Shown here: positions 1-64,000 of the stretch, in pieces
How positions within the stretch are numbered: the first letter of the stretch is position 1
How the letters are laid out: every line of letters begins with the position of its first letter
Source of the DNA: Cenococcum geophilum 1.58
Taxonomy: Eukaryota; Ascomycota; Dothideomycetes; Gloniales; Gloniaceae
Direction of reading: 5' to 3'
Assembly (NCBI GenBank): GCA_001692895.1
Contig: KV748257.1
Coordinates: 186,001-250,000, forward strand
DNA length: 64,000 bases
Notes under the pieces: model-generated
What the model was told of the DNA's origin: nothing
The model's database searches: none
What the model saw: the letters and a program-made list of their open reading frames with translations, nothing else
Program-made: the position numbers and the translations under genes

Positions 1-1274
1 TATTAACGCTGTTACCGTTAAGAACTAATATCTAATCCCGTTAATATAGGAGATACTAAACTAACTAAGTAAGGCTCGCTATTATATAAAGCTTAATATT
101 ATCTCTATATTTAACCGCCTCCGTATAATGAAAGGAGACAAATAGCTTACTACATTTCGTACTTAGTATAGATTATTTAAATACTTAGTAATGCTATTTG
201 GCCTAATAAATACTCTAAGCTCGTTTTAATATTATATAAATAACACCCTACGTCCCTACCTAGATATCTTCTATACTGCTTATATTAACGACATCCTAAT
301 ATATAGTAATAACCTAACTAAATATTGGGAATATGTTAACTTTATTTTATAAGCCCTGCATAAAGCTAGTCTATAATTAAATATAGATAAATACGAGTTT
401 TATAAAACGGAAGTTCTATACCTTAAACTCCTTATTTTTATAAATAGTATATAAATAGACCTAAAGAAAGTTAAAGTAATTATAAACTGGTAAGAACCTA
501 AGAACGTTAAAAATATAAGAGCCTTTATAGGATTTGCCAATTTCTACTAACAGTTTATTAATAACCTTTCCGCCCTAGTTTTACCCTTTATTACTTTAAC
601 CTAAAAGAATAAAGCTTTTATCTTTAATAAGGAATATAAAAAGGCCTTTACTTATCTAAAGGTTATATTTACTACTACACCTATACTCTAATACTTTAAC
701 CTAGAATAAATAAGTATTGTAGAAGCCGGCTTGTCTAATTACGTTACTAGAGGTATTCTATCTTAATATAATAAAGAAGGAGTATTATACCCCATAGCAT
801 ACTTTTTTAAAATAACTAAGCCCTGCCGAATATAATTATAAGATCTATAATAAAGAATTTCTAGCTATTATTAGATGCTTTAAGTAATAGCGACCTAAAC
901 TAGAAGGCGCCAGATTTCTAATTAAGGTCCTTAGCGACTATAAGAACCTATAGTACTTCACAACTATAAAACAGCTAAGTTATTATTAGGCCTACTAGTT
1001 AGAATATCTATTACACTTCTAATTCTTAATTACGTACCGCCTAGGCGTTTAAGGTTAAAAGCCTAATGCCCTAACCTAATACTTATAAGATACGCCAGCC
1101 CTAAAAAAAGCGTGCTCTTACTAAAATTAAACCCTACTTCGCCCTAAACTATTTAACCCTCCTACTAAAGGCTTTATAGTACACGTCCTTAAAATAACTA
1201 ATTAATTAATTAAACAGATTATAGTTAACGAATACCTAAATAACGAGTTTATTTAAGAGACGCTTAAGCTAATC
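1..1274 (+). mobile_element. Ty3/Gypsy chromovirus fragment (C family): RT and RNase H
   Basis: This stretch runs collinear with the RT-RNase H part of element C (about 10218-11490) from its first base. It is cut by the window edge on the left and by the 3' end of LINE D at about 1274. It is a broken fossil with many disruptions and a heavy TpA excess. Because LINE D sits inside it, and chromovirus A sits inside LINE D, it is the oldest layer at this end of the window. Family assignment rests on near-continuous nucleotide similarity to C; integrase and LTRs are not present. Confidence 0.88.
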
Positions 1275-1784
1275 TATAATATTACTTACTAATATCTCTT
1301 TACTAGGAGCCTAGTAGGAGTTACCTCCTTCTATAGATCCTGCTGTTATTAGCCACTTTCTAGTAGCTATCCCTATCCTACTTAGAAATAGAAAAAGCGC
1401 CTCTCTTCCTTTTTATGTACAAAATAGCTTTTCTAAAGAGAGAGAAGAGCTTAGTTTCTTTTGCATTTCTCTTCTTTCTTCTCTATATAGGTTATAGTCT
1501 AGTAGTAAATGCCTAGGGGTTTATAGTACTCTATATACCCTAAAGTATCTACTATCTTTATCCCCCCCTATTACTTTAGAGAAGGATTTAAAATAGCCTT
1601 TTAGGATATTTATCCTTAGGGGCTTTAAGAGAAAAGGAATAACTTCCTTTATAGATCCTAGTATAGTATTTTTCTTTATTTTTATTCTGTTGCTAGTTGT
1701 TTTTCTACTATTTTAGTATCTTTTCTCTTGCTGCTCTCCTTATATAGGCTAGGGAGGTATAAAAACATTATAGTTTTCTTCTAA

Positions 1785-2195
1785 AAAGGCCCTTTTTAGC
1801 TAGCTTATCTATTATTTCGTTTCTATAGATTCCTAGATAGCTAGGAACCCAGTAAAAGTTAATAGAGATCCCCTTATTAGCTAAATAGGAACAGCTTTGC
1901 GTAATTTTAAAGACTAGTTCTTGCCCCCTATAAGAGAATTAAGCTATAATCTCTTAATAGCCGCCTAGCTATCTATAAAGATATAGACTTATTTCTCTTC
2001 TAATCTTTATTATTTTAGGTGTTCTAGAGCCCTATAGACTGCATAGATCTCTATATTTATAATTTCTATATAGAGTCCTAAATTCCAGTTCGTTGCATAT
2101 TTAATCCTATTTCTCTCCCCTATTTTATATACGGCAGCTATATTAAATTTATTGTCTTTAGAGCTATCTATATAGTATATATTTACTAAGTCCCA
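1785..2195 (-). pseudogene. RNase H domain of LINE D ORF2
   Basis: The minus strand reads YYIDSSKDN, then EIINIEIYAVYRALEHL, then YVYIFIDS followed by AAIKRL, and finally FYWVPSYLGIYRNEIIDKLA. These match the order of the retroelement RNase H active-site blocks: the first Asp in a TDGS-like block, a Glu in E-x-YA, the Asp of TDS-x-AA, and the WVPxHxGIxxNExAD block. Stop codons and substitutions at TpG/CpA sites break it. The domain lies downstream of the RT, as expected for I/Tad1-type LINEs, and is separated from it by the solo LTR. In a live element it would remove the RNA template during target-primed reverse transcription. Confidence 0.85.
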
Positions 2196-2384
2196 CTCTA
2201 GGGATTCTTGTAGATTTTCTACTAGTCTTAGATATTCTTATGCAGCTTCTTCCTTACTACCTTTTAAGATAGAAAAGGATGCAGAAATAGGGGGAGACTA
2301 CGGTTTTGCCATTTTAGAGAGATTCTCTCTATTTTCCAATTTTAAATTAGCTGCTAAACTCTAGAGGTTAGAGATAGTAGCTAT

Positions 2385-2836
2385 TGTCAATGATAATCTC
2401 TGATGTTGCTTATGTAAGCATTACATAAGAACACCCTGGAAGAACCCTACGGCTTTACGCGGTGTATTAGATGGTATCAGCTAGTGTATCAACTAGTGTA
2501 TTAACTAGTGTATCAACTAGTGTATTAGATAGTATTAGCTAGTGTATTAGCCAGTGTATTAGGTAACGTATTACCTAGTATATCAGGTAACGTATCACCT
2601 AGTGTATTAGGTAATGTATCACCTAGTGTGTTAGGTAACGTATTACCTAGTGTATTAGGTAACGTATNAGAATACGAGACGGAACGTAGACGTTCTGGAA
2701 CTAGGGTCTTCCAGGTATATAGAGACTCGATCCCCCGTAGATAGACATCATCAATTGCATCAAGTTTATCCACTTCACTTACTTCACTACATTGTTCACC
2801 CTGTCGTCCTCCGACCTCCGCTTACGCAAATTAACA
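2385..2836. mobile_element. Solo LTR (unknown family) inside LINE D
   Basis: This is a 452-bp insert with TG...CA ends (TGTCAATGATAATC at the left, GCAAATTAACA at the right), flanked on both sides by the 5-bp duplication GCTAT (2380-2384 and 2837-2841). LINE D sequence continues on either side. It keeps many CA and TG dinucleotides, so it is much less mutated than its host and younger. It matches none of the three LTR types seen elsewhere in the window. No internal coding region is present, as expected after LTR-LTR recombination. A single N lies at 2668. Confidence 0.75.
2478..2670. repeat. 24-bp minisatellite within the solo LTR
   Basis: About eight units of a roughly 24-bp motif occur in tandem, in the form GTGTATTAGGTAACGTATTA with variants. 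Each later unit contains an imperfect inverted repeat, GGTAA-cgta-TTACC; the left units are the related form CAACTAGTGTATTAACTAGT. Because 24 is divisible by 3, the minus strand has an 82-codon open frame with an 8-residue period (TLPNTLGN). I read that frame as a by-product of the repeat rather than a gene. Confidence 0.85.
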
Positions 2837-2949
2837 GCTATATCTTTAGCTATAAAAGGTACTTTATAGTAGAGTTTTTAGGGCTAGAACTAGAGCTAGA
2901 ACTAGCTGCTAATTCGTTTCTATCTTTATTAATCTCTTCTATACAAACC

Positions 2950-4950
2950 TTCTTAATTACGTAGTTTTCCTTAAATTTTAGGATTCTTAATACGTAGTTA
3001 TTGCAAAGCTTTTTTAATCTAATTCTAGGAGGAGGAATAGAGGCTTTAATCTCTATAGCTTAGCTAGGAGATCCTCTAAAAGCTCCTAGAACTAGTCTTA
3101 GGGCCTTATTTTATAGAGATTGGTACCTATCTAGTAGGTAGTCTCTAGATTTGCTTTTCCACTAGCATTATACTCCGTAGTCTGCTATAGTAGTAACGTA
3201 AGCTATATAGAGCTGTTGTAGGGCTTATAGAAATAGACCTTTTTATATATTACCTAGCCTTCTAATTAAATAGAAAGCTGCTATTGTTTTAGAGATTTGT
3301 ATTTTTATATATTGTTTAAAAGTAAGCTTAGAGTCTAGGAATACCCCTAACTACCTAACTAGGGGTTTAGGGGATATTTCTACGTCTCCTAGCTTTAGCC
3401 CTTCTTCTATAGTAGTACGTTTACTATAGAAGTATATAAGCTCTATTTTGATAACGTTAAAACTAATAGCAGCTTCTTTAGCTTTAGATATTAGCTCTAG
3501 CGCTATTCTCTCTAGCTTTTTGCAATTAGACTTAGTAGAATTTAAAGTAACTATAATTGCAAAATTGTCTATATAGCTAAGAGAATAGGCTCCTTCTGTC
3601 TGTATACTATAGATATTGCGTATATATAGTAGAAATAAAATAGGGGATATAGGCGATCCCTATAGTATCCCTGTTTCTAATTTAACTTTTTCTTATATTT
3701 GCCCATTAAAGGAAAGCTGTAGCTTTCTATTGATAAGGAAAGTGGCTACCTATTATATAATCGCTATAGGTAGTCCTAGTTCCTTATAGATAGATAGAAG
3801 CTGGTTTTTAAAGATATAGTTAAAAGCCCCTTTTACGTCTAGGAATAACGTAGTAGCTATCTTTTGTCTAGCTTTTTTCCTACTATTTTTAGATTGGATA
3901 TTATTTAGAAGTAGTAAGACTGCGTCTATTACGGACTGCTGTCTTCTTCCTCCTAATTAAGAGTCTTAAAGTAAGCTAGTAGTACTAGCTAGATATTCTA
4001 ATATAGTAGTAAAGATCTTTTCTAGAGTCTTTCCTAGGTAGTTTAGTAAGGAGATAGGTCTATAGGCCTTTAGTAAGGAATAGTCCTCCTTATTTACTTT
4101 AGGGAGAATAACTCCTTAAGCTTCTCTCTAGATCTTTAGCTAATAGCCTAGAATAAACAAAATCCTATAGATTCTATATAGAAGATCTTCTATAATAGGG
4201 TAGGCTTTATATAAAATTATAAAAGATATCCCATCTAGTCCTGGAGCCTTTTTATTAAAGTTAGAGAAAATTGCTTATTTGACCTCTATTTTCTCTAGTT
4301 CTGGCTATTTCTATTTATTGTCTATTATATAGTCCTTCCACTTTATAGAGCTAGTAGAAGGGGGGGGGTTTTTAGGAATAGAGTAGTTATAAAAGCTTTG
4401 CACTAGTCCTTAAAGCTTTATACTAGTCTAGTAGTCCTATTCTTACTATACTGTAGACTAGGGATTATTCTCAATGTTCTCTCCTTTGTGTATTTTAGGG
4501 CAGTAAAGACCTCCTTCCCTTATGCTTTTTCTAGGAAGCTATTCCAGCAGCTAGTCTTAGCTTCTCTTATTATATAGAAGTATTAATTTTTAGTTTCTTT
4601 ATAGGCTTCTAGTCTAGAACTTCTAGTAGGCTATTCCTCTTAAAGTCTTCCTAGTTTTGCCATTTTTCTTTTCTTTTCTTTAGAAGCTCCTTATTCTACT
4701 ATAGTTTAGATAATTTACAAGTTCTAGATCTAGGGATAGCTTTCTCTACTACTAGCTTTATATAGTTAGTAAGATCTATTACTAGATTATCTACTAGTAT
4801 ACTTAAGCTTCTATCCCTAAGTCTATATAAATCTTTTAAAGAGGCTAGGAGACCTTTTTCTCCTATCTCTATCTAGGGGTTTTCTCCTACTAGTTCCTTT
4901 AGTACTAAAAGTTTTACTTCTAGTTCTAGCTCTAAAACTTGCTCTTTTAA
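2950..4950 (-). pseudogene. Reverse transcriptase region of LINE D ORF2
   Basis: On the minus strand, the GSPISPILFLLYI block (about 3625-3665) is the LINE form of the QGSP-x-SP motif, and SYIDNFAI (about 3555-3585) is the position of the catalytic YxDD. Regions upstream on the minus strand, up to about 4300, carry the RT fingers (motifs 1-2a), with linker sequence beyond. Multiple stops, mostly at CpA-derived positions, show that it is inactive. The reading continues into endonuclease sequence that is interrupted at 5214 by chromovirus A and resumes at 24659. Confidence 0.8.
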
Positions 4951-5214
4951 AGAAGTAGAGAAAATCTCCCAGTTTGCCTTTTTTTATAGAGAAAGGAGTT
5001 TCTTAAAGAGGGTTTAGGTATCTTTACGTCTCTCTAGTAAATAGAGAGAATGCTATAGTCTTGTAATCAGATCTTATATCTTCTATTATAGTCTAATTAT
5101 CCTAGGTATTTTCTTAAAAGTTTCCTAAGTAAAAGGCTAGGTCTATAATAGACTTTTCCCTTATATTAGATCTATAAAAGGTCCCTTCCTATTTATTTAA
5201 ATTTAGTAGTTAGC

Positions 5215-5424
5215 TGTAACGGCGCTATTGCATATTACCTGCTAAATTCTGCTAAATTCTGCTAACCTATAATTGGCCCGCCCAAAGCTAGCGCCTTAGC
5301 GGCTCACCCTATATATTTGTTTACACCGGCCCTAGCAACCCCTTTTCCTTCTCTTTAGCTTAGTATCTTTGTAATACAGTATTCTATAAGCTTTAGTTTA
5401 GAGGCATTTATATAAGCCGTGATA
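5215..5424 (+). repeat. 5' LTR of chromovirus A
   Basis: This 210-bp LTR starts TGTAACGGCGCTATTGC and ends GCCGTGATA. It matches 24444-24653 throughout and, in reverse, the two LTRs of element B. The bases just after it (TTATACTAAGC) do not contain the usual TGG of a tRNA primer site. Confidence 0.92.
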
Positions 5425-5559
5425 TTATACTAAGCTTACCCTACTCTACCTGGGAAGGCCTTAATAATATCCTATCCTAAAAGAAACTTCGTTTATAACA
5501 ACGCGTTAACGCGCTATACTTAGACACTAAAATAACTCTATATTGCCTGGGAAGGCCTA

Positions 5560-7335
5560 GATAATATCCCACCTTATAAGCTAGATATGACTAGACCTAT
5601 ACCCCTAGAATTAAAACTAAAGCGTATAATACCGATAAACCTTAGGAAGCTAATAATGGCACCTAAAGCAAGCTTATTTAAGAGAGCTATCTCTACCTAA
5701 GAGGAACCTAAGATCTAATTAAGATTAGAAATTAAAGATAATAATAACGTTATAGATGTACGTAAGTAGATTTGCGCCCTTATAGCCAGCTAAGAAGCCG
5801 ATTATCTTAAAGCAAGAAATATATAAGAGACCCTATAAGAGATCCTAGAAAGCCTTATGGCCCTATAAAATAGCCTAGCTTTCCCTTCTTAAAGCCCTAG
5901 CTAACCTATTTACTATACTAAATATAATATACTAGGGAGTATAGATATAATAATAAAGTAATTAAAGTCCGTTAAGNTNNNTAACCCNNNACNACTATNT
6001 AATNNGATAGACCCTACCTTTAANAATTANAGGATTTAAGTATAAGGAAAGCTCCGCGTTAACTATAACTATTTCCTTTCTAAAGAAGCTAAAATACTCT
6101 ACCTCTTTAGTTAAATTACTAGGGATGCCTAACAGCACCTCTAAGCTAAGTTTAAGGATAATTTCTCTATTTAATTTATATCTGTTAATAAGATAATATA
6201 GCACCTAGCGGCTATTTATGTTAACCTAAATAAAGTACGGGACGCCTAGTATAACTATAATTGCCTAATAATAAAACCAAACTAACCCTTTACTAAATTT
6301 TAAACTTAATTCCTATACCTTATAAGAGAAGGCTAGGTTCCCCTTAAGAACTACTAATTAGACATATATAATAAGCTAATAATTTAGCTATAAGAGAAGA
6401 TCACTATAACCTTAGATAACCTACTAACTTACGACAGACTTATAGCTTATTGCCTATTATTAGACTTAGAACTAAAGCGGATTAAAGCCTATTTTAATTA
6501 GTAGAAGTAACCCTATAGTAATTAGAACTCGCTAGCTATACCTATAGGAGCTAAAGTAGGAAGATAAGTTATAACTACTCTTATACTAAAAGCGGTTATA
6601 CCTATATACTAGCGAGCGACGCCTAACTAGCTACGTACTACGCTATTAACTAGTATTCGCCGTAATACTCCAATTAACCCTACCTTAGCTATATGCTATA
6701 ACTATAATAAGTAGGGTTACTTTACCTTATCTTGCCTAGGGCTAAAGGATATAGGCGATATTAAGGAAATAAAGAAAGAAGAAACGTCTAATAAGTTGGG
6801 AAAAAGAAGAACCCTAGGGAAAGACTTCCCTCTAGGGTACCCTATTAATCTTAAAGAGATTAATCTTAGTTAGTTAATAGGTGGAAAGTATTTTATAGTT
6901 TTATATATAGTATCTTAAAATAGATATAGAGTTAATATAACCGCCCTTATTAACACTAAAGTAAATAGCTTCGCCTTTATAAATACTGCCTATATAAATA
7001 ATGTTACTAAGTCTCTAAATGCAGAAGCTATTTAACTAGAGAAGCCTATTTAGGTAAAAGGCTATAATAGCTAAGCCGGTCGGCCCATTACCTATGTCTT
7101 AAAGTTATATATCGCTTTTAATGGATAACGCTAATATAGTATCCCCTTTTATATCCTAAACCTAGGGTCTTATAATATAATCCTTAGATAAAAATTAATG
7201 TCCTATTTTAATATTTGGTTAAATATATAATAAAGACAGTTTATCTAGCCAGAGGATAGACTAAGGTTGCCCTCCTTTATTAGGGAGATCTAAACTAACT
7301 ATAAGACACTAGCTGTAAGGGCTAACCTTACTTAC
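5560..7335 (+). pseudogene. Chromovirus A gag and protease region
   Basis: This is the gag half of A, with a knuckle-like CYNYNK...GYFTLSC block near 6700 and a protease-like LINTKVNSFAFINT block near 6950. The same blocks occur in inverted order in B (about 18035 and 17765). It is broken in many places and serves only as a fossil. An N-rich patch at 5976-6036 corresponds to an N-bearing patch in B. It is cut at 7335 by element C; only about 55 bp of A (13311-13369) lies between C and B. Confidence 0.8.
5976..6036. other. N-rich patch homologous to one in element B
   Basis: This cluster of N calls lies in the gag region of A. When B (18710-18760) is reverse-complemented, its N positions fall in the same short block, and the called bases of each copy fill the gaps of the other. 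This indicates that reads from the two copies were mixed in assembly. Confidence 0.8.
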
Positions 7336-7705
7336 TGTTACGGGACACCCCCGTAATACCTTGCACACGTCCACTTGTTTCCACCGACTTAGCAATTAGA
7401 GACTAACCGTGAAATAGCAATCTAACGGCAATCTGATGGCAATCTAATGGCAATTTACGGCATTCTGCCATATTCTGCCAAGTTCTACTGAATTCTGCCA
7501 AGTTCTGCTAGGACTACGACCTAAACCCTATTTTGCCTATGCACGTGTTAACCAAGCAACTAAGTTAACGATATATGCCCTTTCTTCCCATTTCCCTACC
7601 TTCTTTCCTTACGCAACGTCTTAACTTTATTACGTAGTTTATGTATATAGCTTAATAATACCTACTTCGCTATATATTATTACCGCTTGTGCTTACTCCG
7701 TAACA
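7336..7705 (+). repeat. 5' LTR of chromovirus C
   Basis: The 370-bp LTR starts TGTTACGGGACACCCCCGTAA and ends CTCCGTAACA. It holds short internal repeats of the type GGCAATCTAATGGCAATC and ATTCTGCCAAGTTCT. The sequence after it (CTACGTTGCG) lacks a TGG primer-site start. Confidence 0.95.
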
Positions 7706-7741
7706 CTACGTTGCGTTAAAAACTTACACTACCCTCCGAAA

Positions 7742-8800
7742 ATGCAGAACGACCCTGAAGCCCCTACAACGGCCGACGCTATTATGGCTGCACTTTAAGA
7801 ACAATTAGCAGGTATATAGAAGTCCTTTACGGACGCCCTTGCATAGCACTAAGCCACTTTAACTTAATAGTAAGCCGAATAAGAAGCACGATAATAATAA
7901 TTGATTGAAGCACTTTAAGAAGAAGTCCGTATCCTTAAGATGCCTATATTAAGGCCCTAAGACCGAACGCTATCTCCGGAAATGAATACGCGGAACGCAA
8001 GCCCCGAATTAGTAGTAGTTACTTACCCTATAAAGCCGACTACTGCACTGAAACGATCTGAGAAACTACTAGACCCCCTAGTATTTACCGGTAAACAACG
8101 AGAGCTTTGGTTATTTTTAAGCCGGCTTAAAAATAAGCTAACCGGTAATACTAACCGCTACCTAACTAAAGCTAACCGACTCTATTACGCCCTAAGTCGA
8201 CTAGGAGGAGACGCAGCTAACCTTATTAAACCTTTCTAACTAAACTTAGTATAAAGCCTAGTTATACTTCTTGAAGCTATGTACGGTAACCCGAACCGCC
8301 AAGCTACCGCTTAAAGAAAGATAAACTAAATAACTTAAGAAAAGAAAAGTTTCCTAGTATACTTCTCCGAATTTAACCGCTACGCAAAGGAAATAGGCTG
8401 GAATGACTCCGCACTAATTAACAGCCTCGTTAAGTCCTTAAGCCCTAAACTAAAAACCTCCCTAATAGGCGTAGACCTTCCGGAAACTCTTAACGCCTGT
8501 GTAAATGTTATTAATAAACGGTATAATGATATACTACGCCTTATACTGAAGCCCGTTTATTGGTATAATATAATAACCCCGCGAACGTCTACTAAGTTAT
8601 TGTCTTAACCCAAGCACCCTAACGCCATGGATATTAACACTGGGACCCTAGGATATACCCTATTAGGGTCCTCTAAATAAGAACGATGCATTAAGCTAGG
8701 CCTCTACTTTAAATGTGGAAGTAGCTTCTACCTCTTAAACTACTGCTCCGTCCCTATGCCCTAAAACGATTTATAAACGGCTAGCACTGGCAGCCGTTTA
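7742..8800 (+). pseudogene. Chromovirus C gag
   Basis: The gag-like region opens at an ATG (7742) 37 bp after the LTR. The longest clean piece, about 7982-8239, reads as a typical Ty3/Gypsy capsid N-terminus, including KLLDPLVFTGKQRELWLFLS. A CCHC-like knuckle (YFKCGSSFYLLNYC) lies near 8708-8750, just before the protease. The matching part of element E ends at about 30066, where F inserted. It is broken. Confidence 0.85.
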
Positions 8801-8999
8801 CTACATTAATCTTCCGGTTACCGTCCCCGATCTTTATCTAGTTCTACCCCTACGTTTAGTAAGCACTACTTATGGGGACGAAGCTCCAACTAATGTCCTA
8901 TAAGAACCCCGCCCCGATTGCCTCTAAAAGGAAGGTCCCGGAGCTAAGTCGCTCTCCAGGACGGCTCTGCTATAGGATCTTGTTAAACGCATTTAATGT

Positions 9000-11900
9000 C
9001 ACAAACTCTAACTCTTGGGACCGTAGTATAACTATTAACTGCCGCCTTTGGCAGAATAGTTAAAAGGCTAACGCTCGAATCCTAATTGATACAGGAGCTA
9101 GCGGCATAGGATTTATTAATAAGATCTTTGCGTAAGATAATGGTTTTACCTTAACCCCCCTTAACCGGCATATTAACGTATTTGGATTTAATGGTAAACG
9201 TACCGTCTTAGGCCGTATTACCTACGTGGTAGCCCTGAGACTCCGATATCTGAACCACGAAGAACTGATTAAGCTTTTCGTTACTACCCTAGGTTACCTA
9301 GTGATCCTTGGATAACCCTGGATGAAGCTATATAAGGTAACTATTAATTGGGACAACCTTAAGCTTCTATTTACCGCCTCCCGTTGTAAGCAGAAGTGTT
9401 ATATAACGCACTGCCTTGACCCTAAACTGAAATCTAGGGAATCCGCTAAGATCTACTAGCCTAAGATTTCTACTAATGTTTACCCCGCGCCTAAGGAATT
9501 TACTAGATTCCACCAACCTAGGAATTCCACCGAATTCCACTAGTGTAAGATTTCCACTGATATCTATTAAGGATCCGGGAATTCCACCGAACTTCACGAA
9601 TTGGCCCTAAGTACTGTACTGCCTAAAGACAGGCAGAAGCTTAAGCTTACTATATGAAGATATTAGAAGGACTGGTATCCAACTATGAAAAGGATTCTTG
9701 AAGAACCCGAACCCGAATCTGATACTAACTCCGTACCTGATACCGAACCTGAACCCGAATAAGAAACTATGGACAATCCGAGCGAGCTCGGTACCCTGGA
9801 TATCCGCATGATTGGAGCTACTTTGTTAGCGTAACTTGCTAAGAAACCTGAATATACGATCTTTGCTGTCACTATGGCTGATATTGAGAAGGCCTTAGTA
9901 CCGAAGAAGTACACTGACCCTACTACGAAGGTATTAGTAGAGTACTATAACCGCCTAAAGGCATTTTTATGGAAGGAAGCCGATAAGCTACCGGAACACC
10001 GATTGTACGACCATAAGATTGTACTTGAAGAAGGAAAGCAGCCTGGATTTAGACCCTTATACGGGATGTCCTAAAACGAACTTTAAGTACTATAAAAGTA
10101 TTTAGATGAGAACTTGAGTAAAGGATTTATTAGAGCAAGCTTATCGCCTGTAGCCGCACTAGTGATCTTTGTTAAGAAACCCGGCGGCGGTTTACGCTTC
10201 TGTGTAGACTACCGAGCTCTTAACGCCGTTACTATTAAGAACTGATATCCGATCCCGTTAATATAGGAGATACTAAACCGACTAAGTAAGGCTCGCTACT
10301 ATACGAAGCTTAATATTATCTCTGCATTTAACCGCCTCCGTATAGCAAAAGGAGATAAATGGCTTACTGTATTTTATACTCGGTATGGACTATTTGAATA
10401 CTTAGTGATGCCATTTGGCCTTGTAAACGCTCCGAGCTCGTTTTAACATTATATAAATAACACCCTGCGCCCCTACCTGGACATCTTCTATATTGCTTAT
10501 ATCAACGATATTTTAATATATAGTAATAACCTGACCGAATATCGGAAATACGTTGACCTTGTTTTATAAGCCCTATACAGAGCTAGTCTATAATTAGATG
10601 TAGATAAATGCGAGTTCTATAAAACGGAAGTCCTATACCTTGGACTCCTTATTTTTATAAACGGTATATAAATGGACCCAAAGAAAGTTAAAGTAATTAT
10701 AAACTGGTAAGAACCCGAGAACGTTAAGGATGTAAGAGCCTTTATAGGATTTGCTAATTTCTACTAACAGTTTATTAATAACTTCTCCGCCCTAGTTTTA
10801 CCCCTTATAGCTCTAACCTAAAAGGATAAAGTCTTTATCTTTAATAAGGAATGTAAGAAGGCCTTTGCCTATCTAAAGGTTATATTTACTACTGCGCCCG
10901 TGCTCTAATACTTTAACCCAAACTGAATGAGTGTTATAAAAGCCGACTTATCTAACTACGTTACTGGAGGTATCCTGTTTTAATATAACGAGGATAGAGT
11001 ATTACACCCTGTAGTATACTTCTTAAAATAACTAAGCCTAGCCGAATGTAACTACGAGATCTACAATAAGGAATTGTTAGCTATTATTAGATGTTTTAAA
11101 TAATAGCGACCCAAACTAGAAGGCGCTGGATTTCTAATTAAGGTCCTTAGCGACTATAAGAACCTATAGTACTTTACGACTACGAAACAGCTAAGTTACC
11201 ATTAGGCCTGCTGGTTAGAATATCTGTCTTGTTTCCAATTCTTAATTATATACCGCCTAGGCGTCTAAGGTTAGAAGCCTAATGCTCTAACCTAATGCTT
11301 GCAAGACGCGCCAGCCTTAGAAGAAGCGCGCTCTTACCGAAATTAGACCCTGCTTCGCCCTAAACTATTTAACCCTCCTACTGAAGATCTTATAGTATAC
11401 GTCCTTGAAATAACTAATTAATTAATTAAATAGATTATAGTTAACAAATACCTAAATAATAAGTTTATCTAAGAGACGCTTAAGCTAATATAAGATGGTA
11501 TTAGACGCTCTAAAAAGATTTCTTTAAGTAAATGCGAAGCCCGCGGAAACTGCTTATATTACTAGAACCGTCTAGTTATCCCTAATTATAATGAGCTTAA
11601 GCTTAAACTCCTTGAACATATACACGATCTACCTGTCACCGGCCACCTAGGCTAAAAAAAGACCCTGGAACTACTCTAACGGGAGTATTATTAGCCGAAC
11701 ATGTATAACACGACACGAAGGTACGTCTCTAGCTGCTATACCTGCCGACGAGCTAAAGCCTCGCATGAGATGTATAACGGTCTTTTGAAGCCGCTGCCTG
11801 TTCCGGACCAAAGATGGAGGGATATCTTAATTAACTTTGTTGTTGACCTTCCTAAGAGTAGAGGCTGCACGAATATTATGGTAGTTGTAGACCGACTATC

Positions 11901-12900
11901 TAAAATAAGATACTTGATTGCCTGCCCCAATATATCAACGCCTGCCGTCGCCCGACTATTCCTAGATTATATATGGAAACTCCACGGACTCCCCGAAACA
12001 ATTATCTCTGATAGAGGTAGCTAGTTTATCTTAGCATTCTAGAAAGAACTAACTACTCGACTTTATATTAAAGCACTGTTGTCTACTATATATTACCTAG
12101 AAACGGATAGCTAAACGGAACGCGTAAATGCTATAATGGAATAGTATATTCGGATATATATATCGTATTTATAGGATGACTAGATTAACTGGCTCGCATT
12201 TGCCGAGTTTACTGTAAATAACTCCGTCTCGGAAACTATAAAAGTCTCCCCGTTTTTGGCCAATTACGGCTAGCACCTACGAATGGGTTTTAAACCCTTT
12301 AGTAATGTTCCTTACCCCGCTTATTACGCCTTATAAGTCGCAGAAGCAAATAAATTCGTAAAGAAGATAGAGGAACTACAACAGTTTCTTACCAATGAGA
12401 TAATATGGGCTTAATCTGTCTATAAAGCCGCAGCGAATAAGAAACGAACCCTAGCACCGGCCTACTAAATTGGTGATTTTATCTGGCTAGATATAAGAAA
12501 TCTAAATATGAAATGACCTACTAAGAAACTTAATTGGAAGAACGCTGGCCCTTATAAGGTTGAAAAGGTTATCTCTCCTTATGCCTACCGATTGAAGCTC
12601 CCCGATACGGTTAAAATCCACCCCGTATTCTATACGTCAGTCCTCCGCCCTACTGCCCCCGTATTAGACGCCCTACCTAGACAGATATAAGACCCTCCCC
12701 TACCAGTTAAAGTGGATGGTGAGAACGAGTACTTTGTTGAAAGAATTAACGATATTAAGTATAATAAACGGAAACGCCAATATATATATCTTATGAAATG
12801 GAGAGGCTTTACTAAGTCCTTATAGGAACCTGTTAACTCTATAGGACTTATATAAGCCGCAGAAGACTTTTACAAACTTTACCTAGAACTACTACAGCCC
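9000..12900 (+). pseudogene. Chromovirus C pol: protease, RT, RNase H, integrase, chromodomain
   Basis: The protease active-site block LIDTGASG is at about 9083-9106. RT spans about 10000-10700 ([12 protein letters not shown] near 10200; AYINDILIYS near 10500). RNase H follows (about 10900-11350). Integrase covers about 11580-12500, with an intact stretch at 11701-12024 that contains the zinc-finger half (CYTCRRAK) and the first catalytic blocks (VVVDRLSK; HGLPETIISDRGS). A chromodomain sits at about 12715-12860 (EYFVERIND, MKWRGF). Domain order is that of Ty3/Gypsy. It is a fossil, less eroded than A, B and E. Confidence 0.9.
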
Positions 12901-12935
12901 CATCTCGCAGAAGCTCGAGTTTAAAGGGGGGGTAC

Positions 12936-13305
12936 TGTTATGGGACACCCCCGTAACACCTTATACACGTCTACCTGTTTCCACCGACTTAGTAATTAGA
13001 GACTAACCGCGAAATAGTAATTTAACGGCAATCTAATGGCAATCTAACGGCAATCTATGGCATTCTGCTATATTCTGCCAAGTTCTACCGAATTCTGCTA
13101 AGTTCTGCCAGGACCACGACCTGAACCCTATTTTGCTTATGTACGTGTTGACCAAGCAACCAAGTCAACGATATATGCCCTTTCTTCCCGTTTCCCTACC
13201 TTCTTTCCTTACGCAACGTCTTGACTTTATCACGCAGTTTATGTACATAGCTTAATAATACCTACTTCGCTATATATTATCACCGCTTGTGCTCACTCCG
13301 TGACA
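12936..13305 (+). repeat. 3' LTR of chromovirus C
   Basis: This is a 370-bp direct repeat of 7336-7705, ending CTCCGTGACA, preceded by the polypurine tract at about 12921-12932 and followed by the duplication CTTAC. Confidence 0.95.
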
Positions 13306-13369
13306 CTTACTAGTAGGATATCCGGGCCCGTGACCTAGCCTTTACCTAAGAAAACGCCTGCCGTAAAGG

Positions 13370-13580
13370 TGTTATGGCTTATATAAATACCTCTAAACCG
13401 AAGCTTGTAGAATGCTATATTACAAAGATACTAAGCTAAAGAGAAGGAAAAAGGGGTTGCTAGAACTGATGTAAATAAATATATAGGGTAAGCTGTTAAG
13501 GCGCTAGCTTTAGGCGGGCTAATTATAGATTAGCAGAATTTGGCAGAATTTGGCAGGTAATATACAATAGCGCCGTTATA
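13370..13580 (-). repeat. 3' LTR of chromovirus B
   Basis: In plus orientation it runs from TGTTATGGCTTATATAAATA to GCGCCGTTATA and matches 19304-19514. The adjacent CCCCCTTCTTTAAG is the reverse complement of the purine tract. Confidence 0.9.
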
Positions 13581-16500
13581 TTACCCCCTTCTTTAAGAGA
13601 AAGCCTACCCTTAGGCTTAGTTAAAAATAGGGAAGTACTAGGCTTATAAACATAGGATTATAAAATATAAAATAAGGAGATAAAGGGGATATAAATACGT
13701 CTAGACTAAGTATAAAGGGCGATTATAGGCTAAAAAGAGTAGCCGCTAAAAGTTTTGGCGCGGATCTAACTAATTAGATAACTTTAACCGGTGGTTAAAG
13801 TTCCTGGATATCTAAAATTTTACGGTACTAGTAGAAAAACGGTAGAATTTGGCAGATAGCTGTATTAGGGCTTTAGGGCGTTTTTATCCCTATATTCTTC
13901 TAGTAACCTATTATCTTTATTATATTAGCATTCTATTTATTTGTCTAGGTACTTTAGGGGTCTAGGCATAGTAGGGTATTAGTTATAGAATTCTTTAAAC
14001 TTTTAGGGGCAGCCTATAAAGTTCTACGTAGGGTACTAGGTTAGGTAAGAATTATAGCCCTTTTATTAGATACGGTATTTTAGCGTGCTCTATACTATCT
14101 TATAGGCTAGTATTTTATTAACCTCCCATTTATTATTACCGTTTACTTAAACTAGTAAAAGAGGCTTATTCTTTTATCTAGGCAATAAGTTGTTTATAGC
14201 TTTCCGTAACTTATTTAATAAAAAGATAGGGTAAACTCTAATTAAACCTGGGAGCTTTATTTTATATAAGTTGCCTATTTTTTTAAGAACCTTATATGGT
14301 CCTACTATCTAATAGTCTAGCTTATGGCTAGGTCGTTTAGTTTTCTAATTCCTTATTATAACCTAGACTATATCGCTAGGGGCAAAATTAGGCTCTTAAC
14401 GGTATTTGTTTGCCTACTATTTTATTAACCTCTAAGCTTTTTCTAGGTTCTTGCGAGCTACTATCTAAACTTCCTCTAATTGTTTAGCGTACTATTAGGC
14501 CTTAGTATAGGATAGTTTCTCTTATATAGTTTAGGGTTCTTATAGCCTTTTCTAGTTAAAGCTTATATAGGGTAAATATCCTATTTCTAGCTAAATTGGA
14601 GCCAACCCTATAAAGTTATAGGGTAGGGTTACTTGCGCGTAGTCTATTAAGGGTAGTAGTTTAGACTAATTATCCTAAAAATAGTTAATAAAGGGCCTAA
14701 GCCTCTAGTCTAGGTACTAATTTATAATCTCTATCTAACTGTCTGTCTAGGGGTAATAAGCCGTAAAAAGCTTTAGCTTAATACCTAAAATTTAGGTAAA
14801 CTTATTTTAAAAAGCTAATATAAACTATAGCCTATAATTAGATATAATGGTATCTAGTAGTTTATAGATTTAGTAAACGTAATAAATATATAGCCGGGCT
14901 GCCTCTTTAGTATTAATATTTTTATAATAGGGAATTAAAAATGGGCGTTTACTAAAGCGGTTAACTATAACTATAACTATATTATATCCATTATAGTCCT
15001 TAAGTAGTTTATAAAAGTCTATAAAAAATATACTACTAAGGGCGCTCTAGTATTAAAAGTAGCTTAAGTAGTCCTAGGGTCTTATCCTATAGAATTATAG
15101 CTCTTTAGCAGTTTTCGCAGTTTTATATATATTAATTAATATCTAAAACTATTCTTGGCTAGTAGTAGCGGTAGTTAATAATTTTATAGGTCTTATTCTT
15201 GCTAGGGTATATTATAGAGACTTAATAATAAGCTTCACAGATTAGTTTAGTCTACAAATTATTAATATTAGGGACTATAAGCCGCTCCTAATATAAGAGC
15301 AATCCTTCCTCTATTTTAAAATTGGGGTTTTCTTTTACAGCTTATTTATAGAGGGCCCTTAAGGCATTAGCTATACGGTTTACAGTTAAGAGGTAGTTAA
15401 TTAGCCCTATTAGCTTATTTAAGGACTCCTCTATTAATGCTAGCTCGTTTTAATAGGAGTTTAGCTCCTTAAAAATCTATAGGTTAAGCTATTTTTAATA
15501 GAGAAAGGCGCGCGTCTAATATTAGGTCTTTAGCTTATTCTAAAGTCCTATATCTTATTCTCTTTAGGTTAGAGTATTAGCCTTAAAGTTTTACTTACTA
15601 AAATAATATATAATTATAAAGAAGAATTAAGAGAGTATTTTAGCCTACTAGGCTTATTATTTAGTAAGCTACTTTATAGTTATAAAGTACTCTAGGGCTT
15701 TGTAATCTATATATATCTTAATTCGGGAGTTTATACCTTTAAGCTCTACGCACTATTAGGAGAGTAATTAAATAATAGCTAGTATTTCTTTATAATATAC
15801 TTTATAGTTATACTTAGCTAGGTCTATTATCTTTAAGAAAAAAGCTATAGGGTACTATTTACCGTCTAGATATAACTATAATAGGATTCCCGCTATAACT
15901 CTATTAAAGGCATTTATTTTTAGCATTAATTTAAGGTCTAGGTTATAGTAATAAAGGATTAAAAAAGAGATAAGCTAATTCTTTATCTCTTTAAAGGCTT
16001 TTATATAGCTATTATTAAAGGTAAAAGGCGTATCCTTCCTGGTTAGTTATATAAGAGGTTTTGCTATAATTCCGTAGTTATAGATAAACTAGTAGTAGAA
16101 GTTATAAAAACTAAGGAAAAATTTAATTCCTTTTACTATATAAGGGGGCTTCTAGTTATAAATTGCCTTTACCTTTTTAGGGTTAACCTTAATTTCTTTT
16201 ATAGTTATAATAAACCTAAGGTATTTTATACGTTTTACCCTAAACTCGTATTTCTTAATATTAACTTATAAGCCTGCGTTTTATAGTCTTTCTAGGACCT
16301 TTTAAATATAAACTTAATACTTAAGTTTGTTATTTAAATATATAAGAATATTATCTAGGTATACCATATAGAATTTATTAAGATAATTAAAAAAATATTT
16401 ATATACCTTTAGTATATAGCCAGTCCGTTTATTAGTCTAAAAAAAACTTTATATTTATAGAAACTATAACGGGTATAAAACGTTATTAAATCTTTAAATA

Positions 16501-19303
16501 TAGGGTTTATCCTAATTTAGTAGAAAGCTTAGCGGATATTAAGTTTAGTAAAAATCTTTACCTAGCTTAGACGTATAAGGGTCTTATTAATTAAAGGAAT
16601 AAAATACTAGGCCTTTTAAGTAATAGCGTTTAGCTTTTAATAGTTAATATAAAAATAAAGGCCTTTATTAGGTTTTTATTATAAATATGATAGGGAAAGT
16701 AAAAGGGGCTTAACTTAGCTCGATAAACCCTTTATCTAGATTATTAATTAAGTACTACTTTATTACTTTTAGCTTATCTATTAATTAATAGTAGAGGGGG
16801 TTATAGCCTAGCGAGTTATTGGCTTTTAATTAAATCTTATAATTATATATCTAGTAGGGGGGTAACTTATTTAAGGCCGCTTTTAAGAATATATCCTTAT
16901 AATTTATATAAATAGTAAAAAGGAGGCGTTTAACTAGTTCCTTATTAGTTTCCTTATCTAGCCTTTCCTCTCTATTATTAATAATTTAGTTAATCTTATA
17001 TAGGCTCGTTATAAAGACCTTATTATCCTTCTGGTATATATTAAAGTAAAATATTATAGCGCTAATTACAGTAATATCTATAGTAGGGGTTGCCTAATAA
17101 TAAGGGTATATATAACTTTAGGGACTTCTAGGGTACTAGTATTATTATTACTCCTTTTAGCTCCTGTTGCATTTTTTAGAGGTTATCCCTTATATTCTAT
17201 TAATATGTTCTTTTCTATACTAGTTAAATCTATACGATTTAGATATCGTCTATATTACTATTTATCCTACTTCTATATATAGAGTCCTCTTTAAACGTAG
17301 CGCTTTAGGAGAGTATCTTTATTAGTATAGAGTTCTTTCTAGCTTTGTGGCGGGCGTCTTTTTAGGTAAAGGCTAGGTTATAAGCCCAGACATCCTACTA
17401 ATAAGTAGGGTTAGCCCTTACGGTTAGTGTCTTGTGGTTAATTTAGATCTTTTTAATAAAGAAGGGTAACCTTAGTCTATCCTCCGGCTAGATAAACCGT
17501 CTTTATTATATGTTTAACTAAATATTAAAATAGGATATCTATTTTCGTCTAAGGATTATATTATAGGACCCTAGGTTTATAATGTAAAAGGGGATGCTAT
17601 ATTAGCGTCGTCTATTAAAAGCAATATATAACTTTAAGATGTGGGTAATAGGCCGACTAGCTTAGCCGTTATAGCCTTTTACCTAAATAGGCTTCTCTAG
17701 TTAGATAGCTTCTGCATTTAAAAACTTAGCAACATTATTTATATAGGTAGTATTTATAAAGGCAAAGCTATTTACTCTAGTGTTAATAAGGGCGGTTATA
17801 TTAACTCTATATCCATTTTAAGATACTATATATAAAACTATAAAATACTTTCTACCTATTAACTAAGATTAATCTCTTTAAGATCAATAGGGTACCCTAG
17901 GGGGGAGTCTTTCCCTACGGTTCTTCTTTTCCTAACTTATTAGATGTTTCTCCTTCCTTTATTTCCTTAATATTGCCTATATCCTTTAGCTTTAGGCAGG
18001 ATAAGGTAAAGTAACCCTACTTATTATAGTTATAATATATAGCTAAGGTAGGGTTAATTAGAGTATTATAGCGAATACTAGTTAATAGTATGGTACGTAA
18101 CTGGTTAGGTAGGCTTACTAGTACGTAGTTATAACTGCCTTTAGAGTAAGAGTAGTTATAACTTATCTTTCTGCTCTAGCTCCTATAGGTATAGCTAGCG
18201 AGTTTTAATTATTATAGAGTTACTTCTACTAATTAGGGCGGGCGTTAATCCGCTTTAGTTTTAAGTCTAATAATAGGTAATAAGCTGTAAGTCTTTTATA
18301 CGTTAGTAGGTTATTTAAGGTTATAGCAATATTTTCTTATAGCTAGATTATTAGCTTATTATATAGGTCTAATTAGTAGTTCTTAAGGGGAACCTAGCCT
18401 TCTCCTATAAGGTATAGGAATTAAGTCTAGAATTAATAAAGGGTTAGTTTAGTTTTATTATTAGGCAATTATAGTTAAAACGGGCATCCTATACTTTATT
18501 CGGGTTAATATAAATAGCCGCTAGGTGCTATATTATCTTATTAATAGATATAAATTAGATAGAGGAGTTATCCTTAAACTTAGCTTAAAGGTGCCATTAG
18601 GCGTCCCTAGTAGTTTAACTAAAGAGGTAGAGCATTTTGGCTTCTTTAGAAAGGAAATAGTTATAGTTAACGCGGAGCTTTCCTCATACTTAAATCCTCT
18701 AATTCTTAAAGGTANGGTCTATNCTATTAAATAGTAGTAGGGNGTTAGGGAGCTTAACGGACTTTAATTACTTTATTATTATATCCGTACTCCCTAGTAT
18801 ATCGTATTTCGTAGAGTAAATAGATCGGCTAGGGCTTTAAAAAGGGGAAGCTAGGCTATTTAATAGGGCTATAAGGCTTTCTAGGATCTCTTATAGGGTC
18901 TTTTATATATTTCTTACTTTAAAATAATTAGCTTCTTAGCTAGCTATAAGGGCGCGAATCTACTCGCGTACGTCTATAACGTTATTATTATCTTTAATTT
19001 CTAATCCTAATTAGATCTTAGGTTCTTCTTAAGTAAAAATAACTCTCTTAAATAAGCTTACTTTAGGTGCCATTATTAGCTTTCTAAGGTTTATTGGTAT
19101 TATATACTTTAGTTTTAATTCTAGAGGTATAGGTCCAGTTCTATCTAGCTTATAAGGTAGGATATTATTTAGGCCTTCCCAGGTAATATAGAGTTGTTTT
19201 AATATTTAAGTATAGCGTATTAATATGCCGTTATAGACAAAGTTTCTTTAGGGTAGGATATTATTAAGGCCTTCCTAGGCAAGGTAGAGTGAGCTTAGTA
19301 TAA
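13581..19303 (-). pseudogene. Chromovirus B gag-pol
   Basis: This internal region is collinear in reverse with A: gag and knuckle at the right, protease block near 17765, RT, RNase H, integrase, then a chromodomain near 14100. Many disruptions are present throughout and no long open frame on the coding strand survives. The one open frame of note (18525-18734, plus strand) is antisense to gag and is mirrored at the same place in A. N positions at 18715, 18724 and 18743 match the N-rich patch of A. Confidence 0.85.
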
Positions 19304-19514
19304 TATTACGGCTTATATAAATGCCTCTGAATTAAAGCTTGTAGAATACTATATTATAAAGGTACTAAGCTAAAGAGAAGGAAAAAGGGGTTACTAAAAC
19401 CGATGTAAATAAATATATAGGGTAAGCCGCTAAGGCGCTAGCTTTGGGCGGGCCAATTATAGGTCAGTAGAATATAGCAAAATTTGGCAGGTAATATGCG
19501 ATAGCGCCGTTACA
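19304..19514 (-). repeat. 5' LTR of chromovirus B
   Basis: This 211-bp LTR is the reverse of the A-family LTR and ends GCGCCGTTACA at 19514, with the duplication AAAGG immediately after it. Confidence 0.9.
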
Positions 19515-22500
19515 AAAGGTAGAAAGAACTCTATACTAATAAAGATACTCTCCTAAAGTACTACGTTTAAAGAGGACTCTACGTATAGAAGCGGGATAGA
19601 TAATAATATAAATAACGTCTAAATTATATAGATTTAACCAGTATGGAAAAGAACGTATTAATAGGATATAAGGGATAACCTTTAAAAGATATAATAGGAG
19701 CTAAAAGGAGTAATAATAACGCTAGTACCCTAGAAGTCCCTAAAGTTATACACGCCCCTATTATTAGGTAACCCCCCCCCCACTATAAATATTACCGCAA
19801 CCAGCGCTATAATATTTTACTTTAATATATACCAGAAGGATAATAAGGTCTTTATAACGAGCCTATATAAGATTAACTAAATTATTAATAATAGAGAGGA
19901 AAGGCTAGATAAGGAAACTAATAAGGAACTAGTTAAACGCCTCCTTTTTACTATTTATATAAATTATAAGGATATATTCTTAAAAGCGGCCTTAAATAAG
20001 TTACCCCCTTACTAAATATATAATTATAAGATTTAAAAGGAACACCAAAATCGAGATCCGACCCATACTGTCCTATGGGGGTTCTTTTCCGTCTCATCTT
20101 GTCCGTACGGTTAAGCTGAGAGTGAGGATCTCGTCTGTTACTGATGCAGCGGCGTTACGTCGTGGCTACAGGGCGCTTTTAAATGCGTTGCCCTCAACGC
20201 CGTCAGAACAGCAGAGTTTTTATAGGTCTTGGCGCTAAGACCTAGTTAACAATACGGGCAAGACAACTCCAAAAAATCGGCCTCTGCACCTCCACGCGGT
20301 GGAGCCCAGGAACCTAGTATGCAGCTATTGGCGTTCCATCTAGACCGTGTTAATAGACTACTAGAGCAAACGCAGAGACGTGTATACGGCTGCGCAGCGC
20401 CGGCGCTGCGACGTAGTAGTAATGGGAAGAATCTTCTTGCTAGGAGGGTGAGCCCTAGCAGAGGACTATAAATATAACTACTACGACCTTATATACACGT
20501 CTAGTACACTTAATCCACGGCAGTATAACCTACGGCGTCCCCCTTCTTCTTATGCGGTATAGCGCGATATACTGTACGGCACCTATATATACACCTTATA
20601 GGCGGAAGGCCTGTAACAAGCCTCTTAACTACCTGCCTTACCCTACCCGTTTAGCCTGGGTTTACCAAGTATGCGCGGTTTTCTCTCTACATCTTTTGGC
20701 TAGGAGATAGTAGGGACCTAGGTTTGGGCCCTAGGACACCTAGTTTACCCCGCTATTCCGCTAGGAAAGTTATATAGGACTGGATTCATGCTATAAGCAG
20801 GAGGACCGCAGGTGGGGGGTATATAGGGCAGTAAGGAGCTAGGGGCAGGTAAGATACAACACCTAATGGCAACCTATAACGATAATATCAGGAAGTATGG
20901 TATAAGCGGTAGACAGGGCAAGCAAGGCAATTAGGAGACTAAGTCTTATTAGGAGACTAGTGTCAGAGCAGAGACCAAAGGGTATTTTTCCTCCCGTTGA
21001 CGTAGTACGGGCGTGCTACCTGGAGGGGTACATGCTGTATTACCTCTCACGTCTCCCTTGGAGGTTTTTTGTACCTACATTACGGCTATAGTCTGCATGG
21101 ACCTTAATTGGGACCGCATTAAACGTTAATTAAGAATCAATAATAATAATTATAAGATTTAATTAGAAGCTAATAACTCGCTAGGCTATAGCCCCCTTTA
21201 CTATTAATTAATAGATAAGCTAAAAGTAATAAAGCAGTACTTAATTAATAACCTAGATAAAGGGTTTATTAAGCTAAATTAAGCCCCTTTTACTTCCCCT
21301 ATTCTATTTATAAAAAAGCCTAATAAAGGCCTTAATTTTTATATTAACTATTAAAAGCTAAACGCTATTACTTAAAAGGACTAGTATTTTATTTCTTTAA
21401 TTAATAAAACCCTTATATATTTAAGCTAGGTAAAGATCTTTACTAAACTTAATATCTACTAAGCTTTCTACTAAATTAGAAAAGACCCTATATTTAAAAT
21501 TTTAATAATATTCCGTACCTATTACGGTTCCTATAAATATAAAGTTTTTCCTTTTAGACTAATAAATGGACCGGCTATATACTAAAGGTATATAAATAAC
21601 ATTCTTTTTAATTACCTTAACAAATTCTATATAGTATACCTAGACAACATTTTTATATACTTAGATAATAAACTTAAGTATTAAGTTTATATTAAAAAAG
21701 TCCTAAAGAGACTACGGAACGCGGGCTTATAAGTTAATATTAAGAAATATAAGTTTAGGGTAAAATATATAAAATACCTTAGGTTTATTATAACTATAAA
21801 AGGAATTAAGNTTAACCCTAAAAAGGTAAAGGCAATCTATAACTAGAAGCCCCCTTATATAGTAAAAGAAATCTAATTCTTCCTTAGCTTTTATAACTTC
21901 TACCACTAGTTTATCTATAACTATAAAATTATAGTAAAACCTCTTATATAACTAACTAGGAAGGATACGCCTTTTATCTTTAATAATAGCTATATAGAAG
22001 CCTTTAAAGAGATAAAGGATTAGCTTATCTCTTTTTTAATTCTTTATTACTATAATCTAAGACCTTAAATTAATGCTAGAAATAGATGCCTCTAATAGGG
22101 TTATAGTAGGAATCCTATTATAGTTATATTTAGACGGTAAATAGTACCCTATTACTTTTTTCTTAAAGATAATAAACCCGGCTAAGTATAACTATAAAGT
22201 ATATAATAAAGAAATACTAGCTATTATTTAATTACTCTCCTAATAGCGCGTAGAGCTTAAAGGTATAAACTCCTAGATTAAAATATATATAGATTATAAA
22301 GCCCTAAAGTACTTTATAACTATAAAGCAGCTTACTAAATAATAAGCCTAATAGGCTAAAATACTCTTCTAATTCTTCTTTATAATTATATATTATTCTA
22401 GTAAGTAAAATATTAAGGCTAATACTCTAACCTAAAAAGAATAAGATATAAGACCTTAGGATAAGCTAAAAACCTAATATTAGACGCGCGCCCTTCTTTA

Positions 22501-24440
22501 TCTAGAATAGCTTAACCTACGGATTCTAGAGGATCTAAACTCTTAATAAAACAAGCTAGCACTAATAGAGGAGTCCTTAGATAAGCTAATAGGGCTAATT
22601 AATTACCTCTTAACTATAAACCGTATAGTTAATACCTTAAGGGCCCTTTATAAATAAGCTATAAAAGGAAACCCCAATTTTAAGATAGAGGAAGAATTAC
22701 TCCTATACTAGGAGCGGCTTATAGTCCCTAATATTAATAATCTATAGACTAAACTAATCTGTAAAGCTTATTGCTAAGTCTTTATAGTATATCTTAGTAA
22801 AAATAAGACCTGTAAATTATTAGCTGCCACTACTATTAGCTAAGAATAGTTATAGATATTAATTAATATATATAAAACTGCAAAGACTACTAAAGAGCTA
22901 TAATCCTATAGAATAAGACCCTAGGACTACTTAAGCTACTCCTAATACTAGAGCGCCCTTAGTAATATATCTTTATAGACTTTTATAAACTACTTAGGGA
23001 CCGTAACAGATATAATATAGTTATAGTTATAGTTAACCGCTTTAGTAAACGCCCGTTCTTAATTCCCTATTATAAGAATATTAATGCTAAAGAGGCAGCC
23101 TAATTATATATCTATTACGTCTACCAAATCTATAAACTACTAGATACTATTATATTTAATTATAGGCTATAGTTTATATCGGCCTTTTAGAATAAGTTTA
23201 CCTAGATCCTAGGCATTAAGCTAAAGCTTTCTACGGCTTACTACCCCTAGATAAATAGTTAGACGGAGATTATAAATTAGTACCTAGACTAGAGGCTTAG
23301 GCCCTTTATTAACTATTTCTAGGATAACTAGTCTAAACTACTACCCTTAATAGACTATACGCAAGTAACCCTACCCTATAACTCTATAGGGTTTGCCCTA
23401 ATTTAGCTAGAAATAGGATACTTACCCTATATAAGCTTTAACTAGAAAAGGCTAGAAGAACCCCAAACTATATAAGAGAAACTATCCTATACTAAGGCCT
23501 AATAGTACGCCAAATAATTAGAGGAAGCTTAAATGGTAGCCTATAAGAACCTAAAAAAAGCTTAAAGGTTAATAGAATAGTAGGCGAATAAACACTATTA
23601 AGAGCCTAACTTTACCCCTAGTAATATAGTCTGGGTTATAATAAGAAATTAGAAAACCAAACGACTTAGCTATAAGCTAAACTACTAGATAGTAGGACTG
23701 TATAAGGTTTTTAAGAAGATAGGCAACTTATATAAGATAAAGCTTTTAGATTTAATTAGGGTTTATTTTATTTTCTTACTAGATAAGTTATAAAAAGCTA
23801 TAAATAACCTATTACCCGGATAAAAGAACAAGCCTCCCCTACTAGTTTAAGTAAACGGTAATAACGAATAGGAGGTTAATAAAATACTAGCCTATAAGAT
23901 AGTATGGGAAACGCTAAAATACCGTATCTAATAGAAGGGCTATAATTTTAACCTAACTTAGTACCCTATATGGAACTTTATAGGCTGCCCCTAAAAGCTT
24001 AAAAGGTTTTATAACTAATACCCTAATACGCCTAAACCCCTAAAGTACCTAGATAAATAGATGGAATGCTAGTATAATAAAAAGAATAAGTTACCGGAAG
24101 AATATAGGGATAAAAACGCCCTAAAGCCCTAATGCAGCTATCTGCCAAATTCTGCTATATACTACCGTTTTCTACCAGTACCATAAAAATTTAGATATCT
24201 AGGAACTTTAACCGCTGGTTAAAGTTATCTAATTAGCTAGATCTATGCTAGGACTTTTAATAGCTACTTTTTCTAGCCTAGTGCTTCCACTTAGCCTATA
24301 ATCGCCCTTTATACTTAGTTTAGACATACTTATATCCCCTTTATCTCCTTATCTTATATTTTGTAATCCTATGTTTATAAGCCTAGTACTACCCTATTTC
24401 TAACTAAGTCTAAAGGCAGGCTTTCTTTTAAAGAGGGGGG
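19515..24440 (+). pseudogene. Chromovirus A pol: RT, RNase H, integrase, chromodomain
   Basis: After the B insertion, A continues with RT (about 21170-21700; a block reading LNFYINY near 21340), RNase H (about 22070-22450), integrase (about 22750-23650; VIVNRFSKRPFLIPYYKN near 23030) and a C-terminal chromodomain (about 23850-23985; EVNKILAYKIV then KGYNFNLT). A chromodomain after integrase defines chromoviruses and, in living relatives, directs insertion to particular chromatin. Many disruptions are present. The 1.1-kb element at 20037-21146 lies just upstream of the RT core. Confidence 0.85.
20037..21146 (+). mobile_element. 1.1-kb SINE-like or LINE-tail element with (AAT)n end
   Basis: This 1110-bp insert in chromovirus A is flanked by a 16-bp duplication TAATTATAAGATTTAA (20021-20036, 21147-21162). 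It ends in GAATCAATAATAATAA, so it entered by LINE-type target-primed reverse transcription. Base composition is far more balanced than its surroundings and CA/TG are abundant, so it largely escaped RIP. I find no RT, endonuclease or long open frame, and no convincing tRNA-type A and B boxes at its left end. Its last roughly 100 bp resemble the 3' ends of LINEs K, H, G and J (for example TTGGGACC then CGTTAA then GAAT). It could be a non-autonomous partner of those LINEs or a 5'-truncated relative with only 3' sequence left. Confidence 0.75.
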
Positions 24441-24443
24441 TGA

Positions 24444-24653
24444 TATAATGGCGCTATCGCATATTACCTGCTAAATTCTGCCATATTTTACTAACCTATA
24501 ATTGGCCCGCCCAAAGCTAGCGCCTTAGCGGCTCACTCTATATATTTATTTACACCGGCCCTAGCAACCCCTTTTCCTTCTCTTTGGCTTAGTATCTTTA
24601 TAATATAGTATTCTATAAGCTTCGGTTTAGAGGCATTTATATAAGCCGTGATA
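24444..24653 (+). repeat. 3' LTR of chromovirus A
   Basis: This is a 210-bp direct repeat of 5215-5424. A purine tract (AAAGAGGGGGG, about 24430-24440), the expected plus-strand primer, lies immediately upstream. TTAGC follows at 24654-24658 and LINE D resumes. Confidence 0.92.
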
Positions 24654-24658
24654 TTAGC

Positions 24659-25258
24659 AGTTATATTTGTCTAGCTAGTCTACTAGTTCTTTAGCCTCTC
24701 TAGTTAAATTCCTCGCTAGTGCATTCCACTATATATAGTATAGGTTATAGTCTCCTATTAGTATAAAAGGGAGGTCTATTTCTATTTCTAGAATAGCTCT
24801 AAAGATAATACTTATACTATTTCTTTAGGTTCTAAAGTTCTTGTTTGGTTATCTCTTGTTATAAATATTAAGCAGTAAAAATCTTTTAAATTAGCTATAG
24901 ATTTCTAGTGCTATAGTATCTGTATCTTTATAGATATCCTCCCTATTTCTATATTATAGAATATTAGAACCAGTTTTCCTTATATAAATAGCTACCCTAG
25001 GATAAATAGCTAGATTACTAGGGAGGATAAGGTTAAATACAGGATATAAAATAAAGTAGGATCCTTTTTGCCTATCTTTCCAGGTACTAGGTTCCTGTAC
25101 TAGAATAATATCTATTTTTCTCCTAAATCCTATTTCTAGTAGGGTTTGCTATACTTCTTATATTTCCCCTATATTATATTATATAAAGGGGATTTCTCCT
25201 CTAGCTTTAGAAGCTAAGGAGATTTCTTCTTCCTCCTATATAGAACCTTTTAAGTATA
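24659..25258 (-). pseudogene. LINE D endonuclease region (continuation)
   Basis: The minus strand reads DLPFILIGDYNLYYIQWNAL, the GDFNxHHxxW block of the APE-type endonuclease that nicks the target in non-LTR retrotransposition. This is the upstream part of LINE D, separated from the rest by chromovirus A (TTAGC duplicated at both edges). It is cut at 25258 by the LTR of element E, so the remainder of the endonuclease and ORF1 of LINE D lie outside this window or are lost. Confidence 0.82.
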
Positions 25259-25637
25259 TGTTACGGAGTGAGTATAAGCGGCGATAATATATAGCAAGGT
25301 AAATATTATTAAGCTATATATATAAACTGTGTAAGAAGTTAAGACGTTATATAAGGAAAGAAGGTAGGAAAACGGGAAGAAAGGGTACATATTATAGACT
25401 TAGTTACTTAGTTAATACGTATACAAAGTAGAATAGGATTTAGGTAGTAGTCCTGGTAAAACTTAGCAGGATTTAGTAGAACTTAGTAGAACTTGGTGGA
25501 ATATAGTAAAATATAGCAAGTTGCCGTTAAATTACCGCGGATTGCTATTAAATTGCCGTTTTGTGGTTAGTCTTTAGTTACTAAGTTAGTAGAAATAAGT
25601 AGATGTGTATAAGGTGTTACGGGGGTATCCTATAATA
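25259..25637 (-). repeat. 3' LTR of chromovirus E
   Basis: This is a reverse-complement match to the C-family LTR. In plus orientation it opens TGTTACGGAGTGAGTATAAG and ends GGGGGTATCCTATAATA. It is about 379 bp against 370 bp in C, so small indels are present. Confidence 0.88.
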
Positions 25638-28600
25638 GTACCCCCCTATTTAAACTTAAGCTTCTACGAAATAGGGCTATAGTAATTCTAAGTAGAGTTT
25701 ATAAAAGTTTTCTACGGCTTATATAAGTCCTATAGAGTTAACGGGTTCCTATAAGGGCTTAGTATAGTCTCTCCACTTTATAAGATATATATATTGGCGT
25801 TTCTGTTTATCGTACTTAATATTATTAATTCTTTTAATAAAGTACTTATCCTTACCGTCCACCTTAACTAGTGGGGGAGGATCCTATATTTGTTTAGGTA
25901 GGGCGTCTAATATAGGGGCAGTAGGGCAGAGGACTAACGTATAGAATATAGGGTGGATTTTAACTGTATTAGGGAGCTTTAGTTAGTAGGCATAAGGAGA
26001 GATAACCTTTTTAACCTTATAAGGGCCAGTATTCTTTTAATTAAGTTTCTTAGTAGGTCGTTTCGTATTTAGATTTCTTATATCTAGCTAGACGAAATTA
26101 CTAATTTAGTAAACTAGTGCTAGGGTTTATTTCCTATTCGCTACGGATTTATAGACAGATTAAGCCCATATTATCTTATTAGTAAGGAACTGTTATAGTT
26201 CCTCTATCTTTTCTATAAATTTATTTACTTTTATAACTTATAAGGCGTAATAAGCGGGGCAAGGAACATTACTAAAGGGTTTAAAACCTATTTATGGGTA
26301 TTAGCCGTAATTGGCTAGAAATAGGGAGACTTTCGTAGTTTCCGAGATAGAATTATTTATAGTAAACTTGGTAAATATAAGCCAGTTAATCTAGTTATCT
26401 TATAAATATAACGTGTATATCTAAATATACTATTCTATTATAGCATTTACGCGTTCCGTTTAACTATCCGTTTCTAAATAGTACGCGGTAAATAATAGTG
26501 CTTTAATACAGAGTTAGGTAGTTGGTTTTTTCTAAAATGCTAAGATAAACTAGCTACCTTTATTAGAGATAATCGTTTTAGAGAGTCTGTGAAGTTTCTA
26601 TATATAATCTAAGAATAGTTAGGCAATAGTAAGCGTTAATATATCGGGATAGGCGATTAAGTGTCTTATCTTAGATAGTCGGTCTATAATTACTATAATG
26701 TTCGTACAGCCTCTACTTTTAGGGAGGTTAATAATAAAGTTAATTAAGATATCCTTCCATCTTTAGTCCGGAATAGGCAGTGGCTTTAAAATACCATTAT
26801 ACGTCTTATATAAGGCTTTAGCTTATTAGTAGGTATAGTAGCTAAAGATATACCTTTATGTCGTATTATACATATTTAGCTAGTAATACTCCTATTAGAG
26901 TAGTTTTAGGGTCTTTCCTTAGCCTAGGTAGCCGGTAATAGGTAGATTATATACGTGTTTAAGGAGCTTAAGCTTAAGCTTATTATAATTAGGGATAACT
27001 AGATAGTTTTAGTAATATAAGCGGTTTCTATAAGCTTTATATTTACTTAAAGAAATCTTTTTTAAAGCGTTTAACGCTATCTTAAATAAGCTTAAGCGTT
27101 TCTTAGATAAACTCGTTATTTAGGTATTTATTAACTATATTCTATTTAATTGGTCGATTAGTTATTTTAAGGACGTATACTATAAGGTCTTTAGTAAGAG
27201 GGTTAAATAGTTTAGGGCAAAGCAGAGTCTGGTTTTAGTAAAAGCGCGCTTTTTTTAGGGCTAGTGTGTCTTATAAATATTAGGTTAAGGTATTAGGCTT
27301 CTAACCTTAAATACTTAGGCGGTACGTAATTAAGAATTAGAAGCGTAATAGATATTCTAACTAGCGGGCCTAACGATAACTTAGCTGTTTTGTGGTTATA
27401 AAATACTATAGGTTCTTATAGTTGCTAAGGACCTTAGTTAGAAATCCGGCGCCTTCTAGTTTAGGTTACTATTACTTAAAGTATCTAATAATAGCTAGCA
27501 ATTCTTTATTATAGATCTTATAATTATATTTATTAAGGCTTAGTCGTTTTAAGAAGTATACTATAGGGTGCAATACTCCTTCTTTATTATATTAAGACAG
27601 AATACCTCTAGTAATGTAATTAGATGAGTTAGCTTTTATAACACTTATTCGTTCTAAGTTAAAGTGTTAGAGTATATGTATAGTAGTAAATATAACCTTT
27701 AGATAAGTAAAGGCCTTTTTATATTCTTTATTAAAGATAAAAGCTTTATCCTTTTAGGTTAGAGTAATAAGGGGTAAAACTAAGGCGGAGAAGTTATTAA
27801 TAAACTATTAGTAGAAATTAGTAAATCTTATAAAGGTTCTTATATCCTTAACGTTCTTAAGTTCTTACTAGTTTATAATTACTTTAACTTTCTTTAGGTC
27901 TATTTATATACCATTAATAAAAATAAGGAGTTTAAGGTATAGGACTTCCGTTTTATAGAACTCGTATTTATCTATATCTAATTATAGACTAGCTCCATAT
28001 AGGGCTTATAGGATAAAGTTAACGTATTTCCAATATTCGGTTAGGTTATTACTATATATTAGGACGTTATTAATATAAGTAGTATAAAAATGTCTAGGTA
28101 GGGATATAGGGTATTGTTAAAACAAGCTCGGAGCATTTGCGAGGCTAAATAGCGTTACTAAGTATTTAAATAATCCATACTAAGTACAAAATGAAGTAAG
28201 CTATTTATCTCCTTTTACTTGGTTAAATATAGAGATAATATTAAGCTTTATATAGTAGCGAGCCTTACTTAGTCGGTTTAGTGTCTCCTATATTAACGGA
28301 ATCGGATATTAGTTTTTAACGGTAATAGTATTAAGAGCTTAGTAGTCTATATAGAAGCATAAACTGCCGCTAGGTTTCTTAATAAAGGTTACTAATACGG
28401 CTATAGGCGACGAGCTTACTCTAATAAATGCTTTACTTAGGTTCTTATCTAAATACTTTTAAAGCACTTAGAGTTTGTTTTAAGATATCCTATATAAGGG
28501 TCTAAATCTAGGCTGCTTTTCTTCTTTAAGTATAATTTTATAGTCGTACGATTGGTGTTTTAGTAGCTTATTAGCTTCCTTCCATAAGAATACCTCTAGG

Positions 28601-30066
28601 CGGTTATAGTACTCTACTAGTACCTTCGTAGCAGGGTTAGTATACTTCTTCGGTGCTAAGGCCTTTTTAATATTAGCTATAGTAATAATAAAGATTATAT
28701 ATTCGGGTTTCTTAGCAAGTCGCGCTAGCGGGGTAGCTCTAATTATGCGGATATCTAGGGTGCCGAGCTTACTTAGATTATTTATAGTTTCTTATTCAGG
28801 TTTAGGTTCGGTATTAGGTATGGAGTTAATATTAGATTTAGGTTCGGGTTCTTTAAGAATCCTTTTTATAGTAAAATACCAGTCCTTCTAGTATTTTCGT
28901 ATATTAAGCTTAAGCTTTTACTTAGCTTGGGGCGGTATAATGCTTAGTAATAACTTATAGAATTTAGTAGAGTTTTTAGATCCTTAGTAGATGTCAGTAG
29001 AATTCTTATACTAGTAGAATCTGGTAAATTCCTTAGGTATAGGGTAAACAGTTATAGAAATTTTAGACTAGTGAATTCTAGTAGATTTTTTAGATTTTAG
29101 TTCTAGGTCTAAGTAGTAAGTAGTAAGGCACTTCTGCTTATAATAGGAGGCGGTAAATAGAAGCTTAAGATTTTTCTAATTAATAGTTACCTTATATAGC
29201 TTTATTTAGGGCTGTTTAAGGATTAATATATGACCTAGGGTAGTAACGAAAGGCTTAATTAGTTCTTTATAGTTTAGGTATTAGAGTTTTAGGGCTACTA
29301 CGTAGGTAATACGGCCTAAGATAGTGCGTTTACTATTAAATCCAAATGCGTTAATATGCCGGTTAAGGGAAGTTAGGGTAAAACTATTATCTTACGCAAA
29401 GATCTTATTAATAAATCCTATGTCGCTAGCTCCTATATTAATTAGGATTTAAGCGTTAGCCTATTAACTATTCTACTAAAGACAGTAGTTAATGGTTATA
29501 CTACAGTCCTAAAAGTTAAAGATTGTAATATTAAATGCGTTTAGCGAAATCCTATAGCAGAGCCGTCCTAGAGAGCGACTTAACTTTAAGACCTTTTTTT
29601 TTAAAAGGTAATTAGGGCGGGGTTCTTATAGGATATTAGTTAGAGCTTAATTTTTATAAATAGTGCTTACTAAACAATAGGCTAGAGCTAGACGATAAGG
29701 GCTATAATTAATGGCTTAAGCTTAGGCGCGATAAATAGTTACTAATATTAGCCGTTTATAAATCGTTTTAGGGCGTAAATAATGGGACGAGATAGTATTT
29801 TAAGATGTAGTCCTTACTTCCGCATTTAAAGTAAAGGCCTAGCTTAATGCGTCTTTCTTATTTAGGGGACCCTAGTAGGGCGTACTCTAGGGTTCTAGTG
29901 TTAATATCTATGGCGTTAGGGTGCTTAGGCTAAGATAATAACTTAGTAAACGTTTATAGGGTTGCCGTATTATATCGGGGGGCTAGCTTTAGTATTAGGC
30001 GTAGTATATTATTATACCGTTTATTAATAACGTTTATATAGGCATTAAGGGCTCCTAGTAGGTCTA
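25259..30066 (-). mobile_element. Chromovirus E (C family), 3' LTR to gag, cut by F
   Basis: This minus-strand relative of C is inserted in the LINE D endonuclease. From left: 3' LTR (25259-25637), complement of the purine tract (GTACCCCCC), chromodomain (about 25860-25720), integrase (about 26960-26040), RNase H (about 27700-27250), RT (about 28450-27850), protease (about 29470-29420) and gag, ending at about 30066 where F interrupts it. It is more eroded than C, with many disruptions. The second LTR is not in the window because F and later layers never close before its end. Confidence 0.9.
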
Positions 30067-30258
30067 TATTACGGAACCCCACTATAGGGGCCTCTATAGG
30101 AGAGCCCCGTGCTCTTGCGTACACCTTACGTATAGCTTATATCAGCTACGCGTAGGTATATCACCTCCTTACGCCCTCGACCCTTACGATCGATCGCGTA
30201 ACGTCTTGTAGACTCCTTAAATACATACGCCTATAGTCACTGCCCCCGTCCTATAACA
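30067..30258 (+). repeat. 5' LTR of element F
   Basis: The boundary is set on the left by loss of E gag similarity and TATTACGG (a mutated TGTTACGG start), and on the right by CTATAACA followed by TTACATTGCG, which parallels the CTACGTTGCG after the LTR of C. Only one LTR is present, so the exact ends are inferred. Confidence 0.7.
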
Positions 30259-33020
30259 TTACATTGCGCCTTTTTACCACTAACGCTTTGTCTATAACTA
30301 ATTCTACGTCTCTATAATACTATAGGCGCTGCCAGAAGCAGTATATTTATAAGTTACCTTACTTTATACCCCTAAGGAACGAATAATAGTAAGACAATAT
30401 TCCTTATTAGCTACTATATTAAACCTAAAGAATAACCTAATACCTATACTTAACCTATAACGTCAATCAATTCTAAAAGAATTTAATTTATTAGCTCTAG
30501 CCTTAACCCCTAAGGAGACGGACACTAATAATATCTTATCTTTTATTAACTATATAACTACAGATAAGCAAACGGAAGGGCTACTACCTATTAAAATTAA
30601 AATACGAGACGCCGAGACGTTTATAAAAATGGTAGCATAAGACCCTAATAAATACTACTACCTTTTATAGAACTACCACCTAAAGCTTATATAAGTTAAG
30701 ATACGTATTACCTAAGATTGTAATATTATCTAAGACCTATAAGCTTATAAGGCGCTCGCTAATAATATACGTTAAAAAACTAAAGACAACCTCTGCGTAT
30801 CTAAACGCGACGTCTAATAGTTAAAGAAGGCTAAGATTATACTAATTGCTATAGTTACTAAAAAAGAAGGTATAATTAAATACCTATAATCTTAGCTTAA
30901 TAAGCACATTTATAACAACGCTAGATACCTCTTTACTATATATAACACCACCTAAGTCTCTATACCCCTGGCAACTTTACCTACTTAATACTTAATAAAG
31001 GGCTAGTATTAAGCAGCTTTACCTAATAGGAACCCCTACTAAAGCAGTAATAATAAAAGCTATAATAATCGGACCTAAACTGCTACTATAGGGTCTAATA
31101 TACGCTACCCTAATCCCCTAGTTTTTTAGGGAGACTATAAGGAATACAGCTACTAAAAGATATAAATCCGTAAGAAACTAACTTAGAACGCCTGCCTTTT
31201 TCCTATAAAAGATACTAAGATTAGCTATATTATTGGGTAAATAAAAGGTATACTATTTAATAGACTCTTCGCCTAATAGGAAACTAGTAGCCCCTAAAAG
31301 TAGTAGTCCTACTAAGAAGTCCTTAATAATCTTAACCTAATATACCGCGACTATAACCTACTAGCCACCAACTAAGCTAAACTACGTGCCCTAAAGATAA
31401 GCCCTACTAAATTATTTAATAAATTCTATATTAAATTCTAGGAATATACTAGAGCCCTTACCTAAGATAATATTAAAGACTAGGAGGACCTCCTTAAAAA
31501 GGGTACTTATTGCCTTAATTACGCAGCCGCTAGCTATAACTATAACGACGTTTATAATATAGTAGTAGCTCTATAGAAAATTGAATAATAACTAAATTAG
31601 ATTGCTACCGCTAACCTTTACCTAAAGACCTCTTTGTAGAAGCCCTCCGGGCCTACTAAATCCATATATATTAGGCTACTAACACCTACTACCTTAAGTA
31701 CCACGGGAGCCAATATTAACCTCTCTATACTAACCTTTCCGTAAAAACTCCTAGATAGAGAGCGTAAGCTACTCTAGAAACTAGGACGCTGCTATAGATG
31801 CCATTAAAAAGGCTATTATTATAATAACCTAAACTACTTAATAGCTAGGTTTAGAAGCCGTTAACTAATACCTAACTTAATACCCTAAACACTAAATATA
31901 TTACTACGCGCCACTACTATATAAAATAAAGATGTAGTAATAATAGTAAAATTAGATATAGAAGTAGAAAACGCTAAGTCCTTACCCTAAGTTATAGGTT
32001 AGGACGCCTTAATAATAGAAGGATTTATATATTAGCCTGCTTAATAGATAACTTAGTAAAAATAAATAAACGGAAATAGATAGTTTTACCTATAATAGGA
32101 ACTACTGCCAAAAAACAATATAAAAGCCGTTTTATAATTAACTGTGGAGCTACTAATAAATTTATAAATACCTAATTTGTGCGTACTTATAGCCTACCTA
32201 CCTTACCCCTTACTAAAGCCCGCGCCCTATAACTCGCTAATAGTAGTTCTACTGTATAGAAGATTACCTATATAGTATAACTTTACTTATATATAAACGG
32301 ACACCAAGAAGAGCTCTAGGCCTATATTATACCACTTACTAACTACCTTATTATCCTTAGAATAAGCTAGCTTAAATAATACAACCCTATTATTAACTAG
32401 GAAAAGAGAGAAGCAACCTTTAACTCTAAATACTATAGAGAGACTTACTTAGGACATAGCCTAGCCGCCTCTATTTACTTACTAGGATATTAATTTAAGA
32501 AACCCCTTATTACCCTACCTATAACCAACTGCTATTATATAAGTGCCGCGGCCTTCTACTATATAGTATATAGAAAAGGCTAGACCGTTACTATAGCCTC
32601 CTAATTACGACTATATAAGCTTAACAAAGAATAAAACTACGTCCTCTATAGTAATAGGATAGACATAGTTGACCTTTTAAAAGACAATACCCCTGCGGAA
32701 CTCCACGGACTTTTACCTTTAGACTTTAAGAAGTTTATAAAACTTAAAAAAGGACTTACTAAGGAAGAACTCTATAAGCTCCTCCCTAAGAGGTACTACG
32801 ACTTTATTAACATATACTTATAAAAGAGCGTAGATATACTCCCCCCACATTGACCTAATAACTATACTATTAATATTAAATAAGGAAAAATGCTACCTTA
32901 TAAAAGACCCTACCTAATATCTAAAGACAAACTTCTAGTTGTAAAAAAGTATATTAACAAATACCTTAATAAAGGATTTATTCGTCCTAGTATATCCCTA
33001 ATAGCCGCCCCTATTCTTCT
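30067..33020 (+). mobile_element. Ty3/Gypsy element F, 5' half
   Basis: This is a third LTR family, inserted in the gag of E. A 5' LTR of about 192 bp (30067-30258, TATTACGGAACCCC...CCTATAACA) is followed by a spacer starting TTACATTGCGCC, gag (about 30360-31900) with a knuckle-like CYRCH block near 31793, a protease-like INCGATNKFINT block near 32122-32160, and the first part of RT (about 32880-33015; LPYKRPYLIS, KGFIRPSIS). It is cut at about 33020 by the ORF1-only LINE. It is broken in many places. The LTR differs from those of A-C beyond its first bases. The rest of pol and the 3' LTR are not in the window. Confidence 0.82.
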
Positions 33021-35113
33021 TTTTTTAATTCCTTTATTATCTATTATATTATACTACGTATAATACTACGCATGCAGCCTTAGGCTATAGCGCTATAGTT
33101 CTATATATATAAATCCTTTCTAGGCAACTTAATATATACTAGTAGCTATGTCCTAGTAGTTTATAAACCCCTAAATTAGGAGTTTATAGTTTCCTAGTAA
33201 AATACTAAGATACTATAACTACTAGGGAATAAGAAAATGGTAAGAAAAAATATAAGAAATCCTAACCCCTATCCCTATCCTTTTATAATTTATTTCTATT
33301 CTTTTACTCTCTAATATCTCTTTAAGAGCCTAGTAGGAATTACCTCCTTCTAGAATCCTACCTGTTTTATTCTTCTATAGAATCTTCTTCGCGTACTAGT
33401 TTAGCAGCTTTAAGAGTCTTACAGTCTTTACTATTAGTAAAGTGTTTTTCTTTATAATTAATACAAAGAGGGGTAGTATGCTAGTAAGGCTTACCTATTA
33501 TTATATAGGTAGAACAGGAATAGTCTTTAGATAAATATATAGCTGCATAGTATTTATAGGCCCTAGTAGAGCACCTATCTCCTATATAGCCAAATTTTTA
33601 GCAGCTTATATACTGCGTAGTAGGAGAGACTTTAAGGTATTTTACTACCTTAGTAGCTATACCTGCAATTAATATCTCTTTTTACTTAAGAATTTCTTAT
33701 CTTTTTTCTTTATTCTTTATAGTAAAAACTATAAAGCTAAATCTAGTCTATAGATCGTGTCTTCTTACACTAAATAAGATCTATTTAGGTAGTTTTTATA
33801 TACTTATAGGATTAAAGGTCTTAATTTCTTCTTTTAGAAGCTTAGAGCCTCCTTCTCCTAAAAAAGGTAGGGTAGGAACCCTATAGGCTATAATTTAAAC
33901 ATATAGTTCTAGTTTTTATTCTCTTTAAAAGGTAAAGCAGTTATTCCAGATTTTCTTATATTTAACTAGGAAATCCGCATTATACTCTTTTATAGTTATA
34001 AAGAAAATATTTTATTTTTCTTTAGTTCTAGCTATAGATGCTAAAACTAGTTTTTCTACTTATAGTTTTAATATAAATAGTTAATTAACTTTATTTTATA
34101 TAGAGAAGGTATCTAAAAATTAGTCCTTTTAGTCTGTAATTAAAACTAGCTTTTTTTTATAGCTACTTTTTCTTACTTCTAGTAAAAGTAGAAGGAGTAG
34201 GAAATAATAGTAATAAGGAGGGTAGAGAGGACAAAGTAGGGAGGTCCTTCTTTAGCCTCTTTACATAGGTTTTTTTTAGTAGGGGCTACTTTCTTATAGA
34301 AAGCTCTTGCTTCTTTAACTAGTCCTTTTAAGATTTTTTTATCTTTTCTTTTCCTTTTATAAAGGGATTTTCTCCTATTAAAATACTATGTATATAGTCC
34401 TTTAGCTATTTAACTTATTCCTTTTTATCTTCTTCTTTTTCTTCTTTTAGTCTTTTATAGGCCTAGGTTAAGCTATCTAAAGCCTTTTATAGGTGTTATT
34501 TTAGAGAAAGGGGAGAGAAAGATATACTAGGTATACTAGCCATAAAAGTTCTTATTTTAGTTATCTTTTTTTATAGGTTTTTAGTTTTCTTTTTTAGTAG
34601 AAGACTTAAAAAAAATTCTCTTATCCTAAATAGGCTAGGAGAAGGAGAAGGGCTAGAAAAAGTAAATGTAGATATAGACTTATTATTACTTATTTTTATA
34701 AAAGGTTTATTTTTAAGCCTGCTAGGCCTTAGCATTTTATATCTTATAGGGGGGTTTTCCTAGTTTTTACTATCCTTATACCCTTTCTTCTTACTAATTC
34801 TACTAAAAGATTTCTAGGGAGATTAGGCTAAGAAGTAGTAGAGAAACTAGCCCCTATTTTATAGTTTTTAGTATTAGTAGTAGTGGTAGTAGTTTTAGTA
34901 TTCCTATTTATGCCTTACTTATAAGCTAGGGCCACCCTTAGAGAAATTTTTTCTATTAGGAAAAGGGGGTAAAATAATAAATAAATCCACCTCTGGCTCG
35001 CTAGGCAGTAGGAATTAGGTCTTAAAAGTTAGAAAATCAATTGTTTTTAATAGTAAAATAGGTATGCGTAAGTTTTAGAGTGTGGTACTACCTTTTAGTA
35101 AGGTTATATATAA
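33021..35113 (-). mobile_element. ORF1-only LINE, copy 1 (left arm of palindrome)
   Basis: This minus-strand element of about 2.1 kb is inserted in F. Reading from its 5' end at about 35113: 5' UTR of about 350 bp, an ORF1 (about 34740-33370) with coiled-coil and zinc-knuckle regions, a 3' UTR, and a T-rich (A-rich on the sense strand) tail at about 33021-33040. Copy 2 has the same two ends, so the short form without ORF2 looks like the real unit rather than a chance truncation. Heavily RIP-mutated; the knuckle CxxCQKFGH is still readable near 33570-33615. Its 5' end abuts the 5' end of copy 3 head to head. Confidence 0.82.
33370..34740 (-). pseudogene. ORF1 (LINE gag-like) of copy 1
   Basis: This is the same reading as ORF1 in copy 2: a Ser/Pro-rich N-terminus, a Glu/Lys-rich coiled-coil stretch, an RNA-binding middle region and three CCHC knuckles. 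The sense strand near 33600 gives SCQKFGHIGDRCSTRAYKYY. Numerous stops arise at CAA/CAG/TGG-type sites. ORF1 proteins of Tad1-like LINEs bind element RNA and form RNPs. No endonuclease or RT follows on the same strand: between this and the tail there is only about 330 bp. Confidence 0.78.
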
Positions 35114-35325
35114 AACCTTTACTATATATATAACCTTACCAAAAGGTAGCGCCATACTCTAAAACTTACGTATACTTATCTTACTATTAAAAACAAATAA
35201 TTTTCTAACTTTTAAGACCTAATTCCTACTGCCTAGCGAGCCAGAGGTGGATTTATTTATTATTTTACCCCCTTTTCCTAATAGAAAAAATTTCTCTAAG
35301 GGTGGCCCTAGCTTTTTATATATAT
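34922..35325. repeat. Core of a large palindrome (head-to-head 5' UTRs)
   Basis: The sequence from about 34929 to 35113 is matched in reverse complement by about 35116-35314, differing almost only by C/T and G/A changes. The centre is GGTTATATATA - aaacctttac - TATATATATAACC. The arms continue outward as copy 1 and copy 3 of the ORF1-only LINE, so this is the middle of an inverted duplication of at least 1.4 kb per arm, not a short transposon with terminal inverted repeats. Confidence 0.9.
35114..35314 (+). mobile_element. ORF1-only LINE, copy 3, 5' UTR part
   Basis: This is the plus-strand 5' UTR of copy 3. It is separated from its ORF1 by insertion of copy 2. The last 13 bp (GTGGCCCTAGCTT, 35302-35314) are the left target duplication of copy 2. 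It joins directly to 37491. Confidence 0.85.
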
Positions 35326-37477
35326 ATATATATATATTTTTTTATATCCGATTGTATTATACTACGTATAATACTGCGCATGCAGCCTCTAGGCTATGGC
35401 GCTATAGTTCTATATATATGAATTCTTTCTAGGCAGCTTAATATGTACTAGTAGCTATGTCCTAGTAGTTTATAAACTCCTAAACTAGGAGTTTATAGTT
35501 CCTTAGTAAACCCTAAGTTCCTACAACTACTAGGGAATAAGAAAACAGTAGGAAAAACTATGAAATCCTAACACCTGTCCCTGTCCTTTTGCAATTTATT
35601 CTGTCCTTTTACTCTCTAATATCTTTTTAAGAGCCTAGTAGGAGTTGCCTCCTTTTAGAATCCTATCTGTTTTATTCTTCTATAGAATCTTCTTTACGTA
35701 CTAGTTTAGCTGCTTTAAGAGTCTTGCAGTCTTTACTATTAGTAAAGTGTTTTTCTTTACAATTAATGTAAAGAGGGGTGGTATGCTGGCAAGGCTTGCC
35801 TGTTATTATACAGGTAGAATAGGAATGGTCTTTAGATAAATGTGCAGCTGCATAGTATCTGCAGGCTCTAGTAGAGCACCTGTCTCCTATATGGCCAAAT
35901 TTTTGGCAGCTTATACACTGCGTAGTAGGAGAGACTTCGAGGTATTTTACTACCTTAGTAGCTGTACCTGCAATTAATATCTCTTTTTACTTGAGGATTT
36001 CTTGTCTTTTTTCTTCGTTCTCTATAGTAAAAACTATAGAGCCAAATCTGGTCTATGGATTGTGTCTTTTTTTACTAGATGAGATCTATCTAGGTAGTCC
36101 TTGTATCCTTATAGGATTAAAGGTCTCGATTTCTTCTTTTAGAAGCTTAGAGCCTCCCTTTCCTAGAAAAGGTAGGGTGGGAACCCTATAGGCTATAATT
36201 TGAACCCAGGGTTCTAGTTTTTGTTCTCTTTAAAAGGTAAAGCAGTTATACCAAATATCCTTATACTTGACTAGGAAATCTGCATTATACTCTTCTGTAA
36301 TTATAAGGAGAATATTTTGTTTTCCTTTAGTTCTAGCTATAGACGCTAGCACTAGCTTTTCTACCTGCAGTTTTGATACGAATAGTTAATTAACTTTGTT
36401 TCGTATAGAGAAGGTATCTAAAGGTTGGTCCTTTTCGTCTATAATTAGGACTAGCTTCCTTTCTTATAGCTGCTTTTTCTTACTTNTAGTAGAAGTAGTA
36501 CTCCTACTAGAAGGAGAAGGGGTAGGAGATNGTAGTGGTGGGGANGGTAGAGAGGACGAAGTAGGGAGGTCCTTCTTTAGTCTCTCTGCGTAGGTTTCTT
36601 TAGTAGAGGCTACCTCCTTACGGAGAGCTNTTACTTCTTCTACTAGTCCTTTTAGGACCTTATTTGCCTTTTCCTTTTCTTTTTCTTCTTCTTCTTCTTC
36701 TTCTTGTGTAAAGGGGGTTTCTCCTAATAGGATACTTCGTGTATAGTACACTAGCTATTTAACTTGTTCTTTTTTTTCTTCTCTTTTTTTTTTTTCTTCT
36801 TCTAGCCCTTTACAGGCCTAGGTTAGGCTTTCTAGGGCGAAGCTTAGATATTATTCTGGAGAAGGGGAATAGGAAGGGGAATAGGAAGGTATATTAGCCG
36901 TACTATCCGTAGTAGTCGTTGGTTTTATTGTCTTTTTTACAGGTTTTTGGTTTTCTTTTTTAGGAGAAGACTAAGGATGTTCTCTTTTTTCTCCTGTCCT
37001 AAATGGGCCAGGGGAAGGAGAAGGGGGAGAAAAAGTAGATATAGAATCCTCATCACTTATTTCTATAGGAGGTTTTTTTTTTAGACCTATTAGGCCTTGG
37101 CATTTTGTATCTTATAGGGGGGTTTCCTAGTTTTTACTACCCTTATACCCTTTCTCCTTACTAATTCTACTAGAAGATTTCTGGGGAGATTAGGCTAAAA
37201 GGTAGTAGAAAATCTAGCCTCTATATTCTGTGGTTTTGGTATTTGGTTTTGGTGTTCCTGTCCGTGCCTCGCTTATAAGCTAGGACCACCCCTAAGAAGA
37301 ATTTTCTGTTAGGGTAAAGGGGGTAAAATGATAAATAAATCCACCTCTAGCTCGCTAGGCAGTAAGAATTAGGTCTTAAAAGTTGGAAAATCGATTGTTT
37401 TTGATGGTAAGATGGGTATGCGTAAGTTTTGAAGTGTGGCGCTACCTTTTGGTAAGGTTGCATGTGTGGTGAAAGGT
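35315..37477 (-). mobile_element. ORF1-only LINE, copy 2 (youngest, 2163 bp)
   Basis: This minus-strand copy is inserted in the 5' UTR of copy 3, with a 13-bp duplication GTGGCCCTAGCTT (35302-35314, 37478-37490). It appears full length: a 5' end reading ACCTTTCACCACACATG on the minus strand, 5' UTR of about 370 bp, ORF1, 3' UTR of about 300 bp and a (TA)n/A-rich tail at 35315-35345. It keeps many CA/TG sites and is the least mutated of the three copies. It differs from copies 1 and 3 by several small indels. Four N positions (36486-36630) lie in ORF1. Confidence 0.88.
35640..37103 (-). pseudogene. ORF1 (LINE gag-like protein) of copy 2
   Basis: The likely start is the ATG at 37103 (MPRPNRSKKK). 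Next come a Ser/Pro/Thr-rich N-terminus, a Glu/Lys-rich coiled coil (EEEEEEEKEKEKANKVLKGL and then LRKEVASTKETYAERLKKD, within 36464-36751), a middle region resembling the RNA-binding part of Tad1-type ORF1, and three zinc knuckles. The first knuckle is CISCQKFGHIGDRC (about 35880-35921); CRYCAAAHLSKDHSYSTC and a CINCKEKHF block follow. A frame slip in an A-run after the start and a few stops make it a near-miss pseudogene. The protein would coat element RNA. About 490 codons is normal for a LINE ORF1; what is odd is that no ORF2 follows before the tail. Confidence 0.82.
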
Positions 37478-37490
37478 GTGGCCCTAGCTT

Positions 37491-38687
37491 ATAAGTAAGG
37501 CATAAATAGGAATACTAAAACTACTACCACTACTACTAATACTAAAAACTATAAAATAGGGGCTAGTTTCTCTACTACTTCTTAGCCTAATCTCCCTAGA
37601 AATCTTTTAGTAGGATTAGTAAGAAGAAAGGGTATAAGGATAGTAAAAACTAAGAAACCCCCCCTATAAGATATAAAATGCTAAAGCCTAGTAGGCTTAA
37701 AAAAACTTTCTATAAAAATAAGTAATGATAAGTCTATATCTATATTTACTTTTTCTAGCTCTTCTCCTTCTCCTAGCCTATTTAGGATAGGAGAGAAAAA
37801 ACATCCTTAGTCTTCTACTAAAAAAAAAAAACTAAAAACCTATAAAAAAGATAACTAAAATAAGAACTTTTACGGCTAGTATACCTAGTATATCTTTCTC
37901 TCCCCTTTCTCTAAAATAACACCTATAAAAGGCTTTAGATAGCTTAACCTAGGCCTATAAAGGGCTAAAAGAAGAAAAAGAAAAAGATAAAAAGGAATAA
38001 GTTAAATAGCTAAAGGACTATACACATAGTATTTTAATAGGAGAAAATCCCTTTATAAAAGGAAAAAAAAAGATAAAAGATATTTTAAAAGGACTAGTTA
38101 AAGAAGCAAGAGCTCTCTATAAGAAGGTAGCCTTTACTAAAGAAACCTATATAAAGAGGCTAAAAAAGGACCTCCCTACTTTATCCTCTTTACCCTCCTT
38201 ATTACTACTATTTTCTACTCCTTCTACTTCCACTGGAAGTAAGAAAAAGTAGCTATAAAAAAGAAAGCTAGTCCTAATTATAGACTAAAAGGACTAATAT
38301 TTAGATACCTTCTCTATATAAAATAAAGTTAATTAACTATTTACATTAAAACTATAAGTAGAAAAACTAGTTTTAGCATCTATAGCTAGAACTAAAGGAA
38401 AATAAAATATTCTCTTTATAACTATAAAAGAGTATAATATGGATTTCCTAGTTAAATATAAGGAAATCTAGCATAACTGCTTTACCTTTTAAAGAGAACA
38501 AAATCTATAACTATATGTTTAAATTATAGCCTATAGGGTTCCTACCCTACCTTTTTTAGGAGAAGGAGGCTTTAAGCTTTTAAAAGAAGAAATTAAGACC
38601 TTTAATCCTATAAGGATATAAGGACTACCTAAATAGATCTTATTTAGTATAAAAAGACATAATCTATAGACCAGATTTAGCTTTATA
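37491..38687 (+). mobile_element. ORF1-only LINE, copy 3, ORF1 part (right arm of palindrome)
   Basis: This continues copy 3 on the plus strand after copy 2. It is the mirror image of copy 1 (about 34930 down to 33733) and shares private indels with it that copy 2 lacks, for example a missing block of about 16 bp in the coiled-coil/linker region. It is cut at 38687 by the 3' end of LINE G, so the knuckles and 3' tail of this copy are absent. Heavily mutated, with no open frame of note. Confidence 0.85.
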
Positions 38688-41600
38688 ATAATAATTCATT
38701 GCTTAATATCTAATTTGGATCCCTATTGGGCCTACGCAAACTACTCCTTATATACATATAGGGAGAAAACCCCGTAATCTATCTCCCTACCTTTTAGAAC
38801 TTACCTATAAGGCGCCTATAAGGCGCCTATAAGTCACCTATAGTGCTCCTACTACCTTACTTTTTAACCTCCTTAGGAACCACTACTGCCGTAATAAGCC
38901 TATAGACGCGCTAGTATTGCAAACTTTACTCTACTACTATAGAGTTATTAGGGGGCGCCCATTACTCGTCCCCTTACCCTCTATTACTATTTCCCTTATA
39001 ACCCGGAACTAGTTTAGTATATTTTAGCTAATAAGCCACTAGGTAACCGCCTTAAGGCCTTTTTATATTAAGAGCAGTATATTATAGTTTTCTATGCCAG
39101 TTACTAAAAGTATTACTTCTTAGTTAGTGCGTAAGGGGTATAATAGTATTATATATTTTGGTGTTTGTCTTAGCTAGCTATATTTACATCTTAGGCTACC
39201 TACTAAGATACCCACCTAGTAGAGCTAGTCTTTTAGTCCTATTATTCCTGTTCTTAAGAGTATTGCTATTATATTTTCTGCCTTTATTAGGCCTTCTTAG
39301 AGCCCTAAAGTATTTACCCCCTATAGCATTAACTATACCACAGCTTAGGTTCCTCTTGCTTTAGTTAGCCTCTATACCTTTAACTTCTATATACCTCTCT
39401 AGCGTTGGTCTAACCAGTATTATATTACGGTAGATAGTTTCCTAGCGTTTTTTTATACTCTACTTTAGCTCCTTTTTTTCTCTTATTATTATTTTTACTA
39501 GCCTCTTACGCGTCTCCATTTCTCCTCTATATAGGCCTAGGCCCTAAAGCAGCACTATTTTTCTTCTACTTTCTTTACCTGTTTCTCTAATATATCTTCC
39601 CTACTTTAGGGTTATTAGTTTATTCTCCTATATGGCGCCCTAGGGTCCCTCTATAGTTTGTTTAGGCGTATCTTAATATACTTTATAATATTAGAGTTGC
39701 GTTTATTTTAGGCCCTTTATATTGCAGCGGCTTTAATATATAGTTGTAGGGGGGGGATATTGGCTTCCTTCTTAAGCAGTACTATGGCCGTTCGCTTATA
39801 TCCGCCTATTATACTCTAGAGGTAGGCTATTTAGACCTTTTAGAGTGGTTTAAGGAGCGACTTAGGGGGGCCTTTCTTAGATTCTCTAATGGCCCAAATA
39901 CTGGACCTATATGTTATGGTTAGCCGGACAACTGCTATATATAGTAGGCGTGACCTCTAGAAGCATAGGCCCTATATAAAATTAACGATTCTAGATAATA
40001 TAATATACTATACTTGGCTCTTATGGGCCGCTTATGCCGTATATGCGCTCTACTAGAGCTTACTATCTACCTATACTCCTAATACCCTTAGGCCCTAAAC
40101 TAGTTAACCTCTAAAGCCTTAAATGCGGATTATATGCTAAAGATCTATAAATTGTTTGCGTTTTCTTATAAAATGGATTAGCTAGTATTTCTCTAGTAAG
40201 AATTAAACTCTATATTGTCTTGCCTATTCTATATAGGTGTTATAAGCTTTCTCTAGCATTCTGTAATTCTCTACGGCTAATAGCCTGTATATAATTAGGT
40301 TTGTGTTATTAATAAAGCCTATTCCCTAGGTTGCCCCTTTTTTAAAGGAATTAAGCAGGTTGCTTATAAAGAAAAGGAAAAGTATAGGCGAGAGGGGTAA
40401 TCCTTATAGTATTCCTATTGTAACTACAATAGGGGGGCTTTAGTATCCGCTAAAGACTAGTAATATTTCTTTTTAACCTATAAACCCTTAGATAAATTAT
40501 ATAATCTATTTTAAAAAGCCTTTTACCCTAAGGATATATAGGAGACGCTTGTAGGGTACGTTGTTATAGGCGCCACTAATATTTAGGCTAAGCATTAATA
40601 CTATAAAATCCCTTCGCATCGCCTATATAGATTTAATGGTGGCAGCGAGTAGTATAAGTGCTAATAGTATTAAGCAGTTCTTTCTTACCCCTATTTAGCT
40701 CTATAGTAATAGGGCGTATTCCTTAGCCGTGTCTGCTATATAGTCCGCTATTACCTTTTCTAAGATCTTACTAAGGGTGTTTTCTAAGGTAATAGGGCGG
40801 TAGCTTCCTAGGATTAAGTAGTTTGCTTTACCTTCTTTTTATAGAATAACCGTTATTATAAATCTTCTAAGTTATAGGTAGTAGCCTATAGTAAAGTATG
40901 CTCTAGCTATATTTATAAGCTAGGGTGCTATAAGTGGTCTATAGGTCTTTAAGGCCTTATTTAGAATCTTATCTAGACCTAGTACTATATTATTTAAAAG
41001 GCGGCTAATAGTTCTAGCCATTTCCTCTATTATTATATCGCTGTTAACCTATAGGTAAGTCACTAGTGCTTTACCCGTAATATTACTAAGGTCTGCTAAA
41101 GCTAGTTAGGGAAAGAACCTTTTTATAAGGATCTTTACCTTCTTATTATTATTATTATTAGTGGCCTATAATTCCCCTACTCTTTATAAGGGTAGTAGGT
41201 ATAAGTCTTCTACTAATCGCCCTACCTTTTTTTTTTTACCTATTTTGCTATAGCCTACAGGCCCTTATTATAGGGGAGGCTTAGATTAAAAGTATACTTA
41301 TTTATAAATCGTCTCTAGTTATTCCTTACTTTTTTTTTAGGGTATTCTTTAACTGGTTTCTTATATCTTTATATTATCTCTTATCTTTAGGGTTATAGCT
41401 ACTTAAGTATTTCCTTCTTACTTATTATTGGCTAGCTATAAGAACCGCGCATTATACGGACTATATATATTATGTATAGGGGCACGGCCTTAAGACCAGG
41501 CAGTGCTCTTTTAGCCTATTTTTAATTACTGCCTAGATCCTTTCTAGTCCCTAGTTAATTTCCTTAGGGGTAGCTAATAAGCCTTACTTATTTAGTATCG

Positions 41601-42378
41601 AGTGGATTTCTTTTAGGTCTTAGAGTTATTATTTAACTATATTAAGGAAACTGTCTGCCTTAAGCATCCTTATTGCATATCTTTTACTATTTAGTTACGC
41701 CTTAATGTCTAAATCTAGCTATATTTAGATGGGGATATAGTTTAAGGTAAGTGCCTATTCTTCTTTAGGGTTATACCTTTTAAGTCTCTAGTATAGGCCT
41801 TCGTCTATAAATATAAGGTTAATTATACTTTTGGCGGATCTTTATTACCATATAATTACTTAGGGGGGGTAGCCAACTTAAGGCCCCAGCTGTTTATAGC
41901 TTTTAGTAGGTACTTTACCTATTATTTAGTAGCGATATAGATACCCCCCTACCGCGGGTGGTAGAGGTTTATATCTCCTAATAGGATAAACTCTATACCT
42001 TTAGTTTTAAGTAAGCTTATTACTAATATAATGTTCTCTGTTTATAGGACCCCTTTAACCCTAGGGTTATATATATTAATAATTTATACCGGTCCTCTAT
42101 ATATCTAGATTATTATAACTATAATATCTAGATTAACTGCCTGTTATAACTATAAGGATAGGCTAATAGTCTTACTAATTATAAAGTATATATATATAGC
42201 TGCTTTTAGTTCGTATAGGAGCTAGAATCCTTAAAGGCAGTATATTAATTATATATAGGTATTGTAGTATAGCTCTTATATAATAAGGATATAGTATTTC
42301 TTTAGGTCTAAACTGTCTAGTAAGGGCCTTATAAGACGGTGGTTTGTATTACTATAGTTATATTATATAATGGATAGG
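38688..42378 (-). mobile_element. LINE G (H family), 5'-truncated
   Basis: This minus-strand LINE has its 3' tail at 38688 (ATAATAATTCATTGC), as in H and J. From right to left it contains an endonuclease (about 42330-41850), an RT (about 41050-40250; the GLPLSPI block near 40395-40420) and a C-terminal and 3' region. It starts at the equivalent of 46990 in H, so ORF1 is missing. At its 5' limit it joins head to head with LINE L through GGATAGGATAGGCTAGG. RIP has introduced many stops. Confidence 0.82.
38690..42330 (-). pseudogene. ORF2 (endonuclease-RT) of LINE G
   Basis: The endonuclease block FILLGDINLYHPR is on the minus strand near 41960-42000, the RT QGSPLSP-type block near 40400, and the catalytic-position block (GIGFINNTNLI) near 40300-40330. 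The product would nick target DNA and copy element RNA. Stops are scattered throughout. I find no RNase H domain after the RT, unlike LINE D. Confidence 0.78.
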
Positions 42379-43308
42379 ATAGGCTAGGAGAACGTATTGG
42401 TATAAAAGTACTCTGTAAAGATTACCCAGTCGAAGTCCTAGCGGTTCCCCTAAGCCTTAGGGTAGAAAAGGGACGCTAGGCGGACAATACAGTAACTATA
42501 TATAAGATAGTAAAATAAACGGAACGCCTTATACTAGGACTCGAGATTACCTAAATCTAATGGCTTTAATAGGAAAATGTAAACTAAGTATATGATAAAA
42601 ACAATAAAAGAATATAAGGGTCGCTAGAGACTTGCTAGGGAGACGCCGGTTAAACGCATAGCTCCCTTATTATTAGCACATATATACTAGGAATGTAAAA
42701 ACTCCTTATCTAAAAAGGTATTATTATAAATGGCCTTATATATAACGTAAGGCTCTATAACTATAAACTCCGCCTAGAATAATGCTACCGCTGTATATAA
42801 TAGGGATACACCTAATCTATATACGCAGTATAGGTGTGCTGCGGCCATTGTGTAGGCCCCTATAATATAAGAAACTGCTTAAATTAAGACTAAATAAAAT
42901 GCGTAAACTGCCACTAAAGCATACATAAGGCGTGGGAGAGAGGAAACTGCATTAGATATAGGAGATGGAAGATAAGGGCTTAATAGCTGCGGGAATAACT
43001 GCATGCTAGGTTATATAAATGGAAATAATAGGCGATAAGCTAGGGGGGCGTAGGTGCCTTTTTAGCATTTCCTACCTTTAATACTAGGGGGCTAGGCTAG
43101 CTATCCCAAGCCTTAACGGGCTAAAAGTGACGCCGCGCGATATTACTAGACCGTATAGGGATATAAGGGTTACAGGGGATATAAGGGAGAGGATGCCCTG
43201 TAGGAAGACTATTATGGACAGCTATAGTAAGCTTAAGACTAGGATAATTAAGAATTAGACTTAACGTAGCAAATATAACATTTATAGCCGACTTTTAAAG
43301 GGTATATA
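42379..43308 (+). mobile_element. LINE L (H family), segment 1: ORF1
   Basis: This plus-strand segment is collinear in reverse with H 48160 to about 47228. It holds the ORF1 knuckle region (ATGCGTAAACTGCCACTAAAG near 42900). The last 14 bp (TTAAAGGGTATATA, 43295-43308) are the duplicated target of LINE H, and L resumes at 48847. Its left edge is the head-to-head joint with LINE G. Confidence 0.82.
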
Positions 43309-43419
43309 ATAATAATTCATTGCTTAACGTCCGATTTGGATCCCTACTAGGCCCACGCGGACTACTCCTTATTTACATATAGGGAGAAAACTCTATTTAA
43401 GAAAATGAGAAAACCCTGT

Positions 43420-46400
43420 AATCCATCTCCCCGCCTTTTAAAACTCGCCTACTTAGCGCCTATAAGTCGCCTGTGGTGCTCTACTACCTTACTATTTAAC
43501 CTCCTTGGGAACCACTGCTGCCGTAACAAGCCTACGGACGCGCTAGTATTACAAACTTTTACTCTACTACTGTAGAGTTACTAGGGGGCACCTACTGCTC
43601 GCCCCCTTGCCTTCTATTACTATTTCCCTTGCAACCTAGAACTGATTTAGTATATTTTAACTAATAAGCTACTAGGTGACCGCCTTGAGGCCTTTTTGTA
43701 TTAAGAGCAGTGTATTATAGTTTTCTATGCTAGCTACTAAGAGCATTGTTTCTTAATTGGTGCGTAGGGGGTATAGCAGTATTACGTGTTTTAGTGTCTA
43801 TTTTAGCCAGCTACATTCGTATTTTGGGCTACCTACTAGGACACCCACCCAGTAAAGCTAATCTTTTAGTCCTATTATTCCTATTCTTAAGAGTATTGCT
43901 ATTATATTTTCTACCTTTATTAGGCCTTCTCGGAGCCCTTAGGTATTTACCCCCTATAGCGTTAACCATACTATAGCTTAGGTTTATCTTGCCTAAGTTA
44001 GCCTCTATACCTTTAACTTCTATTTACCTTTCTAGCGTTGGTCTAACTAGTATTATATTATAGTAGATGGTTTCCCGGCGTTCTTATATATTCTACTTTA
44101 GCTCCTTTCTCTATCTTACTGTTGTCTTTACTAACCTCTTATACGTCTCCCTTCCTCCTCTATATGGGCCTAGGCCCTAAAGCGGCACTATTCTTCTTCT
44201 GCTTTCTTTACCTATTTCTCTAATATCTCTTTCCTACTTTAGGGTTGTTAGTTTGTTCTCCTATAGAGTACACTAGGGTCCCTTTATAGTTTACTTAGGC
44301 GTGTCTTAATATACTTTATAACATTAGAGTTACGTTTATTTTACGTTCTTTATATTGCAGCGGCTTTAATATATAACTATAGGGGGGGAATATTGGATTC
44401 CTTCTTAAGTAGTGCTGTGGCCGTTCACTTATACCCGCCTATAATACTCTAGAGGCAGGCTATTTAGACCTTTTAAAGTGGTTTAAGGAGTGATTTTAGG
44501 GGGCCCTTCTTAATTTCTCTAATGGCCTAGATACTGGATCTATATATTATAGTTGGCCAGATAACTGCTATATATAGTAGGTGTGACCTCTAGAAGTATA
44601 GACCCTATATAGAATTAATAATCCTNGATAAAGCGATAAACTNTNCTTAGCCTTTANGGGCCGCTTNNGCNGTATATACGCTCTACTAGAGCTTGCTGTC
44701 TACCTATACTCCTAATACCCTTAGGCCCTAAACTAGTTAACCCCTAAAGCCTTAGATATGAATTATATACTAGAGATCTATAGATTAGTTGCGTTTTCTT
44801 ATAAAATGGATTAGCTGGTATTTCTCTAGTAAGAATTAGACTCTATAACATTTTACCTACTCTATATAAGTATTATAGGCTTTCTCTAGTGTTCTGCAGT
44901 TCTCTGCGGCTGTTAGCCCGTATATAATTAGGTTTATATTATTAATAAAGCCTATCCCCTAGGTTACCCCTTCCTTAAAGGAGTTAAGTAGGTTGCTTAT
45001 AAAGAAAAGGAAGAGTATAGGCGAGAGGGGTAATCCTTATGGTATTTCTATTATAACTGCAATAGGGGGGCTCTAGTATCCGCTAAAGACTAGTAATATT
45101 TCTTTCTGGCCTATAAACCCTTAGATAAATTATATAATCCATTTTAGGAAGCCCTTTACCCTAAGGATATATAGGAGACGCTTATAGGGTATATTGTTAT
45201 AGGCACCACTAATATCTAGGCTAAGTATTAATACTATAAAGTCCTTTCGCATCGCCTATATAGATTTAATAGTAGTAGCGAGTAGCGTAAGTACTAATAG
45301 TGTTAAGCGGTTCTTTCTTGCCCCTATTTAGCTTTATAGTAGTAAAGTATATTCCTCTACCGTGTCTGCTATGTATTCCGCTATTACCCTTTCTAAGATC
45401 TTGCTAAGGGTGTTTTTTAAGGTAATAGGGCGGTAGCTTCCTAGGATTAAGTAATCTACTTTACCTTCTTTTTATAGAATAACCGTTGTTATAGATCTTT
45501 TAAGTCGCGGGTAGTAGCCTATAGCAAAGTATGCTCTAGCTATATCTGTAAGCTAAGGTGCTATAAGTAGCCTATAGGTTTTTAGGGCCTTATTTAGAAT
45601 CCTATCTGGTCCTAGTACTATATTATTTAAAAGGCGGCTAATGATTCTAGCTATTTCCTCTATTATTATATTGCTGTTAACCCGTAGGCAAGTTACTGGT
45701 ATTTCGCCTATAATATTACTAAGGTCTACTAGAGCTAGTTAGGGGAAAAACCTTTCTGTAAGGATCTTTGCCTTCTTATTATTGTTATTTATAGCCTATA
45801 ATTCTCCTACTCTTTATAAGGGTGGTAGGTATAGGTCTTCTGCTAAGCGCCCTACCTTTTTCTTTACCCATTTCGCTATATCCTAAAGGCCCTTATTATA
45901 GGGGAGGCTCGGGTTAGAAGTATACTTATTTATAAACCGTCTCCAGTTATTCCTTACTTCTTTTTTTAGGGTATTCTTTAGCTGGTTTCTTATGTCTTTA
46001 TATCATCTCTCGTCTTTAGGGTTGTGGCTACTTATATATTTCCTTCTTACTTATTATTAGCTGGTAACTAGAACTGCGTATTATATAGACCATATATATC
46101 GCGTATAGGGGCCCAGTTTTAAGATTAGGTAGTGCTCTTTTAGCCTATTTTTAATTGCTGCCTGGATCCTTTCTAGTCTTTAGTTGATTTCCTTAGGGGT
46201 AGTTAATAGGCCTCGCTTATTTAGTATTGGGTGGATTTCTTCTAGGTCTTAGAGTTGTTGTTTAACTATATTAAGGAAACTGTCTATCTTAAGCTTCCTT
46301 ATTACGTATCTTTTTCTATTTAATTGCGCTTTAGTATCTAGGTTTAGCTATATCTAAATAGGGATATAGTCTAGGGTAAGTGCCCATTCTTCTTTAGGGT

Positions 46401-47000
46401 TATACCTTTTAAGTCTCTAGTATAGGCCTTTGTCTATAAATGTGAGGTTAATTATACTTTTGGCGGTGCCTCGTTGCCATATAATTGCTCCTAGGGGGGT
46501 AGCTAGCTTAAGGCCCCAGATATCTATAGCTCTTAGTAGGCACTCTAACTGTTAGTCTGCAGCAATATAGATACCCCCCTACCGCGGGTAGTGGAGGTTT
46601 ATATCTCCTAATAGGATAAACTTTATACCTTCGGTTTTTAGTAAGCTTATTACCGATATAATATTCTCTGTTTATAGGACCCCTTTAACCCTAGGGTTAT
46701 ATACATTAATAATTTGTACCAGTCCCCTATATATTTAGATTGTTATAACTACAATATTTGGGTTAACTGCCTACTATAACTATAAGGATAGGCTAATAGC
46801 CTTACTAATTATAAAGCACACACGTATAGCTACTTTTGGTTTATATAGGAGCTAGAATCCTCGGGGGCAGTATATTAATTATGTGAAGGTATTATAATAC
46901 GGCTCTTATATAGCAAGGATATAGTATTTCTCTAGGTCTAGACTGTCTAGTAGGGGCCTTATAAGGCGGTAGTTTGTGTTGCTGTAGTTATACTGTATAA
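43420..47000 (-). pseudogene. ORF2 (endonuclease-RT) of LINE H
   Basis: The minus strand gives an APE-type endonuclease block KFILLGDINLHYPR (about 46575-46620), an RT thumb/palm region (about 45780-44700) with GLPLSPILFLFF (about 45010-45045), and GFINNINLI at the catalytic YxDD position (about 44930-44960). A C-terminal region follows without a clear RNase H. The product would nick DNA and reverse-transcribe. The frame is interrupted by RIP-type stops. Confidence 0.8.
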
Positions 47001-47012
47001 TAGATAGGTAGC

Positions 47013-47031
47013 GGACCCCCGGCGAGGGTCC
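47013..47031. other. GC-rich hairpin at the ORF1/ORF2 junction of LINE H
   Basis: GGACCC-CCGGCGA-GGGTCC can fold as a 6-bp stem. The same site in L (49045-49063, GGACCCC-TGCCG-GGGGTCC) and J (63516-63534) keeps the stem although the surrounding bases are heavily mutated. CpG/GpC-rich bases are poor RIP targets, which may by itself explain the survival. Confidence 0.5.
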
Positions 47032-47059
47032 TTTAACTCTCCTTTATTCCTTACTTCTT

Positions 47060-48700
47060 CTATTTCTACTTTCTCTAGGATATTTAGAGCTTCTATCTCT
47101 TATATCTACACCCTAGTTACTACTTATTTTATATAGAGCTTTCTATTCCTATGTCTTATATTTCTATTAGCGCTTCTATATCTAAATCTGTTATTATTAC
47201 TAGTTCTTCCCCTGTTCTTACTAGTCGGCTATATGCCCTTTATAGGTCGGCTGCGAATGTTATATTTGCCGCATTAAGTCTAATTCTTAATTATCCTGGT
47301 TTTAAGCCTGCTGTTACTATCTATAGGGGTCTTCCTACAGGGCGTTCTCTCCCTTATGTCCCCTATAACTCTTATATCCCTAATTGGTCTGGTAATATCG
47401 CGCGGCGTTGCTTCTGGCCCGTTAAGGCTTAGGATGGCTAGCCTAGCCCTCTAGTATTAAAGGTAGGAAACGCTAGGAAGGCACCTGCGTCCCCCTAGCT
47501 TATCGCCTATTATTTCCATTTATATAACCTACCGTGCAGTTATTTCCGTAGCTGTTAAGCCCTTACCTTCTATCTCCTATATTTAATACAGTCTTCTCTC
47601 TCCTACGCCTTATATGTGCTTTGGTGGCAGTTCGCGCATTTTATTTAGTCTTAATTTAAGTAATATCTCGTATCGTGGGGGCCTGCATAGTGGCCGCAGC
47701 ACACCTATACTGCGCATATAGATTAGGTGTGTCCCTATTATATATAGCGATAGTATTATTCTAGGCGTAGTCTATAGTTATAGAGCCTTATATTGTATAT
47801 AAGGCTATTTATAATTATTCCTTTTTGGATAAGGAGTTTTTGCATTCCTGGTGTATATATACTAACAATAAGGGAGCTATATATTCGTCCGGCGTCTCCC
47901 TAGCAAGTCTCTAGCGACCCTTATATTCTCTTATTATTCTTATTATATGCTTAGTTTACATTTTCCTATTAAAGCTATTAGATTCGGGTGATTTTAAGTT
48001 CTGGTATAAGGCGTTCCGTTTATCTTACTATCTCCTATATAATTGCTGTGTTGTCCGCCTAGCGTCCCTTTTCTACCCTAAGGCTTATAGGAACCGCTAG
48101 AACTTTAACTAGGTAATCCTTACGGAGTACTTTTATGCTAATACGTTCTCCTAGCCTATCCCCTACCCTTACGGCTCGTTCCTTTGCCTGTTAGTCCTTT
48201 AGGGTAACTCTAATGTCTCCGCTCTTAAGGTATTGGACTATAACAGCGTTGTAAACTTCTTTGCGTATCTCTATAAGGACTTTTATTTCTAATTATCCCC
48301 TAAGCCCCTCTGCTTGTTCTATGTTTGGTTATATTATAATTATATGCCCGGTTATTAACTTAAGGGGGGTAGGTTCCCTATACTATAAAAGCGTAGCTAT
48401 AGCGGCCTAGGTGCGGTTCGCCGGTAAGGGGGGGTTATACTTATTTTTAATTTTGCTTAGCCGTTAGAGGATTTAATTAAGGGTTTACTAGACTAGCGGA
48501 GCTATTCTGCTAGCTATATTAGTTTATTATAGCTAACAGTTACTCCCCTATAATTCTAGATACTAGACGCGTCTAATAGGCTTTATATTTTATTAGATGC
48601 CTTCTTAATAGAGGTATTTCCGCTTTATGGTGTAGTATTCGCCCGTCTTTGTTATGGAGGGCTATTGCTAGGCGTAGTTCTAGCGGTCGTACGCGAGTGC
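47060..48700 (-). pseudogene. ORF1 of LINE H
   Basis: The minus strand carries a gag-like ORF1 ending in zinc-knuckle sequence: a VCCGHYAGPHDTR block near 47660-47700 followed by KCANCHQSTYKA near 47610-47645. This is the usual paired-knuckle C-terminus of LINE ORF1 proteins that bind element RNA. The N-terminal part (48700-47800) shows no domain I recognise. Several stops interrupt it. LINEs L (plus strand) and J carry parts of the same ORF. Confidence 0.72.
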
Positions 48701-48846
48701 GAGCCACCGTCGTTTAACGTGTGCCTCCCCTACGATGCATACATCTCAGGGGGATTCTCTAGGTGTTTTTTAGGGTTCTTTTGGTTGGTTTTGGTCTTTT
48801 TAAGCCGGGTGTAGTAAGAGCTCCAGTTTTTATTAAAGGGTATATA

Positions 48847-49377
48847 GCTAACTAGTAAGAATAGGGGAGGAACTAAAGACAATAATAGATTTAGATATAG
48901 AAGCGCTACTAAAAATATAAGACATGGGAATAGAAAGCTCTATATAAAATAAGTAGTAACTAAGATGTAGATATAAGAGATAGAAGCTCTAAATGTCCTA
49001 AAGAAAGTGGAAATAGAGGAAGCGAGGAATAAAAAAGAGGCAAAGGACCCCTGCCGGGGGTCCGCCACCTATCTATTATATAGTATAACTACGGCAATAC
49101 AAACCACCATCTTGTAAGGCCCTTGCTAGATAGCTTAGACCTAAAGAAATACTATATCCTTACTATATAAGAGCCGTATTATAATGCCTATATATAATTA
49201 ATATACTGCCCTTAAGGATTCTAGCTCCTATATAAACCAAAAGCAGCTATATACGTGTGCTTTATAATTAGTAAGGCTATCAGCCTATCCTTATAGTTAT
49301 AGCAGGCAGTTAACCTAGATATTATAGTTATAATAATCTAGATATATAGGGGACCGGTATAGATTATTAATATGTAT
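48847..49377 (+). mobile_element. LINE L, segment 2: ORF1 end and ORF2 start
   Basis: This continues LINE L on the plus strand after H. It spans the end of ORF1, the GC hairpin (49045-49063) and the N-terminal endonuclease. It ends with the 15-bp duplication ATTATTAATATGTAT (49363-49377), where LINE K inserted; L resumes at 52930. Confidence 0.82.
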
Positions 49378-49499
49378 TATTATTAATTCTATTTATCGCC
49401 CGATTTGGTCCCTTTTTAGGTCTATACAGGCTTCTACCTTCTATATATAGGAAAAACCCCCTAAGGGGGAAAACCTAGGTATATCCTTTTAGCTAGTCT

Positions 49500-51480
49500 T
49501 ACGCGCTCCGCCTTCGCCTCGCCTGTGTACCTTTATATAATGTCTGCCTTACGTACTATGCTTCTAAGGTGTCTTGGAAGATCTAGGGGGTAGTAGGAGG
49601 GTTTGGTGATTCGCCGGCGTGCCGCCTTTAACTAGGTAGGGGGTGTCCAGTCTCTAAGGGACTGGAAGGGGGCGTATCCTTTAGTGTCCTCCTGCTGGAT
49701 CTTATTTGCTGTTTGGAACTGCTAAAGGACTCCTTGGCTTATAAGCTATTATACTGCTACGTATAGACCCCTACTTGTAGAGAGTATTTAGGTAATATTA
49801 TTTGTGCCTGCTCTAGCGAATAACTGGTCTTTTGTAGTGCGTTAGTTGCAGAAAAGTAGTACGTGGCGTACTAACTGTGTAGGCTATCCGCACGTATAGT
49901 GTGGCGTAATGTTTGGGATATAGATGCTTACTAGCTATACATTTAGCCCTAGAACCTCTGTCCTTAGTAGGAAGGCGGCTATAGATTCTGCCTTCGTCTG
50001 TCCTTTATATAGGGGGAGAGTTAGTATCGTCTATGGGGTGATCTATATGGCTACCCTCTGTGTTTTTGCCGCCTTCTTCCATTATTGGTTCTACTTAATA
50101 TCTGCCCATCTTGCGATGCATATAGTGGATCTCCACTTATGCTGGTGGCCTCCTATCCTCTACTGCCATAGTGGCGCTCCGCCGGCGTGGCGCTGGGTCT
50201 CCGCTTAGTATTATAGTAGCTCCCGTATTTTCTATTCTTTCTCTACCGCACGTAGGCGAAGGGCTTCCTAGCTTATAAGCTTAGGCATATTACCCCTCCG
50301 GGGGGCCCTTACTCCTTATATACGATTAAGTGTTTAGCGTATATCCTTCTTTACTAAGTGGTCTTGTACTGTAGCTGCTCTCTATATAGTAATTGTGTCT
50401 ATATATATGTCTAGTGGAGGTATTACTGCTTCGCGTTTTAGTGCGGTACGTAGTGTCCTCTTATAGGCCCCTGTGATTTTACGTAGGCATTAGTTTTGTA
50501 GTTTAACTAGTGGCTCTAGGGAGCTTTTTGCTAGTGGCTTGCCTTTTAGGTCTACGCCCCAGATCTAGGCGCCGTATAGCATTATTAGCCTTACTATAGC
50601 TGTGTATAGTAGTTGTGTGCGTCTAAATAAGGGTCCCTAGGTTGAGGCTATGATACGCGATATCGCTGCGAATGCTGCTGCTCCCCTATAAGTCGCCTGT
50701 GTGATATACGCATTCTAGTTTAGTTTAGCGTTTACCTATACCCCTAGGACCTTAAGGGTGGCTTCTGGTTTTACTTTGTAGCCCTAGATGCTTACTATTA
50801 ACGCTAGGTTGTTATTCGCCCTCCTTTTCCTTGTAAAATAGATAAGCTGGTATTTATCTGGTGCAAATTTAGCGCTATACCGTTTTGCCTATGTGACGCA
50901 CCTATTGTGCGCCTAGTTTAGTCTAGTGTAGTTTTCTGCTGCTATGTTTCCCTACGTAATTAGGTTTATATTGTCTATAAATCCTAAGGCTACTGTTTTC
51001 TAGTTGCTCTTAAATGTCTTTAGTAGCTTAGATATAAAGAATAAGAATAGGATTAGCGATAGGGGCGACCCCTGTGGGATGCCTGTAGGTGTTAGTATTA
51101 ATTCACTTTTATAGCCCTTAAATACTATCTTAGTGGTACGCCCTATTAGAAAGGCTTATATAAACTTAACTATTTAGTTTAGTAGACCCTTCTTTTTTAG
51201 GATCTATAGGAGTCTCTTATACAATACGTTGTTGAAGGCTCCACTTAGGTCTAAGCTAAGTATAGATACTACGTATCCTGGGCGGGCTTGCTACGCCGCC
51301 TGGACGCTAGAGGTAATTAGGGAGAGGGCTAAAAGGGTTAATCGCTTCTTTCTTGCGCCTATTTGTGTCTACGGTAGTAGTCCTTGCTCCTCTGCGGCGT
51401 CTTATATGCGCTCTATAACTATCTTTTCTAGAAGCTTTCCTAGCGTATTTTTAAGGGCGATTGGTTAGTAGCTTCCTAGG
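49500..51480 (-). pseudogene. RT-bearing ORF2 of LINE K
   Basis: The minus strand reads IALKNTLGKLLEKIVIERI (about 51400-51460), VVSILSLDLSGAFNNVLYKR (about 51235-51290), TGIPQGSPLSLILFLFF (about 51035-51090) and FIDNINLI at the catalytic site (about 50960-50985), followed by LIYFTRKR. A C-terminal CG...H...C finger (HYTCG, then VRHVLLFC) lies near 49855-49910. These are the RT fingers, palm and thumb, plus the nucleic-acid-binding finger common at the end of LINE ORF2. A modest number of stops and a changed catalytic-site residue make it inactive. Upstream of the RT fingers the frame enters sequence unlike endonuclease. Confidence 0.85.
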
Positions 51481-51499
51481 CAGGTAGTTATATAGTAGA

Positions 51500-52330
51500 G
51501 TTCGACATGCCTGCTTATTTAGGCCTCTACCCTAGTTTTCTAGTAGCTTTCTTATTTATCTAGGCCCGAGGGCCTAGGGCTTTCTATAAGCAGTTAGCTG
51601 CTACTACCTATAATATAGGGAATTTTACCAGTTCTCTCGGATATCTTATAATAGGCTATTAGCCTAAGTACTAGCCTACCCCCTAGCAGTCTATATAAGA
51701 GTCTCCTCCTAAAGTTAGTATGCTTTTATATAGCTTGGGAGCCTTCTATAGCCTCTAGTTTTACGCCTCTTTTTATTATTTCCGCCGGTATGGGTATAAG
51801 CTGCCATTTACAGGGGTTATAACTCCTGTCTTATGCGCCTACTGACGTAATCCTATAAGGGCGTCGTAGCTGCATCCTACAATGTGGTTGAAGCCTTAGG
51901 TACTATCTACAGTTAAGGCCTAGCCAAAAGCCTCCCCTGCCTAAGTAACTCCTGTTTACTCCTTAAGCGTACCTTACTAGTGTACTACCCTAGCGAGCAG
52001 TCGTACTGCCCTAGCGAATAGTCCTATCTATTAGTACACCAACACGCGTATCCGTTCTCTTAAGCTACGTAGTAGTCTCTCCGGCCAGGATATAATCCTG
52101 CCTGCCTATTAGGTGCACTAGGGGTTAGAGCCCAGCTAAGGGGTAAGGTCCCTAGAGCTAGTAGTGGCTACTACGCACTACGCCCCGCGGGAGGTTTTAA
52201 TTCCCATTTCGCGTTGCCTGTAAAAGTCTTCTTATAATAGGCCGACTGTATCTTGCAGAATAGGTTATAGACTAGGTCCCGTGCCAGGCGACCTACCCTA
52301 CTCTATTCTACTAACCAAGCTTATGTCCCC
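51500..52330 (-). other. Unassigned 5' part of LINE K
   Basis: Upstream of the RT fingers the minus strand gives a semi-open stretch with readings such as KWQLIPIPAEIIKRGVKLEA and LVLRLIAYYKISERTGKIPY. I recognise no endonuclease (no GDFN block), zinc knuckle or other domain. It may be a decayed ORF1, or a segment picked up by template switching. No counterpart is visible in G, H, J or L. Confidence 0.45.
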
Positions 52331-52830
52331 CCTTTATATAAGCTAGCCTGTGTCTCTAACTGTTAAGTCCTTATATAACTAGCCTGTGTTTTCTTAGAGC
52401 CTCCCCCATATATATGTGCAGGTTGCGTGCACTACGCCTATTAAGACCCTCCTGTGAGTCACCTGTAGGTCAACCGTAGGTTGAACGCCATGGGGCCGTC
52501 GAAGCTGGCCTGTGTTTCCGCTGCCTAGAGCTTTACCCGTGTTTCCACCTCGTTGAGCCGTCTGGTTGCCGTCGCGTCGCCATTGCGTCGCTGTCGCGTC
52601 CTGTCGTCCAGGTCGCGCGCACCACGCCTATTAAGACCCTCTTCTGAGTTACCTGGGTGTACCGGATACCAGATAGGCCTTCGTAGAGGGGCCTTAATAA
52701 GTTCTCTAGGCAGGGCCTTAACAAGTTCTTTGCGGTGGCCTTGGGGCCTTAACAAGTTTCGTATAATTTTGCGACGCGTTAACCTTAACAAGTTCTTATA
52801 AGCAGAGGCCAGGATACATTTGCATTGCAG
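52330..52830. repeat. Tandem repeats in the 5' UTR of LINE K
   Basis: CACGCCTATTAAGACCCTC-type sequence occurs at about 52429-52450 and 52619-52642 within two copies of a roughly 190-bp unit. CTAGCCTGTGT or CTGGCCTGTGT occurs at about 52340, 52379 and 52505. CCTTAACAAGTTC-type motifs recur at about 52692, 52716, 52747 and 52782. Tandem 5' UTR monomers of this kind act as promoters in some LINEs; here that role is only inferred. An overlapping minus-strand frame of 108 codons (52525-52851) has repeat-driven composition and no recognisable domain. Confidence 0.65.
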
Positions 52831-52929
52831 AGCTACGAGAGTTACATACAAAGTAGAGTTGCGGAGGCCCTCCTGCTAGGGCCCTCTACCATAGTTTTCC
52901 ACTTCGGACGCCCCATTATTAATATGTAT

Positions 52930-54765
52930 AACCCTAGGGTTAAAGGGGTCCTATAAATAGAGAATATTATATTAGTAATAAGCTTACTAGAAACTAAAGG
53001 TATAGAGTTTATTCTATTAGGAGATATAAACCTCTACTACCCGCGGTAGGGGGGTATCTATATTGCTGCTAAACAATAGGTAAAATGCCTACTAAAAGCT
53101 ATAGACACCTAGGGCCTTAAGCTAGCCACCCTTTTAGGAGCAATTATATAGTAATAAGGCACCGCTAGAAGCATAATTAACCTTATATTTATGGACAAAG
53201 GCCTATACTAGAGACTTAAAAGGTATAACCCTAAAGAAGAATAGGCACTCGCTTTAGACTATATCCCTATTTAGATACAGCTAGATCTAGATATTAAGGC
53301 ATAATTAAATAGCAAAAGATATGTAATAAGAAAGCTTAAGATAGATAGCTTCCTTAATATAGTTAAATAATAACTTTAAGACCTAGAAGAAATCCACCTA
53401 ATACTAAATAAGTGAGGCTTAGTGGCTACCCCTAAGAAAATTAACTAAAGACTAGAAAGGATCTAGGCAGCAATTAAAAATAGGTTAAAACAGCACTGCC
53501 TAATTTTAAAAGCGGGCCCCTACGCGTAATACGCATAGTCCGTATAATGCGCGGTTTTTATTACCAGCTAATAATGAGTAAGAAGAAAATATATAAGTAG
53601 CTATAATCCTAAAGATAAGAGATATTATAAAGATATAAGAAACTAGCTAAAGAATACCCTAAAAAAAGAAGTAAGGAATAGCTAGAGACGGTTTATAAAT
53701 AAGTATACTATTAACCCAAGCCTCCCCTATAATAAAGGTCTTTAGAGGATAGCAAAATAGGTAAAAAGAAAGGTAGGATATCTAGTAGAAGACCCACACC
53801 TTCCGCCCCTATAAAAACTAGGTAAATTACTAGCTATAAGCAATAATAATAAGAAGGCAAAAATCCTTATAGAAAGATTCTTCCCTTAACCAGCTTTAGT
53901 AGACCTTAGTAATATTACGGGTAAAGCACCGGTGACTCGCCTAAGGGTTAATAGTAATATAACAACTAAAGAAATGGCCAGAACTATTAGCCGCCTTTTA
54001 AATAATATAGTACTAGGACTAGATAGGATCCTAAATAAAGCCCTAAAAACCTACGGACCACTAATAGCACCTTAGCTTGTGGATATAGCTAGAGCATACT
54101 TTATAATAGGCTACTACCCAAGACTTAAAAGAGCTATAACAATATTTATCCTATATAAAGAAGGTAAAGCAAACTACTTATTTCCAGGGAGCTACTGCCC
54201 TATTGCCTTAGAGAATACCCTTAGCAAGATTTTAGAAAGGGTAATAGCGGACTATATAGCAGACATAGTAAAGGAATACGCCCTACTACTATAAAGCTAA
54301 ATAGGGGCAAGAAAGAACCGCTTAACACTATCAGCACTTACGTTACTTGCTACCACTATTAAATCAGTATAGGCGATGCAAAGAGACTTTGTAGTATTAA
54401 TACTTAGCCTAGATATTAGTAGCGCCTATAATAACGTACCCTATAAGCGTCTCTTATATATCCTTAAAGCAAAAGGCTTCCTAGAATAGATTATATAATT
54501 TATTTAAGGGTTTATAGGCCAAAAAGAAATATTGCTAGTCTTTAGCGGATACCAAAGCCCCCCTATCGCAGTTATAACAGGAATACTATAAGAATTACCC
54601 CTCTCGCCTATACTCTTCCTTTTCTTTATAAGCAACCTACTTAACTCCTTTAAAAAAGGGGCGACCTAGGGGATAGGCTTTGTTAATAATACAAACCTAA
54701 TNATATACGGGCTAATAGCCGTAGAGAATTGCAGAACGCTAGAGAAAGCTTATAATACCTATATA
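52930..54765 (+). pseudogene. LINE L, segment 3: endonuclease and RT
   Basis: This plus-strand segment is the continuation of LINE L. EFILLGDINLYYPR-type endonuclease sequence is at about 53005-53050 and RT fingers at 54079-54294 (YKEGKANYLFPGSYCPIALE, the longest clean stretch). ELPLSPILFLFFISNLLNSF lies at about 54590-54650 and the FVNNTNLI catalytic position near 54680-54705. Similarity to G and H stops at about 54765, where the tyrosine-recombinase element starts. RIP-type stops are scattered through it. The 3' tail of L is not in the window. Confidence 0.83.
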
Positions 54766-54884
54766 GATGGACATGTCTATATGGCTAAGCGAGTACTATA
54801 GCAGCACCCCTGCATCTTAGCAACACTAATATTATTAATATTTACAAAATTGAGCCTTGCTTGCTTGCTTTCTATATTAGTCTT
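54766..54884 (+). repeat. Left split repeat A1 of the YR element
   Basis: This matches 59185-59275 and 59514-59605: GGCTAAGCGAG, GCAGCACCCCTGCATCTTAG, and ATTGAGCCTTGCTTGCTTGC-type sequence in the same order. The left edge is fuzzy because TAGATGGA is shared by LINE L flank and repeat. Confidence 0.82.
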
Positions 54885-54984
54885 ATTTAAGAGCTAATAC
54901 CTTATTTACTTAATTTCTAATAATTGATTATTGCTATTAATAACTTAACGACCTATACGCTCATCTAAACCTTCGCGAATTATC

Positions 54985-56240
54985 TATAAAAACCTTAAAA
55001 ACTTAACTAATGACGATACACTTAACGAGTTAAACTCCTCAGAGGTTACCTACCAGTCTCCCTTACCTTCCCCTATACCTTTAGGCGATACACTAGCGTT
55101 ACAGTCTCTATCCTCTATAATGGCGCCTCTCTCTACGGCTTAACGCGAGACTTTAGCCGCTAAAAAAGCTAAAGAACGGCTTTAGTAACTACATGAGGAG
55201 GACCTAAGGATTAGAAGAGCTTAGGTAAAGGAGGTTAAGGACTAGGCAACTAACTAGAAAATAAGACTTCTTTAGGAATAGAAGGACTATACTAAAATGC
55301 TACGCGTTTAAAAAGAATAGGAAAATTAGGCGACTAAACTCTATATATTAAGCCTCGCTATAGTAACAGCGAGATTAGCTATAGTAGTGTTATCCTTAAC
55401 CCTAATTAATAAACTGGGTAAGTTGCTCCTATCTATAGCCAATATTCTAAATACCCTTCTCCCTGGCGTCCTAAATAAAGAGATACTTAAGGTATTTTAG
55501 GGTACTTTCTTACTTAATAACCTCTCTTGCCTCTAGATATACTAGCTCTGGTTTAAGCCTTAGAATAATATCCTTATTATTAATAGCGTCCTTTTTATAA
55601 GACCGAAAGAAGGGATAATAAAGAACTACTCGTCCATTAAAGTGTGGGTAGAGGGCTTCCTTAACTATATAATGATTTTAATCGTTATATATAAGAATCT
55701 TTTAGTAGATCTTATTCCCTAAATGCTTATCTTTTATAATTAAGTTATCTGGCTATCTGCTACCTACTAAATTGCTCCTTTAATAACTATAGCCTTAGAG
55801 TACTACTCTATGGTTATTTAAAAGAACTAGTTAGAGCTAGCTAACTAAAAGATCTCTAGTAACTTCCTAGATATCTATTATAATCCTAGTACTTATAAAT
55901 CCGCATCTATTTTAAAACGCGCGTAAGTAAGCACTAATATCTTAAGGACCTATTATAGCTTTAATAGAGGGAAGTATGACCTAGGTAAGGATTGCAAGTT
56001 TCTATATACCTATAGTAAGTATAGTAGCCTATATGCTATAAGGAATTACAAGTAGTAATTACTAGAGGAAAGTGTTAATAAGGAAAAGGAAGAGGAGGAA
56101 GAGGATTTTATTAAGCTATACCTATACTTTGCTAAAACTATGCTCTACCCTTATAGTACGGGTAGGCTAAATACTATACTATTATTTCTAGTCTTCCTGC
56201 CCTCCTCTTCTCTACAGGACTCTCCCTCCCCCTTAATTAT
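54985..56240 (+). pseudogene. YR element, gag-like region
   Basis: A recognisable open stretch starts near 55020 (ELNSSEVTYQSPLPSPIPLG), followed by a charged, helix-rich segment. It precedes RT as gag does in YR retrotransposons. No zinc knuckle is evident. Broken. Confidence 0.5.
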
Positions 56241-56399
56241 TTAAGCGTGGGGGCGTTATCTATTCCTATACCCTAGTAACCTCTAACGTAATATTATTAG
56301 TATTTTAAAGTTCGGATGCCAGATTAGGGCAGACCTAGAAATTAAGCTCCTTTTTTAAAAAAAACTAAGCCTTAATAGCTGTAAATACGGTCCTAATCT

Positions 56400-57720
56400 T
56401 AGAGAAGATTAGCGCCGATCTAGATATAGGTAGGATTATAATAGTAACGTCTCCTATTATGTCCTTGCCGCTAGGTTTAATACCTAAAGCAGATAAGGAA
56501 TGGCGCCGTATTTATAACTTATCCTTACTATTTAGCCGATCTATTAACGACTTAATCCCTATAGCATTCGCCACACTATAATATTTAACAGTTAATTAGG
56601 TTTTCTAATACGTTATATATATAGGCTATAGTTGCATAATTGTTAAGAGGGACATTAAGGACGCCTTTTAGAATATCCTACTTTCTATTAAAGCTTAACG
56701 CCTTATAGGGTTCTCCTAGAAGGGTATAGTGTATTTCGAACGTTGCCTCTTATTTAGCCTTTAAACTGCACCCTTTTTATTTAATCTTTTTGCGGAGGGA
56801 TTTTACTGGATACTTATCTAATATATCCTAAACGCCGCCTTAGAGCACTATCTAGATAACTTTATCTTTATACTCTCTAACGCTTCTATTCTTCCTTAAT
56901 TGCTTAGTATATATAACTAATTAAGCAATAAATTAGGCATCCTATAAAACAAATTAAAGAATATTAAAGGCACTATGGCTAAAGTTCTAGGTTATATTAT
57001 AGATACTCTAAAGTCTAAGCTGCGTCTTTCTCCTTTAAAACAGGCTACTGTGATTAAGGAGATTAATAAAGCGTTAAGTGGTAGATTCCTAACGCTGGTT
57101 TAGAGTTAAAAACTAGCTAGTAGACTTGCTTGGAGCGCCCAGGTAATTAGGCTTAGGCGTTTATATAACCGCTCTATCTAGGAGTTTATCTCTACTTTTA
57201 TAAAGGTAGGTGGTTATCCTCGCTAACGGCTAATAGCTGAACTTCGCTAAGACTTATTATAGTAGAGGGATGCTTTTACCCTTTTAAATGGTATCCTCTT
57301 CTTTAACGATATGGATTAAAAATAATTCTATCTCTTCTTAAACGTATCCGGGATTCTTAGTTATAGGGCCTTCTTCTTCCTTAAGGATTCTTAAGGGATA
57401 ACATAGCCGCCCTATTTGGTATCTCTACCCTAAGATAATTCTTTAAGCTGCTACCCTAATGTAGAACACCGCCTTACCCTAATTAATAAGCGGGAGGTCT
57501 AAGCGATTACGACCTTGTTCTAGCTTTGGGTAATGCGGTAAAAGTATAGCTTAGTTTATATCTATACGGATAATATAGTAGCACTTTTAGGATTCTAGAA
57601 TACGGTGGTAAAAGGACTGGGTAATTACCCGCTCCGTAAGATCCTCTAACTAGCCGCAGCCTATAATATTACGCTCTATATAAAGTGGGTTTCCTCTATA
57701 GAAAACGGGCTAGCTAATGC
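56400..57720 (+). pseudogene. YR element, RT and RNase H
   Basis: The RT of DIRS/Ngaro type shows RDIKDAF near 56650, a HYLDNFIFIL catalytic-position block near 56850 and LGYIIDTLKSKLRLSPLK near 56990. RNase H follows with VYIYTDN near 57555-57585. These enzymes copy the element RNA through a circular DNA intermediate in living relatives. Broken at many sites. Confidence 0.8.
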
Positions 57721-57829
57721 TCTATCTCGTTTTAATTATAATAGGGTGTTATTACTATGCCCGTATTAGGATACTTCTAATTTACTATTACTATACACTT
57801 CTTTATTATATTTAATCTAACGCTAAAAT

Positions 57830-58830
57830 AGGAGACCTAGTCCCTCTTAAAGACCCCCTACCTAATTTCTGGATTAAGGTAAAAGCCCCCTTAGAATACT
57901 TCGGCTAACTATTATAGCACGGCCTCTCTAATAGAACAAGAGATTTATACTATCCCGTAATCAAGAGTTAGGAGGGCTACTACGACTTTTACGGAGCGGT
58001 GAAGTACCTAGCGCCCCTTTACTACCTAGGAGAATGGATTACCTAACGGATTTTTGGTAATACTAGTCTAGAAATAAGCCGTATTAAGCCTACTATAGTT
58101 AGAGCCTATGTCTCCGCAATTTAATCCTACTATATTAACGCTAATTATAACACCTCTATCTTTAATAATCCTATTATTAAGAGGATCCTAGACGGTGCAA
58201 TATCTATAAATCCCTCTACTACGGCTAAAAGATTGCTAATTACTAAAGACATCCTTACCTAATTAGTTACCCTAAATGCCTAATCCGTTAAGGATCTTAA
58301 CTTTAACGCCGCCGTTACTATAGCCTTTATAGGATTCCTTTATTTAGGCAAGATTACCTATACTAAGGCTTAGAAAGATAGCTATGCCTTTTCTGCTATA
58401 AAATATACCAGAAATAATATAATACTAATAGAGGACTATATAACATTACGTCTAAAGCGTAGTAAAACGGACGTTAATTACTAAGGAGTCTTAATCACGA
58501 TTGCCGCTTTAGGGCAACCTAAATACGCAGTTTGAGCTATAAAATACCTATTTAAAAATAACCCCTAACCTAGAAACGCCCCTCTCTTTTACTTTAAGAG
58601 ATCGGCCTTTATAAGCTACGCGGTTAGAAATAAGCTAAAGTATAGAGTTGCCGCTTTCGGCCTTTACTCTAAGCTTTATAACGGACACTTGTTTCGGAAA
58701 GGTGCTGCTTAATACGCTTAAGATAACGATTTTACGGACGGCTAAATATAGCAATTAGGCCGGTGGTCCTTATAAGCGTTCCAGCTTTACTATTTATCAT
58801 CCCTAAAAGACCTATTTTAGCTAAGTATAA
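57830..58830 (+). pseudogene. YR element, tyrosine recombinase
   Basis: IAFIGFLYLGKITYTKA near 58320-58370 is the characteristic helix before the first catalytic Arg region. RLKRSKTDVN is near 58450, the GHLFRKGAA block (H-x-x-R) near 58683-58710, and LGRWS followed by AFQLYY near 58756-58797 holds the catalytic Tyr position. The enzyme would insert a circular DNA by site-specific recombination, which fits the absence of a clear target duplication. Broken. Confidence 0.82.
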
Positions 58831-59034
58831 ACTTCTAATATAAAACGCTAATACCGTTCTTATTATTACTTGCCCTAGATATAATGGGCAAAGGTATTTA
58901 GGCACAATGGCGTGTAGGAGTGCCTATTTTAGCACTCTAATACATTAACTTAAATCTCTCCTTTCCCCCCCCCTTTTTTATTTTTTATTTTTTTTCCCCC
59001 TACTCTACCTTGTGTGGTACGGGCGCTGCGCTTC

Positions 59035-59807
59035 TAGGTCTATAGGTATCACGTTTAGTTAAGGCAGGGCAATCCCCTGTAAATAGCCTTGCAAATATAC
59101 CCATTCTCAATTAATGCCTTTAAGCCCGTACCCACTAATTAGATTAATTAATCCTCTTCTCCGCAAGCATGTAAATAATAGATAGATATATCTATGTGGC
59201 TAAGCGAGCACTACAGCAGCACCCCTGCATCTTAGTAACACTAACATCATTAACATTTATAAAATTAAGCCTTGCTTGCTTACTTTCCCTCCCACTTATA
59301 CCTTTTTCTTTAGTTGCATATTTTGGGCTTTATAAATAGATACTATAGCGATATGCTTGCGTACGGGTCTATAGGTATCACGTTTAGTTAAGGCAGGGCA
59401 ATCCTCTATAAATGGCCTTGCGAATATACCCATTCTTAATTAATACCTTTGAGCCCGTACCCACTAATTAGATTAATTAATCCTCTTCTCCGCAAGCGTG
59501 TAAATAATAGATGGATATATCTATGTGGCTAAGCGAGCACTACAGCAGCACCCCTGCATCTTAGCAACACTAATATTATCAACATTTACAAAATTAAGCC
59601 TTGCTTGCTTGCTTTCCCTCCCACCTATACCTTTTTCTTTAGTTGCATATTTTAGGCTTTATAAATAGATACTATAGCGATATGCTTGCGTACGGGTCTA
59701 TAGGTATCACATTTAGTTAAGGCAGGGCAATCCCTTATAAATAGCCTTGCGAATATACCCATTCTTAATTAATGCCTTTAAGCCCATACCCACCAATTAG
59801 ATTAATT
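59035..59807 (+). repeat. Right repeat block B1-A2-B2-A3-B3 of the YR element
   Basis: TATAGGTATCACGTTTAGTT-type starts occur at 59041, 59370 and 59699, and CTATGTGGCTAAGCGAG at about 59192 and 59521. Both series are 329 bp apart. The standard Ngaro-type layout has one A2-B2 unit; here a second unit follows. Each unit includes about 80 bp (about 59285-59365) not found next to A1 or B1. The block is broken by LINE J at about 59808. Confidence 0.88.
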
Positions 59808-62800
59808 AATAATAATTCATTACTTAACGTCCGATTCGGATCCCTATTGGGCCTACGCGGACTACTCCTTATGTACATATGGGGAGAAAACTCTATTTAA
59901 GAAAACCCCGTGATCTATCTCCCTGCCTTTTGGGACTCGCCTACGAGGCGCCTACGAGGTGCCTGCGAGTCACCTGTGGTGCTCCTACTACCTTACTTTT
60001 TAACCTTCTTAGGAACTACTGCTGCCGTAACAAGCCTACAGACGCGTTAGTATCGCAAACTTTATTCTACTACTGTAGAGTCATTAGGGGGCACCCGTTA
60101 CTCACCCCCTTACCCTCTATTACCATTTCCCTTATAACCCGGAACTGGTTTAGTACATTTTAGCTAATAAGCCACTAGGTAACCGCCTTAAGGCCTTTTT
60201 ATATTAAGAGCAGTGTATTATAGTTCTCTATGCCCGCTACTAAAAGTATTACTTCTTAGTTGGTGCGTAAGGGGCATAACAGTATTACGTGTTTTGGTGT
60301 CTGTCTTAGCCAGCTATATTTATATCTTAGGTTACCTACTAGGACACCCACCCGGTAGAGCCAGTCTTTTAGTCCTATTATTCCTGTTCTTAAGAGTGTC
60401 GCTATTATATTTTCTACCTTTATTAGGCCTTTTCGGAGCCCTAGAGTATTTACCCCCCATAGCGTTAACTATGCTACGGCTTAGGTTCCTCTTGCCTTAG
60501 TTAGCCTCTATACCTTTAACTCCTATATACCTCTCCAGCGTTGGTCTAACCAGTATTATATTGCGGTAGATGGTTTCCTAGCGTTCTTTTATGCTCTGCT
60601 TTAGCTCCTTTCTCTCTCTTACTATTATCTTTACTAGCCTCTTACGCGTCTCCCTTCCTCCTCTATATGGGCCTAGGCCCTAAAGCAGCACCATTTTTCT
60701 TCTACTTTCTTTACCTATTTCTCTAATATATCTTCCCTACTTTAGGGTTGTTAGTTTATTCTCCTATAGGGCGCCCTAGGGTCCCTCCATAGTTTGTTTA
60801 GGCGTGTCTTAATATACTTTATAATATTAAAGTTACGTTTATTTTAGGCCCTTTATATTGCAGCGGCTTTAATATATAGTTATAGGGGGGGAATATTGGC
60901 TTCCTTCTTAAGCAGTACTGTGATCGTTCGCTTATATCCACCTATTATACTCCAAAGGTAGGCTATTTGGACCTTTTAGAGTGGTTTAAGGAGCAACTTA
61001 GGGGGGCCTTTCTTAGATTCTCTAATAGCCCAAATACTAGACCTATACGTCATGGTTAGCCAGACGACTGCTGTGTATAGTAGGCGTGACCTCTAGAAGC
61101 ATGGGCCCTATATAAAGTTGACGATCCTAGATAATGCGATATACTATACTTAGCCCTTGCGAGCCGCTTGCGCCGTATATACGCTCCACTAGAGCTTGCT
61201 GTCTACCCATACTCCTAATACCCTTAGGCCCTAAACTAGATAACCCCCAAAGCCTTAGATATAGATTATGTGCTAGAGATCTACAAATTAGTTACATTTT
61301 CTTATAAAATGGATTAGCTGGTATTTCTCTAGTAAGAATTAGACTCTATATCGTCTTGCCTATTCTATATAGGTGTTATAGGCTTTTTCTAGCATTCTGC
61401 AATTCTTTGCGGCTGATGGCCCGTATATAATTAGGTTTGTGTCGTTAACGAAGCCTATCCCCTAGGTCGCCCCTTCCTTAAAGGAGTTAAGTAGGTTACT
61501 TACGAAGAAAAGGAAGAGTATAGGCGAGAGGGGTAATTCTTATAGTATTCCTGTTATAACTACAATAGGGGGGCTCTAGTATCCGCTAAAGACTAGTAAT
61601 GTTTCTTTTTAACCTATAAACCCTTAGATAAATTATACAATCTATTCTAGGAAGCCTTTTGCCCTAAGGATATATAGGAGACGCTCGTAGGGCACGTTAT
61701 TGTAGGCGCCGCTAATATCTAGGCTAAGCATTAATACTACGAAGTCCCTTCGCATCGCCTATGCAGATTTAATAGTAGTAGCGAGTAGCGTAAGTGCTGA
61801 TAGTATTAAGCGGTTCTTTCTTGCCCCTATTTAGCTTTGTGGTAGTAGGGCGTGTTCCTTAGCCGTATCTGCTATGCGGTCCGCTATTACCTTTTCTAAG
61901 ATCTTGCTAAGGGTGTTTTTTAGGGCAATAAGGCGGTAGCTTTCTGGGATTAAGTAATCTACTTTACCTTCTTTTTATAGAACAACCGTCGTTATAAATC
62001 TTCCGAGTCGTGGGTAGTAGCCTATAGCAAAGTATGCTTTAGCTATATCCGTAAGCTAGGGTGCTATAAGTGGTCTATAGGTCTTTAAGGCCTTATTTAG
62101 AATCCTATCTGGACCTAGTGCTATATTATTTAAAAGGCGGCTAATAGTTCTGGCCATTTCCTCTGTTATTATGTCGCTGTCGACCCACAGGCGAGTCACC
62201 GGTGCTTCGCCCGTAATGTCACTAAGGTCTACTAGAGCTAGTTAGGGGAAGAACCTTTTTATAAGGATCTTTGCCTTCTTATCGTTATTATTAGTGGCCT
62301 ATAACTCCCTTGCTCTTCGTAGGGGTGGTAGATATAAGTCTTCTACTAGTCGCCCTGCCTTTTTCTTTACCTATTTCGCTATAGCCCATAAGCCCTTATT
62401 ATAAGGGAGGCTCGGGTTAAAAGTATGCTCGTTTATAAATCGTCTCCAGTTGTTCCTTACTTCTTTTTTTAGAGTATTCTTTAACTGGTTTCTTGTGTCT
62501 TTATATTATCTCTTATCTTTAGGGTTATAGCTACTTAAGTATTTCCTTCTTGCTTATCGTTAGCTAGCTATAAGAACCGCGCATTATACGGACTATATAT
62601 GTCGCGTATAGGGGCCCGGTCTTAAGACCGGGTAGTACTCTTCTAGCCTATTCTTAATCGCTGCCTAAATCCTTTCTAGTCTTCGGTCGATTTCCTTAGG
62701 GGTGGCTAATAAGCCTCGCTCGTTTAGTATTAGGTGGATTTCTTCTAGGTCTTAGAGTTGTTATTTAACTATATTAAGGAAACTGTCTGCCTTAAGTATC

Positions 62801-64000
62801 CTTATTACATATCTTTTACTATTTAGTTGCGCCTTAATATCCAAATCTAGCTGTATCTAGATGGGGATATGGTTTAAGGTAAGTGCCTATTCTTCTTTAG
62901 GGTTACACCTTTTAAGTCTCTGGTATAGGCCTTCGTCTATAAATATAAGGTCAATTATACTTCTAGCGGATCCTCATTACCATATAATTGCTCTAGGGGG
63001 GGTAGCCAGCTTAAGGCCCCAGGTATTTATAGCTTTTAGTAGGCACTCTACCTATCATTTAGCAGCGACGTAGATACCCCCCCACCGCGGGTAGTAGAGG
63101 TTTATATCTCCTAATAGGATAGACTCTATACCTTCGGTTTTAAGTAAGCTTATTACTAATATAATATTCTTTATTTGTGGGACCCCTTCGACCCTAGGGT
63201 TATACACATTAATAATTTGTACCGGTCCTCTATATATCTAAATTATTATAACTACAATATCTGGATTAACTGCCTACTATAACTATAAGGATAGGCTAAT
63301 AGCCTTACTAATTATAAAGCATACGCGTATAGCTGCTTTTAGTTTATATAGGAGCTAGAATTCTTAAGGGCAGTATGTTAATTATATATAGGTATTATAG
63401 TACGGCTTTTATATAGCAAGGATATAGTATTTCTCTAGGTCTAGACTATCTAGTAAGGGCCTTACAAGACGGTGATTTATATTGCTATAGTTATACTATA
63501 TAATAGATAGGTGGCGGACCCCCGGCAAGGGTCCTTCGCCTCTCTATCGTTCCTCGCTTCTTCTGTTTCTACTTTCTCTAGGATATTTAAAACTTCTATC
63601 TCTTATGTCTGCACTCTAGTTACTACTTATTTTATATAAAGCTTTCTATTTCCGTGTCTTATGTTCCTACTAGCGCTTCTATATCTAAATCTGTTATTAT
63701 CTCCAGTTCTTCCCCTATTTTTACTAGTTGGCTATATACCCTTTAAGAGTCGGCTGCGAATGCTATATTTACCGCGTTAAGTCTAATTCTTAATTATCCC
63801 AGTCTTAAGCTTACTATAGCTGTCCATAAGGGTCTTCCTATAAGGCGTCCTCTCCCTTATATCCCCTATAACCCTTATATCCCTATACAGTCTAGTAATA
63901 TCACGCGGCGTCGCTTCTAGCCCGTTAAGGCTTAGGATAGCTAGCCTGGCCCCCTAGTGTTAAAGGTAGGAAACGCTAGAAAGGCACCTGCGCCCCCCTA
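59808..64000 (-). mobile_element. LINE J (H family), 3' tail to ORF1, cut by window end
   Basis: This minus-strand LINE is inserted in the last B repeat of the YR element. Its 3' tail is at 59808 (ATAATAATTCATTAC). From left: 3' UTR, C-terminal region, RT (about 61400-62200; the block around 61525-61560 matches QGSPLSP), endonuclease (about 62930-63470; SILLGDINLYYPR on the minus strand near 63090-63130), the GC hairpin (63516-63534), and part of ORF1 (about 63540-64000). It keeps more CA/TG than G, so it is younger. It is the youngest layer at the right end. Confidence 0.85.
59900..63500 (-). pseudogene. ORF2 (endonuclease-RT) of LINE J
   Basis: Same layout as ORF2 of H: endonuclease at the right, RT in the middle, a C-terminal part without RNase H at the left. 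The RT catalytic-position block (GFVNDTNLI on the minus strand, with ND in place of the usual DD) is near 61435-61460. Frames are interrupted less often than in G. Confidence 0.76.

Follow-up and report, generated by a model that had tools for sequence, protein, structure and literature searches.

A probable fungal half-LINE: ORF1-only elements with a common deletion junction and a 3' tail shared with an ORF2-bearing LINE

LINEs that carry only ORF1 are known from mammals, where they are represented by HAL1, and, functionally, from Drosophila, where the telomeric HeT-A itself encodes only Gag. HAL1 is described as a non-autonomous LINE derivative encoding only ORF1p, with several independent origins (PMC5753468), and the reverse transcriptases of TART and TAHRE have been called likely critical for the retrotransposition of HeT-A (PMC6114517). 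The fungal LINEs EKA, Satine and Kryze of Blumeria graminis are reported to combine a cysteine-rich ORF1 with an RT–RNase H ORF2; for the Avrk1-like repeats, the same account gives only one of 34 full-length fragments as having RT–RNase H domains within the next 3000 bp, and it treats the B. graminis repeats as truncated or degenerate copies and as effector sources (PMC4641428). SINE/LINE pairs have been described in fungi, namely Mg-SINE with MgL/MGR583 and SINE2-1_BG with Tad1-24_BG (PMC3747384), and I-1_CH and I-2_CH of Cochliobolus heterostrophus are given as I-superfamily elements with an ORF1 of 463–513 aa and an ORF2 containing RT and RNase H (PMC4112212). Among the papers listed in a non-exhaustive search of CC-licensed PubMed Central, none was seen to describe a fungal LINE family limited to ORF1.

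The window, by which we mean the whole 64-kb stretch of DNA analyzed, contains copies of an element, here termed half-LINE, that has such an organization. An earlier sequence-only reading had noted two copies, and both lie where it put them, on the minus strand, at 37477–35315 (copy 2) and about 35113–33043 (copy 1). Copy 2 is full length, and full-length copies 95–96% identical to it occur in the genome. Its 5' UTR (37107–37477, element 1–371) is 97.8% identical to that of the half-LINE copy L009 over 371 bases, and is followed by ORF1 (35672–37103), the start of which was placed by register with the L009 read-through. Downstream of ORF1 lies a region common to an ORF2-bearing LINE, the likely partner, and formed from an ORF2-end remnant plus 3' UTR (35343–35674; 97.6% to the L009 3' UTR, and aligned to partner-type sequences). 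Two adjacent 3'-terminal hairpins, placed by folding and by the 3'-end pattern at 35352–35377, span approximately 35352–35404, and an A/T-rich tail closes the element (35315–35342). The 13-bp target duplication claimed for one copy is confirmed for copy 2, with GTGGCCCTAGCTT at 35302–35314 on the tail side and again at 37478–37490 on the 5' side. The 3' UTR noted in the sequence-only reading opens with sequence that aligns to the final codons of a LINE's ORF2, which had been overlooked.

The two copies are accompanied by a third, on the plus strand, that the earlier count had also missed. Its 5' part (35114–35314, element about 1–201) is 85% identical to the element, and the rest lies beyond copy 2 (37478 to about 38690, element about 185–1443, 78% at the DNA level), with the match ending at about element position 1443 and none further. 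This copy was split by the insertion of copy 2 with its 13-bp duplication, and stands head to head with copy 1. Copy 1 itself is heavily RIP-mutated (24 in-frame stops) and 82% identical to copy 2; the best word shared by its flanks is 6 bp, giving no target duplication above chance.

These copies belong to a dispersed family. A genome search with copy 2, in which 40 of 1669 candidates were scored, gave 53 rows, 36 of which span 2,063–2,163 bp, both window copies counted. The exact 5'-end pattern occurs at 312 places genome-wide and the 3'-end pattern at 1056, with no places for either reversed-pattern control; at up to three mismatches the 5' count rises to 552, a figure uninformative on the partner's 5' end because the exact places alone were located. 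On C1–C3, a 3' end lies 2,002–2,594 bp from 22 of the 25 five-prime ends, and in the part of C1–C3 with listed 3' ends all 16 ORF1 matches have a 3' end 321–359 bp downstream. More than half of the listed 3' ends (55 of 100) were assigned to neither half-LINE nor partner. The 2.1-kb copies consist of 5' UTR, ORF1 and a 3' region of ~330 nt, and the absence of endonuclease and RT noted earlier for the two window copies extends to the family.

A tabulation of copy lengths had been proposed at the outset, with many 2.1-kb copies having common ends and no intervening ORF2 as the supporting outcome, which is what we observe, and with most copies running from ORF1 into an ORF2 as the opposing one, which is not borne out. 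Among 225 ORF1 matches, drawn from searches scoring the best 150 each and reaching down to 78% identity, none has a match to the partner's endonuclease region within 5 kb downstream (104 places listed). A listed ORF2 match within 9 kb follows a single one of the 225 (on C77, same strand), and by our estimate this lone pair is about what chance would give. Near 100 listed half-LINE 5' ends there is likewise no ORF2 match among those listed. The family numbers a few hundred copies and probably represents a fungal half-LINE.

Several features of the copies are those of retropositional amplification, namely common ends, a tail and target duplications. Flanking words of at least 8 bp (duplications of 8–14 bp) are shared in 16 of 20 copies, as against 31 of 380 mismatched-flank controls, and a T precedes the duplication in 14 of these 16. 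The tails are poly-A-like and, together with the 8–14-bp duplications, are marks left by target-primed reverse transcription.

The ORF2-end remnant adjoins the end of ORF1 in 11 of 11 copies aligned, out of a set of 23, and the junction pattern at up to one mismatch is found at 350 places, compared with two for the control. The same junction is common to subfamilies set apart by transversions. Retention of the last ORF2 codons indicates that the half-LINE originated by deletion of nearly all of ORF2, and the remnant alignment and the junction matches support LINE descent from a single founder junction. Beyond the remnant, the last ~100 nt of the 3' UTR are identical at 96 of 98 positions between L009 and the partner copy L041, both hairpins included, compared with 54–85% identity upstream; this abrupt rise is clear for L041 and weaker with L028 or L011. 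All six sequences folded, copy 2 among them, form the same two hairpins, with a stability only moderately above that of shuffles (z −1.74 for L009 and −2.28 for L041).

A degraded, minisatellite-interrupted copy of the partner LINE lies on the minus strand at 1270–5188, recognized by tblastn at 56–78% to L047 ORF2 pieces and 65–74% to the L041 insert. It comprises the presumed endonuclease segment (5188–4826), the RT (about 3863–3171), the RNase H/C-terminal region (to 1314) and the start of the shared 3' UTR (1347–1270, a 79-base match at 78%). The partner ORF2 contains an RT (Pfam RVT_1, E 4.8e-19) and an RNase H (RNase_H, E 1.9e-5, 25.3 bits, slightly below the cut-off of 25.8). On C1–C3, 15 of 17 ORF2 C-terminal matches have the same 3' end 380–421 bp downstream, and the genome thus holds a LINE with both ORF2 and the half-LINE's 3' end. 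Upstream of the RT is a 121-aa segment, a putative APE-type endonuclease judging by its motifs; it has no Pfam match, is listed at 104 distinct places, and on C50 falls in one 820-aa open frame with an RVT_1 match. A C-x2-C-x2-FGH motif is found 836–861 bp upstream of 9 of the 10 listed presumed endonuclease places on C1–C3, and its fixed position suggests that the partner has an ORF1 of its own. These upstream knuckles fall inside none of the 24 half-LINE ORF1 matches on C1–C3. The partner appears to be an I/Tad1-like LINE.

The half-LINE ORF1 is 467–478 codons long. Toward the 3' end of the copy 2 ORF1 are three C/H motifs resembling zinc knuckles. The zinc-knuckle assignment of the sequence-only reading agrees with their spacing, but Pfam zf-CCHC gave no report here, and none of its 29 matches over the genome is at an ORF1 place listed, so that the model evidently misses this family's knuckles; we use the putative name for the C/H spacing. 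Pfam and PDB offered no convincing relative of ORF1, with no Pfam match above cut-off. L038-type LINEs, which are dense toward the right of the window, were rejected as a source of ORF1, since none of them was matched in tblastn with the half-LINE ORF1 at E up to 1.

No intact ORF1 is present among 23 copies examined, the breaks being mainly due to RIP, and the longest open frame among listed ORF1 matches is 266 aa. In copy 2, ORF1 has 10 in-frame stops of RIP type, and its pieces are 89–91% identical to L009 by tblastn (95% for one 20-residue piece). Changes from CA to TA affect 497 of 2323 cells, compared with 103/2891 for CC, 68/1176 for CG and 149/4091 for CT, and 215 of 220 in-frame stops sit where another copy has CAA, CAG, CGA or TGG. 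Because all 23 copies are broken by RIP, those seen are probably dead. Eight listed ORF1 rows have the same stop pattern, one TAG and one TAA, and the same end point. The 1.4-kb frame is kept in register across subfamilies. In the C-terminal half, six of eight shared transversion columns are at codon position 3 (p 0.02), and nonsynonymous/synonymous transversion ratios are 0–0.42 in 10 of 11 pairs, with one pair involving copy 1 at 2.44. In the N-terminal half, codon positions are unbiased, with position 3 accounting for 9 of 31 shared transversion columns; for ORF1 as a whole, the ratio exceeds 1 in 4 of 11 pairs. The selection signal is thus small and mixed, and confined to the C-terminal half. 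Support is weak for the earlier proposal that the element provides an RNA-binding protein of its own, given the want of an intact ORF1 and this small, mixed signal, and likewise weak for a requirement of the half-LINE for its own ORF1 protein.

We favor a non-autonomous LINE family, born by deletion and mobilized in trans by the partner's ORF2, with a probability of roughly 85%. A fungal LINE with two ORFs would have undergone a deletion that brought its ORF1 end next to the final few codons of ORF2 and the 3' UTR, giving a shortened RNA that retains the 5' UTR, full ORF1 and the two-hairpin tail. This tail may be recognized in trans by the ORF2 protein of the related two-ORF LINE, which would nick the target and copy the half-LINE RNA by target-primed reverse transcription, and the half-LINE's own ORF1 protein could package that RNA. 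Borrowing of ORF2 in trans, as first proposed, is strongly indicated, and a partner with the same 3' tail adds weight to it; hairpin recognition and the packaging role are proposed as well.

The view that each 2.1-kb copy arose by its own chance deletion within a full-length LINE could draw on the presence of a relative that has ORF2 and ends in the same 3' sequence, but is refuted by the common junction, found even in transversion-separated subfamilies, and fits poorly with the uniform length and with target duplications that differ between copies; we consider it highly improbable. Also highly improbable is an identity as an LTR remnant, MITE or other non-LINE element, or as a long SINE. Like the SINEs of LINE/SINE pairs, the half-LINE is non-autonomous, has an A-rich tail and has its 3' end in common with a LINE, but a length of 2.1 kb and a 1.4-kb ORF set it apart from short elements headed by tRNA, 5S or 7SL sequence. 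Three loci scanned gave no Rfam match at the gathering threshold, and copy ends inspected have no long terminal repeats, in addition to the A-rich tails and 8–14-bp duplications.

Alternatively, the half-LINE could be moved in trans in a SINE-like manner, with ORF1p and ORF2p both the partner's and its own ORF1 a passenger. The absence of intact ORF1, the unbiased N-terminal half, the whole-ORF ratios and the eight rows with one TAG and one TAA, as if a subfamily had spread with a broken ORF1, would all fit; the C-terminal pattern, the RIP type of the stops and the frame kept in register argue the other way, and we regard this as rather unlikely. A chimera, in which a template switch at the last ORF2 codons joined the 5' UTR and ORF1 of one LINE lineage to the 3' end of another, would explain why partner-upstream knuckles lie outside the half-LINE ORF1 matches, though these reach 78% identity among the best 150 scored per search, and why none of the 100 half-LINE 5' ends listed is followed by a partner ORF2 match among those listed. 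The recurrence of a similar knuckle motif at a fixed position ahead of the partner ORF2 speaks against it, and an old deletion with later divergence accounts for the same facts; we hold a chimera to be unlikely. Returning to the deletion-born family, we suggest only tentatively that it is a long-lived independent ORF1-only lineage, needing its own ORF1 protein in cis and obtaining ORF2 in trans via a stringent hairpin tail. If true, this would be a natural split of the two LINE proteins in a fungal LINE, showing that ORF1 works in cis whereas ORF2 does not have to.

As an ORF1-only LINE derivative, the half-LINE resembles HAL1 and may work like it. HAL1 derives from mammalian L1, whereas the LINE involved here appears to be I/Tad1-like, with knuckles in its ORF1 and a conserved hairpin tail, in a RIP-marked genome. 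Unlike the telomeric HeT-A, half-LINE copies are dispersed and have target duplications. For EKA, Satine and Kryze, the portions of PMC4641428 consulted describe no common junction or tail-sharing partner, both of which the half-LINE has. The SINE/LINE pairs, as presented in PMC3747384, likewise join a non-autonomous element to a fungal LINE, but those SINEs are tRNA-related, while the half-LINE has its 1.4-kb ORF and no Rfam match; I-1_CH and I-2_CH, in the account of PMC4112212, are two-ORF elements of 5.7–5.8 kb, in contrast to the ORF1-only half-LINE. As the deletion junction is defined, copies number in the hundreds, the genome also holds a likely partner, and the tail is conserved beyond the rest of the UTR, the fungal case lends itself to asking cleanly which of the LINE proteins has to act on the RNA that encodes it.

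The sequence-only reading had proposed that these copies are an ORF1-only LINE that borrows ORF2. The first part stands: the half-LINE, a family of about 2.1 kb, is a LINE that a deletion reduced to ORF1, as its common ends and deletion junction show, and that it spread with borrowed ORF2 is the most likely reading, given the tail it has in common with its likely partner, an ORF2-bearing LINE of the same genome.

Both minus-strand copies noticed in the window are real. Copy 2 (37477-35315) can be aligned over its whole length with copies elsewhere in the genome and has on both sides the 13-bp target duplication noticed for one copy, GTGGCCCTAGCTT. It splits a third, plus-strand copy (35114-35314 and 37478-38690) at element position ~185-201. 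Copy 1 (~35113-33043, minus strand), a heavily mutated relative (82%), lies head to head with the third copy, and the three form a nested, palindromic cluster. Single N bases, at most 26 per copy, are scattered in young copies, at window positions 36486-36630 and in many loci (L014, L015, L022).

Read through stops, the ORF1 frame spans 478, 476 and 467 codons in the half-LINE loci L009, L018 and L028, and near its end (seen in L010) lie one C-x2-C-x4-H-x4-C and two C-x2-C-x3-H-x6-C motifs, which we take to be zinc knuckles. No convincing relative of ORF1 was found in Pfam or PDB. None of the 23 copies aligned has an intact ORF1, every frame being broken, with 220 in-frame stops across 462 codon columns; opposite 215 of these stops, one or more of the other copies read CAA, CAG, CGA or TGG. 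The excess of CA to TA changes (497 of 2323 cells; 3.6-5.8% for other C contexts) and of TG to TA changes (226 of 2330; 3.9-6.7% for other G contexts) traces the stops to RIP. Since RIP is a fungal process, a filamentous ascomycete is the probable host. Eight ORF1 matches (C68:927274, C4:755717, C16:220487, C65:671, C82:486777, C82:332898, C84:621053 and C10:3052578) end at query residue 101, each with one TAG and one TAA; they may mark a subfamily whose ORF1 was already broken when it spread, or else hot spots of RIP.

Selection was measured on transversions, which RIP does not make. Of the 8 transversion columns shared within the C-terminal half (element 1017-1808), 6 fall at codon position 3 (p 0.02), against an unbiased 9 of 31 in the N-terminal half. 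Nonsynonymous/synonymous transversion ratios, taken from small counts in pairs with branches in common, are 0-0.42 for the C-terminal half in 10 of 11 pairs (2.44 for L028 with copy 1) and 0.36-3.35 for the whole ORF, exceeding 1 in 4 of 11. This pattern favours, short of proof, an ORF1 that once encoded a working protein.

The absence of ORF2 after ORF1 is borne out among the matches listed: in the 5 kb downstream of 225 half-LINE ORF1 matches there is no listed endonuclease place, and for a single one of the 225 a listed ORF2 match lies within 9 kb. About 20 nt or less after the ORF1 stop, the sequence aligns to the last codons of the partner ORF2 (EGGNSY-stop). This remnant is present in all 11 half-LINE copies aligned (of 23) beside three partner-type sequences, one of which, L011, shows no ORF2 and may be of another type; in some copies RIP has altered single bases of it. 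With one mismatch or none allowed, the junction pattern is found at 350 places and its control at 2; 16 of 20 listed places on contigs C1-C3 have a knuckle motif 252-268 bp upstream.

A genome search with copy 2, the check suggested for copy lengths, covered 177.2 Mb (162 contigs) and scored 40 of 1669 candidates; of its 53 rows, 36 span 2,063-2,163 bp, both window copies counted. RIP-tolerant patterns place the 5' end at 312 sites and the 3' end at 1056 (reversed control 0 for each). End pairing was assessed on the first 100 listed places per pattern, jointly covering C1, C2 and C3 to 2.26 Mb, where a same-strand 3' end follows 22 of 25 five-prime ends at 2,002-2,594 bp. One exception has its 3' end at 4,157 bp, with an opposite-strand second copy inside; another at 10,040 bp, its 5' end being followed after 9.7 kb by a junction match; the last has no 3'-end match within 12 kb among those listed. 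Fifty-five of the 100 listed 3' ends were assigned to neither half-LINE nor partner. Seven of the 12 best-matching copies are gathered in 283 kb of a single contig (G000 C37:811618-1094042), four of them with duplications of at least 8 bp, all different.

Target sites were scored in 20 copies: alignment to copy 2 starts within bases 1-8 for 19 of them and at base 11 for the remaining one; the tails of the family are A runs with some T; the longest word common to both flanks reaches at least 8 bp in 16, against 31 of 380 for mismatched-copy flanks; and T precedes the duplication in 14 of those 16. These are the traces expected from target-primed reverse transcription. The 20 exclude copy 1 and two tandem copies in L017 (L017:2594-6842), whose common flank words of 6-7 bp are at chance level. 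The upstream tandem copy ends, tailless, at element position 2099 (GCATG), directly where the next starts.

RVT_1 matches of LINE length are present in the genome. The partner locus L041 holds a 5'-truncated insert comprising the ORF2 end (EGGNSY-stop), a 3' UTR 81.6% identical to that of the half-LINE, and a poly-A tail; the same ORF2 in L047 matches RT at E 4.8e-19 and, weakly, RNase H. With the C-terminal 172 aa of L047 ORF2 as query (best 150 of 646 candidates scored genome-wide), the common 3' end follows at 380-421 bp for 15 of 17 matches in the stretch covered by the 3'-end listing, and for the other two no such end is listed. A RIP-tolerant C-x2-C-x2-F-G-H motif occurs at 791 places, against 296 for its control, which means that roughly one in three may be a chance match. 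Of 10 listed presumed partner endonuclease places on C1-C3, 9 are preceded by it on their own strand at a distance of 836-861 bp; none of these motifs falls inside the 24 half-LINE ORF1 matches there, 23 of which themselves contain it. From this fixed position outside those matches, the partner seems to carry an ORF1 of half-LINE type, diverged from the half-LINE's own. Sequence matches to partner loci place a degraded partner copy at 5188-1270 (minus strand), into whose ORF2 a 12/24-bp minisatellite breaks at 2462-2667. The right part of the window (39906-63510) holds several degraded copies of another LINE type (that of L038) with endonuclease and RT matches, and a 329-bp unit is repeated 2.4 times at 59037-59810 (94%).

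The likeness between partner and half-LINE is closest at the extreme 3' end. Over the two terminal 50-column blocks of the 3' UTR, L041 and L009 agree at 48/48 and 48/50 positions; the preceding block gives 41/48, and identity farther upstream is 54-78%. The step is less sharp for L041 with L028 (44/50 and 47/50, preceded by 41/48) and for L011 with L009 (41/48 and 49/50, preceded by 44/48). One set of two hairpins is predicted alike in all six tails folded, with only moderately low energies relative to shuffles (z -1.74 for L009 and -2.28 for L041); one base pair of the last hairpin is found as G-U, A-U and G-C. In stringent LINEs, according to an excerpt of PMC4176376, ORF2 recognises such stem-loops.

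We provisionally assign the half-LINE to an I/Tad1-like lineage because of the partner's RT with RNase H, a combination that a passage of PMC4112212 gives as a mark of the I superfamily, and because of its ORF1 type. SINE/LINE pairs of fungi are tabulated in a portion of PMC3747384. Like the half-LINE, HAL1 is an ORF1-only LINE; the likeness lies in the mode of working and is separate from lineage.
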